DNA of 54,634 bases from an uncultured Pseudomonadota bacterium (lineage in GTDB: Bacteria > Myxococcota_A > UBA796 > SXON01). The stretch is from NCBI GenBank assembly GCA_903921785.1, contig CAIXRH010000160.1, forward strand, positions 1-54,634, written 5' to 3'. This document shows, piece after piece, positions 1 through 54,634 of the stretch. A program made the translations under genes and the position numbers. Below the pieces are notes generated by a model. The model ran no database searches. It saw only the letters and a program-made list of their open reading frames with translations, and was not told where the DNA came from. Each line of letters opens with the position of its first letter. The first letter of the stretch is position 1.

Positions 1-381
1 CGCGAGCGCCGCGGCGTCGTCGGCCGGGAGGGGGAGCACCAGCGTGTCCACCGGCAGCGGCTGGACGGGGAGCGCGGCGAGGTCCTCCACGCCGGCGTGC
101 AGCGTGATCCGGCGCACCCCGCGGGCGCGGGCGTAGGCCGCCAGCTCGGCCAGATCGGGCCGCGAAGCCGCTCCGACGCCGCTGAGGACGACGCTCTCCA
201 CCGGGCGGCCCCGGGTGCTCGCCTCGGTGAACCACGTGAGGTTCGCGCGCACCTCGTCGGTGGGCATCGAGCGGGTGGGCACCGGCGCACCCGCGCGTAC
301 GCGACCGGGGAAGCTACGTTGGAGGCGGATCTGGAGCGCCCGGGGCCGCTCCACGGCGCCGGCGGGCGTCCAGGTGAGCAT
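1..381 (-). CDS. radical-SAM-like protein, partial (cut by left edge)
   Basis: Reading the minus strand from an ATG at 381 gives 127 codons that stay open to the window edge. An in-frame TAG lies 15 nt upstream of the ATG, so this start is well constrained. The stretch VVLSGVG, then RPDLAELAAYARARGVRRITLHAG, has the strand-helix rhythm of radical SAM TIM-barrels, where a GGEP-type loop is followed by 'RPDL..L...AR..G....LHTNG'. However, no CxxxCxxC cluster motif is visible in the part present, and the GGEP glutamate is missing. It may be a SAM-independent relative or another TIM-barrel. Coding status is fairly secure; the family assignment is tentative. Confidence 0.45.
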   Translation of the reverse strand, partial: MLTWTPAGAVERPRALQIRLQRSFPGRVRAGAPVPTRSMPTDEVRANLTWFTEASTRGRPVESVVLSGVGAASRPDLAELAAYARARGVRRITLHAGVEDLAALPVQPLPVDTLVLPLPADDAAALA

Positions 382-475
382 GACGAGGGCGGGGCTAACC
401 TGGGCGGGCGGGGCGCCGCGCACCTTCCCTACATCCCGCCCCGCTTCGGCCGATGACCTCGATCCGAGGTGTGTC

Positions 476-3307
476 GTGCGCTTGTCCCCCTTGTTTGCCT
501 TGGCCGCCTGCGCATCCCAGGCCGCCGACAGCGCCCCGGTCTCGGCGCCGCCGCAGATCTTCCTGGTGAGCCCGGAGGATGGCGAGAGCGGCCGGGCTGG
601 AGAGACCGTCACCGTGGCGGTGATCGTCAGCGACGACCTCGACGACGTGAACACCCTCGACGTGCAGCTCGAGAGCGACCTGATGGGGCCGCTCGACCAC
701 GCGCTGCCGGACAAGCTCGGGCGCGTGGAGCTCCACGCCTCCCTCCCCGAAGGCGACCACCTGCTCACCGTGACGGTCACCGACACCGACGACCAGAGCG
801 CCTCGACCGGCACCGACTACGTGGTAAGTGGTATCACACTCTACCCGCCCGACGCCGAGGTGCTGCCCGACTCGCCGGTCACGGGGGATGAGTTGACCGC
901 CGCCATCCTCCGCGACGCCTGGTCCAACGACGCCACGCCCTTCGACTACGCCTACGCCTGGAGCGTGGACGGGGTCGTCACCGAGTACACCGAGGCGACG
1001 ATCCCCGAGGGCGTCGTCCACGCGGGCGAGACCTGGTCGGTCCGGGTGAGCGCGTACAGCGACGAGCTCCACTCCGTGGACGATCTCGCCAGCGTCGAGA
1101 TCGGGGACGCCCCGCCCGTCGTGGGCGGCGGAAAGGTAGAGCAGATCGCCGAGACCGGGCGGCTGGCCTGCCAGATCGACGAACCGAGTGATCCCGAGGG
1201 CGCCCCCCTCCGCATCCACTATGCCTGGACGCTCGGCGACGCCGAGCTCGCCGACGACGTGGCCGAACGCGCCGTGCCGACGGCGCCCCGAGGCACCCTG
1301 GTCGGCTGTACCGCCTGGGTGGACGACGGGACGAACCTCGTGCCGATCCCCACCCAGCCTTGGGCGGTGCCCAACCACGCCCCCGTCGTGGCCGCCGCCT
1401 CGGTGGACCCGGCGATGGCGACCACCGGGGCGACGCTTGGCTGCGAACTCCCGGAGGCGGCGACCGACCTCGACGGCGACCCGGTGAGCGTGACCATCGT
1501 CTGGATCGTGAACGGCCAGGAGGGCGCCGCGACCGGCCCCACCTTCACCGGCGCGCTGGTCCGCGGTGACACCGTGGGGTGCGTGGCCACCGCCGACGAT
1601 GGGGTGGGCGGCTCGGTCACCGTGCCCAGCGCGCTCCTCACGGTAGGCAACGCCCCGCCGTTCCCGCCGACCGTGGCCGTCGCGCCCGCCACTCCGACGG
1701 TCGGGGACGTGCTCACGTGCACGATCACCGCTCCGGCCGTGGACCCCGATGGCGACCCGGTCCGCTGCGACACCGAGTGGCGCGGGCTCGCGCCGGTCGG
1801 CGCAGGCGACGTCTTCCCCACCTCCGGCCTGCAACCCGGGGAGAACGTGACGTGCGCGGTGACCTGCACCGACGGGGAGCTGTTCTCGCCGCCCGCGCTC
1901 GCGTCGGTCACCCTGCGTGCGCCGATCTCCGGCGACGGGGAAGCGGCCGACGCGATGGTGCTCCTCGCGGGCACCACGCCTGCCGGGCGCTTCGGCGCCT
2001 CCGTGGCCACCCTCCCCGACCTCGACGGCGACGGCCTCGGCGAGCTGGCCGTCGGCGCCCCGGGCACCGGCACCGGCGGGACGATCTACGTGTACCCGGC
2101 GAGCACCCTCCGCGGCGCCAGCACCCTCGGCCCGAGCTCCGCCGCGGCCTCCTGGCTCGGCGAGGCCCCCGGCGACGACCTGGGCGCCTTCACCTCGCTC
2201 GCCAGCGTCGGCGACCTCGACGGCGACGGCCTGGGGGACGTGGCGGTGGCTGCCCCGTGGAGCGACACCGGCGGCGCGGACGCGGGGCAGGTCTACGTGC
2301 TCTACGGCGGGCTGCCGCTCGCCCTCGATGGCGCGCTGCCGGACGTGGCGTCCTGGAGCGCCACTGGCGAGGCGGGCGACTGGCTGGGCGCAGAGCTCGG
2401 CGGCGGCGACCTCGACGGCGACGGGCTCTCCGACCTCGTGGTCGGCGCCCCCACCAGCAGCGTCGGCGGCGCCCACGCGGGCGCGGTGGCGCTCTTCCTC
2501 GGCAACACCGACCGCCCCACCGGCCCCAAGGACCTCTCCGACTCCGACGCCCTCGTCGTCGGCGGCGCCACGGGCGACCAGCTCGGCTGGACCGCGGACG
2601 CCTGCGGCGACGTGGACGGCGACGGCTACGGCGAGCTCGCGATCGGCGCCCCGCGCGCCTCGCCGGACGGGCAGTACAGCGCCGGCGCGGTCTGGCTCCT
2701 CGGCGGACGGGCGCTCGGCGGCTACGCCACCGTCGACGGCGCCGCGTGGCTCCGCCTCACCGGCGACGCCGCCGGCGACCGCCTCGGCAGCGCCCTCGCC
2801 TGCCCCGGCGACCTCGACGCCGACGGGCTCGCCGACCTCGTCGTCGGCGCACCCCACGCGGACCGCGGCACCGGCGACAACGGCCTCGTCGCCGTGCTCT
2901 TCGGCCAGACCGGCGGCGACGTGGCGCTCGGCGCGCACGAGGCTGACGCGCTGTTCTGGGGGGGCGAAGGCAACGCGGCGCTGGGCTCGGTGCTCGCCGA
3001 CGCGGGCGATCTCGACCACGACCGGGTCCACGACCTGCTCCTCGGCGCGCCCGGCGCGGCGAGCGGCGCGGGCCTCGTCGCCCTGCTCCGCGCGTCGAGC
3101 GCGGGCGACTGGGCGCCGGACGGCGGTACGGTCGACGCGAGCATCGCCGGCAACGCCGTCACGGACCGCATCGGCGAGGCCCTCGCCGGCGGCCTCGACC
3201 TGGAGGGCGACGGCTTCGGCGAAGTGGCGCTCGGCGCCGCGCACGCCGACGTGGGCGCGGACGAGGGGGGGGCCGTGTACGTCTTCACGGGGCGGTCGTC
3301 GTTCTGA
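476..3307 (+). CDS. FG-GAP beta-propeller lipoprotein with Ig-like repeats
   Basis: Predicted surface or outer-membrane lipoprotein of 943 aa. I place the start at GTG 476, giving MRLSPLFALAAC with a lipobox (LAAC) and a GAGG ribosome-binding sequence just upstream; the frame is open further upstream but without signal-peptide character. Residues about 20-480 hold several Ig/PKD-like modules, each with a 'D.DGDPV' turn and one or two Cys (probably disulfides). The C-terminal half holds seven FG-GAP units of the form 'G.LG..L...GDLDGDGL.DL.VGAP', the number expected for an integrin-type seven-bladed propeller with Ca-binding loops. Adhesion or carbohydrate binding is common for this architecture, but the ligand is unknown. 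The next gene follows after about 50 nt on the same strand. Confidence 0.85.
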   Translation: MRLSPLFALAACASQAADSAPVSAPPQIFLVSPEDGESGRAGETVTVAVIVSDDLDDVNTLDVQLESDLMGPLDHALPDKLGRVELHASLPEGDHLLTVTVTDTDDQSASTGTDYVVSGITLYPPDAEVLPDSPVTGDELTAAILRDAWSNDATPFDYAYAWSVDGVVTEYTEATIPEGVVHAGETWSVRVSAYSDELHSVDDLASVEIGDAPPVVGGGKVEQIAETGRLACQIDEPSDPEGAPLRIHYAWTLGDAELADDVAERAVPTAPRGTLVGCTAWVDDGTNLVPIPTQPWAVPNHAPVVAAASVDPAMATTGATLGCELPEAATDLDGDPVSVTIVWIVNGQEGAATGPTFTGALVRGDTVGCVATADDGVGGSVTVPSALLTVGNAPPFPPTVAVAPATPTVGDVLTCTITAPAVDPDGDPVRCDTEWRGLAPVGAGDVFPTSGLQPGENVTCAVTCTDGELFSPPALASVTLRAPISGDGEAADAMVLLAGTTPAGRFGASVATLPDLDGDGLGELAVGAPGTGTGGTIYVYPASTLRGASTLGPSSAAASWLGEAPGDDLGAFTSLASVGDLDGDGLGDVAVAAPWSDTGGADAGQVYVLYGGLPLALDGALPDVASWSATGEAGDWLGAELGGGDLDGDGLSDLVVGAPTSSVGGAHAGAVALFLGNTDRPTGPKDLSDSDALVVGGATGDQLGWTADACGDVDGDGYGELAIGAPRASPDGQYSAGAVWLLGGRALGGYATVDGAAWLRLTGDAAGDRLGSALACPGDLDADGLADLVVGAPHADRGTGDNGLVAVLFGQTGGDVALGAHEADALFWGGEGNAALGSVLADAGDLDHDRVHDLLLGAPGAASGAGLVALLRASSAGDWAPDGGTVDASIAGNAVTDRIGEALAGGLDLEGDGFGEVALGAAHADVGADEGGAVYVFTGRSSF

Positions 3308-3357
3308 CCCCGACACCGATCGCGCCGCTGCGTGGAGTCGATTAGGCGCCCGGAGCC

Positions 3358-5937
3358 ATGATCTCGACCGCGTTCGCGCTTTGGGTGGCGGGGTGTGCCT
3401 CGACGGCCCCAACCCCTGTCGCCACGGAGGTGACGCCCCCGACCGCCCCGGCCGACCCCGCGCCCCTCAGCCTCGAACGGGCCTCGGGGAGCGTGGTGTG
3501 GCGCGCGCTGGATCACCTCGCCGAGGGCACCTACAGCTACCCGACCACCGCCGAGCCGCTCCCGCACACCGACGGGCGGTTCCCGATGGCGCGTTGGACC
3601 GACACCTTCCGCCGCCGCGGCGGCCTCCGGGAGTTCACCACCCCCCTCCCCTTCGCGACCGCCATGCCCCGGCCGAACTACCCCCCGATGGGCGCCCGGC
3701 TCATGCATGGGAAGATCGAGGTTCCCTACGCGTCGGCGGTGCTCGCGCCGACCGGAGTGCCCGAGGCGACCTGGTTCGTGGACCACGGGGTGGTCCGGCT
3801 GGTGTCGCCGGAGGAGCCGGGGAGCTGGAACCCGGCGGGGGAGCTGGTCGTCGAGGAGCTGGGAACGAGGCTCCGCCGCCTACAGTTCGCGACGGCAGCG
3901 CAAGAGCCAGCGGCGTTCGCGTCGACCTCCCTGGAGGTGGATCGGGTCACCCGGCCGGGCTTGTACCTCCCGGCGCCGGCATCGGCGGAGTTCCCGGTGG
4001 TGGTGCCCACGAAGGCGCGGCTGCGCTTTGGGCTGGGCCTGCTCCCCGACCCGATCACCGGCGAGCGCAAGGGCAGCGGCGTGGACCTCGCGGTGGACCT
4101 CGACGGCACCGCGGTCTGGTCCGGACATGTGGACGCGGCGACCCCCTGGGCCGAGGTGGTGGTGGAGCTGCCCGAGGCGCTGTGCGGGCGGAGCGCGAAG
4201 CTGACGTTCACCAGCGCCCCCGGCGCGGACGACGCGGGCGACACCCTGGTCGTCACCTCCCCTCAGCTCATCGACACCGCCGCGGGCGCGCCGCGGCACG
4301 TGGTGGTGGTCGGGATCGACACCCTGCGGTGGGACGCGCTCTCCGCTAACGGGGCCGCGCGGGCCACCTCGCCCGAGCTCGACCAGTGGTTGGCGCAGGG
4401 GGTGCAGTTCACCCACGCCTACTCGCCGGCGCCCCGCACCAAGCCGAGCTTCCGCACCGCGTTCACCGGGCGGTACGCCTCGAACATCCGCGGCGCGCCG
4501 ACGATCGCGGAGGTGCTGGCGCCGCTGGGCTTCGCCACCGCCGGCGTCGTCGGAAACGTACACCTCGTGCCCCGCTTCGGCTTCGACAAGGGCATGGATC
4601 ATTGGGAGTACGAAAACGGCGCCCGCGCCGGCGACCAGACCGATCGTGCCCTGGCCTGGGCGAAGGCCCACCAGGACGAAGACACCTACCTCTTCGTCCA
4701 CTACATGGACCCCCACACCTTCTACGACGCGCCCGCGCCGTACAAAGACTCGTTCCAAGGCGGTCGCACGCGCCCGAAGCCGATCCCGGCCCGGTTCAAC
4801 CGCTGGCAGATCTACAGCTTGATGTCCCGGAATCGGCTCACCGAAGAAGGACAAAAGTGGATTCGCGGGGCCTACGACGAGGAGGTCGCGTACGTCTCCC
4901 ACGAGCTGTCGCGGCTCTTGACCGGCCTCGACGCGCTCCCCGGCCAGACCTTCGAGGTGATCCACGCCGATCACGGCGAAGAATTCTGGGACCATGGGCA
5001 GTACGAACACAACCACACGCTGTACGACGAGCTCGTGCACGTGGAGCTCACGGTGCGGCCGCCCAAGGGCTGGAGCGGCGCCCCGAAGGTCGACGTGAAC
5101 GTGGGCCTCGTCGACGTCGCGGCGACCCTGTTCGACGTGCTCGGGGTCCCGGCGGACCGGCGTCCGACCACCGACGGGCGGAGCCTGCGCGACCTCTTCG
5201 ACCCCGGACGGCGCACGGAGAGCGCCGCGACGGCCGCGAAGCTCGCCGACCGGCCGCTGCAGGTGGGCAGCCTCCGCTACGGCCGCGACCGCTGGGGGGT
5301 GATCGTCGGGAAGGAGAAGTACACCCTGGAGACCTCCACCGGCGCCGAAGAGCTGTTCGACCGTGCAGAAGATCCGGTCGAGAAGCACAACCTGGTGGCC
5401 GACCGTAAAGACCGACTGCCCGCCCTCCGCGCGGCGATGGGCGAGGCGACCGGGTGGTCGGTGCGCCCGGGTCTGCGCATCGTCGTCCCGGCGAACGTCT
5501 CCACCACCACGTTCACCTTCCCCGACGCGCTGGTGGACGTGCAGGTGATGGACCCCGAGCTGGGTGAAGAGCTCCGGGCAAACACGGAGTGGGGAGAGAC
5601 CCCCAAGCGCACCGTCACCGACATCGGGACCATCCGGATTTCTGAGGACCACAAGAGCTTCGTGTACAACCCCGGCATCGCCCCGGTGAACGGCACGATC
5701 CTGGTCCAGTGCAGCAAGGACCCCTGCCCGGTGGGCACCCTCACCATGGGCCGGGTGGAGGCGCCCGTGGGCGGCACCGCCGCGGGCGCCAATGACCCCT
5801 ACACCGTGTGGCCGGGCCCGGTGATGATCCCCACCGACGCCTGCGACCTCCCCGACGACGCGGGCGGGGCGACCTCCACCGAGATCGATCAGCTCACGAC
5901 GCTGGGGTACCTGCGCGAGCGCGGCGAGGAGCACTGA
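3358..5937 (+). CDS. sulfatase/alkaline-phosphatase-fold lipoprotein with Thr nucleophile
   Basis: An 859-aa lipoprotein (lipobox VAGC at residues 10-13). Residues about 315-650 are a sulfatase-family domain: metal-ligand Asp321 in the GIDTLRWDAL strand, the nucleophile segment with Thr361 in TKPSFRTAFTG, and metal ligands Asp538-His539 in HADHGEEFWDHG. Classical arylsulfatases carry Cys or Ser in a C/S-x-P-S/A-R motif that matures to formylglycine. Here that place is Thr and the Arg is shifted by one (PSFR), so formylglycine maturation is not expected. A phosphatase, phosphodiesterase or phosphoethanolamine-transferase-like role is more likely than sulfate ester hydrolysis. The N-terminal 300 aa and the last 180 aa look like extra beta domains. 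Its substrate cannot be read from the context. Confidence 0.8.
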   Translation: MISTAFALWVAGCASTAPTPVATEVTPPTAPADPAPLSLERASGSVVWRALDHLAEGTYSYPTTAEPLPHTDGRFPMARWTDTFRRRGGLREFTTPLPFATAMPRPNYPPMGARLMHGKIEVPYASAVLAPTGVPEATWFVDHGVVRLVSPEEPGSWNPAGELVVEELGTRLRRLQFATAAQEPAAFASTSLEVDRVTRPGLYLPAPASAEFPVVVPTKARLRFGLGLLPDPITGERKGSGVDLAVDLDGTAVWSGHVDAATPWAEVVVELPEALCGRSAKLTFTSAPGADDAGDTLVVTSPQLIDTAAGAPRHVVVVGIDTLRWDALSANGAARATSPELDQWLAQGVQFTHAYSPAPRTKPSFRTAFTGRYASNIRGAPTIAEVLAPLGFATAGVVGNVHLVPRFGFDKGMDHWEYENGARAGDQTDRALAWAKAHQDEDTYLFVHYMDPHTFYDAPAPYKDSFQGGRTRPKPIPARFNRWQIYSLMSRNRLTEEGQKWIRGAYDEEVAYVSHELSRLLTGLDALPGQTFEVIHADHGEEFWDHGQYEHNHTLYDELVHVELTVRPPKGWSGAPKVDVNVGLVDVAATLFDVLGVPADRRPTTDGRSLRDLFDPGRRTESAATAAKLADRPLQVGSLRYGRDRWGVIVGKEKYTLETSTGAEELFDRAEDPVEKHNLVADRKDRLPALRAAMGEATGWSVRPGLRIVVPANVSTTTFTFPDALVDVQVMDPELGEELRANTEWGETPKRTVTDIGTIRISEDHKSFVYNPGIAPVNGTILVQCSKDPCPVGTLTMGRVEAPVGGTAAGANDPYTVWPGPVMIPTDACDLPDDAGGATSTEIDQLTTLGYLRERGEEH

Positions 5938-6037
5938 CCGGGAGCGCCCGCCGGCAGGCAGGCCGCGCTGACAGGCCGGTGACTGTGAGGCTCGCTACAC
6001 CCCGGGACCCACGATAAGGGGCCCGAAGGAGTCGCCA

Positions 6038-6361
6038 ATGGAAGCTTCAATCCAGCGCGCCGCCAAGGTCCTTGGGGCGAATTCGGTCCAAAGCGCCGGT
6101 GCATACTTCAGCTTCGCGTGCCAGGGCGCCGCGGGCGGAGAGCTCAAGGTCTCCATGTCCGGGGCGCAGCAGCGGCTGATGGCCGTGCTCAAGGACGCCG
6201 CGGGCGTCACCCGCAGCACGGTGGACATCGGGCCGATCTCCCACGTCACCGAGGACGTAGAGAGCCCGGGGCGGGTCACGGTCCACGCGGGCCACATGCT
6301 CGTGCACCTGGACTCGCAGCCCTCGCTCGCCATCGAGATCACCAGCGCGCCAATCGGCTGA
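6038..6361 (+). CDS. small conserved-looking hypothetical protein
   Basis: A 107-aa protein with no recognised family. The start is well supported by GAAGGAG about 8 nt upstream of ATG 6038. There is no signal peptide or membrane segment; an N-terminal amphipathic helix is followed by alternating short beta strands (FSFACQ, LKVSMSG, GRVTVHAGHMLVHLD, AIEITSAP), suggesting a small compact alpha/beta cytoplasmic protein with one Cys. It lies 100 nt after the sulfatase-like gene and ends 17 nt before the convergent TolB-like gene. Function unknown. Confidence 0.6.
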   Translation: MEASIQRAAKVLGANSVQSAGAYFSFACQGAAGGELKVSMSGAQQRLMAVLKDAAGVTRSTVDIGPISHVTEDVESPGRVTVHAGHMLVHLDSQPSLAIEITSAPIG

Positions 6362-6378
6362 ACCGGCAGCGCCGCCGC

Positions 6379-7437
6379 CTACCGGCCCCAGCGCGGCAGC
6401 CAGTCCGGCCCGACGCGGGTCGTGAGCCGGCGTAGCCCGGTGCCGTCCGCCTCCACGACGTAGACCTCCGGGTCCCCATCCCGGGTAGACGCGAAGGTGA
6501 GCCAGCGTCCGTCCGCCGACCACGCCGGGTTCTCGTCCACACCGGGGCTCCCGAGGTCGGCGCGGACGACGCCGCGCACGGCGTCGATCACCGCGAGGTC
6601 GATGTTGTCCGCGGCGACCTGGGTGACGACGGCGAGCGTCCGGCCGTCCGGGGACCAGGCGAAGGCGAGATCGTCGCCGAGGCCGGCGCGCAGCGGCGCG
6701 GGGTCCGTACCGTCGGCGGCCATGGTCCACACCCGGGGGTGGCCCTCGCGGGTCGCGATCCACGCGAGACGAGCACCGTCGGCTCGCCACGCGGGGTGCG
6801 CGTCGTCGCCGGGATCGCCGGTGAGGCGGACGGCGGGGCCGCCCGCGAGCGGCTGGGCGTAGAGCTCGGCGTTTCCGTCGCGGCTGGAGACAAACGCGAC
6901 GGTCGCCCCGTCGGGAGACAGGGCGGGGTCGAAGCTCCCGTGCGGCGCGTCGGTGAGGCGGGTTGGGGCACCGCCGACCGCGGGGACCCGGTAGAGGTCG
7001 CGGAAGCTGGCCGCGCTGGATTCGAACACCACGGCTGTGCCGTCGGGCGTCCACGCCGGGTTGCGCACAAACTGCGCCGGACCGGCGAGCTCGACGGGGG
7101 CGCCGCCGTCGAGCGGCACCCGGAGCAGCCGCTCCAGGTGACCCGCAGCGTCTTCGTGGGTGGTGATCACGAGGACCGAAGCGCCGTCTGGCGAGACGGA
7201 TGCAGGGAAGCTGGCGTCGGTGCCGGGGACGAGCGGGCGGTTCGGGCCTTCGGGCAAGGTCCGTGCGGTCGCGCGGGCGACGCCGTCGGCCTCGGCGACC
7301 CAAACGAGGGTGCCGGTGAGCGGCGAGGCGGCGACCGGGGTGGCGGCGGCCGAACCACCCGATGCGGGGGCCTCGTACGCGGAGTTGCCGCAGCCAGCGA
7401 GGGTCAGGAAGACGAAGGGGGGCGGGACCACGAGCAC
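6379..7437 (-). CDS. TolB-like PD40 beta-propeller lipoprotein
   Basis: A 352-aa exported lipoprotein. I choose GTG 7437 (GTG 7431 is equally possible) because the next residues form a short signal with lipobox LAGC; the frame is open further upstream through repeat DNA but that part looks non-coding. The mature part contains about six WD40-like PD40 blades with the hallmark 'P.WSPDG..LAF.S.RDG..E.Y....DG....LT', as in TolB C-terminal propellers. It has no TolB N-terminal domain and no tol/pal genes are nearby, so it is a TolB-related propeller rather than TolB. It probably binds a periplasmic partner or ligand. Upstream lies the inverted pair of family A repeats. Confidence 0.8.
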   Translation of the reverse strand: MLVVPPPFVFLTLAGCGNSAYEAPASGGSAAATPVAASPLTGTLVWVAEADGVARATARTLPEGPNRPLVPGTDASFPASVSPDGASVLVITTHEDAAGHLERLLRVPLDGGAPVELAGPAQFVRNPAWTPDGTAVVFESSAASFRDLYRVPAVGGAPTRLTDAPHGSFDPALSPDGATVAFVSSRDGNAELYAQPLAGGPAVRLTGDPGDDAHPAWRADGARLAWIATREGHPRVWTMAADGTDPAPLRAGLGDDLAFAWSPDGRTLAVVTQVAADNIDLAVIDAVRGVVRADLGSPGVDENPAWSADGRWLTFASTRDGDPEVYVVEADGTGLRRLTTRVGPDWLPRWGR

Positions 7438-7487
7438 CCGAGAGTATGACCGGATGGACGCGGAGCGGCCACGCCAGAGGTCATCCT

Positions 7488-7512
7488 CGTCCGAGCGGAC
7501 GGGAGGAGAATG
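7488..7512 (-). repeat. family B-like hairpin element (degenerate copy)
   Basis: Read on the minus strand this begins CCATTCTCCTCCC and runs into a perfect 6-bp hairpin CGTCCG-CT-CGGACG. Layout and lead sequence match the family B repeats at 22.9, 47.5, 52.2 and 54.2 kb, although the hairpin sequence differs. It abuts the family A copy starting at 7512. Confidence 0.4.
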
Positions 7513-7579
7513 GTTCCCCCTCCCACCTCGGCAGGAACGTCGCGAGCCCAAAGTGGTCCAGCCAGGACAAGCGACGGCG
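7512..7579 (+). repeat. dispersed repeat family A, copy 1
   Basis: Begins GGTTCCCCCTCCC, carries the core GTCGCGAGCC and ends GCCAGGACAAGCG. Related to copies at 7584-7639 (opposite strand), 28821-28876 and 42788-42837. Compared with those it contains an extra segment of about 15 nt inside the 3' half. Together with copy 2 it forms an inverted pair centred near 7581. Confidence 0.65.
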
Positions 7580-7583
7580 TGGC

Positions 7584-7639
7584 GCCGCCGACGCTGGTCT
7601 TGGCTCGCGAGGCTGGGGGAAGGGCCGGGAGGGGGGACC
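7584..7639 (-). repeat. dispersed repeat family A, copy 2 (inverted)
   Basis: The reverse complement reads GGTCCCCCCTCCCGGCCC, then CTCGCGAGCCAAGACCAGCG and TCGGCG. It is the best match to the 28.8 kb copy and lies head-to-head with copy 1, so the single strand could fold into a long imperfect hairpin between two minus-strand genes. Confidence 0.7.
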
Positions 7640-7673
7640 ACCTCGACCGGACCCCTGCGGCCGAGCCCGCCAC

Positions 7674-8219
7674 CTACCGCTTGGGCCAGTTCACGCCGAC
7701 CGTCGCGCCCACGCGCCAGTTGCCGTCCACGTCGGGGATGTAGCTGAGCGCGATCGGGAGCTGGAGCTTGCCGACCGACGGCGCATACTCCGCCGCCGCG
7801 ACCATATGGAACCAGCTGCTCCCGGAGAAGTTGGGCGTGACGTTGCCGCCGACGCCGACCTTGAACGTGTCGTTGAACGACAGCCCGATGAGCGCGTTGG
7901 AGGTCGGGATGAACGTGCCCTGGTTGAGGCCGAGCACCATCACGTTGGGGACGATCACGAAGTCGAGGCCCTTGTCGCCGATGACCTTGAACTCCGCCTC
8001 GTAGCCGATGGCGAAGAGGCTGGGGTCGCGGAGCCCAAGGGTCTCGGCCTGGTTCACGTAGACGTACCCGGCGCGGAAGCCGTGCCGCACGCCGTCGTAC
8101 TTCTGCACCGCGGGCGGGTGGGCCTCAGAGAACGTGGCGGGGGCCGGGGCCGGCGCAGGGGCCGGGGCGGCGTCGGTGGAGTCGGCGAAGGCGAGAGAGA
8201 CGAGCGCGAGGGTCAGCAT
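7674..8219 (-). CDS. small outer-membrane beta-barrel-like protein
   Basis: A 181-aa protein with an N-terminal signal (MLTLALVSLAFA), an Ala-Pro linker (residues about 18-29), then alternating aromatic/hydrophobic strands ending in a typical barrel-like C-terminus (WRVGATVGVNWPKR). No Cys. GGAG lies about 8 nt upstream of ATG 8219. The many amphipathic strands (FRAGYVYV, FAIGYEAEFKV, FKVGVGGNV, WFHMVAAAEY) fit an eight-stranded outer-membrane porin-like fold. No named family is recognised. It lies 34 nt beyond family A copy 2 and 89 nt from the amidase gene. Confidence 0.6.
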   Translation of the reverse strand: MLTLALVSLAFADSTDAAPAPAPAPAPATFSEAHPPAVQKYDGVRHGFRAGYVYVNQAETLGLRDPSLFAIGYEAEFKVIGDKGLDFVIVPNVMVLGLNQGTFIPTSNALIGLSFNDTFKVGVGGNVTPNFSGSSWFHMVAAAEYAPSVGKLQLPIALSYIPDVDGNWRVGATVGVNWPKR

Positions 8220-8308
8220 CGGGGGCTCCAGGTTGGTTGGGACGCACCTGGTATGTAGGCCCTCGGGTCCCCCCCGTCAGCGGGGGTGTCTGATGGGTGT
8301 CTGAGCCC

Positions 8309-9889
8309 TCAGCACGGCGACAGCCGCACCGCGTCGGCCACCGCGTAGCTGCCCGTCGCCGTCCACCGGCTGAGCATGACCTGGTTCCATCCGGCCGGGA
8401 ACGTCCATTGGCCGAGGCGATTCCAGGTGCCGCCGTTCTTCTGCTGGCTCACCGTGGCGCGTCCGACCTCGTGGTCGCTGCTGTCCCAGCCCACCCACGT
8501 GATCGAGCTTGAACGGTCGCTCCCCGCGGACCACCACGCGTCCACGCTGTAGCAGCGTTCGGCGTCGGTCTGGAAGCGGAACCGCGCGGGGTCACTCACG
8601 CCCTCCGTCGGCGCCACCCAGTACCCGGTGTTGTAGTAGCCCTTGGTGTTGCTCGACGACCACCAGCTCGACGAGACCTCGGTGTAGTAGGACGACTCGT
8701 CGTTCGCGGCGTTGTTGCTATCGATCACGAAGCTGGTCGCGGTCTGGGGGATGCTGCTGGAGCTCCCGCTGGAGCCCGAGCTGCCGCTGGAGCCCGAGCT
8801 GCCGCTGGAGCCGGAGCTGCCGCTCGACCCCGAGCTGCCGCCGGTCCCGCAGTCCGCGCGCACCTTGTCGAGGTAGCTGCTCCACGGCCAGCCGGTGCCA
8901 GGATCACTCCGGTTCCAGGGCTGCAATTGCCCGTGTCCCACGATGTGGTAGCTGTCGATGGGGATGCCGTGGCGAGCGGTGACGTCGCACGCGATGCGCG
9001 CCGAGCTGTCGATGAGGCCGGGATCCCAGGAGGTCTGCGAGGTGTACCCGGCGTGTTCGATGCCCACCGAGATGGTGTTCATGCTCGTGCCGTTGGTGCC
9101 GCAGTCCTGGCTGGAGTTGTACTTACAGTCGTAGGAAGCGGAGATGTGCCACGCGCGGTCGTCTTCGTCGACGAGCTGGCGGACCTCGCTGCCGTCGCTG
9201 TTGACGACGTAGTGGGCGCTCACGCTGGACGAACTGTCGGTGAGCCAGCTCCAACAGCCCGAATACCCGCCCTCGCAGGCGTGGATGATCACGTAGTCCA
9301 CGCTGGCGCCGGAGCGGCTGTTGTAGTTGGGCGAGGCGGTCCACACCACGCCCGACGCACCGCTGCGCTGCGCGGTGCGAGCGGGCGGCGGGAAGTCGGG
9401 CGCCTCCTCCCGCGCCTGGCTCTGGTAGCCCTCCATCGACACGCCGGTGAACAGCGCATCGTAGACCTCGTACCAGACATACTCCCGCTGCGCTTCGTCG
9501 TCGCGGATGCCCGAGTAGCGGGCCACCAGCGGGGCCCAGGCGCCGAGGTCGTTGACGTCGATGCCGTCCTGCACGGCCCACGACTCCAAAAGCCTCGCCG
9601 CCCCGAGCACGTTCGCGGCTTCGCCATGCTTGACCGCCTCCGGGTCCAGCCCCGAGAGCGCCGACGCGCGGGCGAGCAGCTCCCCGCGCAGCCCCATCAC
9701 CCCATACCCCGGCTCCTGACCGGGGAACTCGGCGGAGCCCTCCACGTCCTGCACCCCGGTCTCCGCCTTGGCGATCGCCAGGAGCAGCTCCGCGGGGACA
9801 CCGGTCTGGGCTTCGGCGTCGAGGAAGGCGTTGGCCGGGCCGGCGGACTCTTCGGAGGGGGCGCAGGCGAGGAGCAGGGTCAGCAACAT
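8309..9889 (-). CDS. lipoprotein N-acetylmuramoyl-L-alanine amidase with lysozyme-like and golvesin domains
   Basis: A 526-aa lipoprotein. Start ATG 9889 gives the very short leader MLLTLLLAC. Order of domains: a lytic-transglycosylase-like helical domain (about 20-160; AFLDAEAQTGVPAELLLAIAK and YGVMGL are typical); an amidase_2/PGRP-type domain (about 185-345) with zinc-ligand candidates His203 (VIIHACEGG) and His315/His319 (YHIVGHGQ); a Ser-Gly-Gly type linker (about 350-375); and a golvesin-like C-terminal domain (about 385-526) ending in YAVADAVRLSPC. The amidase cleaves the amide bond between MurNAc and L-Ala in peptidoglycan; the N-terminal domain could cleave or bind glycan strands. 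I see no clear catalytic Glu motif in the lysozyme-like part, so it may only bind. Confidence 0.82.
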   Translation of the reverse strand: MLLTLLLACAPSEESAGPANAFLDAEAQTGVPAELLLAIAKAETGVQDVEGSAEFPGQEPGYGVMGLRGELLARASALSGLDPEAVKHGEAANVLGAARLLESWAVQDGIDVNDLGAWAPLVARYSGIRDDEAQREYVWYEVYDALFTGVSMEGYQSQAREEAPDFPPPARTAQRSGASGVVWTASPNYNSRSGASVDYVIIHACEGGYSGCWSWLTDSSSSVSAHYVVNSDGSEVRQLVDEDDRAWHISASYDCKYNSSQDCGTNGTSMNTISVGIEHAGYTSQTSWDPGLIDSSARIACDVTARHGIPIDSYHIVGHGQLQPWNRSDPGTGWPWSSYLDKVRADCGTGGSSGSSGSSGSSGSSGSSGSSGSSGSSSSIPQTATSFVIDSNNAANDESSYYTEVSSSWWSSSNTKGYYNTGYWVAPTEGVSDPARFRFQTDAERCYSVDAWWSAGSDRSSSITWVGWDSSDHEVGRATVSQQKNGGTWNRLGQWTFPAGWNQVMLSRWTATGSYAVADAVRLSPC

Positions 9890-10053
9890 CGATCCAACGG
9901 GGAGGAGCGCCTCCTTCGCAGGATGTGTGCCAACCGAGTTCGCGGCGTTGGCTCTCGCGGCGCGGGCCACGACGGCGCCAGGCGGGGCGCGCAGGGGTGG
10001 GGCACCGATGTCCCAGTGGGGCGGGGGCGCCCCAGCCGCATCCGGAGGAGCCC

Positions 10054-10842
10054 TTACCGCACGTCCCGCCGCCCCAGCCGCGCCTGCACCTTCCGCCCGG
10101 GGCCGAAGCGGGCGATGCACCACAGGGCCTCCACCCCGTCCTTCCAGGTGATCTTCTTGCCTTCATCGTACCCGCGGCCGTTGTAGGTGATGGGCACTTC
10201 GTAGACGCGACACCCGAGCCGGGAGACCTTCGCGGTGAGCTCGATCTCCACCCCGAAGCGGTCGCTCTCGATGTCGAACCGGCGGAGCACGTCGGTGCGG
10301 AAGGCCTTGTAGCCGGTCTCCACGTCGGAGAGGTTCAGGTCGGTGGCCATGTTCGCCAACAGGGTGATGAGCCCGTTGCCGAGGGAGTGCCAGAACAACA
10401 GCACGCGGCGTTCGCTGGGGAGGAAGCGGCTTCCATACACCACGTCCGCGCGGTCCTCCCAGAGGGGGCGCAGGACCACAGGGTAATCCCGCGGGTCGTA
10501 CTCGAAGTCGGCGTCCTGCACCACGGTGAACTCGCCGGTGGCGGCGGCGAAGCCGGTGCGGAGGGCAGCGCCCTTGCCGCGGTTGACCTCGTGACGGAGC
10601 GCCACGACCTCCACCCGGTCGGCGGGGGCCACCACGCCGAGAGCGCTCCGCCAGTCGCCGCGAAGGGAGGCGACGAGGGCCTCGGTGCCGTCGGCGCTGC
10701 AGTCGTCCACCACGATGATCTGAAGCTTCGACGCGAGGGAGAGCACCTCGCTACGCAAGACGCGCCGGATCACCTCGGCCAGCGTGGCCGCCTCGTTGTA
10801 GGCGGGGATGACCACCGACAACGTGCGCATCGGCACGCTCAT
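10054..10842 (-). CDS. family 2 glycosyltransferase (dolichyl-phosphate mannose/glucose synthase-like)
   Basis: A 262-aa cytoplasmic-face GT-A enzyme. Signature elements in order: LSVVIPAYNEAATL, the nucleotide-binding IIVVDDCSADGT, NRGKGAALRTGF, the metal-binding QDADFEYDP (a DxD-like DAD), and DVETGYKAFR. This matches DPM1/Ppm1-type enzymes that move a sugar from a nucleotide sugar to polyprenyl phosphate. No C-terminal membrane segments are present, so membrane contact would be peripheral. The start overlaps the stop of the upstream DksA-like gene by ATGA, so the two are probably translationally coupled. Confidence 0.88.
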   Translation of the reverse strand: MSVPMRTLSVVIPAYNEAATLAEVIRRVLRSEVLSLASKLQIIVVDDCSADGTEALVASLRGDWRSALGVVAPADRVEVVALRHEVNRGKGAALRTGFAAATGEFTVVQDADFEYDPRDYPVVLRPLWEDRADVVYGSRFLPSERRVLLFWHSLGNGLITLLANMATDLNLSDVETGYKAFRTDVLRRFDIESDRFGVEIELTAKVSRLGCRVYEVPITYNGRGYDEGKKITWKDGVEALWCIARFGPGRKVQARLGRRDVR

Positions 10843-11231
10843 CGGTAGTCGGTGACCTTGCGGCGCCCGGGGCCGTGCGGATCGCCCTCCGCCGCCGACT
10901 GGCAGGGCACACACAGCGTGGCGAACGGCATCAGCGCCAGGCGCCGGGGCGGGATCGCCTCGCCGCACGCCTCGCAGAGCCCGAACTCGTCGGGCTCCTC
11001 GACGAGCCGCCGGAGCGCCTCGGCGATCTGGCCGAGGCGCTCGCCGCGCTCTCGGTTGCGGGCGGAGGCGATGGCCTGCCCCATCTCCACCAGGGGCGCC
11101 TCGTCTTCGTCGCGAGAGCTGGGGACCGGCGAGTCGAGCTCGGCCTTCACGGCAAACGCTCCCGCGTCGACGAGATCGTCGTGGAGCTTCACCAGGGCGG
11201 CGCGCACCGCTTCGCGCTCGGCATGAGTCAT
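10839..11231 (-). CDS. DksA/TraR-type zinc-finger protein
   Basis: A 130-aa protein with a predicted N-terminal helical hairpin (residues 1-80, including an acidic turn DEDEA at 41-45) and a C4 zinc finger: Cys86-x2-Cys89 and Cys107-x2-Cys110. This is the DksA/TraR layout, in which the coiled-coil enters the RNA polymerase secondary channel, often with ppGpp. The C-terminal helix is short. It is the first gene of an ATGA-coupled pair with the glycosyltransferase; no other genes of a stringent-response unit are nearby. It could be a specialised DksA paralogue rather than the main copy. Confidence 0.8.
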   Translation of the reverse strand: MTHAEREAVRAALVKLHDDLVDAGAFAVKAELDSPVPSSRDEDEAPLVEMGQAIASARNRERGERLGQIAEALRRLVEEPDEFGLCEACGEAIPPRRLALMPFATLCVPCQSAAEGDPHGPGRRKVTDYR

Positions 11232-11300
11232 GATGGCCTGCTAACCCGGTGGCGCCGTCGACCGGCTTCCTTGATACTGGGCGCCCCCCCCGGAGCCCCC

Positions 11301-12047
11301 TTGGCCACCACCATCGATGGCGTCGTCGCCGCGCTCGACGTACGCATCACCCGAGCCCTCCAGAAAGGCACGCCGCTCGGCTACTTCCCCGCCTTGTACC
11401 GGAAGGTCACCCTCCGGGTGAAGGAAGGCATCGAGAAGGGGGAATTTGCGGATGGCCCGCGGATGGAGCGGCTCGACGTGATCTTCGCCAACCGCTACCT
11501 CGACGCCGCCGACGCGCTCGATGCCGGCAAGCCCGCCACCGAAGCCTGGCGCCTCGCCTGGGACGCCGCCGTCTCCAACCGTCCCATCGTGCTCCAACAC
11601 CTCATGCTCGGGATGAACGCCCACATCAACCTCGACCTCGGCATCGCCGCCGCGACGGTCGCGCCCGGCGACGCGCTCCCCGGCCTCCACGGCGACTTCA
11701 ACCGCATCAACGAGATCCTCGCGGCGCTCGTGGGCGGCGTCCAGAACGACCTCGCCCACGTCTGGCCCGCGTTCGGCTGGTTCGACGCCGTGCTCGGCAC
11801 CACCGACGAGGCCGTTGCCAACTTCAGCATGGGCGCGGCCCGCGACTCCGCCTGGGCCTTCGCCACCCGCCTCGCTCCCGTCGACGAGGCCGGGCGCGCG
11901 GCGCTCATCGCCGCGAAGGACGCCGAGTCCGCCGCGTTCGGCAAGTTCCTCTGGCATCCGGGCTTCGCGGCCAGCCTCGCGCTCGGCGTGGTGCGGATGA
12001 CGGAGCGCGGCAGCGTGCGTCAGCGCATCCGGTGGATGCAGGAGTGA
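11301..12047 (+). CDS. DUF5995 family protein
   Basis: A 248-aa protein of the uncharacterised DUF5995 family, recognised from the all-helical pattern with YFPALYRKVTLRVKEGI, FANRYLDA, NRPIVLQHLMLGMNAHINLDL and DFNRINEIL. The His and Asp residues in the QHLMLGMNAHINLDLG block resemble a metal or active-site cluster, but activity is unknown. I take TTG 11301 as start because GGAG lies 5 nt upstream and the family-like region begins right there; the frame is open far upstream across the DksA-like gene on the other strand. No signal peptide. Confidence 0.7.
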   Translation: MATTIDGVVAALDVRITRALQKGTPLGYFPALYRKVTLRVKEGIEKGEFADGPRMERLDVIFANRYLDAADALDAGKPATEAWRLAWDAAVSNRPIVLQHLMLGMNAHINLDLGIAAATVAPGDALPGLHGDFNRINEILAALVGGVQNDLAHVWPAFGWFDAVLGTTDEAVANFSMGAARDSAWAFATRLAPVDEAGRAALIAAKDAESAAFGKFLWHPGFAASLALGVVRMTERGSVRQRIRWMQE

Positions 12048-12129
12048 GAGGGGCGCTGAGTCCTCGCCGGGCGAGCGGTGATCACGACCGCCCGCGATGA
12101 TACCCACGGCCCGCGCGGAGGGCGTCGTC

Positions 12130-14325
12130 ATGCGGGTAGAAGTGATCGGTGGTGGTCCCGGCGGGCTCTGGCTCGCCATCCTGCTCAAGAAGCGCGCGCC
12201 GGAGACGGTGGTCCGCGTCCACGACCGCAACCGCCGCGGAGACACCTTCGGCTGGGGCGTCGTCTTCTCCGACGCCACGCTCGACGAGCTCGCCGGCGGC
12301 GACGCCGTGAGCCTTGAGCGCATTCGCGGCGCCTTCGCCTACTGGAAGGACATGGAGTCGCGGTACCGGGGCGAGGTCCGCATCTCCTCCGGCCACGGGT
12401 TCTGCGGGCTCCGCCGCACCACGCTGCTCGACATCCTCGAGGACCGCGCCACCGAGCTCGGGGTGGAGGTCACCCACGAAGACGACGTGGTGGACTTCGA
12501 GAAGCTCGCCGCCGAGGCCGACGTGGTCGTCGCGGCGGACGGCATCAACTCTGGCGTCCGCACTGCCTGGGCCGAACACTTCCAGCCCACGATGGATCAT
12601 CGGAAGTGCCGGTTCGCCTGGTTCGGCACGAAAAAGGTGTACGAGCGCTTCACCTTCCTCTTCGCGGAGACGGAGGCCGGCCTCTTCCAGGTGCACGCCT
12701 ACCCCTTCGACAGCACGATGAGCACGTTCATCGTGGAGTGTCGGGACGAGGTGTGGCACAAGGCCGGGCTCGACAAGCTCGACGAAGCCCAGACCGTGGC
12801 CTTCCTCGAGAACCTCTTCGCCAAGGACCTCGACGGCCACGCGCTGCGCACCAACAAGAGCCTGTGGCGCATCTTCCCCACCATCCGAAACGGCCGGTGG
12901 CACCATCAGAACGTGTGCCTCCTCGGCGACGCGCTGCACACCGCCCACTTCTCCATCGGCTCGGGCACCAAGCTCGCGATGGAGACGGCGATGCCCCTCG
13001 CCGACGCGCTGCTCGCCCCGGGCAACGCCACGATCCCCGAGCGCCTCGCCAACTGGGAGGCGGTGCGCCGCCCGCAGGTGGAGCGGCTGCAGGCCACCGC
13101 CCAGCCGAGCATGGAGTGGTTCGAGAACAGCGCGCGGTTCCTCGGCCTCGATCCCGACACCTTCCTGTTCTCGATGATGACTCGGAGCAAGCGCATCACC
13201 TGGGACGAGCTCCAGAAGCGCGACCCGAAGGGCATGGCGGCCATGTGGGCGAAGTGGGGTGGCCGCCCGGCGCTCCAGCCGTTCACGCTCCGTGGCGTCA
13301 CCCTGCCCAACCGCATCGTCGTCTCCCCGATGTGCCAGTACAGCGCGGCCGCAGGCGTGCCGACCGACTGGCACCTCGTGCACCTCGGCAGTCGCGCCGT
13401 GGGCGGCGCGGGGCTGGTGATCGCGGAGGCCACGGCGGTGGTCCCCGAGGGGCGGATCACCCCCGGCTGCACCGGTCTGTGGACGGACGCGCAGGGCGAA
13501 GCCTGGGCGCGTGTGGTGAAGTTCGTCCACGAGAATTCCGCGGCGAAGATCGGCATCCAGATCGGGCACGCGGGCCGGAAGGCGGCCTGCGCCGCCCCCT
13601 GGAATGGCGGCAAGCCCCTCACCGGCGAGGCGGCGTGGCCGGTCGTCGGCGCGAGCCCGATCCCGTTCGACGGCAAGAGCCAGACCCCGCGCGAGCTCAC
13701 CACGGCCGATCTCGATGGGTTGGAGGCGGCCTTCCTCGCCGCCGCCCGCCGCGCCGCCGCCGCCGGCTTCGACGTGCTCGAGCTCCATATGGCCCACGGC
13801 TACCTGCTGGACAGCTGGCTGAGCCCGCTCTCCAACCAGCGTACCGACGAACACGGCGGCTCCCTGGCGAACCGTCTCCGGTTCCCGGTGCGCCTCGTGA
13901 AGGCGGTCCGGGCGGTCTGGCCCGCCGAACGCCCGCTCTTCGTGCGGGTCAACGGCAGCGCCTGGGCCGAAGGCGACCACACGGACGCGGAGTACGTCGC
14001 CATTGCCAAGGCGCTCCACGCCGCGGGCGCCGACCTGCTCGACGTGTCCAGCGGCGGCACTGTCGCCAACGCGAAGATCCTCGGCGGGCGGATGTACCAG
14101 GTGCCGTTCTCCGAACGCACCCGCCTCGAAGCAGGCGTCCCCACGATGACGGTCGGGGCGATCACCACCCTCGATCAGGCCGACACCATCGTCGCCGCCG
14201 AACGCGCTGACCTCGTGGCCCTCGCCCGGGAGCACCTGCGCGATCCGTACTTCACGCTGCACCAGGCCGGCGCCGCGGGCGTCGACGTGCCCTGGCCCAA
14301 GCAGTACCTGGCCGGAAAGCGTTAG
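12130..14325 (+). CDS. bifunctional salicylyl-CoA 5-hydroxylase/oxidoreductase-type flavoenzyme
   Basis: A 731-aa two-domain flavoprotein. ATG 12130 is preferred over ATG 12097 because GGAGG lies 7 nt upstream. Residues 1-370 form a class A FAD monooxygenase (GGGPGGL dinucleotide site at 7-13; FAD-binding LLGDALHTAHFSIGSGTKL). From about residue 381 follows an Old Yellow Enzyme/NADH:flavin oxidoreductase barrel (PNRIVVSPMCQYSA, QIGHAGRKA, HMAHGYLLDSWLSPLSN). This fusion is that of 2-aminobenzoyl-CoA monooxygenase/reductase and salicylyl-CoA 5-hydroxylase, which hydroxylate and then reduce CoA-bound aromatics. No CoA ligase or ring-cleavage gene is adjacent, so the exact substrate is open. Confidence 0.85.
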   Translation: MRVEVIGGGPGGLWLAILLKKRAPETVVRVHDRNRRGDTFGWGVVFSDATLDELAGGDAVSLERIRGAFAYWKDMESRYRGEVRISSGHGFCGLRRTTLLDILEDRATELGVEVTHEDDVVDFEKLAAEADVVVAADGINSGVRTAWAEHFQPTMDHRKCRFAWFGTKKVYERFTFLFAETEAGLFQVHAYPFDSTMSTFIVECRDEVWHKAGLDKLDEAQTVAFLENLFAKDLDGHALRTNKSLWRIFPTIRNGRWHHQNVCLLGDALHTAHFSIGSGTKLAMETAMPLADALLAPGNATIPERLANWEAVRRPQVERLQATAQPSMEWFENSARFLGLDPDTFLFSMMTRSKRITWDELQKRDPKGMAAMWAKWGGRPALQPFTLRGVTLPNRIVVSPMCQYSAAAGVPTDWHLVHLGSRAVGGAGLVIAEATAVVPEGRITPGCTGLWTDAQGEAWARVVKFVHENSAAKIGIQIGHAGRKAACAAPWNGGKPLTGEAAWPVVGASPIPFDGKSQTPRELTTADLDGLEAAFLAAARRAAAAGFDVLELHMAHGYLLDSWLSPLSNQRTDEHGGSLANRLRFPVRLVKAVRAVWPAERPLFVRVNGSAWAEGDHTDAEYVAIAKALHAAGADLLDVSSGGTVANAKILGGRMYQVPFSERTRLEAGVPTMTVGAITTLDQADTIVAAERADLVALAREHLRDPYFTLHQAGAAGVDVPWPKQYLAGKR

Positions 14326-14332
14326 GTTCACC

Positions 14333-15325
14333 GTGCGGATCGCCCTGGTCGTCTCCGCGCACGGGTACGGCCACGCGACGCGCAGCCTCGTCCTCGCGGA
14401 TGCCCTGGCGGAGCTCGGCCACGCGATCACCCTGTTCTCGGCGGCGCCCGCCGCGATCCTCGGCGACCGGCACCCCATCCGCCCCTGGGTGGTGGACGTC
14501 GGTCTCCGCCAGCCCGACTCGCTGCGCGAGGACCTGCCAGGCACCCTCGCGGCGCTGGAAGAACGCTGCGCCGAAGCGGCGATCGACGCGCTGGCCGCCG
14601 CCCTGTCCGGATTCGACCGCGTGGGGGTGGACATCGCCCCCGCCGGCCTCGAAGCCGCCCGTCGAGCGGGGGTGCCGGCGGTGGCCGTCGGCAACTTCGA
14701 CTGGGCCTGGATCTACCGCCACTACCCTGCCCTCGCCGGCTGGGCGGAGCGGTTCGCGGCGTGGCAGGCGCTCCACCCGGCCATCGCGCTCACGCCCGGA
14801 CCCGGGCCGACCGGCTTCCACACGGTCCTCCCCGGCGGCCTCCTCGCCCGCTCCGGCCCCGCGGTGGCCGTGGCGCAGACCGGCGTCCTCGTCTGTTTCG
14901 GCGGCTTTGGCCTGGACGGTCTCGACGCCCTGCTCCCGGAGCTCCCGGGCGTCACCTGGGTCCTCGCCCCGCCGATGCCCCGCCTCGATCGCCCTGATAT
15001 CCGCTACGTGGACGACGTCCCCTTCCCGTCGTTGGTCGCGGGAGCGGCCGCGCTGCTCACCAAGCCCGGCTACGGGGTCCTCGCCGAGGCGACGGTCGCC
15101 GGCACCCCGATCGTGTGGGTCGACCGGGGCGCGTTTCCGGAGGCGCCGTTCCTGGAAGCGGCGCTTCATGCCCGCGGCGACGTGAAGGTGGCCGGGGCGG
15201 CCGGGGCCTTGCCCAGCCGAGAGGCGGTCGCGGAGGCCGTGGAAGCGCGCCTCTCCCGGTCCCGCCCGACCGCGCGCCCGGGCGACGATCGCCGTCGAAT
15301 CGCCAGGTTGGTGCTGGAGGCCTGA
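14333..15325 (+). CDS. GT-B glycosyltransferase (MurG/UGT-like)
   Basis: A 330-aa protein starting at GTG 14333, 8 nt after the preceding stop. The N-terminus MRIALVVSAHGYGHATR carries the GxGH..R loop of MurG-like GT-B enzymes, and the C-terminal half has the donor-binding 'GAAALLTKPGYGVLAEATVAGTPIVWVDR' type region (GxGxxxEA..G.P). No membrane segments. It probably transfers a sugar from a nucleotide sugar. It is co-directional with the flavoenzyme before it and with the nucleotide-sugar genes after it, but separated from the latter by a hairpin at 15327. Acceptor unknown. Confidence 0.75.
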   Translation: MRIALVVSAHGYGHATRSLVLADALAELGHAITLFSAAPAAILGDRHPIRPWVVDVGLRQPDSLREDLPGTLAALEERCAEAAIDALAAALSGFDRVGVDIAPAGLEAARRAGVPAVAVGNFDWAWIYRHYPALAGWAERFAAWQALHPAIALTPGPGPTGFHTVLPGGLLARSGPAVAVAQTGVLVCFGGFGLDGLDALLPELPGVTWVLAPPMPRLDRPDIRYVDDVPFPSLVAGAAALLTKPGYGVLAEATVAGTPIVWVDRGAFPEAPFLEAALHARGDVKVAGAAGALPSREAVAEAVEARLSRSRPTARPGDDRRRIARLVLEA

Positions 15326-15326
15326 C

Positions 15327-15345
15327 GGGTGCCCAGCCGGCACCC
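15327..15345 (+). terminator. stem-loop just after the GT-B gene
   Basis: A perfect 7-bp stem GGGTGCC / GGCACCC with a 5-nt loop begins 2 nt after the TGA at 15323-15325. No T-run follows, as is common in very GC-rich genomes. A transcription attenuator or mRNA-end hairpin is likely. The remaining sequence to 15617 shows nothing I can name. Confidence 0.45.
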
Positions 15346-15617
15346 TCCTGCCCGGAGGACCGGCGTTGGGGGCGCCATAGAGCGTCACCGCCCCCCGACC
15401 CGGGTCAGGCGCGACGACCGCCAGCGCTCCGCTTCCATCGCCCGCCGCCGCGGCGCCCGCCCCGCGAGCCACGACCTCGGGCCGCCGGGAGGCGGCGCCG
15501 GAAACCGAATCGTCGCGGCTCCCGTGTCCCTGATCCACACTCTCGTGGCTGGCTTGACCGACTCCGACAGGCCACCTCGCCCCCGCGTGCGTTAGGCGGC
15601 CGGCCCAGGGAGCACAG

Positions 15618-16919
15618 ATGAACATCTCCGTCGTGGGCACCGGCTACGTCGGTCTGGTCGTGGGCGTCTGCATGGCCGATCTCGGCCACAACGTCACCTG
15701 CGTGGACAACGACGAGGCCAAGATCAGCGCCCTCCTCGCGGGCCGCGTGCCGATCTACGAGCCCGGCCTCGACCAGATCCTCGAGCGCGCCGTCCGCGAA
15801 GGCCGGCTGCGGTTCACGCGGGACCTCGGCGCCGGTCTCCAGCACAGCCGCCACGTCTTCCTCGCCGTGGGCACGCCCTCCGCGCCCGACGGTTCGGCAG
15901 ACCTCTCGGGCGTCTTCGCGGTCGCCGGGCAGGTCGCCAGCCAGGCGGACGGGCCGGTCACCCTCATCATCAAGTCCACCGTGCCCGTGGGCACCGCCGA
16001 CAAGGTGCGGGCCTACGTGCGTGAGCGTACGCCGCACGCCGTGGAGGTGGTCAGCAACCCTGAGTTCCTCAAGGAAGGCGCCGCGATCGAGGACTTCCTC
16101 CGTCCCGACCGCATTGTCTGCGGCGTGGCGAACGACGAAGCGCGGCGGCTGATGGAGAGCCTCTACGCGCCGCTGGTGCGCACCGGCAAGCCCATCCTGT
16201 TCATGGACAACCGCTCGGCCGAGCTCTGCAAGTACACGGCCAACGCCTTCCTCGCGACGAAGATCTCGTTCATCAACGAGATCGCCGCGTTGTGCGACCT
16301 CGTGGGCGCCGATGTGGACGCGGTGCGGCGCGGCGCGGGCAGCGACAGCCGCATCGGCCAGCGCTTCTTCTTCCCCGGCGCCGGCTACGGCGGCAGCTGC
16401 TTCCCCAAGGATGTCCGTGCGCTGGTCGACACGGCGAAGCAGTATGGCCTCACGATGAAGGTCGTCTCTGCGGTAGAAGAAGTCAACGAAGCCCAGAAGC
16501 ACCGGCTCGCTGACATGGTGATCGCCCGCTTCGGCGCCGATCTCTCCGGGAAGCGCATCGCCTTGTGGGGCCTCGCCTTCAAGCCCGAGACCGACGACAT
16601 GCGCGAAGCGCCGTCGCTCACCGTGGTGGAGCGCCTGCTCGCCGCCGGTGCCACCGTCGTGGCGTACGACCCCGAGGCCGCCCACGAAGCCCGCCGCATC
16701 CTCGGCGACACCATCCAGTTCGCCACCCGCCCCCTGGAGGCTGTACGCGACGCCGACGCCGTGGTGCTCGTGACCGAGTGGAACGAGTTCCGCAGCCCGG
16801 ACCTCGCCGCTGTGGCCAAGGCGATGCGCACCCCCGTGCTCTTCGACGGTCGCAACGTCTACGTCCCCGAGGAGGCGCGCGCCGCCGGCCTCGAGTACCG
16901 CTGCATCGGGCGCCCGTAG
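15618..16919 (+). CDS. ugd: UDP-glucose 6-dehydrogenase
   Basis: A 433-aa UDP-glucose/GDP-mannose dehydrogenase family enzyme that oxidises UDP-glucose twice with NAD+ to UDP-glucuronate. Seen: N-terminal Rossmann motif GTGYVGLV, the AVGTPSAPDGSADLS region, KSTVPVGTADKV, NPEFLKEG, and catalytic Cys261 in GYGGSCFPKD. The length is typical. GGGAG lies upstream of ATG 15618. A GDP-mannose dehydrogenase would be the alternative, but the whole pattern (NAFLATKISFINEIA, TDDMREAPS) matches Ugd. It opens the run ugd-trmL-manC, 4 nt before trmL, and supplies a precursor for acidic polysaccharides. Confidence 0.92.
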   Translation: MNISVVGTGYVGLVVGVCMADLGHNVTCVDNDEAKISALLAGRVPIYEPGLDQILERAVREGRLRFTRDLGAGLQHSRHVFLAVGTPSAPDGSADLSGVFAVAGQVASQADGPVTLIIKSTVPVGTADKVRAYVRERTPHAVEVVSNPEFLKEGAAIEDFLRPDRIVCGVANDEARRLMESLYAPLVRTGKPILFMDNRSAELCKYTANAFLATKISFINEIAALCDLVGADVDAVRRGAGSDSRIGQRFFFPGAGYGGSCFPKDVRALVDTAKQYGLTMKVVSAVEEVNEAQKHRLADMVIARFGADLSGKRIALWGLAFKPETDDMREAPSLTVVERLLAAGATVVAYDPEAAHEARRILGDTIQFATRPLEAVRDADAVVLVTEWNEFRSPDLAAVAKAMRTPVLFDGRNVYVPEEARAAGLEYRCIGRP

Positions 16920-16923
16920 CCGC

Positions 16924-17436
16924 TTGGGCGCGCCGCTGGTGCACCTCGCCCTCATCCACCCGGAGATCGGGGGCAACGCCGGGAACGTGGGGCGACTCTG
17001 CCTCAACGTGGGCGCGCGTCTGCACCTGGTACACCCCCTCGGCTTCCAGACGGACGAGCGTGCGGTTCGCCGCGCCGGCCTCGACTATTGGAAGGTTGTG
17101 GACGTGGTGGAGCACCCCGACCTCCCCGCGTTCGACGCCTGGCTCGCCGGCGGTCCCGGCCCCGCCGGCGCCGGCGTCGCCGGTCGGGTGTATCCCCTGA
17201 GCTCCCACGGTGCGCGCCCCTACACGTCCATCCCCTTCGCCCCGGGAGATGTCTACGTCTTCGGTCGGGAATCCGTCGGTCTCCCCCCCGAGTGGGTGGC
17301 GGCGCACGGGGGCTGGAAGATTCCGATGGTCGGCCCCACCCGCAGCCTCAACGTGGCGAACGCCGCCGCCGTCGTCGCCTACTCCGCGCTGCTCCACCTC
17401 CGCCCGGAGCTCTTCGCCGACGTTGGGCCGGCATGA
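16924..17436 (+). CDS. trmL: tRNA (cytidine(34)-2'-O)-methyltransferase
   Basis: A 170-aa minimal SPOUT methyltransferase without accessory domains. Family blocks: HPEIGGNAGNVGRLC, GRESVGLPPEW, and the knotted C-terminal PMVGPTRSLNVANAAAVVAY. TrmL methylates the 2'-O of the wobble nucleotide 34 in certain tRNA(Leu) species using S-adenosylmethionine. TTG 16924 is used as start; GTG 16939 is a possible alternative. It lies 4 nt after ugd and its stop overlaps the manC start by ATGA, so a tRNA modification gene is coupled here with sugar-nucleotide genes. Confidence 0.88.
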   Translation: MGAPLVHLALIHPEIGGNAGNVGRLCLNVGARLHLVHPLGFQTDERAVRRAGLDYWKVVDVVEHPDLPAFDAWLAGGPGPAGAGVAGRVYPLSSHGARPYTSIPFAPGDVYVFGRESVGLPPEWVAAHGGWKIPMVGPTRSLNVANAAAVVAYSALLHLRPELFADVGPA

Positions 17437-18446
17437 CGCTCGGCGCCGTCATCCTCGCCGGCGGCCGGGGCACGCGGTTCTGGCCGCTCTCCCGTCGCGC
17501 GCGCCCGAAGCAGGTGCTCGATCTCACCGGCGAAGGCACCCTCCTCGCGCGCACGTTGGCGCGGATCGCGCCGATGGTCGCCGACGCGCAGCAGCTGGTC
17601 GTCACCGGGCCGGACATGGTGGAGGCGGTCCGCGCGGAGGCAGGCAACGCGCGGGTCGTGGTGGAGCCCTCCGGCCGCAACACGCTGCCGGCGATCGCGT
17701 GGGGCGCGTGGGAAGCCGGGCGCATGGGCGCGGACACGGTGATCGTCCTCCCCAGCGACCACCACGTGGCGAACCCCGAGGCGCTGCGTGCGGCCCTCCG
17801 CGAGGCGGTGGCCGTCGCAGCCGGGGGTGCGTTGGTCACCCTGGGCATCATGCCCACCCGCGCCGAGACCGGATTTGGGTGGATCGAGCCCGGTGAAGGC
17901 GGGAAGGTTCGGCGCTTCGTGGAGAAGCCGCCGCAGGCGGTGGCCGACGCGCTGCTGGCCGGCGGCGTGCACCTCTGGAACGCCGGGATGTTCGTCTTCC
18001 GGGTGGAAACGCTCCGCGCCGCCCTCGAAAAACACTGCCCGCGCACCGCCGCGGTGCTCGCCCGCCTCGACGCCGGCGCCCCCCTCGCCGACGTGTGGGG
18101 CCAGACCGACGCCACCTCCCTGGACTACGGCGTCCTCGAACACCACGACGACGTGCGGGTGGTGGCGCTGGACTGCGGCTGGAGCGACGTGGGGAGCTGG
18201 CCCGCCCTCGAAGAGGTCCTCCCGACGGCCTCCTGGGGCGCCGGGGTGTGCAAAGAGATCGTCGAGGTCGACGCGTCGGGAAACCTCGTCTACGCCGCCG
18301 AAAAGCTCGTTGCCCTCGTGGGAGTGCACGATCTGGTGGTGGTGGACACCCCGGACGTGGTGCTCGTCGCCCGCCGGGAAGACGCCCAGCGCCTTCGGGA
18401 GGTGCTCGCCACCCTCGACGCGCGCGGCCTCACCCGGTACACCTAG
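17433..18446 (+). CDS. manC: mannose-1-phosphate guanylyltransferase
   Basis: A 337-aa nucleotidyltransferase that makes GDP-mannose from mannose-1-phosphate and GTP. The N-terminal pyrophosphorylase signature VILAGGRGTRFWPLSRRARP, followed by KQ, is complete. VLPSDHHV and FVEKP are also conserved, with WNAGMFVF and the C-terminal SDVGSW region. The length matches single-domain enzymes; the C-terminal phosphomannose isomerase domain of bifunctional AlgA/ManC types is absent. ATG 17433 overlaps the trmL stop. With ugd and the downstream SDR it forms a nucleotide-sugar supply unit. Confidence 0.93.
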   Translation: MTLGAVILAGGRGTRFWPLSRRARPKQVLDLTGEGTLLARTLARIAPMVADAQQLVVTGPDMVEAVRAEAGNARVVVEPSGRNTLPAIAWGAWEAGRMGADTVIVLPSDHHVANPEALRAALREAVAVAAGGALVTLGIMPTRAETGFGWIEPGEGGKVRRFVEKPPQAVADALLAGGVHLWNAGMFVFRVETLRAALEKHCPRTAAVLARLDAGAPLADVWGQTDATSLDYGVLEHHDDVRVVALDCGWSDVGSWPALEEVLPTASWGAGVCKEIVEVDASGNLVYAAEKLVALVGVHDLVVVDTPDVVLVARREDAQRLREVLATLDARGLTRYT

Positions 18447-18461
18447 TCCGCCGGAGCTTCG

Positions 18462-18827
18462 ATGATCTTCTTCCTCTTCGCCTGCGTCGGGTCCCCCGAG
18501 ATCACCCCCTCGCAGGTGGGGTGCTCCATCGAGGACCCCGCCAACCCCGAGGAATCGGCGCTCAAGGCCGAGGTCGGCGGCACCGTGGCCGACGTTTGGC
18601 GCACCATGATCACCCGGCCCAACATCGGGGACACGTTCAACCCCGAGATCACGGCCGCAGGCCAGGACATCGAGGTGCACGAAGCCTGGGACGAAGGCAC
18701 CGACGCCACGGAGACGTGTTTCGAGGCCCACCTGGATGTGCGCGGGTTCAATGCGCCGATCGAGGTGCGCTGGTACTCCGACGCCGGCTCCGTGCCGTTC
18801 GACACGGTCACCATCACGCCCGAGTAA
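18462..18827 (+). CDS. small lipoprotein with ultra-short leader
   Basis: A 121-aa predicted lipoprotein starting MIFFLFAC: only seven residues precede the candidate lipid-modified Cys. The start is firm: GGAG lies 7 nt upstream and an in-frame TAG (the manC stop) lies only 18 nt upstream with no other start codon between. The mature protein has two further Cys and reads as a small beta-sandwich-like domain (HLDVRGFNAPIEVRWYSDAG). No family recognised. It ends 2 nt before the SDR gene, so it belongs to the operon. A role in surface polysaccharide handling is only inferred from position. Confidence 0.65.
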   Translation: MIFFLFACVGSPEITPSQVGCSIEDPANPEESALKAEVGGTVADVWRTMITRPNIGDTFNPEITAAGQDIEVHEAWDEGTDATETCFEAHLDVRGFNAPIEVRWYSDAGSVPFDTVTITPE

Positions 18828-18829
18828 CG

Positions 18830-19675
18830 ATGCGTGTGCTGGTCACGGGCGCCGGAGGCTTCCTCGGGCGCCACCTCGTCGACGGATTCCGGGCCGCGGG
18901 GCACGACGTCGTCGCGGCCGGCCACGACGCCGAGTGGCCGGTCGACTTCCGCCTGCCCGTGCTGGTCGCCGAGCTGTTCCGGGAGGCCCGCCCTGAGCGA
19001 ATCGTCCACCTCGCGGGGAGCGCCACCCCGGTCGAGGCCGGCGCCCCGAGCGACCTACAGACCGAGAACGTGGTCCACCCGCTGCTCAACGTGCTCGACC
19101 TCGCCGGGAGCCGGCCGGTGCTCCATGTCAGCAGCGCCGAGGTCTACGGATCGGCGCCGCCGGATGAAGCCGGTCCGGTCCGGCCCATGACCCTCCACGC
19201 CGCCGCGCGGGCCAGCGCGGAGGCGCTCGGGCTGCGCCGCGCCGCCAAGGGAGGCACTCCGCTCAGCATCGTCCGGCCCTGCGTGGTCCTCGGCCACGGC
19301 CTCTCCCCGCGCTCGGAGATCGGCGGCTGGCTCGCCCGCACCGGGGCCGGTGCCACCGAAGTGCCGACGTTCGACCTCTCGCGCGTCCGTGATCTCCTCG
19401 ATGTCCACGATCTTGTTTCGGCATTTTGCGTTTTGATCGAGCGTGGCGCGGCCGGAACGGTCTACAATCTGGCTGCTGGTCGGAGCCTCGCACTGGAGAC
19501 CGTGTTTGCCCGTTTGTGCCCGCACGCCCGCGCCGTCCCGGCGGGCGCGGCGCGCGAGCCCGCGCGGTTGGAGCCGACGCCCGATCGGCTGTCGGCGCTC
19601 GGCTGGGCGCCCACGCGCCCGATCGAGCAGACGCTCGCGTCGGTGAGCCTGCGGCCGCGCGAGCGCCGTCGCTGA
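18830..19675 (+). CDS. NAD-dependent epimerase/dehydratase-like SDR with altered YxxxK
   Basis: A 281-aa extended SDR, most like GDP-4-keto-6-deoxy-mannose reductases. The N-terminal GAGGFLGRHL nucleotide site and the HVSSAEVYGSA strand with its Ser are present. At the place where the catalytic YxxxK should stand (following 'RPM'), the protein reads TLHAAARASAE, i.e. His and Arg instead of Tyr and Lys. Either the enzyme uses another acid/base or it is catalytically weak. It starts at ATG 18830, 2 nt after the lipoprotein stop, and its stop overlaps the next start (TGATG). GDP-mannose from manC would fit as a pathway precursor, but no GDP-mannose 4,6-dehydratase is in the window. Confidence 0.78.
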   Translation: MRVLVTGAGGFLGRHLVDGFRAAGHDVVAAGHDAEWPVDFRLPVLVAELFREARPERIVHLAGSATPVEAGAPSDLQTENVVHPLLNVLDLAGSRPVLHVSSAEVYGSAPPDEAGPVRPMTLHAAARASAEALGLRRAAKGGTPLSIVRPCVVLGHGLSPRSEIGGWLARTGAGATEVPTFDLSRVRDLLDVHDLVSAFCVLIERGAAGTVYNLAAGRSLALETVFARLCPHARAVPAGAAREPARLEPTPDRLSALGWAPTRPIEQTLASVSLRPRERRR

Positions 19676-21930
19676 TGGGCTTGCGCGGCACCACCCTCTC
19701 GGTCGTCGGGCTGCTGCTCACCGCGCTGTTCGCGGTCGCGCTCACGATCAGCGGGCGGCTGATGGTGAGCAGCGACCGCGCGGCGCAGCAGGTGGCGACC
19801 CAGGAGCGTGTCCGCGCGACCGCCGCCGAGTTCCGCCACGACGTGGACACGCTCCTCCGCTCCGCCGCCCTCGTCGCCTCCCGGCAGGAAGCGCAGGCGT
19901 TCGCACGAGGCGAACGTGAGGACCTTCCAACCGAAGACGTGGAGTTGGCGCTGACCGCCCTCGACGTCGACGCGCTCTACGTCGCCAGCGGGGTGCGGAG
20001 CTGGTCCTTGGGCCGCACCGGACGCACCGACCCGGCCGCCCCCCGCCCGATCGCCCCGGAACTGCTGGCGCCGCTGCACCGCGCCGCGACGACCGCGGGC
20101 GCCGACGACAGCTTGTTCACCTACCACGGCGGCCCGTGGCTGGCGGTGGCCGTGCCCATCCGGGGCGAGGGGGCGCGAATCGGTACGGTGGTCGTGGCCC
20201 GCCAGCTCGACGACTCCCGGCTGGCCCACCTCGGCCACCTCTTCGACGGGCTCGTCTCCCTGAGCGATGAAAAGCCCACGGGTGTCGCCGAGGGATACCT
20301 GTGGGCGGCGGCGCCGTTGGCGCACGAGTCCACCGCCGGGGAACCCTGGTCGCTGGTGCTGCAACGGCGCCCGCGCGGCGCGGAGGTCCTGGGCGACCAG
20401 CTCGCGCTCCTTGGTGGCAACCTCCTCGCGCTCGGGCTCCTCTCCGCCGCCATCATCCTGTTCGTGGTCGACCGGATGGTGCTCCGCCGGCTCCAGCACT
20501 TCTCCACCGAGGCCTCCCGGATCCGCACGGGCCTCAGCGTCAGGCTCCGCCTCCCCGTCCGCACCAACGACGAGCTGGACCGACTCGCGTCTTCGGTCAA
20601 CGCGCTGCTGGATCAGGTCGACGCGACCACCGGCCAGCTCCGCCACGACGCCCTCCACGATCCGCTCACCGGGCTGGCGAACCGCACGCTGCTCTTCGAT
20701 CGCATCGCCGTCGCCCTGGGCCGCGCCGCGCGGTCGAGCTCGCCCCACGTCGCGCTCTTGTTCCTCGACCTCGACCGGCTCAAGGTCATCAACGACCACC
20801 TCGGCCACGCCGCTGGGGACCACTTCATCGTGGAGCTCGCGCGACGCCTCGCGGCCGGCGTCCGCCCCGGGGACACCGTCGCCCGCCTCGGCGGCGACGA
20901 GTTCGCGATCCTCCTCCAGGACATCCCCGACGGGTCGATCGCCACCGCCCGCGCGGAGGCCGTGCTCGACCTCGTGCGCCGGCCGATGGCCTACAAGGGC
21001 ACCAGCTACAACGTGAGCGCCAGCGTCGGGCTGGTGGTGGCCACCACCGCGCACGACCCCGCGGGGCTCGTCCGCGAGGCGGACATGGCGATGTACGAGG
21101 CGAAGGCTGGGGGACGTAACCGCCTGGCCACCTACGACGCCGTGCTCCACGGGCGCCTCGCCGAACGCCTCGCGATCGAGCAGGCCCTCCGAAACGCCCT
21201 GGAGAACGGGCAGCTCGAGATCGTGCTCCAGCCGATCGCCACCGCGGCCACCGGCTCCCTGGTCGGCTTCGAGGCCCTCGCCCGGTGGGAGCACCCCACG
21301 CTCGGCGTGGTGCCGCCCTCGCGGTTCATCACCATCGCCGAGGAGACCCAGCTCGTCGTCTCGGTAGACCGCTACGTGCTCAACAAGGCGCTCGCCGCGC
21401 TCGCCCAGCTCCGCCACAGCGGGCTCCCTCTGAGCGTCAGCGTGAACCACTCCGCCCGCGCGATCGACGCCGCGGACTTCGTCGAGTACGTCAACGCCTG
21501 CCTCGCCCGCCACGATGTCCCGCCTTCAGCGCTGGTGATCGAGATCACGGAGACCCAGCTCACCCGCAACGAGGAGCGCTGGCTCCCCCGCATCCAGAGC
21601 CTCGTCGACCGCGGGGTGCGCTTCGCCCTCGACGACTTCGGCCTCGGCTACAGCTCGCTCTCCCGGCTGCACCACGTCCCCGTGGCGGTGCTCAAGCTCG
21701 ATCGTGAGTTCGTGCAGGCCATGGGCACGGGGCAGGACGCGGTCGGGCGGGCGATCCTCGGGATGGCGCAGGAGCTCAACCGGCTGGTGATCGCGGAGGG
21801 TGTGGAGACCGACCAGCAGCGAGCCCGGCTGGTGGAGCTCGGCTGCCCGCTCGTCCAGGGATACCTCGTCGGCACGCCCGTGCCGCTCGCCGTGCACCTC
21901 GCCCGCCTCGGGCTCACGCCGACGCCGTGA
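19675..21930 (+). CDS. membrane GGDEF-EAL cyclic-di-GMP cyclase/phosphodiesterase
   Basis: A 751-aa protein: TM helix 1 (about 7-26), a periplasmic sensor region (about 30-245), TM helix 2 (around 250-270), a HAMP-like linker, GGDEF (about 330-490) and EAL (about 505-751). The cyclase motif GGDEF is intact at 406-410, with an RxxD inhibitory site starting at Arg397, five residues before it. The EAL motif is intact (533-535) and the phosphodiesterase residues are visible in SVNHSAR, VIEITET, DDFGLGYSS, LKLDRE, AEGVET and QGYLVG. Both activities are therefore possible; the balance cannot be predicted. ATG 19675 overlaps the SDR stop and the stop overlaps the GT9 start, placing c-di-GMP control inside the sugar operon. 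Confidence 0.9.
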   Translation: MGLRGTTLSVVGLLLTALFAVALTISGRLMVSSDRAAQQVATQERVRATAAEFRHDVDTLLRSAALVASRQEAQAFARGEREDLPTEDVELALTALDVDALYVASGVRSWSLGRTGRTDPAAPRPIAPELLAPLHRAATTAGADDSLFTYHGGPWLAVAVPIRGEGARIGTVVVARQLDDSRLAHLGHLFDGLVSLSDEKPTGVAEGYLWAAAPLAHESTAGEPWSLVLQRRPRGAEVLGDQLALLGGNLLALGLLSAAIILFVVDRMVLRRLQHFSTEASRIRTGLSVRLRLPVRTNDELDRLASSVNALLDQVDATTGQLRHDALHDPLTGLANRTLLFDRIAVALGRAARSSSPHVALLFLDLDRLKVINDHLGHAAGDHFIVELARRLAAGVRPGDTVARLGGDEFAILLQDIPDGSIATARAEAVLDLVRRPMAYKGTSYNVSASVGLVVATTAHDPAGLVREADMAMYEAKAGGRNRLATYDAVLHGRLAERLAIEQALRNALENGQLEIVLQPIATAATGSLVGFEALARWEHPTLGVVPPSRFITIAEETQLVVSVDRYVLNKALAALAQLRHSGLPLSVSVNHSARAIDAADFVEYVNACLARHDVPPSALVIEITETQLTRNEERWLPRIQSLVDRGVRFALDDFGLGYSSLSRLHHVPVAVLKLDREFVQAMGTGQDAVGRAILGMAQELNRLVIAEGVETDQQRARLVELGCPLVQGYLVGTPVPLAVHLARLGLTPTP

Positions 21931-22787
21931 CCATCGCGGTCCGCGCCCCAGACCACCTCGGCGACGCGGTGATGGCCCTGCCCGCCGTCGCGGCGTTGGC
22001 CGAGCTCGGCCCCGTGACCGTCCATTGCCGCGGCCGCTGGGCCCCCGAGCTCTTCGCGGGCTTCCCGGTCGCCAGCGAGGCCCCGCCCCCCGCCGCGGCC
22101 CTCGCGGTGATGCTCAAGCCCTCGTGGCACGCGGCGCTCCAATGGCGCCACCTGCGCACCATCGGCGTCGGGCCGGCGCTGCTCTACGCCGTGGCGCTGC
22201 CCGAGCGCGTCGAGCACCGCCGCGACCGGTACGCGCGGATCGCCGCCGCCGCGGGCGCGACGGTCCGAGGCCTACCCGTCTTCCTGGTCCCGGGGATCGC
22301 GCCCGCGCTCCCGGCGCGCTTCGTGGCCCTCAACCCGGTGAGCCCCAGCGCGACGGTGCGGTGGGCGGGCTTCGCGGCGCTGGCGGCGCGGTTGGCGCCG
22401 CTCCCCGTGGTAGGGTTCTGCGGTCCGGGCGAGGGCGCGGCGGCGCGGGAGGCGCTCGGCCCGGACGTGCCGCTCGTGGAAGGCCTGTCGCTCGCCGACT
22501 TCGCCGCGGCGCTCGCCGGGTGCGCAGCCTTCGTGAGCAACGACTCCGGCGCCGCACACCTCGCCGCAGCGTGCGGGGCGCCGGTGGTGATGGTTCACGG
22601 CTCCACCGCGCCCGAACGCACCGGCGTCGGCGTGGCGGTGGAGCGCCCCGAGCGCCGCTGGTGCCAGCCCTGCTACCGCAAAAGCTGCCCCTTCGGCCTG
22701 CCTTGCCTCGCGGTGGCGGTGGAGGACGTGGAGCGGGCGGTGCGGACCCTCTGGCGCAACGACCCCGCGACGCGACCCCTTGGGTGA
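21927..22787 (+). CDS. family 9 glycosyltransferase (heptosyltransferase-like)
   Basis: A 286-aa ADP-heptose:LPS heptosyltransferase-superfamily protein. Hallmarks: RAPDHLGDAVMALPAVAAL at the N-terminus and FVSNDSGAAHLAAACGAPVVMVHGSTAPERT in the donor-binding C-terminal domain. It is short for the family (usually 330-360). A Cys-rich stretch CQPCYRKSCPFGLPC near the C-terminus is seen in many GT9 members. GTG 21927 overlaps the GGDEF-EAL stop. It likely adds heptose or a related sugar to LPS core or another surface glycan in the inner-membrane cytoplasmic face. Confidence 0.85.
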   Translation: MTIAVRAPDHLGDAVMALPAVAALAELGPVTVHCRGRWAPELFAGFPVASEAPPPAAALAVMLKPSWHAALQWRHLRTIGVGPALLYAVALPERVEHRRDRYARIAAAAGATVRGLPVFLVPGIAPALPARFVALNPVSPSATVRWAGFAALAARLAPLPVVGFCGPGEGAAAREALGPDVPLVEGLSLADFAAALAGCAAFVSNDSGAAHLAAACGAPVVMVHGSTAPERTGVGVAVERPERRWCQPCYRKSCPFGLPCLAVAVEDVERAVRTLWRNDPATRPLG

Positions 22788-22888
22788 ACCTGACGGCGCA
22801 CCGGCCCCGGAGGGGCGGCAGCGGCCGCGTCGACGCCGACGGAGAGGTCGAGGGGCGGGCGGGGCCCCATCGCCCTGCACACCGGCCG

Positions 22889-22925
22889 CGTCGGCGGTCG
22901 AGGGGCCACGGTCGGCGAGAATGGC
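22889..22925 (-). repeat. REP-like repeat family B, copy 1
   Basis: Minus-strand reading: GCCATTCTCGCC, a variable arm, then CCTCGACCGCCGACG. Lies between the convergent ends of the GT9 gene and the coiled-coil gene. Its hairpin is less perfect than in the 52.2 and 54.2 kb copies. Confidence 0.6.
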
Positions 22926-22957
22926 TGGGCGGGCCGCGGCGCCGCCGCCGATCGTAT

Positions 22958-23440
22958 TTATTCCGGAGCGGCGTCCGCCACCGGGGTGTAGTGGCCGTGC
23001 GGGCCAGCGAGGCTGGCCCAGCGATCGACCGCGCCGCTGAGATCGGCGAGGTCTGCGTCGATGGCGGCGATGCGCTCGTTGGCGCTGCCGGCGGAGGCGC
23101 GCAGGTCGGCCACCTGGGCCTCGAACTCGGCATCCGTGAGCTCCCCGATGACCTGACGGAGCTCCAGCTCCTGGATCTGCTCGTCCACCGTGCCCTTCGA
23201 TGCCGAGATCTTCGCTTTCTCCGCGTCGAGGCCGGCGACGAGCGCGCGCACCTCGGGGAGGAGCGGCCCCACCTTGTCCGCCACGTCGCTGGACTTGATC
23301 TCGTGATCGAGGAGCACCTTCTCCACCACACCCGGCTTGAACTTCGCCGCCTGGGCCTTCGCCTTCTCGATGTACTGGCGGTGCTGCTCGTACTTGTCGA
23401 GGTGGGCGGTGAGGGCGACCAGCAGTTCAGCCTTGTCCAT
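22958..23440 (-). CDS. coiled-coil hypothetical protein
   Basis: A 160-aa, strongly helical, charged protein without signal peptide or membrane segment. Residues 1-140 form heptad-rich helices (YIEKAKAQAAKF, VRALVAGLDAEKAKI, DEQIQELELRQVIGELTDAEFEAQVADL). The LRQVIGELTDAEFE block resembles the short hairpin seen in several bacterial zinc-ribbon or phage-shock-like coiled-coil proteins, but no Cys is present, so no ribbon. ATG 23440 has GGAG about 9 nt upstream and a plausible promoter at 23508-23537. Monocistronic by appearance. Function unknown. Confidence 0.7.
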   Translation of the reverse strand: MDKAELLVALTAHLDKYEQHRQYIEKAKAQAAKFKPGVVEKVLLDHEIKSSDVADKVGPLLPEVRALVAGLDAEKAKISASKGTVDEQIQELELRQVIGELTDAEFEAQVADLRASAGSANERIAAIDADLADLSGAVDRWASLAGPHGHYTPVADAAPE

Positions 23441-23507
23441 GGCGGGGAGCTCCGAAGGGGGAAGAGGACAACAACGGTGAACCGCCCGGAGGGATGAACA
23501 CCCGAGC

Positions 23508-23537
23508 GTTGTACCCCCCGCCGGGGGCGTTTTGCAA
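23508..23537 (-). promoter_or_regulatory. candidate sigma70-type promoter for the coiled-coil gene
   Basis: On the minus strand TTGCAA (23537-23532) and TACAAC (23513-23508) are spaced by 18 nt. The spacer contains the inverted repeat CGCCCCCGGCGGGGG, a possible operator. The gene start is 67 nt downstream. Confidence 0.35.
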
Positions 23538-23627
23538 GCCCGGGGTGCGAGCGGGACACATCGCGCACGCCATCGGCCACCCTCTCCGCCCGCCTCGCGG
23601 GCCGTGACCGGCGTCGGTGCCCCGCCC

Positions 23628-26600
23628 TCAGCGCGCCCGCTCCCACCAGTCCAGCGCCGCGAAGACCGCCGCCGTTCGGTCCCCGCGGGCGAGGGCGGCC
23701 CGGGCTCCGGCCTGCCGCGCCGGGCGGTCGAGACGGAGGGCGCCGATGTGCACGTCGTCGCCCACCGACAGCAGCGTCGAGCCGTCGGGGGTGAAGACCA
23801 GGTTGGTGCCGAGCGCGCCGTGCTGGTCGATGGACCGGAGCTGCACACCGGTGGCGACGTCCCAGAGCATCACGCGGCCCCCGAAACCCGTGGTGGCCAG
23901 GGTGGCGCCGTCGGGGGAGAAGGCGACGCCGAGGGTCGGCCCGTCGTCCGCGTGCAGCGTCTGGAGGACAGTGCCCGTCGCCAACTCCCAAATCGGGACG
24001 CGCCCGTCCTGCTGGCCCGCCGCGGCGAGCCGGCCGTCGGCGCTCCCCGCCGAGTGGTAGCGTGACGGCCCTCCGGGCTGGGACTCCGCCACCGCGCCAG
24101 TCGCGGGGTCGAAGAGCCGGACCGGGTTCTCGGGCGCGCCGTGGCTGCCGACCAAAAGCCGGCCGTCGGGGAGCGGCTCGAGGTGCCAGATCGCGCCCGG
24201 CACCACCGGAGACGGGGCACCCAGCTCCCCGGTGGCCGGATCCACCCGGGACACCGAGCCGTCCTTGCCGCCAAGGAACAACCCCGCGGCGGTCCACGCG
24301 ACCGCGGTGGGGCGTCGGGCGGGCGCGTGGTGCACCTCGCCCCCGGCGGCCGAGAGGATCGCCAGGCCGCCATCGCGGGTGATCGCGGCCACCCGGTCGC
24401 CCGCGGGCGCGAACGCCAACGCGCGAACCGGTGAGCCGAGGGACCACTCCGCCACCGCGAGCCCCGCCGGGAGGTCCGCGAGGACCACGCGCCCCGCGTC
24501 GTCCCCGGCCGCCACCCGGGCGCCGTCCGGGGAGACGGCGAGGCCCTGCCCGCTGGTGGAGAGGCGCGCGACGAGGTGCCGGGTGGGGCGCGTCGGGCGC
24601 AGCCAGGCGATCACCTCGGTGGCGCGCGCGGCCGCCACCACCCGCGCGTCCGCGGAGACGGCCACCGCCGCCACCGCGGCGCGCTCCGCCCCCGCGAATC
24701 GCCCGGTGACGGCACCGTCGGCGAGGTCGAAGACGAAGAGGGTCCCGTCGTAGCCGGCGGCCCAGCCCGCGTGATCGCCGGGGGCGATCCCGACCCGGGC
24801 CACGGCGCCCACCTCGGCGCGCCAGGCGGTCTCCCGGTCGGCGAGCCGGATGAGCCGCACCCCTTGGGAGTCGCCGACGAGGAGCCGCTCCCCGGCGGCG
24901 TCCGCGTCCGCCCAGGCCACGGACGGCGCGGTCCAGAGCGGCGCCTGCGTGGCCGCGGACCACGCGCCCCCGAGCTCTCCGCCGGTGCGCAGGCTGTTGC
25001 CCACCCGGAGACGCCCATCCGGCACCCAGAGCCCGCCGTCCGGCTGCGGGTTGCCCGCGGGACGGAGCACGGCGTCGGGCCCGAAGGCGTAGGCGTCTCC
25101 CGCGAGGGTCACCGCCCAGCCCGCGCCCTGGTCGTCCACCCCCAGGGCCGCCAGCGGCGCGGGCATGGTCGCCGCCGCGAACTCCGCGGCGCCGACCCGG
25201 CCCACATGGAGCCGGTCGCCCGCGAGCACGGCAGCCCAGGCACCCTCCGTGCCCACGGCCAACGCGCCGAGCCCGGGCGCACCGGCGAGGGAGGTCTCCG
25301 CCTGCACGGAGCAGTCCAACGGGTCCCAGAGCACGAGGCGACCGTCTTCGCCCCACGAGGCCAGCCGCGTGGCGTCGGGGGCCGCGGCCACCGCGCGGAG
25401 GCGGTGGTCGCCGTGGGGTCGGCAGGTGGAGAGCGGGGCGGGGCTGTCCGCCGCGAGCACGGCCTGCGCGAGCGCCACGGCGCGGGCGTCGGTCCCGGTG
25501 GGCTCGAGCGCCTGCGCGGCGTCGAGCGCGGCCCGCGCCTCGCCGAAGCGGGACTGGGCGGAGAGGGCGTCCGCGAGCGCGAGCTGGGCGCGACCGAGGG
25601 CCTGGCGTGCGTCGACCTCGGCGGTGCGCGCCCGCTCGGCCTCGGAGACCGCGGCGTCCCTCGCGAGGCCCACGTCCACCGAGTAGCGCCACGCCCCGAG
25701 GAGCAGCGCGAACGCCGCTGCGGCGCCGACCGCCACCGCCGTGCGCACGGCGCCGCGGTGGCGCGCCGCCCACTTCCCCAGCCGCTCCCCCAGCGACGAG
25801 CGCACGTACACCAGGGGGCGGCGGGCGATCCAGGCGTCGAGGTCGGCGCGGAGGGCGAGCGCCGACGGGTAGCGGTCGTCCGGGCGGGCGGCCATCGCCT
25901 TGCGGACCACGGCGTCGAGCTCCCGGGGCACCGACGGCGTCCGCGCCCGGGGGCCGACCAGCTTCCCCGCCCGGACCGCGGCGAGCACCGTTTCGGGCTC
26001 GCCTTCGTACGGGAGCACCCCCGACACCAACTGGTACAGCACCGCGCCGATGGCGTAGACGTCGCTCCGGGCGTCGAGCTCCGCGAGCCGCCCCGCGGCC
26101 TGCTCGGGCGCCATGAACGCCGGGGTCCCCGCGACGTTTCCGTCCCGGGTGCGGAGCTCGGAGCGTTCGAACCGCTCCACGTCGAGCGCCTCGCCGGCGG
26201 CGGCGCCGATGGGCCGGGCGAGCCCCCAGTCCATCACCACCACCTCGCCGAACGCCCCCACCATCACGTTCGCGGGCTTCAGGTCGCGGTGGATCACGCC
26301 GCGATCGTGGGCGAACGCCATCGCGTCGCACACCCGCCGCACCACGTCCACGCGCTCCTCCATGGAGGGGCCGTGCTCCATCCAGACGTCCAGCGACTCG
26401 CCGCGGACCTGCTTCATCGCGAAGTAGGGGCGACCGTCGGCGAGGCGGCCCACCTCGTGGACTGGAGGGATGTTCGGGTGCTGGAGCTGCGCCGTCACCT
26501 GCGCTTCGGCGAGGAAACGGTCCACCGCGACGACGCCTCCGCCCTTGAGCACCTTGATCGCGACGTCTCGCCGGAGTTGGTGGTCGTGGGCCTGGTACAC

Positions 26601-26804
26601 CCGGCCCATCCCGCCCTCGCCGAGGAGCGCCCCAAACGCGTAGCGGGGGTCTCCGCCTCCGTCGGCGGACTCCCCGGCGTCGGCGGCGCTCTCCCCGGAA
26701 GCAGCGCCCTCGCGGCCTTCGCCTGGCGCGGCGCCCGGCCGCGGCGCCTTCGGCTCCCCGGTCGGGGGCTCGGCGTCGGGCTCGTCCCGCCACGTGTCGC
26801 GCAT
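23628..26804 (-). CDS. serine/threonine protein kinase with C-terminal WD40 repeats
   Basis: A 1058-aa membrane kinase. Residues about 54-325 are a Hanks-type kinase: glycine loop GEGGMGRVY (62-70), Lys84 in AIKVLK, catalytic HRDLKPAN (172-179), DWG (192-194, in place of DFG) and GTPAFMAPEQ. A TM helix follows (AVAVGAAAAFALLLGAW), then a coiled-coil/TPR-like stretch (EAERARTAEVDARQALGRAQLALADAL), then a long series of WD40-like blades (ATRLASWGEDGRLVLWD; GATLATTGFGGRVMLWD) that would lie outside the cytoplasm. The kinase-TM-propeller order is common in Myxococcota and Planctomycetes. Phosphorylation targets are unknown. It starts 80 nt from the divergent MopE/FG-GAP lipoprotein gene. Confidence 0.9.
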   Translation of the reverse strand: MRDTWRDEPDAEPPTGEPKAPRPGAAPGEGREGAASGESAADAGESADGGGDPRYAFGALLGEGGMGRVYQAHDHQLRRDVAIKVLKGGGVVAVDRFLAEAQVTAQLQHPNIPPVHEVGRLADGRPYFAMKQVRGESLDVWMEHGPSMEERVDVVRRVCDAMAFAHDRGVIHRDLKPANVMVGAFGEVVVMDWGLARPIGAAAGEALDVERFERSELRTRDGNVAGTPAFMAPEQAAGRLAELDARSDVYAIGAVLYQLVSGVLPYEGEPETVLAAVRAGKLVGPRARTPSVPRELDAVVRKAMAARPDDRYPSALALRADLDAWIARRPLVYVRSSLGERLGKWAARHRGAVRTAVAVGAAAAFALLLGAWRYSVDVGLARDAAVSEAERARTAEVDARQALGRAQLALADALSAQSRFGEARAALDAAQALEPTGTDARAVALAQAVLAADSPAPLSTCRPHGDHRLRAVAAAPDATRLASWGEDGRLVLWDPLDCSVQAETSLAGAPGLGALAVGTEGAWAAVLAGDRLHVGRVGAAEFAAATMPAPLAALGVDDQGAGWAVTLAGDAYAFGPDAVLRPAGNPQPDGGLWVPDGRLRVGNSLRTGGELGGAWSAATQAPLWTAPSVAWADADAAGERLLVGDSQGVRLIRLADRETAWRAEVGAVARVGIAPGDHAGWAAGYDGTLFVFDLADGAVTGRFAGAERAAVAAVAVSADARVVAAARATEVIAWLRPTRPTRHLVARLSTSGQGLAVSPDGARVAAGDDAGRVVLADLPAGLAVAEWSLGSPVRALAFAPAGDRVAAITRDGGLAILSAAGGEVHHAPARRPTAVAWTAAGLFLGGKDGSVSRVDPATGELGAPSPVVPGAIWHLEPLPDGRLLVGSHGAPENPVRLFDPATGAVAESQPGGPSRYHSAGSADGRLAAAGQQDGRVPIWELATGTVLQTLHADDGPTLGVAFSPDGATLATTGFGGRVMLWDVATGVQLRSIDQHGALGTNLVFTPDGSTLLSVGDDVHIGALRLDRPARQAGARAALARGDRTAAVFAALDWWERAR

Positions 26805-26884
26805 GCGTGCTTCTGTATTGCGGTCGGAGCCCCCATGTTCGCCGGTCGGCGGATCCGCTTACTTTCAGCTACGGTACCCCCGCC
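26805..26884. promoter_or_regulatory. divergent intergenic region, kinase / MopE-FG-GAP lipoprotein
   Basis: 80 nt between two divergent starts, so both promoters must lie here or overlap the genes. GCTACGGTACC directly before ATG 26885 could hold a -10 element (TACGGT) giving a nearly leaderless mRNA, but no convincing -35 was found. Confidence 0.3.
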
Positions 26885-28777
26885 ATGCGCCTCTCCGTCC
26901 TCGCGTTCTTCTTCGCCGCCTGCGCCACCTCCCCTTCGGGCACGACCGACTCCGGCGGCGGGAGCGACGTCGTCGACGCCGACCACGACGGCGTCCCCGC
27001 CGCGGAGGACTGCGACGACACCAACCCCGACGTCAGCCCGGACGCGCCGGAGGTGTGCGGGGGCGCCGACGACGACTGCGACGGCAAGGTCGACGACGCC
27101 GACGACTCGCTCGACGGCGACCTCACCGTGTGGGCGGACGCCGACGGCGACGGCCACGGCGACGCCAGCGCCCCGCGGAGCGCCTGCATCGCGGCCGCTG
27201 ACGAGTCCACGCTCGACGACGACTGTGACGACGGCCGGCCCGACGTCTACCCGGGCGCGGACGAGACCTGCGACGGCGTCGACAACGACTGCGACGGCGG
27301 GGTGGACGGCGCGACCGCCATCGACGCCCCGACCTGGTACCAGGACGCCGACAGCGACGGCTACGGCACCGCCACGACGGTCGTGAGCTGCCGCGCCCCG
27401 GCCGGGTACGCCGCAGCGACCGGCGACTGCGATGACGCGGTCTACGCCCGGAACCCCGGCGCCACCGAGGTCTGCGGCGACGGCCTCGACAACGACTGCG
27501 ACGGCACCGGCAACGGCTGCACCCTCTCCGGCACGGTGGACCTCGACGCCCACCCGCCCGCCACCGTGCTCCTCGACGACGCCGGCGCCGGCGGCTTCAC
27601 CACCGCCCGGGGCGTGGGCGACGTGGACGGCGACGGGCTGCCCGACCTCGTGGCCGCCGCCAACGTCGGCGACCAGGCGTGGATCTTCCGCGGCACGCCG
27701 AGCGGCGAGCTCCGCACCGGCGACGCCTGGGGGCACGTCGTCGCCGGCTCTCGCGACAACAACTTCGCCACGAACGTCCTCGGCGGCTTCGACTGGGACG
27801 ACGACGGGCTCGCCGATCTCGCCCTCCCCGCCACGCAGTACGCCCGCGACGACCTCGGCTACATCCGCGTCTTCACCGGGCTCGCCGCCGGGGAGACCAG
27901 CGGGAACGACAGCGCCGCGAAGCTCGACTACGAGAACGGCGAGTACGTCGGCGCCTATGCCCTCCTGGCGGGCGACATCGACGGCGACGGCGTGGGCAGC
28001 GACCTCCTCGCGCGCACGGCGAGCACCTCCCCGGCCGGGGTCTCGTGGCTCGCGGGGTGGACGCGCGGCAGCGACACCCTGGTCGTGAACCTCCCGGTGA
28101 CCACCGCCGCCTCCAACGTGGGCGGCGCCGACCTCGCCGACCTCGACGGCGACGGCATCGACGACCTCGCGTTCGGCGCCCCGAAGGTCGACTCCGACGC
28201 CATCGCCACCACCGCCGGGACGATCTGGATCGGGCTCGGGCCGGTCACCGAGATCGCCGACCTCGACAGCGGCTACGACGCCGTCCATACCGGCTTCCGC
28301 AGCGGCGACTACGCGGGGATCGCCGTGGAGCTGGCCGACGCCGACGGCGACGGCCACGCCGACCTGCTGGTCGGGGCCGCCGGGGCCTCCTCGGGCGCCG
28401 ACGCGGCGGCCTACCTCGTGCTCGACCCGCTCACCTCCGGCTCGCTCAGCGGCGCCGACGCCAGCTTCTCCGCCACCAATGGCGGCGAGGGCGTGCGCTT
28501 CGTCGGCGACGTCGACGGTGACGGCGGCGCGGACCTCGTGATCACCGACCCGTCCTACGGGAACGCCTGGCTCTACTGGGGCACGGCCACCGGCGTGCAG
28601 CAGACCAGCACCGCCGCCGCGACCTTCACCGGCACCCGCAGCCGCACCGTCGTGGTGGACGCGCCCGGCGACCTCGACGGCGACGGCCACGCCGAGATCG
28701 CCCTCGGCGGCCTGGAGTACGTGTCGGGGACGGCCCCGTTCACCAGCACGGCGATCATCGACGGATCGGGGTTGTAG
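26885..28777 (+). CDS. lipoprotein with MopE-like metal-binding motifs and FG-GAP propeller
   Basis: A 630-aa exported lipoprotein; MRLSVLAFFFAAC gives a 13-residue leader with lipobox FAAC. Residues about 25-215 carry three MopE-type units (DCDDTNPDVSPDAPEVC...DDDCDG; DCDDGRPDVYPGADETCDG; DCDDAVYARNPGATEVCGDG), a motif known for Cys/Asp-rich metal- or Ca-binding loops in surface proteins. Residues about 215-630 hold seven FG-GAP units (GDVDGDGLPDLV, ADLDGDGIDDLAFGAP, ADADGDGHADLLVGAAG and others), consistent with one propeller. It probably sits on the cell surface and may act in adhesion. ATG 26885 is chosen for the leader. Confidence 0.85.
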   Translation: MRLSVLAFFFAACATSPSGTTDSGGGSDVVDADHDGVPAAEDCDDTNPDVSPDAPEVCGGADDDCDGKVDDADDSLDGDLTVWADADGDGHGDASAPRSACIAAADESTLDDDCDDGRPDVYPGADETCDGVDNDCDGGVDGATAIDAPTWYQDADSDGYGTATTVVSCRAPAGYAAATGDCDDAVYARNPGATEVCGDGLDNDCDGTGNGCTLSGTVDLDAHPPATVLLDDAGAGGFTTARGVGDVDGDGLPDLVAAANVGDQAWIFRGTPSGELRTGDAWGHVVAGSRDNNFATNVLGGFDWDDDGLADLALPATQYARDDLGYIRVFTGLAAGETSGNDSAAKLDYENGEYVGAYALLAGDIDGDGVGSDLLARTASTSPAGVSWLAGWTRGSDTLVVNLPVTTAASNVGGADLADLDGDGIDDLAFGAPKVDSDAIATTAGTIWIGLGPVTEIADLDSGYDAVHTGFRSGDYAGIAVELADADGDGHADLLVGAAGASSGADAAAYLVLDPLTSGSLSGADASFSATNGGEGVRFVGDVDGDGGADLVITDPSYGNAWLYWGTATGVQQTSTAAATFTGTRSRTVVVDAPGDLDGDGHAEIALGGLEYVSGTAPFTSTAIIDGSGL

Positions 28778-28820
28778 CAGCCTGGATCCGGCGCAGGCGG
28801 CCCTCGGTGGGGTTGGTTTT

Positions 28821-28876
28821 GGGTCCCCCCTCCCGGCCCCCCTCCACCGTCGCGAGCCAGGACAAGCGTCGGCGCC
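28821..28876 (+). repeat. dispersed repeat family A, copy 3
   Basis: GGGTCCCCCCTCCCGGCCCC, then CCACCGTCGCGAGCCAGG and ACAAGCGTCGGCG. Nearest to consensus. It lies 75 nt upstream of the first of two tandem lipoprotein genes. Confidence 0.7.
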
Positions 28877-28951
28877 GCGCGGATGAGAGACCGGCGAGAG
28901 ATGCGGGCTCGACCCCGCCGACGGTACGGTCGAGCCCTCCCCGGACCTCCG

Positions 28952-30196
28952 ATGACGCTCCTGCTCCTCACCCTGCTCGCCTGCCCCGCCCCCGACGCCA
29001 CCCCCGTCGACTCTGGCGCCACCGACTCCGGCGGCACCGACACCGCCGACACCGGCACCGACACCGCGGACACCGGGGACGACACCGCCGACACGGGCGA
29101 CACGGGCGACACGGCGACCGCGTGCACCTCGCGCTCCCTCACCCAACTGGACGAAACCGACGCGAACGCCGATGGTACGTTCGAGTCCTCGTACCTCCGG
29201 ACCTTCACGTATGACGAGGACCTCGGCCTCCTCTCCGACGTCACCGACCGCAACGGCGACGGGGTCCCCGACAGCCGCCAGGACTACACCCGAACCCCGA
29301 GCGGGCTCACCGAGAGCGAGACGCACGACGCCGACGCGGACGGCCTGGCCGAGTGGTCCGGGACCTACACCTACCGGGGCGACGACACCCTCGAGCAGCT
29401 CTCCGTGGAGTTCGACGACAATGACGACGGCGTGGTCGATCGCCGCGGGACCTACCTCTTCGACGACAACGGCTACCGGCAGCGCGAAGAGATCGACGCC
29501 GACCTCGACGGCCTCCCGGACTCGGTGTCCACCTACGAGTACGACGCCAACGGGCTCTGGCTCGACTACACCTACGACTACGAGGGCGACGGGGTGGTGG
29601 ACGTCCACTATTCATTCACCTACAACGCCGACGGCAACGTCACCTGGGCGCTGAGCAGCTACGGTTCCCTCTCGTACTACACCTACGATGGCAACGGTTG
29701 CCTCACGGAGCAGCGGTACGACGCCTTCGGCGATGGGGCGCTCGACATCGTGTGGAGCTACGTGTGTGACTCCGCGGGCCAGCACACCCTCGAGGAGATG
29801 GACTACGGCTACGACGGCACCATCAATCAACGGATCGCCAGCGTCTACGACGCGGACGGCCACCTCACCCAGCGGGAGTTCGAGGACCGCCAGCCGGACG
29901 CCGTCACCGGGACGCCCAACTACCGCGACCGCTGGGCCTACGACGCGGACGGCAAGATGGTGCGCGAGGAGCACGACATCGACGTGGACGGCAGCCTCGA
30001 CACCTGGATCGACTACGCCTACGACGCCAACGGGTTCCTCGCGGAGATGGACGGCGGCGGAGACGGCGCGACCGCGCAGCACTACACGTACACCCTGACC
30101 AACGATGCCCACGGCTACATGCTGGCGTACCTCTCGGACTCTGCCGGCGCCGATCCCGACTACCGGGGCACCTACACCTACACGGAGTGCCGCTGA
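28952..30196 (+). CDS. lipoprotein of YD/DxDxDG-type modules (twin 1)
   Basis: A 414-aa lipoprotein, leader MTLLLLTLLAC without positive charge, then a low-complexity Asp-Thr spacer (TDTADTGTDTADTG). From residue about 60 the protein is built of modules of about 30 residues that combine an aromatic strand (YTYDanG, TYEYDANGLW, SFTYNADGNV) with an acidic turn (DRNGDGVPD, DDNDDGVVD, DADLDGLPD). They resemble a mix of RHS/YD strands and thrombospondin-3-type Ca loops, without the RHS core domain. One Cys pair is near the middle (NGCLTEQ, YVCDSAG). The stop overlaps the start of the sister gene. Function unknown; a Ca-stabilised surface fibre is a guess. Confidence 0.7.
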   Translation: MTLLLLTLLACPAPDATPVDSGATDSGGTDTADTGTDTADTGDDTADTGDTGDTATACTSRSLTQLDETDANADGTFESSYLRTFTYDEDLGLLSDVTDRNGDGVPDSRQDYTRTPSGLTESETHDADADGLAEWSGTYTYRGDDTLEQLSVEFDDNDDGVVDRRGTYLFDDNGYRQREEIDADLDGLPDSVSTYEYDANGLWLDYTYDYEGDGVVDVHYSFTYNADGNVTWALSSYGSLSYYTYDGNGCLTEQRYDAFGDGALDIVWSYVCDSAGQHTLEEMDYGYDGTINQRIASVYDADGHLTQREFEDRQPDAVTGTPNYRDRWAYDADGKMVREEHDIDVDGSLDTWIDYAYDANGFLAEMDGGGDGATAQHYTYTLTNDAHGYMLAYLSDSAGADPDYRGTYTYTECR

Positions 30197-31614
30197 TGTT
30201 CCTCCTCCTCACCCTCCTCGCCTGCCCCGCCCCTGACGCCACCCCCGTCGACTCGGGCGCCACCGACTCCGGCGGCACCGACACCGCCGACTCGGGCGCC
30301 GACACCGCCGACACCGGCGCGGACACCGCCGACTCGGGCGACACCGCCGACACCGCCGACACCGCCGCAAGCGACGACGCCGACGGCGACGGCGTGCTCG
30401 TCGACGAAGACTGTGACGACCACAACCCCACGGCCTACCCGGGCGCACCCGAGACCTGCGACGGCGTCGACCAGGACTGTGACACGCTGATCGACGAAGG
30501 CGCCGCCTCGGTCGCCTATGTCTCCTTCCTGATCGCGGGCGGCGCCCCCACCACCGGCGGCGCGTGGTACGGCTACGACGCGGAGGACAACCTGGTGCTC
30601 GTCGGGACCGACGCCGACGCGGACGGCGTGCTCGAGAGTTACCAACGCTACGAGTGGACCGACGGGCTCCAGACCGCGGAGGAGCAGTCCAACGACGGCG
30701 TACACCCCAGCTACCGGGTGGAATACACGCGCAACGCGTTTGGCGCCATCACGGATGCCCAGATGGACACCGACGGGGACGGCGACTGGGACTTCGCCTA
30801 CGGGTACTGGTACGAAGGCGAGGTGTACGCCGGCTATTGGAGCGACACCGGCGCCGATGGTGTCTACGAGACCGAACAACGGACCGAGTTCGACGCCGAC
30901 GGCAACCCAGAACATTCCTGGAGTGACGACGACGGGGACGGTCAGCCCGAGCAGGAGGTCTGGTACACCTACGTGGACGGCAAGCTCATCTCCTACTCCG
31001 CCGACAACGACGGCGACGGCACGGCCGAGACCCAGGGCGCCTACACCTACGACGGGGACCGCCTCGTGGAGGAGAACGTCACCGGCGGCAGCTATCCCTC
31101 GCGCCGAACCTACACCTACACCGACGCCGACGACCACTACGACATCATCGACTACGACCTGTACAACGATGGAGTCGTGGACTACCGCTACACCTACAGT
31201 TGGGACGGGGACCTGGTGGTCGCCCAGAGTTACGACCAGTGGGGCGACGGGGTGGAGGTCTCCAGCTACGCCTACACCTACGATGACGAAGGGCGCACGC
31301 TCACGGCGTCGTCCGCCCTGGACGGCACCTTCACCAACTTCACCGAGTACGAGTGGCAAGAATCGGGCATCGCCGCCTACCGGTACGACCTCAACGCCGA
31401 CGGGGTCTGGGACGCGGTGACCCTGTACAACGCCCGAGGCGCGCCCTGGTACGAGTCGGCCGACGCTGCGGGCGACGGCACGCTCGACTACATCCGCACC
31501 ACCGACGTGGACGCGCGCACCCGCCGCATCGGCGCCACCCTGGACAACCTCGGCGATGGGGTGCTCGAGACCCAGCAGGCGGCGCTGGACGGGTACGCTT
31601 GCGGGGCGATGTAG
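30196..31614 (+). CDS. lipoprotein of YD/DxDxDG-type modules with MopE motif (twin 2)
   Basis: A 472-aa sister of the preceding gene. ATG 30196 overlaps the previous stop (TGATG); GTG 30187 in frame is an alternative. The first 90 nt or so are almost identical to twin 1 (MFLLLTLLAC, then PAPDATPVDSGATDSGG), while the rest has diverged. After the Asp-Thr spacer comes one MopE unit (DCDDHNPTAYPGAPETCDG, DQDCD) absent from twin 1, then about nine aromatic/acidic modules (FAYGYWYEGEVYAGYWSD, AYTYDGDRLVEENV, YRYTYSWDGDLVVA). The pair looks like a tandem duplication with one conserved export leader. Confidence 0.7.
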   Translation: MFLLLTLLACPAPDATPVDSGATDSGGTDTADSGADTADTGADTADSGDTADTADTAASDDADGDGVLVDEDCDDHNPTAYPGAPETCDGVDQDCDTLIDEGAASVAYVSFLIAGGAPTTGGAWYGYDAEDNLVLVGTDADADGVLESYQRYEWTDGLQTAEEQSNDGVHPSYRVEYTRNAFGAITDAQMDTDGDGDWDFAYGYWYEGEVYAGYWSDTGADGVYETEQRTEFDADGNPEHSWSDDDGDGQPEQEVWYTYVDGKLISYSADNDGDGTAETQGAYTYDGDRLVEENVTGGSYPSRRTYTYTDADDHYDIIDYDLYNDGVVDYRYTYSWDGDLVVAQSYDQWGDGVEVSSYAYTYDDEGRTLTASSALDGTFTNFTEYEWQESGIAAYRYDLNADGVWDAVTLYNARGAPWYESADAAGDGTLDYIRTTDVDARTRRIGATLDNLGDGVLETQQAALDGYACGAM

Positions 31615-31626
31615 GCCGTCGGCCGA

Positions 31627-33246
31627 TCAACCGCCTCCGATCGGCTCCAGGCGCAGGTGACGGACGTACCCCTCGTCGTACCCCGGGTGCGCGCCGAGGT
31701 TGAGCGGACGGACCCGGTCACGGACCTGGTCGAACCCCAAAATCGGATCGGTCGACCGCAGCGCCAGCTCACACCCGGCGAGGGCGGCCTCGGGGTGGAG
31801 CTCGAAGCGCTCGGGGGCCACCGGGGGCAGGAGCCCGGTCGCCTGTGCGTTGCGCAGATTGAGGGTTCGTCCGAAGGTGCCGCAGACGCAGACGCGGCGA
31901 AGGTCGCCCCACCCCAGCCCCGCCTCGCCGAGCAGCGTCGCCATCGCTGCAGCGATGGCCGCCTTCGCGCGCTGGTACGCGTCCACGCCGGCGCCGAAGA
32001 TGGCCGTCCTGGGGACGTCCGGATCGAGCCGCACACCCTCCGGACCCGGGGCCACCGCGAAGCGCCCCGACGGCTTCAATCGGCCGTCCCCGCGCAGCAA
32101 CGCGAGCGCATCCACGAGGCCGGAACCGCAATAGCCGCGTGCCTCGCCACCGCCGACCGTACGGAGGGACGGCGGCGCTCCCGCTGCGGCCGCCTCGACC
32201 TGGTAGATGGCCCCCGGCTCGGCGGCCATCCCGAACCGGACGCCCGCCCCCTCGAAGGCAGGGCCCCCGGGGACCGACGTGGCGTGAACAGTCTGACCGT
32301 CCCACAACGCCAACTCCGTGTTCGTCCCGATGTCGAGCAGGAGTGATCCAGGAGGGCCTCGCGGCAGCGAGGTTGCCACAAGGGCCGCAAGGAGGTCCGA
32401 GCCGATGAAACCGGCGATGGGGCCGGGGAGCACGAGTCGCGCGTTGGGCATCGGCCAGCGGGCGCGCCAGGCTCGCAGGTCGACGGGCGCGCACTCCACG
32501 GCGCTCAACCAGTTCTCGGGCTGGAGCAGCGCCGCGGCGCCTCGCTCCGTGAGCAGCGTGAGCATGGCGGTGTTGCCCACCACCACCACGTCGCCGATCT
32601 CCGCGAACGCCCGTGCTCCCTCCCCGAGGTCCCGGGCGACGATGTCGCGGAGCGCGCCCACCACCGACGCGCACACCAGGTTGGACAGTTCGGCGGACCG
32701 CGTCGGAGAAACGAGCGCGTGGCCGAGGCGGTTGAGCACATCGGCGCCAAACGTCTGTTGGGGGTTTGGCCCTCGACGGGTGGCGATCCGCCGACCCCGG
32801 TGGAGGTCCCACAGCGACACCCGCAGGTGCGTGGTTCCCAGGTCCACGGCCACCCCGAGCCGCCCCCCCTCCGCGGACACAGGCCCCGTCGAGACCGGCG
32901 CAAGGTCCTCGCGGGGAATGGCTCGCCACGGCGACTCCGGCGCCGGACCGTCGACGTACACCTCGATGTCCTCGGTGGGCCGTAGCTGACAGGCCAACCG
33001 CGCGCCGGCCCCTCGCTCTTCTGGAGTCAGCTTTTGCCGTTCGGCGAGCGTCGGCGGGTTGGCCGCCCCGCCCATGAGCCGGACGGAGCACGCGCCACAC
33101 TGACCGGTCCCGCCGCACGCGGCGCGCACCCGAACGGTGGACGCGTCGAGCACCTCCCGGACGGACTGCCCGGCGCCCAACGGGAGGCGGAGCTCGCCGC
33201 CAGCCCAGCGAACGAGCACGGTCGGCCGAGATCGCGCGCCGTTCAT
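31627..33246 (-). CDS. ferredoxin-type reductive activator of corrinoid proteins (RACE/DUF4445 family)
   Basis: A 539-aa protein. The N-terminal [2Fe-2S] ferredoxin domain has Cys44-x5-Cys50-x2-Cys53 and Cys86. From residue about 130 an ASKHA ATPase-type domain follows ([55 protein letters not shown]), as in RamA/AcsV-like activators. These use ATP to reduce inactive Co(II) corrinoid to Co(I), restoring methyl transfer. It is the last of five ATGA-linked genes and the corrinoid protein it would serve is the first. This distance-independent pairing is a strong context argument. Cytoplasmic. Confidence 0.88.
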
Positions 33247-36077
33247 GTGTCCTGTCCTCGACGCACGGCACGGAGGGTCGCCAGGGCTGTGAGAAAATCG
33301 AACTGGCCGATGTGTCGGCTGAACGTGGCGTACTCAGGGCCCAGCGCGGCACGCAGCGCGTCCGCGTGAACCTTCGCCAAGGAAAACGCCGAGAATTCAC
33401 CCCGATCAAGCTGAGCCTCGAGGGCGTCGAGCACCACTCGGAGGCCCGAGAGGTCGGGCGCGGGAGCCTCCGCCACGGGGGCGGGTCCCGCCACGTCGGG
33501 GGCCAGCACCGAATCCAGCCGGTCGAACTCCGTCTGCAGGGCACGTAGCGCCGGTAAGACCCCGGGGAGATGAGCGCCGCCCGCCTGCTCCTGTCGCAGG
33601 CCCTGCTCGATCGTGGCCGCCTCCGCCGCCACGGCGTCGAGCCCAAGCGACAGCGCCGCGCCTCGGAGGCCGTGCGCCATGCCCGTCGCCTCCACCACGG
33701 CCCCTGCGCGCAGACGCTCCGTCACCACCGAGGCGTCCTCGTGGTGGAGCGAGAGGAACCGCGTCAGGAGATCGACGTACCGCGCCCCGCTCCCGCGGAC
33801 CCGCTCAAGCGCCCGATCGAGGTCGACGCCCGCGACGCCGTGGAGCCGGTCCAGGGTGGCCGCGATCTCCCGACTCCCCCGGAACGCGGCACCCCGGGCG
33901 GGGAGGCCCGTCGCGCCGGGGCGGGGAGCGCTCGCCTCCGCGCGCTCCGACGGCAACCACCGGAGCAGGGCATCGTAGAGGTGCGCCGGGTTCACCGGCT
34001 TGGCGATGAACTCGCTCATGCCTGCGGCGGCGCAGGCCTCCCGATCCTCCACGAAGGCGTTGGCCGTCATCGCGAGGATCGGTGTGCGCGCGTGACCCGG
34101 CAACCGCCGGATCGCCTCGGTCGCCTCCAACCCGTCCATTCGCGGCATTTGCACGTCCATGAGGATCAGGTCGAAGGGCTGGATGCTCGCGAGCTCGACA
34201 GCCTCCACCCCGTCGCGCGCCGTCGACACGTGCACGCCGACCCCGTGCAAAAGCTCCAACGCGACCTCCCGGTTGATGGCGTTGTCCTCCACGAGCAGCA
34301 CCCTCGCGATCCCTCCACGCTCCCGGAGCCGTTGCTCCGAGGCCTCCGAATCGGGCGCAGGGGTGTGCGGCATGACGCCGTGCCCGCGCGAGAGCACGGC
34401 CGTGAACCAGAAGAGGCTCCCCGCGCCCGGGGTGCTCTCCACGCCCACCTCGCCCCCCATCAGCTGCGAGAGCCGCCGGGTGATGACGAGGCCGAGCCCC
34501 GTCCCCCCGTACCGTCGGGTGGTGGATGCATCCACCTGCTGGAACGCCTGGAACAAGGTTCGTAGCTTCTCCGGCTCAATGCCGATGCCCGTGTCCTGCA
34601 CCTCAAACCGGAGCCGAAGCCGCCCAGCGATCTCGTCGAGCCGCCGCGCGTGGATCCGCACTTCCCCCGAGTCCGTGAACTTGACGGCGTTGCTGGCGTA
34701 GTTGAGCAGGGCCTGCCGCAAGCGCAGGGCATCGCCGCGCAGCCGGACCGGCACGTCCGGGTCGTGGGTCACGGCGATGCGCAGCCCCTTGCCCTTGGCG
34801 ACGTCGCCGAGCAGGGACTTGACGTGGTCGAGCACCTGAGGGAGCGCGAAGTCCACCTCTTCCAACTTCAGCTTTCCAGCCTCAATCTTAGAAATATCAA
34901 GGATCTCGTTGATCAGGCCGAGCAGGTGTTGACCCGCCTCCTCGATCCGTCCCAAGCGCTCCAACTGAGCGGGGGTGGCCTCTCGCCGCAGCAGGTGGGT
35001 CAGCCCGAGAATGGCGTTCATCGGCGTCCGGATCTCGTGGCTCATGTTGGCGAGGAATGCGCTCTTCGCCACGTTCGCGGCCTCGGCGGCGTTCCGCGCT
35101 TCCGTCAGGTCGGTGGTGCGTCGCGCCACCAGCGTCTCGAGGTGATCTCGGTGCGCGGCGAGCTCCAACTCGGCGCGCTTTCGCTCCTGGATGTCCTCCA
35201 CGACCGACACGAAGTAGGCCGGCGCCCCCGCTGCATCGCGCACGAGCGCGGTGGTCAGGTTCCCCCAGATGATCCGGCCGTCCTTCCGGATGTAGCGCTT
35301 CTCCGTCGTGTAGCGCTCGGCGGTTCCCTCCACGAGCCGCGCCACCTGCGCCCGATCCCGTTCGATCTCCGCCGGGTGGGTGAGGTCCCAGACCTTCATC
35401 CCGAGCAGTTCGGCCTCGGAGTATCCGAATATCTCACAGAACTTCTGGTTGACCTTGAGCCATCGCCCGGTCACGGCGACGTGGGCGATGCCCACCGCTG
35501 CCTGATGGAACGTAGCTTCAAACCTTGCCTCCGCGCGCTGCCGGAGGATGGCGTCCACCTCGTTGCGGAGGATGAGGGCGGCGTGGCTGAAGAACACCGG
35601 GAGCTGGTTGCGGAGCGACGCGCTAAGGAGGTGCACATTCTCGAGCTTCACCACCCCGATGAGCTCTTCGCCGACGAGCAGCGGGAAGGCCCACGTCTGC
35701 GTCCCGGGCACCACGACCCCCGCGAGCAGGTGCTCTCGGGGGGCCGCGGCCAACTCCAGGAAGCGGCGCTCGCGAGCGGCGGCCACCGCCAACGGATCCT
35801 CCAAGGACTCGACCGTGGATCGATCCCCGAGGAAGTCGGCGTGGCGCAGCTCCTCGCCGAGGAAGTACCACATCCGGATGTTCGTCCCACCGATGGTCTC
35901 CACGATCCCGTGGAGAAGCCCGGTGATCATGCTGTCGAGCCCCGGGAGCGGGTTCACCTGCTCGATGAGCCGAAGGATCAACTGCAGATATGACTTCTCC
36001 TCTGCCAATCTTCGATTTTTTCGACGAAGCTCGTCCAGCTCGGCAGCCGCGGCAGGTCCGGACTCGCCGTCGCTCAT
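33243..36077 (-). CDS. hybrid histidine kinase (GAF-PAS-HisKA-HATPase-REC-HPt) inside the corrinoid operon
   Basis: A 944-aa soluble hybrid kinase; no membrane segment is seen. Order: short coiled coil (10-40), GAF-like domain (about 45-180), PAS with PAC (about 185-300), linker helix, HisKA with phospho-acceptor His347 in [13 protein letters not shown], HATPase with [17 protein letters not shown] and GGTGLGLVI, a receiver with acceptor Asp in [13 protein letters not shown] and conserved Lys in IAKPVNP, and an HPt-like C-terminal domain ([13 protein letters not shown]). This is a full phosphorelay chain, but no output regulator with DNA-binding domain lies nearby. Start ATG 36077 overlaps the DUF1638 stop and its stop overlaps the activator start, so it is co-translated with corrinoid genes. 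Confidence 0.9.
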
Positions 36078-36670
36078 CCGGCGTCCGCCTGCGATCGCTC
36101 GGCCAAGGCGTCGCCGAGCAGCCGCTCGAGGTGTCCGAGATCGGCGTCGATCCACTCCAACGGGAGGTCGACGAAGCGCGCCGCGGCTTCCGCCTCCTCG
36201 GTGAAGTCCGCCGAGCACGGCGTCCTCACCGCAACCATCCGCGAGTGGCTGTCGTGGAAGATCTGTCGAATCACCTCCACGTTCGTACCGAAGTCCGCAG
36301 TGATCGCGGCGTCCCACGTACGTGCCCAACCCTCGAGGAGGAAGTACGTCCCCCGTTCGAGCTCCTCCATGAAGCGCTCATGGCCGAGGAGCATCGCGAT
36401 GCAGTTCTGGGCGCCAACCCGATCCGCGCGGTGGGTGGAGAGGATCGTGTCCATCCGCGGGTGGCAGCACCCGTAGAGCACCACCGCAGGCCTCCCGGTG
36501 CCCCCCTGCTCGGAGAGCGCCTCGTCCAACGCGCGACCGAGGGGCTCGAAGCGGCTGTGAAGCTCGCTCTTCAGCCAACGTGGGTGCACCGTCCAGCCGT
36601 TCTTTCCGACAAGGAGCTCCACCTCCCGGCGGAGGATCGCGCACCCCACGACCGAGACGGCTCCGTTCAT
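36074..36670 (-). CDS. DUF1638 protein
   Basis: A 198-aa protein of the DUF1638 family, recognised by [36 protein letters not shown], the [16 protein letters not shown] block and [14 protein letters not shown]. The family is of unknown function and is typically found beside corrinoid-dependent methyltransferases in methanogens and anaerobic bacteria. The conserved Cys-Cys-His and Asn-Cys residues suggest a metal or cofactor site. It starts at ATG 36670, overlapping the UroD-like stop, and ends overlapping the kinase start. Confidence 0.85.
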
Positions 36671-37725
36671 CCAAGCCGTCCGTAGTCGAGCGCGGCCTCG
36701 ACGATGGCGTGGATGTTCGCCTCGGGGATCGCCATGGGCATGACACCGGTGCCAAACAGGAAGTGGCTCCCCTGTCGACCGCCGCGCGTGCCGATCTCCA
36801 CCAGGCGCTTCACCTCCGCCCGGGCTTCCTCAGGCGTCCATCGGATGAGCCGGATGTCGTCGACCACACCGCAGGCCAGGTACCCCTTCGGGGGCGCCCG
36901 GTGGGCCTCGAGGATGTCTCGGGCCGCCGCGAAGTCCGCGAGCGGGCTCACGTAGTGGATGCCGATGTCGAGCTCGTCCACCACGGCCCCAATCACCTCG
37001 TTGAACGGGGCCATCCCACAGTAGTACACGACTCCACCGACCCCTCCAGGCGCGAGGTCGCGCTTCATCCAGGGCATGGAGAACGACTCGAAGCGCCTGC
37101 GGCCCACGAAGTAGGTCGAGCCGAAGGGCGTGGAGTAGATGAGCACGTTGGCGCCGGCAGCCCGGAAGGCGGCGAGCTCCTTCTGAACGAACTCTGAGCA
37201 CTTCTCAAGCAGGTGCTGCTTGAGGTCCTCAGGACCGGTCATCAACAGCTCCATCCAGTGGTCCATGCCCATGAGCAGGGCGGGCAGGCTCGTGGACGCG
37301 GTGATGTAGGCGCAGATCGGGTGGGTCGCCCCCACCTCCCCGCGAAGAATCTGCAGGCAACGCCCCGTCTCGGCCCAGGCCGGGTGCCGGGTGAGGTCCT
37401 CCGGCACCTCGAGGCGCGCGATGTCGTCCCACGACTTGATCACGTAGTCGGCCACGTTCGGCGCCCCGGCGTCGTCGAACAAGATCTGCTCGCACCCGAA
37501 GAACTCAGCTTCCTTTCCGACGTAGAACAGGGCCCAAACATTGTCGTGGCCAAACCGACGACGCATCCGCAACTGCCCCTCGGCGACGTGCTCCCCCTTG
37601 GCGTAGTAGTCCCGCTGCGAGAGCCCGAGCTCGCGCGCCCCTTGATCCAGTACATTGCAGAAAACCGGGATGCGCGGGGCAGGCGTCCCGTCGATCGCTG
37701 CGGCGAGGACTTGGAGCGGCGTCAT
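36667..37725 (-). CDS. uroporphyrinogen decarboxylase-fold methyltransferase-like protein with altered zinc site
   Basis: A 352-aa UroD/MtaA/CmuA-superfamily protein. These enzymes transfer methyl groups to or from corrinoid proteins; MtaA/MtbA-type members bind zinc with H-x-C...C. Here the matching positions read Tyr234-Tyr235-Cys236 (VYYCGMAP) and Thr326 (FGTGVMP, where PGCG is usual), so two of three ligands seem to be lost, though Cys285 is nearby. It also lacks the paired Arg residues at the N-terminus expected of true HemE. It is thus unlikely to be a heme enzyme and may be a divergent methyltransferase or binding protein. Coupled by ATGA to the corrinoid gene before and DUF1638 after. 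Confidence 0.82.
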   Translation of the reverse strand: MTPLQVLAAAIDGTPAPRIPVFCNVLDQGARELGLSQRDYYAKGEHVAEGQLRMRRRFGHDNVWALFYVGKEAEFFGCEQILFDDAGAPNVADYVIKSWDDIARLEVPEDLTRHPAWAETGRCLQILRGEVGATHPICAYITASTSLPALLMGMDHWMELLMTGPEDLKQHLLEKCSEFVQKELAAFRAAGANVLIYSTPFGSTYFVGRRRFESFSMPWMKRDLAPGGVGGVVYYCGMAPFNEVIGAVVDELDIGIHYVSPLADFAAARDILEAHRAPPKGYLACGVVDDIRLIRWTPEEARAEVKRLVEIGTRGGRQGSHFLFGTGVMPMAIPEANIHAIVEAALDYGRLG

Positions 37726-38399
37726 GGGATGTCCAGCCTCCGTTGGGCCCGGATGAGGTCGGCGATCACCTGACCCGCGGCGAGTCCGTCAGCGGCCCAG
37801 GCATCCGCGCCGACGGTCCGGTAGAGCTGCTCGTCGAAGCGGTAGGGCGCGCCGCCGACCACCAGCTTGATCTTGTCCTCGATCCCTCGCTCCCGAAGGA
37901 GCGCCCGCACCCGCCGGGCCCCGTGCTCTCCCGCTGCGGTGTGCACCATCATCGCGGACACCGCGATCACCTGCGCGTCATGGGCCACCGCGCGATCCAC
38001 GAAGGTCTCGGCGGCCACGTTCACCCCGAGATCGATCACCTCCACCATGAGCGCCTTGAGGCACCCGGTGACGATGCGCTTGCCGAGCGAATGCAGGTCG
38101 CCTCGGGCGGTCCCCATCACCACGCGGCCGACGGCCTCCGGCGGATGGGAGAACCGGACGAGCATCCGCTCGGTGACGTCCGCAGCGATCTGCGCCGTCA
38201 TGAAGTGCTGAGCGAGGTTGGCGTCCGGGTCTCGGGTGATCTCGGACATCATCTGCTCGAGCGCGGGGATCACCACCTGAAAGACCACCTCCTCTGCCGT
38301 CAGGCCCGCAACGAGCGCGCCCTCGACCACCGCGAAGGCGGCCTCGCGGTCCGTCTCGTAGACGGCCTCCCGGTAGTTCCGGACGATCTGATCGATCAT
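37722..38399 (-). CDS. methyltransferase corrinoid-binding protein (MtaC/MtbC-like)
   Basis: A 225-aa cobalamin-binding protein. An N-terminal helical cap domain (1-90, with the 'G....E....L.PAL..M' pattern) precedes a B12-binding Rossmann domain (about 91-215). The cobalt-ligating motif D-x-H-x-x-G is intact: Asp101-Leu-His103-Ser-Leu-Gly106, followed by the usual VSAMMVHTAAG and VVGGAPY loops. It would carry the methyl group on cobalt between donor and acceptor enzymes. ATG 38399 has GGAGG 9 nt upstream. It is the first gene of the five-gene operon. Confidence 0.92.
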   Translation of the reverse strand: MIDQIVRNYREAVYETDREAAFAVVEGALVAGLTAEEVVFQVVIPALEQMMSEITRDPDANLAQHFMTAQIAADVTERMLVRFSHPPEAVGRVVMGTARGDLHSLGKRIVTGCLKALMVEVIDLGVNVAAETFVDRAVAHDAQVIAVSAMMVHTAAGEHGARRVRALLRERGIEDKIKLVVGGAPYRFDEQLYRTVGADAWAADGLAAGQVIADLIRAQRRLDIP

Positions 38400-38892
38400 C
38401 GTCGAGTGCCTCCGAGCCCCCCGCCGCGATGACGGCGCACCTCACCCGACCGGGAATCTACCTTGGAACTGGAGCCGGGAAAGGGGGGGTCGGTCAACCG
38501 ACGTACCTCGAAAAATGGAGAAAAATACGTGGTTTTGCCGTATGCTGATCGGAGCGTCATGGGCACGCCGCGGCCAGACGGCGCGCGAGGGCAATCTCGG
38601 ATTGTCCGGTCCAAGCGAGGCGCATCGCGCGGCTACCGGGCACGCCAGTGTGCTATCTGCAGGCCCATCGGCATTCTTCTGCCCGAACCCGATTATTTCT
38701 ACGAGCTCTCACCGCTACGGCGCAACGCAGCCGGACTCGCACCGCCGCCGATGGCCCGCCGCGAGTCGCGATGTTCACCCTCCGGAGCACCGTGCTGGCC
38801 AGGTCCGCAGGCGCGGTGGGCTCACCTTTGAGGGCGAGGCGGGGGCAAGGTGAGGTCGGGCTCATCGGCGAAGCTCGCACGACGGCGCGTCC
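38400..38892. other. intergenic region upstream of the corrinoid operon
   Basis: 493 nt between the barrel gene stop and the corrinoid gene start. It holds a palindrome (38489-38502), a clearly lower-GC patch (about 38505-38560 and 38655-38710) and no convincing gene; small plus-strand frames here have no ribosome-binding site or family pattern. The operon promoter is expected here, but I could not find a good sigma70 or sigma54 match. Confidence 0.5.
38489..38502. promoter_or_regulatory. perfect palindrome, possible operator
   Basis: GTCGGT-CA-ACCGAC, two 6-nt arms with a 2-nt spacer, about 90 nt upstream of the first corrinoid-operon gene. Its TTGACC (minus strand) also resembles a -35 box. 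A dimeric regulator could bind; no regulator gene is adjacent. Confidence 0.3.
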
Positions 38893-40149
38893 TCACAGCC
38901 CTTCGGTCGTCCCCAGGCTGCCCCACGCGTCCAGACGGTTGTTCCTCGCCCCATTGGTCGCATCCCAGTGGAAGCGCAGGCTGAAGTGTCCCCACACCTC
39001 CAGCGGCTGGGCGTAGGAGGCGCGGGTGACCTCCTCGTAGTCGGACGCGTCGAGCTCCGCGGGCCCGGGGATCGCCTGCTGCGTGGCCTCGACCGTGAAC
39101 GACAGGTCTACGTGGTCTCCCAGGGTGAGGTCGGTGTCCACTTCGCCCGAGAAGAGGTACCGCTCGAAGAAGGGCCAGAGCTGCGTTCGCGCCGACAGCT
39201 CCGCGCCGAGCTTCACCCGATCGATCCTCAGCTCGCCCGCGCCCACGAGCATGGCCGTCGGGAAGAACGCGGTGCGCTCCCCGAGCGTGTTCGGGGTGTT
39301 GTAGGCGTCTCCCTGCGCGCCGACGAGCGCGGAGATCGCGAGCTGGTTCCCGCGGGCGTCGTTGGAGGGGAACCCGTTGTACTCCACGCCCGCGTGGGCC
39401 CGGAAGGTGGAGAGGTACTGCCCCTCCGGGTCCTGACCGGCGCCTCGGGCGAAGGCGCCGATCGTCCACCCGCTGTCGAGGTTGTGGCCCGTCTTGAACG
39501 CCCCCGACAGCGAGCTCTGGTCCGAGGTGAGCTCCACCTCCGTGGCCCCTACCACCAAAGAAGGTTGAAGCTCCAGGCTCCGGTCGTAGTTCACCCACAC
39601 CGACGCCTTGTCCGTGTTGGTCTCCACCCCCACCGACGCGCCGGTCCAGAGGGACAAGCTCCGGTACTGCTCCGACCAGCTCCCCCACCCTCCGCCCCAC
39701 ACCGAGAACGACCACGGCGAAGACTTCGCGGAGGTGTCCTCCTCGCCCTCGGGCTCCGCGAGGCTCACCGTCACCGCGCCCGGCACCGCGACCGAGAGGT
39801 AGGGCGCGAGCACCCGGGAGAGCGTCGCGTCCAGGGCGGCGCGCTGTTCGTCCACCGGCTGGCGATAGTCGATCTTCACCGGCTGCTCGAAGCTCACCGG
39901 GGCGCCGGGGAGGGCCCCGCCGACCAGCACGGCGCGCATCAGCACGAAGTCCCAGGTGCTCTCCGCGGTGACGTCGAGGTAGAGCACCACCGCTGCGTCG
40001 CTCCGCGGGACCGACTTCACCACCTTGAGGTTGTCCAGCGTGCCCTGCACGAGCGTGCAGGCATCGACGCGTTGCTCAGACTGGCACTCCAACGCCACGC
40101 GCATCGGCGCCCAGGGCGCGGCGACGGCGAGGCTGGCGAGGAGGAGCAC
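38893..40149 (-). CDS. probable outer-membrane beta-barrel protein
   Basis: A 418-aa protein starting at GTG 40149 (VLLLASLAVAAPWA as signal peptide), 9 nt after the hybrid kinase stop, so likely in the same transcript. Residues 20-150 form a small periplasmic alpha/beta domain with two Cys (LECQSEQRVDACTL); residues about 165-418 are alternating strands with aromatic girdles (FSVWGGGWGSW, LSLWTGASVGVETN, GHFSLRFHWDAT), resembling a 12-16-stranded barrel. The last strand is atypical (ends GTTEGL rather than an aromatic residue). No family recognised. It could export or sense something together with the kinase. Confidence 0.6.
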   Translation of the reverse strand: MLLLASLAVAAPWAPMRVALECQSEQRVDACTLVQGTLDNLKVVKSVPRSDAAVVLYLDVTAESTWDFVLMRAVLVGGALPGAPVSFEQPVKIDYRQPVDEQRAALDATLSRVLAPYLSVAVPGAVTVSLAEPEGEEDTSAKSSPWSFSVWGGGWGSWSEQYRSLSLWTGASVGVETNTDKASVWVNYDRSLELQPSLVVGATEVELTSDQSSLSGAFKTGHNLDSGWTIGAFARGAGQDPEGQYLSTFRAHAGVEYNGFPSNDARGNQLAISALVGAQGDAYNTPNTLGERTAFFPTAMLVGAGELRIDRVKLGAELSARTQLWPFFERYLFSGEVDTDLTLGDHVDLSFTVEATQQAIPGPAELDASDYEEVTRASYAQPLEVWGHFSLRFHWDATNGARNNRLDAWGSLGTTEGL

Positions 40150-40157
40150 CGGGCCGG

Positions 40158-42617
40158 TTATCGCGGCGGGCCCCGCACGCCTCCGTCCCCCGACTCGGCC
40201 GCGCCGTCCAACCACCGGAGAAGGGTCGCGAAGAGCTGTTCGGCGTCCACCGGCCGGCCGAGGAAGTCGTTGGTGCCGGCGGCGTGGCACTGGGCCCGAT
40301 CGTCGGCGAAGACGTTGGAGGTCAAGGCGATGATCGGCACGTCCCGCCCGTTGGGCAGCGCCCGGATACGACGGGTGGCCTCCAGTCCGTCCATCTCCGG
40401 CATCTGCATGTCCATCAGGATCAGGTCGTAGTTCACCCGCTTCGCCATCTGCACCGCGACCGCGCCGTCCGGGGCGAACTGCACCACGAGCCCCGCTTCC
40501 TCGAGGAGGCCCTGCGTCACCTCGCGGTTCAGGGCGTCGTCTTCGGCGATGAGCACATACGCGTCGGCGTGGCGGGCGCGGAGCTGCATCCGCGCGCTGG
40601 GCAGCGGCGTCGGGGATGACGCGGGGTGGCCGGCCTCCAGCAGGCGCACCGTGAACCAGAACCGACTCCCGACGCCCGGCTCGCTCTCGACGCCGATCGA
40701 GCCGCCCATGGCTTCCACCAACTTCCGGGTGATCGCCAGGCCCAGACCAACGCCGCCGTACTTTCGGCTGCGCGAGCTGTCGACCTGCTCGAACGAGTTG
40801 AATATCCGGCGCACATCCGCCAGGGCGATGCCGATGCCCGTGTCCTCCACATCGAAGCGGAGGAGCAGCCCGGCCTCCGCGCGCTCGACGAGGCGGGCAC
40901 CAACGGCGACCGAGCCGTGGGGAGTGAACTTCAGCGCGTTGCCGATGAGGTTCAGCAAGATCTGGGTGAGCCGCTGGGGGTCCCCGTGCACGACCAGGCC
41001 GCGGAGCTCGGGAGCCACCTCGAACAGGAGGTGGAGGCCGCTGGTCGTGGCCTCACCACGGGTCAGCGCATCCACCCGCTCCAGGAGCCCTTCGAGCGCG
41101 AAGTCCGTGGGATCCAGATGGAAACGGTCCGCCTCGATCTTCGAGATATCGAGGATGTCGGAGATGATCCGAAGCAGATGGCTCGACGCGAGCTTGACCT
41201 TGCCGAGCTGCTCGGCCTGCTTGGGGTCGGTCGCGCGCTCCTGGGCCAGGTAGGTCAGCCCCATGATCGCGTTGAGCGGAGTGCGCAGCTCGTGGCTCAT
41301 CGTGGCCAGGAAGGTGCTTTTGGCGCGACTGGCGGCTTCGGCCGCCTCCTTCGCCGTGCGCAGCGCCATGGTCCGCTCGTCGACCAGCGCTTCGAGGTCG
41401 GAGCGGTGGCGCTCCAGCTCGGCCTCCGCCTGCTTGCGTGCCGTGATGTCCGCGCACGCCCCGATGTAGCCGGTGAACACCCCGTGGCTGTCGAACTCGG
41501 GGGCCCCGTCGTCGCTGATCCAGTGGTAGGTCCCGTCGGCATGGCGGAGCCGGTAGTCCATGCTGAACCGCTCCCGCCGCTCGAACGCCTCGACGTAGGT
41601 CTTGACGCAGCGCGGAAGGTCCTCGGGATGCACCCCCTCCGCCCACCCGTTGCCACGCTCCTGCTCAAGGGTACGCCCGGTGAAGCGCAGCCAGGATTCG
41701 TTGAAGTAGTGGCACAACCTGTCCGTGCCCGAGCGCCAGATCAGGGTGGTCAGCCCGTTGGCGAGGGAGCGGTAGTGGTGCTCCGCCTCTACCAACTGGC
41801 GCTCGGACTGCTTCCGTGCCGAGATGTCCCGCGAGGAGTTGAAGAGGTACGGCCGCCCGTCGAGCTCCACCGGGTAGCCGCTGATCTCCACGTCGAACGT
41901 GCTCCCGTCCTTGCGGCGGTGCCGAGTCTCGAACTCCGAACGCGTGGCCTCCTTGAACTGGCGTCGGAACGCCACCATCAGCGCGTCGGAGCTGAATCCG
42001 CAGTCCCACTGCGCGACGTTCATCCCGATCATCTCGTCGCGCGAGTAGCCGAGCATCGCGCAGAAGGAGTCGCTGACCTCCACGACCGTGGCGTTCTCGT
42101 CCATGATCGTCACGCCGTCGCTGGCCGCACGGAGGAGCACCCGGCTCTTCTCACTCTCCCGCTTGAGCGCGTGGATCAACTCCTTTTTTTCGGTGACGTC
42201 GGTGATGAAGCCGTGCCAGAGGATGGACCCGTCCGGCTCCCGCTGGGGGATCGCGTTGCCGTCGAGCCACCGGATGGCCCCGTCGTCGGAGCGCACGCGG
42301 TACTCACATCGGCAGGGCTCCAGCGTGGCCGCGGACCGGGAGATGGACGCCCGGACCTCCTCGAGATCGTCGAGATGGAGCCGAGAGAAGACGGCGCTCG
42401 CGTCCTCGCGCACCTCCTCCGGCGAGACCCCATAGATGTTGCGAATCGCCTCGCTCGCGTAGGGGAAGCAGGAGCTGCCGTCGGGCCGGAGGCGGTACTG
42501 GTAGATCATCCCCGGCAGCCGGGTGGCGATCTGGTTGAGCCGATCCGAACGTTCGCGCTCCGATTCGGACTCGCTCGCCGCGGGGGGAGGGAGCAGGGGA
42601 ACGTGGGGATCCGTCAT
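40158..42617 (-). CDS. multi-PAS hybrid histidine kinase
   Basis: An 819-aa soluble sensor kinase. Three PAS domains with PAC tails (about 25-145, 155-270, 285-400; each ends in an ITD/DIS/ITARK-type motif), a coiled linker, HisKA (SHELRTPLNAIMGLTYLA), HATPase (NALKFTPHG, DTGIGIAL, GGVGLGLAI) and a C-terminal receiver with Asp in LILMDMQMPEMDG. The receiver's conserved Lys (K-P) is Arg here (FLGRPVDA), which may alter phosphotransfer or switching. Unlike the kinase in the corrinoid operon it has no HPt domain. The downstream barrel gene starts 9 nt after the stop. Signal unknown; PAS domains may bind heme, flavin or small molecules. Confidence 0.9.
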   Translation of the reverse strand: MTDPHVPLLPPPAASESESERERSDRLNQIATRLPGMIYQYRLRPDGSSCFPYASEAIRNIYGVSPEEVREDASAVFSRLHLDDLEEVRASISRSAATLEPCRCEYRVRSDDGAIRWLDGNAIPQREPDGSILWHGFITDVTEKKELIHALKRESEKSRVLLRAASDGVTIMDENATVVEVSDSFCAMLGYSRDEMIGMNVAQWDCGFSSDALMVAFRRQFKEATRSEFETRHRRKDGSTFDVEISGYPVELDGRPYLFNSSRDISARKQSERQLVEAEHHYRSLANGLTTLIWRSGTDRLCHYFNESWLRFTGRTLEQERGNGWAEGVHPEDLPRCVKTYVEAFERRERFSMDYRLRHADGTYHWISDDGAPEFDSHGVFTGYIGACADITARKQAEAELERHRSDLEALVDERTMALRTAKEAAEAASRAKSTFLATMSHELRTPLNAIMGLTYLAQERATDPKQAEQLGKVKLASSHLLRIISDILDISKIEADRFHLDPTDFALEGLLERVDALTRGEATTSGLHLLFEVAPELRGLVVHGDPQRLTQILLNLIGNALKFTPHGSVAVGARLVERAEAGLLLRFDVEDTGIGIALADVRRIFNSFEQVDSSRSRKYGGVGLGLAITRKLVEAMGGSIGVESEPGVGSRFWFTVRLLEAGHPASSPTPLPSARMQLRARHADAYVLIAEDDALNREVTQGLLEEAGLVVQFAPDGAVAVQMAKRVNYDLILMDMQMPEMDGLEATRRIRALPNGRDVPIIALTSNVFADDRAQCHAAGTNDFLGRPVDAEQLFATLLRWLDGAAESGDGGVRGPPR

Positions 42618-42939
42618 GGATCGGCTCCTCCGGAGCGTCGAGCGAGCGGGAACCCTGCACCCTCAGAGTGGATGAGCAGGCGGGTACCGTAGCCCACGCC
42701 TCCACGTCCGGGGCATCGCCCCAACCAGTTGCCCGAGATTTTGCGATGACCGCCGCAAGCCGCGGCCCGACGCATCCGACGCAGGTGGGGGTTCCCCCTC
42801 CCAGCCCTCCTCCACCCTCGCGAGCCACAGTCGGCGACCCACGGACGTGGTCCTTCGCCATTCGTAGATGGTGACCCTCCCGGCCGAGGTATCGCCGCCA
42901 ACGCGCACGAAACCAAACGTCGTCGTGCTACGATTCCCC
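42618..42939. other. divergent intergenic region, hybrid kinase / MYXO-CTERM-like protein
   Basis: 322 nt between divergent starts. Holds family A repeat copy 4 (42788-42837) and, 8 nt before ATG 42940, a TACGAT box that could be a -10 element of a very short leader. A small frame beginning at 42868 is just the upstream extension of the large gene. Nothing else seen. Confidence 0.4.
42788..42837 (+). repeat. dispersed repeat family A, copy 4
   Basis: GGGGTTCCCCCTCCCAGCCC, then CCTCCACCCTCGCGAGCCAC and GTCGGCG; shorter 3' end than copy 3. It lies about 100 nt upstream of the large secreted protein gene. Confidence 0.65.
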
Positions 42940-45885
42940 ATGCGCTCCGCCCTCCTCGGCTCCCTCCTCGCGCTCGTCGTGCTCGCCCCCGCGGCGCTCG
43001 CCCGCGACTGGGGCACCGAGCGCCCCGTCCTCACCGAAGACGACTGTTACGACTACTGGAACACCGTGTCGACGGACACCGGCGTGATCCCGGGTGGCGG
43101 CGGCGGGGCCGACTGTGACGTCGTTCGGGAGGCCCTCACCGGCACGGACGCGTGCGGTTGTTGGAAGTCCCAGAGCGTCCGTGGGACGTGCAACGGCTGG
43201 CCGGTGGACTTCGAGGTCGGGACCACGTGCGCGGCCACGGAGTGGGGACCCGGCGGATGGGACGCCGACCGGGTGAACGACGCCTACACCGTCTCCGGCG
43301 GAGGCTACCGGCTCGGCGGGCTTGGGGAGGCAGGCATGCGCGTCTCCGAGCTGCTCGCGCTCGCCGGTGACGTCGCCGACCTCACCGGACACAGCCACGG
43401 GGCCGACCTGGAATACGGCGACCTCGAACCCGCCGACGTCAACATCGGCCCGCTGGAGTTCGACGTGGACGAGTCCGATCCCCAGATCGACTCCCTCGAC
43501 GTACGAGGGGTGTACGTGGTGCTCGACGACCTCACCGTCACCGGGAAGGTCTCGGTCTCGGGGCTGCTCATCGTGTGGGGCAACCTTTCGGCCGGGGAGG
43601 TGCAGGTCGGGGGCGAGGAGGCCGGCGTCGGCGGGCTCGTCGCGGGCGGGATGCTCTTTGCCCGCAGCGCGATCACGGAGGCCGTCACCGGCTTGAACTG
43701 TGTGCTCTACCTGCGCGACCTGTTCGACGACGCCGAAGGATCGTGGGTGGCCGGCGGCGACGTGACGCTCGACACGTGCTGGGGCGACCTGGGCGAAGGG
43801 CTCGTCGCGAACGGCGACATCACGCTCACCGACGCCCACCTCTTCTCGCGCACCGTCACGGGAGAGCGCCTGGACCTCACGGGGGTCGACCTCGGCCGGC
43901 TGGCGACGATCGAAGGCGCGTCGTTGTCCGTGGTGGACAGCGACCTCGACGCGCCCGATCGCCTGGAGGTCAGCGTGAGCGGGGACATGGTCGTGCAGGA
44001 CAGCGACGTGCACGGGAGCGGCCTCGGGATCACCGCCGCCAACCTCACGCTCGACGCGCCGAGCCTGCTCGAATCCCGTCCCCGCGTCGACGCGAGCCGG
44101 GTGCTCGACGGCGAACCCGAGGATGAGGATGTGCTGTACCCGGAGCAGGTCTGGGGCGCGAGCTACGGGGGCTACGGAGGCACGGAGCTGTACATCAGCT
44201 CGAACTCGCTCCGTCCCGCCGAGTCGCCCACAGGCGACCCCACGGACCCCTCGGGCCACGGCAAGGACGGCTGGGCCCTGAGTTGGGCAGACACGACCTA
44301 CGGCGGCGGTGGTGGCAACGACCTCACCGTGAAGGTGGCGGGCGCCGTGCAGCTCGACGGAGCGTTGCACGCGGACGGCGGGAACGCCCCCGTCGGGCCG
44401 TTTGGCGGCGGGGGATCGGGAGGCTCCGGAGGCACGATCCGCATCGAAGGCGCCACCGTCGGTGGCGCTGCCTTGCTCACGGTCAACGGGGGCAACGGCG
44501 CGATGCAGGTGGAGGGCAACAGCGTCGGGCTCGGCGGCGGCGGCGGCTCCGGGGGACGTATCGCCGTCCTCGCCGGGGCGTTCGACGGCCTGGACTTCCA
44601 GTACGAAGCGATGGGCGGGCTCGGTGAGGTGGTCGACGGGCTTCCCGAGGGCGTAGAAGACCCCCCGGCCACCTGGGACGACTGGCGCATCCACGGCGGT
44701 CCAGGCACGGTGTACACCGACGAAGCGGCAACGTCGGGAACCTTGACCATCGACGGCAACGGCCTCGAACCTGCGGACTGGGGCTGCCCGACGTCGGGCT
44801 GGGCGTGTCGCGGGATGGGTTGGCTGCCCGCGTCGTTGCCCGACACCGACGTGGTGGTGCAGAACGCGTTGGTGGGGGTGAAGGACCTCGCGGCGCGGTC
44901 GGTCACCCTGAAGGATGCGCGGCTCGTGGTCGACGACCCCCGGAATCGCCTGCCCTGGCCCACCCCCACCGTGCTCTTCGACGGCGGGCTCCCCTCGGCG
45001 CAGCTCTTCCTGCCGGAGGCCGTGTACGCCGACGAGCTCTCGGAGGCCCTCACCTTCACCCTGGACGCCAACCTCGTGGTCGACGCGACCAGCACGATCT
45101 CGCTCGACGGCTACGGGGGCTACGGCCGCACGACGCCCGACGGGGTGGCGGACAAGCTCTGCTGGAACGGCGGCTCGCACGGAGGGGTCGGGGGGCATGG
45201 GTGGCGCGGACCCGACGCCGACACGGAGCCCGAGCCGGCGTTCGACGACGAGGCGGCGCCCGCGGAGCCTGGGGATGGCGGCTGTGGGGACTACGCGTGG
45301 ACCGGCGCCGAGCAGGCGTGGTGCGGGATGGCCGGCATCGGGGGTGCGGCGCTGCACGTGAAGGCGGGCGGAGCCGTCACGGTAGACGGCGCCATCGTCG
45401 CCGAGGGTTGGGCGGGCAAGCCTGAGAGCGAAGCGGTCTACTGCATCTCCCAGCTCGGCAATGCGGGCGGCGCAGGCGGCGCGATCTGGATCGAGGCGGA
45501 CACGCTCGCCGGCCAGGGCACGCTCGACGCCGACGGAGGCGACGGCGCGGTCGACCTCTCCGGCACGGTCTGCGGCGGGGGCGGGGGCGGCGGGCGGATC
45601 GCGGTGGACGTGCGCGCCAACGACTACACCGGCACGTACACGGTCCTCGGCGGCGCCGCGGGCTGCGCGCTGGAGCCGGGGCCGGAGCCCGGCGGCGAAG
45701 GCACGGTGCACCTGGAGGCGGACGAGGCCGACGACGACAGCGGCACGGGGCCGGGACCCCACGGTCCGGACACCGCGGACCCGGCCGACGAAGGCTGCGC
45801 CACCGGGTGCGGCGGGGCGGTCGGAACGGCGCCGTTGTGGCTCGTCGCGGGGCTGGCCACGCGGAGGCGGCGTTCACGGCGTTAG
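42940..45885 (+). CDS. large Gly-rich secreted protein with MYXO-CTERM-like tail
   Basis: A 981-aa exported protein. The signal peptide is MRSALLGSLLALVVLAPAALA. The mature N-terminus has several Cys (DDCYDYW, GADCDVV, DACGCW). The middle is made of right-handed-helix-like beta repeats (LSVVDSDLDAPDRLEVSVSG) and Gly-rich insertions (GGGGSGGSGG type), as in autotransported or polysaccharide-like surface proteins. The C-terminus carries a Cys-rich motif (EGCATGCGG), a hydrophobic helix (VGTAPLWLVAGLA) and an Arg cluster (RRRRSRR), matching the MYXO-CTERM type sorting signal processed in Myxococcota for surface anchoring. ATG 42940 is chosen for the signal peptide. Function otherwise unknown. 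Confidence 0.8.
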   Translation: MRSALLGSLLALVVLAPAALARDWGTERPVLTEDDCYDYWNTVSTDTGVIPGGGGGADCDVVREALTGTDACGCWKSQSVRGTCNGWPVDFEVGTTCAATEWGPGGWDADRVNDAYTVSGGGYRLGGLGEAGMRVSELLALAGDVADLTGHSHGADLEYGDLEPADVNIGPLEFDVDESDPQIDSLDVRGVYVVLDDLTVTGKVSVSGLLIVWGNLSAGEVQVGGEEAGVGGLVAGGMLFARSAITEAVTGLNCVLYLRDLFDDAEGSWVAGGDVTLDTCWGDLGEGLVANGDITLTDAHLFSRTVTGERLDLTGVDLGRLATIEGASLSVVDSDLDAPDRLEVSVSGDMVVQDSDVHGSGLGITAANLTLDAPSLLESRPRVDASRVLDGEPEDEDVLYPEQVWGASYGGYGGTELYISSNSLRPAESPTGDPTDPSGHGKDGWALSWADTTYGGGGGNDLTVKVAGAVQLDGALHADGGNAPVGPFGGGGSGGSGGTIRIEGATVGGAALLTVNGGNGAMQVEGNSVGLGGGGGSGGRIAVLAGAFDGLDFQYEAMGGLGEVVDGLPEGVEDPPATWDDWRIHGGPGTVYTDEAATSGTLTIDGNGLEPADWGCPTSGWACRGMGWLPASLPDTDVVVQNALVGVKDLAARSVTLKDARLVVDDPRNRLPWPTPTVLFDGGLPSAQLFLPEAVYADELSEALTFTLDANLVVDATSTISLDGYGGYGRTTPDGVADKLCWNGGSHGGVGGHGWRGPDADTEPEPAFDDEAAPAEPGDGGCGDYAWTGAEQAWCGMAGIGGAALHVKAGGAVTVDGAIVAEGWAGKPESEAVYCISQLGNAGGAGGAIWIEADTLAGQGTLDADGGDGAVDLSGTVCGGGGGGGRIAVDVRANDYTGTYTVLGGAAGCALEPGPEPGGEGTVHLEADEADDDSGTGPGPHGPDTADPADEGCATGCGGAVGTAPLWLVAGLATRRRRSRR

Positions 45886-47094
45886 ATGCGCCCGATGCCC
45901 TCTCCCCTCGCCGCCCCGCTCGCCTTGCCCTGCGGCGCGGCGCTCCCCAACCGCCTCGCCAAGTCGGCGATGAGCGAGAACCTCGCCGACGCCGACCACG
46001 CGCCGGACGGTCGCCTGGAGCGCCTCTATACGCGCTGGGGTGGGAGCGGCGCCGGGCTCCTGGTCACCGGCAACGTGATGATCGATCGGGGGGCGCTGGG
46101 CGAGCCGCACAACGTGGTGATGGAGGACGACCGGGCCCTCGACGCGCTGCGCCGCTGGGCCACCGCCGCCCAATCCGGCGGCAGCCCGACGTGGGTGCAG
46201 CTCAACCACCCCGGTCGGCAGTCCCCGGCCACGCTCTCGAAGGCGCCGGTGGGGCCCTCCGCCGTGCCGCTACGGCTCCCCGGGGCGGCCTTCCGTCCGC
46301 CGCGGGCGCTCACCGAAGCGGAGATCGAGGGGCTGGTGGCCCGGTTCGCGCGCGCCGCGGGGGTGTGTCAGCGAGCGGGGTTCGCAGGGGTGCAGGTGCA
46401 CGGCGCCCACGGCTACCTTGTGAGCCAGTTCCTCTCCCCGCTCAGCAATGTCCGCACCGACGGGTGGGGCGGCGACCCCGCGCGGCGGCGCCGGTTCCTG
46501 GTGGAGGTCGTGCGGGCGATCCGCGCCGAGGTGGGGCCGAGCTACCCGATCAGCGTGAAGCTCAACTCCGCCGACTTCCAGCGGGGCGGCTTCTCCGAGG
46601 CGGAGTCGATGGAGGTGGTGGAGGTCCTGGAGGCCGAAGCCGTGGACCTCCTGGAGATCAGCGGCGGCACCTACGAGAAGCCGCAGATGACCGGCGTCCC
46701 GCAGCGGGCGAGCACGGCGTCCCGGGAGGCCTACTTCCTCGACTACGCCGCGAAGGTGCGCGGACGCACGAGGGTACCGCTGTGGCTCACGGGCGGGTTC
46801 CGAACCCGCGTCGGGATGGAGGCGGCGCTCACCAGCGGCGCGGTGGACGTGATCGGCCTGGCCCGACCCATGGCGCTCGAGCCGGAGCTGCCCCGCGGTC
46901 TGCTCGACGGGCGGGTGGCCGAGAGCCAGGTCGCGCCCCGTCGCACCGGGCTGCGGCAGCTCGACGGGCTGCTGGAGGTGAGCTGGTACACCTGGCAGCT
47001 CCATCGGCTCGCGGCGGGAAGGGAGCCCGATCCCGGCGTGTGGCCCTGGACCGTGCTCGCTGGCATGGCCTGGGACACGCTCACCGGGCGCTGA
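45886..47094 (+). CDS. NADH:flavin oxidoreductase (Old Yellow Enzyme family)
   Basis: A 402-aa FMN-dependent TIM-barrel oxidoreductase. Family blocks: PNRLAKSAMSENLAD, VQLNHPGRQSP, GVQVHGAHGYLVSQFLSPLSNVRTDGWGG (substrate-binding HGAH), SVKLNSADF and LTGGFRT..., with the 'GAVDVIGLARPMA' phosphate-binding end. It reduces activated C=C bonds using NAD(P)H; some members act on 2,4-dienoyl-CoA but no FeS cluster Cys set is visible, so a simple OYE is more likely. ATG 45886 follows the previous stop directly (TAGATG); ATG 45895 is an alternative. Confidence 0.88.
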   Translation: MRPMPSPLAAPLALPCGAALPNRLAKSAMSENLADADHAPDGRLERLYTRWGGSGAGLLVTGNVMIDRGALGEPHNVVMEDDRALDALRRWATAAQSGGSPTWVQLNHPGRQSPATLSKAPVGPSAVPLRLPGAAFRPPRALTEAEIEGLVARFARAAGVCQRAGFAGVQVHGAHGYLVSQFLSPLSNVRTDGWGGDPARRRRFLVEVVRAIRAEVGPSYPISVKLNSADFQRGGFSEAESMEVVEVLEAEAVDLLEISGGTYEKPQMTGVPQRASTASREAYFLDYAAKVRGRTRVPLWLTGGFRTRVGMEAALTSGAVDVIGLARPMALEPELPRGLLDGRVAESQVAPRRTGLRQLDGLLEVSWYTWQLHRLAAGREPDPGVWPWTVLAGMAWDTLTGR

Positions 47095-47472
47095 CTACGC
47101 GGGTTCCCAGAGCTCGATCGCGTTGCCCTCGGGGTCGTGGATGCGGGCGAACTTGCCGATGCCCTGGGCGTCCACCTCCGGGTCGGTCTTGGCTTCGATG
47201 CCTGCGGCACGAAGGCTCGCGAGGAGCCCGTCGAGGTCGGTGACCCGGAGGTTGATCATCGCCTGCTTCTCGGCGGCGAAGTAGGTGCTGTCGGCCTTGA
47301 ATGGCTCGAAGACCATGGGGCCGCCCGCGGTGCTCCACACCCAGGGGTTCTGCGCGGCGTCCGGACCCACGCCGAGGCCCCCGCCTACCCCCAGGTGCTC
47401 CCGATACCAGGCCTTGAGCGCCGACGGGTCCTGCGCCCGGAAGAAATACCCACCCATTCCAACGACCGGCAT
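47095..47472 (-). CDS. glyoxalase/VOC family protein
   Basis: A 125-aa vicinal-oxygen-chelate fold protein: GGYFFRAQDPSALKAWYREHLG at the start, MINLRVTDLDGLLASLRAAG in the middle and the typical ending RIHDPEGNAIELWEP, whose Glu is a usual metal ligand. ATG 47472 has GGAG 5 nt upstream. Such proteins serve in methylglyoxal detoxification, antibiotic resistance or ring cleavage; the substrate cannot be told. Its stop directly abuts the stop of the convergent Old Yellow Enzyme gene, leaving no space for a terminator. Confidence 0.85.
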   Translation of the reverse strand: MPVVGMGGYFFRAQDPSALKAWYREHLGVGGGLGVGPDAAQNPWVWSTAGGPMVFEPFKADSTYFAAEKQAMINLRVTDLDGLLASLRAAGIEAKTDPEVDAQGIGKFARIHDPEGNAIELWEPA

Positions 47473-47517
47473 GCAGACTCCGTGGTTCCCTCCGGTAACG
47501 CCGCGCTGCCCACCCGC

Positions 47518-47553
47518 GCCATTCTCACCCCAGCGGCGCCTCGACCGCCGACG
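47518..47553 (+). repeat. REP-like repeat family B, copy 2
   Basis: GCCATTCTCACCCCAGCGGC, then GCCTCGACCGCCGACG. Similarity to the 54.2 kb copy continues to about 47596 (CCGCCCTTTCCCA). It lies upstream of the VOC gene, between two minus-strand genes. Confidence 0.65.
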
Positions 47554-47653
47554 CCGGCCGGAGGGCCGGGCCGGCCTCCCGGGCCGCCCTTTCCCACCGT
47601 GCTCTTCGCCCCGTGCTGCCGGCGGCTGGCTAGCCCGAGCGGGCGCGGGGCCC

Positions 47654-49240
47654 CTACTCATTTCCGTAGATTGAGGTCGATCCACCGATGTAGAGGACGC
47701 CGCGCACCCAGCCGCGGGCGTTGGCATCGGTGAGCGGGGTATTGTTGCTGATTCGCACCGAGCTCCCCACGTAGGCCACCCCGGAGAGCCCGGAGAGGTC
47801 GTCGAGGGTGTTTCCGTCGATCGCCACGTCGTCTTCGATGCGCGTGACGGACTCGAGCCCATGGAGGCTCCCCAGCGTGAGGTTGCCATAGATGTCAAGG
47901 GAGCCAAGCGACGTCAGTCCCCCGAGGTCCGCGATGGAGGTGAGGGCGTCGTTGTCCCACACGTAGAGCTCGCCCACCGTGCGGAGCGCGCCGAGGTGGG
48001 CGAGGTCGACGAGGGCCGGGTTGTCCTCCACCCACAACCTGCCGCCAACCGTCGTGAGCTGATCGAGGCCGGCGAGCGACGTCAGCCCCGTACATCCTTC
48101 GATGGAGAGATCGCCGCCGACCGTGGTGAGCTGGTCGAAGCCGGCCAGGGAGGTCGCCGCCGGGGAGCCCCCGATCGACAAATCGCCGCCCACCGTCGTC
48201 ACCGATTGCAGGCCCCGAAACGACGGGAGCGCGTCGGCCGCGATGTCCAGGTCCCCGCCGACAGTGGTCAGCGCGTCGAGGCCCTCCAGGGACGTGAGGT
48301 CGGCGTGCCAGGACACGTGCAGGTCGCCGCCCACGGTGGTGAGCCCGTCGAGGCCGTGGAGGGACGGCGCTTGGACCGTGAGCGAGCCGCCAACCTCGGT
48401 GAGCCCGTCGAGCCCCTCGAGCGAAGTCAGCGACGGCAGGTCGTTTACGGTGACGTTCCCCGGCACGACGGCGAGAGAATCGAGCCCCGTGAGCGACGCC
48501 AGGGCCTCGTCGCGGAGGAACGCGAGCCCGCCGACCGAGTCCAACGTCATCCCCGCCAAGGACCCCAGGGACGGCGCGTCTTGCACCCAGAGCGTGCCGT
48601 TCACGGCTTCGATGCAGCCGAGCGGCTCGAGCGAGGTCCACTCCGGGCCCGTCACGGTCAGCGAGCCCGCGAGGGTGACCCCGCTGCAGCGGTGGTCGCA
48701 CCAGTCCAGGGTCGCGTCCACGTTGAGGGGCTCGTCCCCGAGCCACCGTTGGGGGTCCGCGTCGTCGCAGTCGTCGGCGACGCCCGATCCGTCCTGGTCG
48801 CCGTCCTCGTCGAGCGTGACCGGGTCGCAGTCGTTGTCGACGCCGTCGAACGGCACCTCGGTCGTGTCGGGTCCGACGGAGGGATCGGCGTCGTCGCAGT
48901 CGTGGGCCAACGTGGCGCCGTCGTGGTCGAGGTCGTCGTCGGGCGTGGCGGGATCGCAGTCGTTGTCGAGGTGGTCGTAGGGCACCTCGGTCGCCGCCAC
49001 GTTCACCGCGGGGTTGGCCTCGTTGCAGTCGTCGGTGCCGCCGAAGCCGTCCCCGTCGAGGTCGTCGTCGGGCGTGGCGGGATCGCAGTCGTCGTCCACG
49101 CCGTTGGAGAGCGCCTCGGCGGCGCCGGGGTGCACCTCGGCGTGGTGGTCGTCGCAGTCCTCGGCTTCCACGTAGCCGTCGTCATCGGCGTCCACGGGGG
49201 GCGTGGGCCGGCAGGCCGCGAAGAACCAGAGCAGCAGCAT
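47654..49240 (-). CDS. lipoprotein with MopE-type motifs and receptor-L-domain-like repeats
   Basis: A 528-aa surface lipoprotein. Leader MLLLWFFAAC is confirmed by an in-frame TGA 15 nt upstream, so the signal is truly only nine residues before Cys. Residues about 15-165 have four MopE/thrombospondin-3-like acidic units (DADDDGYVEAEDCDDHH; DDDLDGDGFGGTDDC; and others). Residues about 170-528 form about ten repeats of the type 'L.GLD.LTTVGGDL.I.....LTSL.GL', as in receptor L-domain or ECM33-like right-handed beta-helices. The architecture fits a Ca-stabilised cell-surface adhesin or receptor. No operon partner. Confidence 0.8.
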   Translation of the reverse strand: MLLLWFFAACRPTPPVDADDDGYVEAEDCDDHHAEVHPGAAEALSNGVDDDCDPATPDDDLDGDGFGGTDDCNEANPAVNVAATEVPYDHLDNDCDPATPDDDLDHDGATLAHDCDDADPSVGPDTTEVPFDGVDNDCDPVTLDEDGDQDGSGVADDCDDADPQRWLGDEPLNVDATLDWCDHRCSGVTLAGSLTVTGPEWTSLEPLGCIEAVNGTLWVQDAPSLGSLAGMTLDSVGGLAFLRDEALASLTGLDSLAVVPGNVTVNDLPSLTSLEGLDGLTEVGGSLTVQAPSLHGLDGLTTVGGDLHVSWHADLTSLEGLDALTTVGGDLDIAADALPSFRGLQSVTTVGGDLSIGGSPAATSLAGFDQLTTVGGDLSIEGCTGLTSLAGLDQLTTVGGRLWVEDNPALVDLAHLGALRTVGELYVWDNDALTSIADLGGLTSLGSLDIYGNLTLGSLHGLESVTRIEDDVAIDGNTLDDLSGLSGVAYVGSSVRISNNTPLTDANARGWVRGVLYIGGSTSIYGNE

Positions 49241-49325
49241 GGCGCACAGGTATCACTCCCGACCGCCGACGCCTCCGGGACGGAAGGACGGCGCACCCGC
49301 GCCGCCCTTCACCCGCTGCTTCCGC

Positions 49326-50093
49326 CTACTTCCCGACGAAGCTCGCCTTCCGCTTGCCGAGGAACGCCGCCATCCCCTCCTTCTGGTCCGCCGTGGCGAA
49401 GCAGAGGGCGAAGAGCTGACGTTCGGCCACGAGGGCCGCGCCGAGGGGCTGGCCGTCGTTGTCGAGGATCGCGCGCTTGCAGAGCTGCACCGCGACGGGG
49501 CCGTTGGCGGCGATGCTCTCGCCGAGCGCCACCGCCTCGTCCACCACGTTGCCGGCCACGACCCGGAGCGCGAGGCCGATGGCCACCGCTTCTTCGGCCT
49601 TCACGTTGCGGGCGGTGAAGCACAGCTCCCGCGCGCGCTGGGTGCCGACCCGGCGCACGAGGCGCTGGGTGCCGCCGAAGCCCGGGATCACCCCGAGCTT
49701 CACCTCGGGCTGGCCGAACACGGCGGTGGCCGACGCGAGCGTCATGTCGCACGCCATGGACAGCTCGCAGCCGCCGCCGAGCGCGAACCCGTTGACGGCC
49801 GCGATCGTGGGGATCGGCAAAGCCTCCAGCTTGTCGAGCACGGACTGGCCGTACGCGGCGAAACGGTGGGCGGTGAGCGCGTCGAGCTCGGCCATCGCGG
49901 CGATGTCGGCGCCGGCCACGAAGGCCTTCTCGCCGCCGCCGGTGAGCACGAGCGCGCGGGCGTCGCCCACGTCGGCCAGCACGGCCTCCAGCTCCTGGAG
50001 CACCTGCAGGTTCAGGGCGTTGAGCGCCTTCGGACGGTCGATCGTGACCACGAGCACCGCGCCGCGGCGCTCGCTACGGACGAATTCTCCCAT
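49326..50093 (-). CDS. enoyl-CoA hydratase/isomerase (crotonase family)
   Basis: A 255-aa crotonase. It has the CoA-binding AGADIAAM, the oxyanion-hole NGFALGGGCELSMACD with its catalytic Glu, and FGQPEVKLGVIPGFGGTQRL with the second catalytic Glu, so it should hydrate trans-2-enoyl-CoA to 3-hydroxyacyl-CoA. Starts 9 nt after the stop of the hydroxyacyl-CoA dehydrogenase gene, which catalyses the next step, so the two probably form an operon in fatty-acid oxidation or butyrate-type metabolism. Confidence 0.92.
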   Translation of the reverse strand: MGEFVRSERRGAVLVVTIDRPKALNALNLQVLQELEAVLADVGDARALVLTGGGEKAFVAGADIAAMAELDALTAHRFAAYGQSVLDKLEALPIPTIAAVNGFALGGGCELSMACDMTLASATAVFGQPEVKLGVIPGFGGTQRLVRRVGTQRARELCFTARNVKAEEAVAIGLALRVVAGNVVDEAVALGESIAANGPVAVQLCKRAILDNDGQPLGAALVAERQLFALCFATADQKEGMAAFLGKRKASFVGK

Positions 50094-50102
50094 GACGACC
50101 TC

Positions 50103-50960
50103 CTACTTCGCCGAGTAGTCGTAGAAGCCGCGGCCGGTCTTGCGGCCGAGCCAGCCGGCCTCGACGTACTTCCGGAGGAGCGGGCTCGGGCGGTACTTGC
50201 TGTCGCCGAGGCCCTGGTGGAGGACCTCCATGATGGCGAGGCAGGTGTCCAGGCCGATGAAGTCGGCCAGGGTGAGCGGGCCCATCGGCACGTTGGTGCC
50301 GAGCTTCATGGTGGTGTCGATGTCCTCGCGGGTGCCGATGCCCTCGTAGAGCGCCTGGGCGGCCTCGTTGATGTACGGCATGAGGATGCGGTTGGCGATG
50401 AAGCCCGGGATGTCGCGGCTGAGGGTGGTGGTCTTGCCCATCTTCTCGGCGGCGGCCTTCACGGCGTCGTAGGTCTCGTCCGTCGTGGCCATGCCGCGGA
50501 TGAGCTCGACGAGCTGCATGAGCGGCACCGGGTTCATGAAGTGCATGCCCATGACCCGCTCGGGGCGGTCGGAGTGGGCGGCGATGGCGGTGACCGAGAT
50601 GCTCGACGTGTTCGTGGCGAGGATGGCGCCCTTCTGCACGGTCTGGCTGAGGTTCTCGAAGATCTTGTACTTGAGCGCCACGTTCTCGGTGGCGGCTTCC
50701 ACCACGAGGTCGCCGTCGGCGTGGACCGCGGTGTCGGTGCTCCAGCGGATGCGGCCGACGATGGTGTTCGCCGTCGCCTCGTCCATCGTGCCCTTCTTCA
50801 CCAGGCGGCCCAGCGAGCCCTTCACGGTGGCGAGGCCCTTGTCGAGCGCGCCCTGGGCGATGTCGCTCACCGTGACGTCGTACCCGGCCGCGGCGGCCAC
50901 CTGCGCGATCCCGTTGCCCATCTGCCCGGCGCCCACGACGCCGATTCGAACGATGCTCAT
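50103..50960 (-). CDS. hbd: 3-hydroxybutyryl-CoA dehydrogenase
   Basis: A 285-aa NAD(P)-dependent enzyme converting 3-hydroxyacyl-CoA (likely 3-hydroxybutyryl-CoA) to the 3-keto form. Seen: Rossmann [11 protein letters not shown], the NTSS motif (ATNTSSISV), catalytic [11 protein letters not shown] with its His, and the C-terminal [21 protein letters not shown] helix and [11 protein letters not shown] ending. Single-domain length, typical of hbd. GGAG lies upstream of ATG 50960. Upstream, toward hslO, is a tandem palindrome array. Confidence 0.9.
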
Positions 50961-51047
50961 GTTGTCTCCGGAGGGGCGCGCCTCCTATCCGGGGGACGCC
51001 GCGGGGGTGAGCGGGGCGTGTCGACGCTTCGTCGTCAGTTGACCGAT

Positions 51048-51097
51048 GGGGTGCGACCCCCGGGGTGCGACCCCCGGGGTGCGACCCCTGGGGTGGC
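51048..51097. repeat. tandem 14-nt palindromic repeats
   Basis: Three consecutive units GGGGTGCGACCCC(C/T) at 51048, 51062 and 51076 with a partial fourth at 51090. Each unit is an inverted repeat (GGGGT-GCG-ACCCC). The array sits between the divergent hbd and hslO genes and could be a multi-site operator or a set of hairpins. Confidence 0.75.
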
Positions 51098-51191
51098 GGG
51101 GGGCGACGGCCGCCGTCGAAGCCGGGGCGGCGGGACGGAGCGGTGGCGGGCGTCCCGCGCGCCCCGCCGGCCCAGCGGTTAGCCGCCCGCC

Positions 51192-52028
51192 ATGTCGAAT
51201 TGGACCTCCGGCCGGATTCGCGTGGCGCTCGCCCGCGGCGGCACCCTCCGCCTGCTCTCCGTCTCGCTCCCCGGCCCGGCCCAGGAGCTGGCGGATCGCC
51301 ACGAGCTCGGCCCCGTGGCGCGCCGTCGCGCCGCTGAAGGCCTCGTCGCCACCGCGCTCCTCAGCGCCCACGTCAAGGGCGACGAGCGGCTCACGGCGGA
51401 CTTCCAGGTGAGCGACCCGGCGTGCAGCGCCGTCTTCGAGATCAACGGCGACGGCACGCTGCGCGGCCGCTTTCGTCCCTCCGAGCTCCCCGAGACCGAC
51501 CGCCTCAACGGCTACCTCCGGGTGAGCAAGTCGCTCGGCCGCAAGGAGCTCTACGCCGGCATCGCCGAGGTGCGCGGCGAGACGATCGAGGCGGCCCTCC
51601 AGCGTTTCCTCGCCGAGTCCCAGCAGGTGGACGCCCACGTGCGCGTGGTCGCCGACCTCGGCGACGACGGCGCCGTGGAGTACGCCGACGGCCTCCTCAT
51701 CGAGCGCCTCCCCGGCGGCGATCCCGAGGAGTTCTCGGCGGTCGTCACCACGCTCGACACGTCCGCCCGTCGCATCCTCGACGAGCTGATGCTCGGCCGC
51801 TTCCTCGGCGCGCCGGTGGAGCTCATTGGCGACGGCCCGCTCGTCTTCCGCTGCGGCTGCAGCCGCGAGAAGGTCAGCGCGATGATCCGGTCGCTCGGTC
51901 GCGACGAGATCGCCTCGATGATCGCCGAGCAGGGCGGCGCCGAGGTAGTCTGCCACTACTGCAACGAGGCCTACCGCTACGACGTGGCGGAGCTCGAGGG
52001 CATCCGCGGGACGATCGGGGAGGCGTAG
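51192..52028 (+). CDS. hslO: redox-regulated molecular chaperone Hsp33
   Basis: A 278-aa chaperone activated by oxidation. The C-terminal zinc-binding Cys motif is intact: Cys221-x-Cys223 and Cys254-x2-Cys257 (RCGCSRE; VCHYCNEAYRY). N-terminal holdase domain with HELGPVARRRAAEGLVATALLSA and SKSLGRKELYAGIAEV. It binds unfolding proteins when its zinc site is oxidised by HOCl or peroxide in the cytoplasm. Divergent from hbd; a hairpin lies 34 nt after the stop. Confidence 0.93.
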   Translation: MSNWTSGRIRVALARGGTLRLLSVSLPGPAQELADRHELGPVARRRAAEGLVATALLSAHVKGDERLTADFQVSDPACSAVFEINGDGTLRGRFRPSELPETDRLNGYLRVSKSLGRKELYAGIAEVRGETIEAALQRFLAESQQVDAHVRVVADLGDDGAVEYADGLLIERLPGGDPEEFSAVVTTLDTSARRILDELMLGRFLGAPVELIGDGPLVFRCGCSREKVSAMIRSLGRDEIASMIAEQGGAEVVCHYCNEAYRYDVAELEGIRGTIGEA

Positions 52029-52062
52029 CGGCGGAGCCGGCGGGGGCGCTGTGGATTTTGGG

Positions 52063-52084
52063 GCAGGGGGCTCCCGCCCCCTGC
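52063..52084. terminator. stem-loop after hslO
   Basis: GCAGGGGG / CCCCCTGC perfect 8-bp stem (9 bp counting the closing C-G pair), 4-nt loop, beginning 34 nt after the hslO stop. TTTTG precedes it but no T-run follows. Probably a termination or mRNA-stabilising hairpin. Confidence 0.45.
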
Positions 52085-52200
52085 AACGTCCCCCGGGTTG
52101 TGGCTCGGCGGGCGCCGTGGCCGCGGTGCCGGGGGCCGGATGCGGGCGGTGTCGGCGCGGCACCGAGGCGGAGCCGGCCGCGGCCGCCGCGGCCCGCCCC

Positions 52201-52236
52201 GCCATTTTCGCCCCGGCGGTTCCTCGACCGCCGACG
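52201..52236 (+). repeat. REP-like repeat family B, copy 3
   Basis: GCCATTTTCGCCC, then a perfect hairpin CGGCGGT-TCCTCG-ACCGCCG (52214-52233). Similarity to copy 4 continues over about 40 more nt (AAGGACG..CCCTCGC..CGCCC). It lies 3' of the RAYT-like gene. Confidence 0.75.
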
Positions 52237-52330
52237 GTCCGGAGCAGAAGGACGCTCCCCTCGCCTCGCCCCTTCTCATCGCCGTCGCACGCCGCGCACG
52301 GCCGCAGAAGCCGACGGCCAGACCGGGAGC

Positions 52331-52374
52331 CCAAACAACGCCGGGGGTGAAGCGTCACCTGGTGCGTTGTTTGG
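52331..52374. repeat. long interrupted palindrome 3' of the RAYT-like gene
   Basis: 11-nt perfect arms CCAAACAACGC (52331-52341) and GCGTTGTTTGG (52364-52374) enclose an inner stem GGTGA-AGCG-TCACC (52346-52359). It ends 60 nt beyond the RAYT-like stop. It may be a bidirectional terminator or a subterminal hairpin of a Y1-type element. Confidence 0.65.
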
Positions 52375-52434
52375 CCGCGGCCGCCGACGCCCCCGCGGCC
52401 CCCTCCTCGACCGCCCCCCCTCCCCGTCGCGCGC

Positions 52435-53265
52435 TCACCCCTCCGTCGTCCGTGCCGACAGGAACCGCGGCGCGTCCGCCCACGGCACCGGCGCGTCGCC
52501 CGTCGCGAAAGGTCCAGGCGCCACCAGGGGGAATCCGCCCTGAAGCGAGAGCTGCATGCGCGTGGCCCGGAGCAGGTCCTCCCGCGGAGGCACCGCTCGG
52601 AGCACCCGCAGCGACTCCACCGTACGCCCAAGCGCGGCGGCCAGGGCCGCGGGCGCCGCGGGAAAAAGGTGCGCAAGCGCCCGTCGACCGTCGACCGCAG
52701 CGTCGCCACGACCCGAAAGGGGGTCCACCGCGAGCGCCGCCGTGACTGCGGCCAGGGCGGCCTCGACGCCCACCGTCCCGCCCGCCGGGACGAGGTCCGG
52801 CCACCCCGCCATCCTCCGGAGCACCGCCCCATTCACCCGCGGGAGGCACCTTCGCACGGTCGTCAGCAGCGTGCTCCTCACCGCCCGCAGTCCCAAGAGG
52901 TCGGGGAGGGCTCCGTTCTCCCGCCAGGGATCAGGCGCCACCCCGTGCTTCTCGTCGTTCCGCAGCACGTACTCGAAGGTGCTCGTCAGATGCCCCGGGT
53001 CGCGGACCTCCGTGTACCCCACGCACCGAACGCCGCCCGAGACGGCAGGCCGCAGCGCGAGCGTCACCCGCTGCGCCAACCGCCCGGCCTCCACGCGACC
53101 GAGCGCGACGAGCAGGTGTACGTGACCGTCTGACACCTGGAACGCCAGCAAGGGCACGTCCCAGCCGACACGGAGCAACGCCGAGACGACGCGACGCACG
53201 TCCGCGCGAGTGGGTGCGATCGGCGCGGGGCCGGCCGCGCGGAAGACCAGGTGGGTGACCGCCAT
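52435..53265 (-). CDS. Y1/HUH transposase-like protein (RAYT type)
   Basis: A 276-aa protein with the Y1 (IS200-like/REP-associated) nuclease signature in residues 1-110: HUH motif His48-Val-His50 in SDGHVHLLVAL, and the tyrosine helix with Tyr99 in FEYVLRNDEKHGV, equivalent to the YI.LNPVKAGL helix of RAYTs. The C-terminal 160 aa are helical, with a possible DNA-binding segment, and lack a recognised family. ATG 53265 has GGAGG 8 nt upstream. No target-site duplication or IS ends are apparent. The gene is bracketed by hairpins (52331-52374 and 53321-53349) and by opposed family B repeats, supporting a domesticated transposase that could process REP-like hairpins. Confidence 0.68.
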   Translation of the reverse strand: MAVTHLVFRAAGPAPIAPTRADVRRVVSALLRVGWDVPLLAFQVSDGHVHLLVALGRVEAGRLAQRVTLALRPAVSGGVRCVGYTEVRDPGHLTSTFEYVLRNDEKHGVAPDPWRENGALPDLLGLRAVRSTLLTTVRRCLPRVNGAVLRRMAGWPDLVPAGGTVGVEAALAAVTAALAVDPLSGRGDAAVDGRRALAHLFPAAPAALAAALGRTVESLRVLRAVPPREDLLRATRMQLSLQGGFPLVAPGPFATGDAPVPWADAPRFLSARTTEG

Positions 53266-53320
53266 GTGCCCCCTCCAAGCAACCCCAGTGCCATCGGATG
53301 ACCCTGGGCAACTCGGCGCG

Positions 53321-53349
53321 CCGACGACCGTCACGCCGACGGTCGTCGG
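53321..53349. repeat. perfect hairpin 5' of the RAYT-like gene
   Basis: 12-bp perfect stem CCGACGACCGTC / GACGGTCGTCGG with a 5-nt loop (ACGCC), 56 nt upstream of ATG 53265. It could also serve as terminator for the GNAT gene, which ends 113 nt away on the same strand. Confidence 0.65.
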
Positions 53350-53461
53350 GACGTCCGTCACCCACGGTCGGCCCCACGGCCCGCCCCCCGAAGCGCCGCC
53401 CACGTCGGCCCCGCCGCCCCCGCCTCTTCGCCTGCCAGCCCGCCCGGCCGCCGCCCACACC

Positions 53462-54007
53462 CTACCCCCGCCGCGGCGCTCCCCGCCGGAAGATGTACTC
53501 GTGGTCGGACCAGGCGCCCACGGGGAACGCGTACTCGCCCACCTTCGCAAACCCGCGCGCAGCGTAGAACGCCTGCGCCCGGTGGTTTCCCGACCAGACG
53601 CCCAGCCACACCGGGCCGGATCGCCTCGCCCCCAGGTGATCCAACGCCTGATCGAGGAGCCTGGCGCCCAGGCGCAGCCCCTGCGCGCTGCGGCGTACGT
53701 AGAGCTGGTAGAGCTCTCCGTCGTCGGGGTCGACCTGCGGGTGCGGCAGCATGCACGGACCCACGTGCGCATAGCCGAGCAGCTCGCCGTGCCGCTCCGC
53801 CACCCAGGCGGCCTTCGCCGGATCGGCCAGCTCGGCGGCGACTGCCTCGGGGGCGTAGGTCGCCCGCTCGAAGACGGCGAGGTCGCCCGCGGGGTAGGGG
53901 ATGGCGAACCCCTCCTCCAGGAAGGTCTCCCGGAAGGTATCTCGCTTCAACGACGCCAATTCTACGGCGTCATCGAGGGTGGCCACGCGGAGGACGGCGT
54001 CCGACAT
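53462..54007 (-). CDS. GNAT family N-acetyltransferase
   Basis: A 181-aa acetyltransferase that would move an acetyl group from acetyl-CoA to an amine. The core shows the beta4 strand ELYQLYVRRSAQGLRLGARLL (pyrophosphate loop QGLRLG), then VWLGVWSGNHRAQAFYAARGFAKVGE, the family's usual ending. The N-terminal 60 residues start with VLRVATLDDAVELASL. ATG 54007 fits the family start; longer frames upstream are unsupported. Substrate unknown. Located between the RAYT-like gene and family B copy 4. Confidence 0.85.
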   Translation of the reverse strand: MSDAVLRVATLDDAVELASLKRDTFRETFLEEGFAIPYPAGDLAVFERATYAPEAVAAELADPAKAAWVAERHGELLGYAHVGPCMLPHPQVDPDDGELYQLYVRRSAQGLRLGARLLDQALDHLGARRSGPVWLGVWSGNHRAQAFYAARGFAKVGEYAFPVGAWSDHEYIFRRGAPRRG

Positions 54008-54159
54008 CCACCCGCGGTACCTCCGTCGCGGGCCGGGGGCAAGTCCTTCGCCCGAGCGTGGCCGGCTCGCAAAGGAACGGCCCCGGTCGGCGCACCGGCG
54101 CACCGCGGACCACGCTGATGGAAAAGGGCGGCGCGAGGGTACCGTCCTGCGCACGTTCA

Positions 54160-54195
54160 CGTCGGCGGTCGAGGAACCGCCGGGGGGAGAATGGC
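54160..54195 (-). repeat. REP-like repeat family B, copy 4
   Basis: Minus strand: GCCATTCTCCCCC, then the same hairpin CGGCGGTTCCTCGACCGCCG as copy 3, then ACG. Similarity extends down to about 54120 (CCCTCGCGCCGCCCTTTTCC). Opposite orientation to copy 3, so the two point at each other across the RAYT-like and GNAT genes. Confidence 0.75.
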
Positions 54196-54217
54196 GCCGC
54201 GGAGGCCGGCGCCCCGT

Positions 54218-54634
54218 TCAGCTCCCGCCGAACCAGGCCCGCGCGTCCTTGAACGCGGCGACGAGGGTGCTCGTGCTCAGATCGACCCACACGAGCCAGT
54301 CGCTCTTGTCGGTGACGGCGTGGGCGACCGCGAGCTGACCGGGCTGCACCCGGGCGAGCGCGCGCAGCACGCCGGAGACCGCCACGGCCCCCGCGAGGTC
54401 GCCGCTGGTGGCGAAGCGGGCACGGTGGGCGCGCCAGAGCGCGGTGAGCACCCCGCGGTCGTCCATCACCAGGGCCTTCGCCACGTAGACCGAGCCGATC
54501 TCGGGGAGGGCGTCCTGGATCACGCCGGACACCACGTCGCCCAGGGCGGAGTCGGCGATGGCGCGGGCGGGCGCGGCGGCCTCGACGACCGGCGCGGCCG
54601 CGGGGGCGGCGGCAGGAGCGGGGGGCGGAGCGGC
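54218..54634 (-). CDS. hypothetical protein, partial (cut by right edge)
   Basis: The last 138 aa of a longer protein that is open to the right edge. It starts in an Ala-Pro-rich linker (like periplasmic spacers or disordered tethers), then a compact domain of about 105 aa: ALPEIGSVYVAKALVMDDRG, FATSGDLAGAVAVSGVLRALARV, AVTDKSDWLVWVDLSTSTLVAAFKDA. This alternation of strands and helices faintly recalls roadblock/LC7-type domains but is not a convincing match. The remainder of the gene lies outside the window. Confidence 0.6.
   Translation of the reverse strand, partial: AAPPPAPAAAPAAAPVVEAAAPARAIADSALGDVVSGVIQDALPEIGSVYVAKALVMDDRGVLTALWRAHRARFATSGDLAGAVAVSGVLRALARVQPGQLAVAHAVTDKSDWLVWVDLSTSTLVAAFKDARAWFGGS

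Follow-up and report, generated by a model that had tools for sequence, protein, structure and literature searches.

A divergent RAYT-like Y1 HUH endonuclease gene, its probable palindromic partner and its putative sigma-54-type promoter

Introduction

A transposase-like gene surrounded by hairpins and dispersed repeats raises the question which of these, if any, are its targets, and when it is expressed. Such a gene is found on the 54,634-nt stretch of DNA analysed here (the window). The earlier note had seen in it a RAYT/REP-like system, in which the gene was bracketed by two hairpins and by two opposed copies of a repeat called family B. We arrive at a modified view: the gene would encode a divergent, low-copy and probably domesticated RAYT-like Y1 HUH endonuclease, acting on a different palindrome family, P, and switched on by sigma-54. 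We give this reading a probability of roughly two in three. For RAYT-like proteins, the benefit to the host and the timing of action are open questions.

Results

The 276-aa open reading frame at 52438-53265 on the minus strand carries the H48-x-H50 motif and the Tyr99 that had been claimed for it. In the alignment of 28 family members, whose other sequences share 25-53% identity with the window protein, residues D46, H48, H50, H92, Y99, H107, P142 and R143 are invariant. Sequence searches of Pfam, NCBIfam, PHROGs and the PDB with the window protein returned nothing significant, and some of its relatives gave weak Y1_Tnp or REP_Tyr_transpos matches (best E about 0.0015). An AF2 model built from ten sequences (mean pLDDT 73, poor at residues 113-129 and in the C-terminal tail) showed the strand and helix order of Y1. 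Its top match among PDB structures was 4er8, a RAYT with REP hairpin (E 7e-3, probability 1.00), followed by the TnpA proteins of IS608 and ISDra2. The predicted Y1-HUH fold is well supported despite these modest E-values, because the active-site residues are independently conserved.

The C-terminal part of the protein is helical and HTH-like in profile comparison; HTH_23 matched 15 of the 28 members and stayed below significance in the window protein itself. The earlier note had described a C-terminal extension unlike usual RAYTs. The extension is real, but it is common to the entire family and, judged from sequence, is similar to the helix-turn-helix extension found in RAYTs of subclass 2.1 (TIRYTs). 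A sub-threshold SAVED match over 23 residues of the HTH region (E about 0.02) was judged to be chance.

Two paralogs, 51-52% identical to the window protein, bring the number of transposases of this type in the genome to three, a low copy number with divergent paralogs as is typical for RAYTs. Family members occur in 20 of 58 genomes, comprising the genome itself and relatives of its genus, family and order; over the phylum (284 genomes) they are concentrated in this order, with a few members outside. A scan of named genomes with the single window protein gave no match; with a profile of the close clade, all matches were to records titled Deltaproteobacteria, for the most part MAGs. As the usual Pfam model misses the window gene, families of this kind may be undercounted.

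The interrupted palindrome of 44 nt that had been noticed 60 nt past the transposase stop is present at 52331-52374 (listed without strand), with the arms CCAAACAACGC and GCGTTGTTTGG around an inner GGTGA..TCACC and a DNA fold z of -3.1. It is the gene-adjacent copy of a REP-like family, P, with at least 59 located copies at 26 places of its own genome after de-duplication and further matching places (classical REPs are intergenic and exceed 100 copies); these numbers are lower bounds, taken from genome stretches many of which were chosen for their P matches. The copies, often in 63-bp tandem arrays, are flanked on the 5' side by a conserved GCGGAGG. Their outer stem (CCAAGGAAC/GTTCCTTGG or CCAAACAAC/GTTGTTTGG) hardly varies, and an internal loop with mismatches separates it from the inner stem GGGTGAC/GTCACC. 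The window copy, single locally, has a stem variant and an imperfect 5' flank. Covariation among P copies did not exceed that of shuffles, because the stems are nearly invariant within the genome. A de novo search for repeated long palindromes in 695 kb of the genome returned only a cluster beside one paralog (contig C178) and one other pair; P escaped it because its arms are shorter than the cut-off. Matches in Rfam were all sub-threshold. Repeats kept in relatives without the gene, which the earlier note had named as evidence against a link, were not seen for P: a search of ten congeneric genomes did not find the family. P and C178-type palindromes were also observed at the ends of short contigs of the window genome (e.g. 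C11, C50, C64, C191, C250), so that the assembly probably breaks there and true copy numbers are likely higher.

Different palindromes adjoin other family genes, often several in a row, with local arrays of 11, 6 and 7 copies beside the genes on contigs C90, C1 and C21 of genome G005. The contigs of 22 family genes carry 77 locally repeated palindromes, of which 60 are no farther than 1 kb from such a gene, in 17% of the bases. The copies of an array depend on each other, and a few repeats consist of GC-rich simple sequence, so that a formal p-value for this count overstates the association. Thirteen of the 22 genes have a locally repeated palindrome within 1 kb, and by this strict test none was found for the other nine, the window gene included. 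In genome G006, seven gene-adjacent types have further copies at other places in the genome; several of these types form pairs at a distance of 165-180 bp, with homologous spacers. When 11 genomes of the genus are compared, a given palindrome type stays largely within the genome that has the matching gene subtype. In some relatives, the same palindrome stands on both flanks of the gene. Elsewhere in the window, at 51046-51095, a short tandem palindromic repeat, GGGGTGCGACCCCC, occurs in about three copies between two genes.

We conclude that the most likely REP partner of the transposase is palindrome P at 52331-52374. The proposal of a RAYT/REP-like system thus stands as far as the pairing of a Y1-HUH gene with dispersed palindromes is concerned, also for a lineage outside the gamma-proteobacteria, but its partner is most likely P, and family B is not supported as such.

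The perfect 12-bp hairpin reported before the start is found at 53321-53349, 55 nt from the ATG (z = -3.3). The comparison with relatives places it in a conserved operator-like region, GGGTGACGGACGTCCCGACGACCGTCGGCGTGACGGTCGTCGG (53321-53363, minus strand), in front of a putative sigma-54-type promoter. In many genes of a 12-gene clade (support 99/97), boxes like TGACGGANNTCCGTCA are present near positions -95 and -75, with a spacing of two helical turns; in the window gene, the region that matches these two tandem boxes is degenerate and forms the hairpin. The promoter-like motif itself, TGGCACTGGGGTTGC (53293 down to 53279), is followed by 13 nt to the ATG, the whole block covering 53266-53293 on the minus strand. 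TGGCAC-N5-TTGC with at most one mismatch starts at -28 or -27 in 10 of the 12 clade genes, against a background of 70 matches in 2.49 million strand-bases, or 0.0046 per 163 nt; the remaining two differ at 2-3 positions. The -24/-12 matches of the two paralogs are weak, with 2-3 mismatches. In three members that belong to another taxonomic family, a similar motif stands about 50 nt before the start. TGGCAC-N5-TTGC is the sigma-54 motif (PMC12316311), and the window genome has a single rpoN gene; both are expected of a sigma-54-dependent gene. By the usual spacing, transcription would be predicted to start within about two bases of the ATG. One survey includes transposase COGs in its predicted sigma-54 targets of other phyla; our search of the open-licence literature yielded no RAYT-like gene for which a sigma-54 promoter is described. 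The exact operator box combined with the TGGCAC pattern had no match genome-wide, so that no other regulon members were identified. Another conserved motif of the 12-gene clade, roughly AAACGTAGGTT, lies about 55 to 40 nt before the ATG, between the boxes and the -24 element.

The upstream block could alternatively be the end of an element or an autoregulatory site for the protein's own HTH, which would leave the transposase/palindrome model unchanged. An upstream GGGTGACGG is indeed similar to GGGTGAC, the inner stem of P, and to GGGGWSAS, the motif of TIRYTs, and the family does carry an HTH. We nevertheless find this unlikely, given that the motif is the canonical one for sigma-54 and keeps a fixed position before the ATG in one clade, and one about 50 nt upstream in members of the other taxonomic family.

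Family B is represented in the window by copy 1 at 52174-52236 (minus strand), 171 nt past the hsp33 stop, and by copy 2 at 54160-54214 (plus strand), on the far side of the GNAT gene, 21 nt after the stop of the gene that follows it. The stretches 52200-52233 (minus) and 54163-54196 (plus) lie in opposite orientation inside a 55-nt inverted repeat, 84% complementary. Both copies are thus present as described, but a meaningful bracketing of the transposase gene found no support, as the GNAT acetyltransferase gene at 53462-54007 is enclosed as well. The genome-wide count suggested by the earlier note came out far above chance: in 695 kb, 21 copies had no more than 5 mismatches, versus 0 on the reversed sequence. 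The consensus is about 90 nt long, GG.TG.CGAGGGGCTGG.GGCGC..CACCGGC.TGCC.CCCGGCCG.CGTCGGCGGTCGAGGAGCCGCCGGGGCGAGAATGGCG. With 3 copies in a second sample of about 260 kb, the count corresponds very roughly to 200 per genome. By crude gene calls, the copies are mostly intergenic and their 3' side faces the 3' end of a gene in 18 of 23 cases.

This abundance, the restriction to the window species among the congeners searched and the proximity to P arrays at 8 of the about 25 P places inspected would speak for family B as the cognate REP, with the inverted pair delimiting a REPtron. The link to the gene did not hold, however, and we regard this possibility as improbable. No copy was found beside the two paralogs or, with up to 6 mismatches, in the 3.3-kb loci of four ordinary RAYT-like genes of the same genome. 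Clusters were observed where no such transposase was found, e.g. 3 copies in about 5 kb on contig C25, and most copies follow the 3' ends of unrelated genes. As single-stranded DNA, the consensus folds no better than shuffles (z = -0.4). In the ten congeners, several of them with family transposases, family B was absent at blastn sensitivity except for three short partial matches, so that its distribution gives no tie to the gene family either. We therefore judge family B to be a separate repeat, outside the transposase system. It has CGTC just before the hairpin, as do the CGTC-tagged REPs in the description of PMC3733652; stem and loop sizes differ from those given there, and the likeness is thus a lead only.

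At the 8 P places mentioned, P lies within about 200 bp of family B, in 7 of them on the 3' side of B (contigs C12, C43, C80, C100, C101, C168 and C18, and window positions 52174-52374). The two repeats may simply share gene 3' ends.

Discussion

Active-site conservation, the predicted fold, the gene-side and dispersed palindrome families, the way in which palindrome types go together with gene subtypes and the conserved block resembling a promoter, all read from sequence, are consistent with the following mechanism, in which palindrome P is the substrate. The HUH/Tyr site would nick single-stranded DNA at the cognate bulged palindromes of family P, with the HTH-like C-terminal part aiding DNA recognition, and rejoining after the nick would copy or tandemly amplify the 63-bp unit. 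A transposition event was not observed. RNA polymerase with sigma-54 and an enhancer-binding protein at the upstream boxes would switch the gene on, and the resulting mRNA would be almost leaderless. A signal-dependent promoter type conserved in a RAYT-like family suggests a regulated role. The several gene/palindrome pairs within one genus provide material for specificity tests. The odds seem about even to us that we are dealing with a distinct class of domesticated Y1 transposases, characterized by Y---Q/N and an HTH, by private palindrome families and, in one clade, by control through sigma-54 and an enhancer-binding protein with nearly leaderless transcripts; a signalling pathway would then govern the processing of the repeats.

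The tyrosine motif reads Y99-VLR-N103-D104 (YVLRND) in the window protein and YVLRQD in most relatives. The signature Y---NP, given for class 2 RAYTs in the class descriptions of PMC6006769, is absent from the 28-member alignment, where Y---N or Y---Q stands in its place with a histidine at Tyr+8, nearer to subclass 1.2. For this reason, we do not file the family as class 2 RAYT. It appears to work like a RAYT all the same, with the HUH motif and the catalytic tyrosine in a Y1 fold and its own dispersed palindrome family beside the gene. A GTAG foot 5' of the hairpin was not found, the conserved flank at this place being GCGGAGG.

An ordinary IS200/IS605-like insertion sequence with the flanking hairpins as its ends, which the Y1-HUH fold, a Y---Q/N motif closer to that of class 1 than to that of RAYTs, and the identical palindromes on both gene flanks in some relatives would fit, is the least probable of all readings, since the copies within the genome reach only about 51% identity with the window protein and are not the near-identical mobile ones, bounded by subterminal hairpins, of an active IS, and since the upstream hairpin is unlike the downstream palindrome and kept at a fixed place before the ATG.

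For the RAYT-like reading, the closest comparison is with TnpA_REP subclass 2.1 (RAYT group 1; TIRYTs), as characterized in the relevant sections of PMC6006769 and PMC3733652. Common traits are the Y1-HUH core with a C-terminal HTH (HTH_23, HTH_28 or DnaA_C; HTH_23-like in our family), the low copy number with divergent paralogs, and gene-associated repeats with a motif resembling GGGGWSAS. Unlike our family with its Y---N/Q and its adjacent, often tandem palindromes, subclass 2.1 has Y---NP and is reported without REP-like neighbours; those sections make no mention of a sigma-54-type promoter such as the one of the window clade. With TnpA_Y1 subclass 1.2, as described in PMC6006769, the family shares a Y---Q--HH-like motif (the histidine at Tyr+8 is invariant), D-x-H-x-H and a low copy number. 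The proteins of that subclass, mainly from Cyanobacteria and Bacteroidetes, are however about 148 aa long and lack flanking hairpins, whereas our family members mostly have 250-280 aa, an HTH and palindromes. Class 3 TnpA_Y1, in the same description, resembles the family in its Gln-type tyrosine motif and its REPtron-like setting, where the dispersed hairpins are atypical, but differs by Y----Q, NHVH and a CnGA foot. As for the repeats, P resembles REP, BIME and REPIN elements as a dispersed palindrome, single or arrayed, with a polar 5' flank; its arrays are direct tandem 63-bp units with a GGAGG flank, in contrast to their inverted pairs with a GTAG flank.

In the window genome, the four ordinary RAYT-like genes have Y[IV]HLNP and a longer C-terminal part; by the signatures that Quentin et al. 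give in PMC6006769, they match subclass 2.1. With hhalign, the window family aligned to them over HUH, Tyr and HTH (E 6.7e-6). These four genes (L001-L004, on contigs C252, C184, C21 and C125 of G000) are divergent, have an inverted repeat upstream, e.g. GGGGTCAGGCCGATCGCATT, and resemble the published description of TIRYTs.
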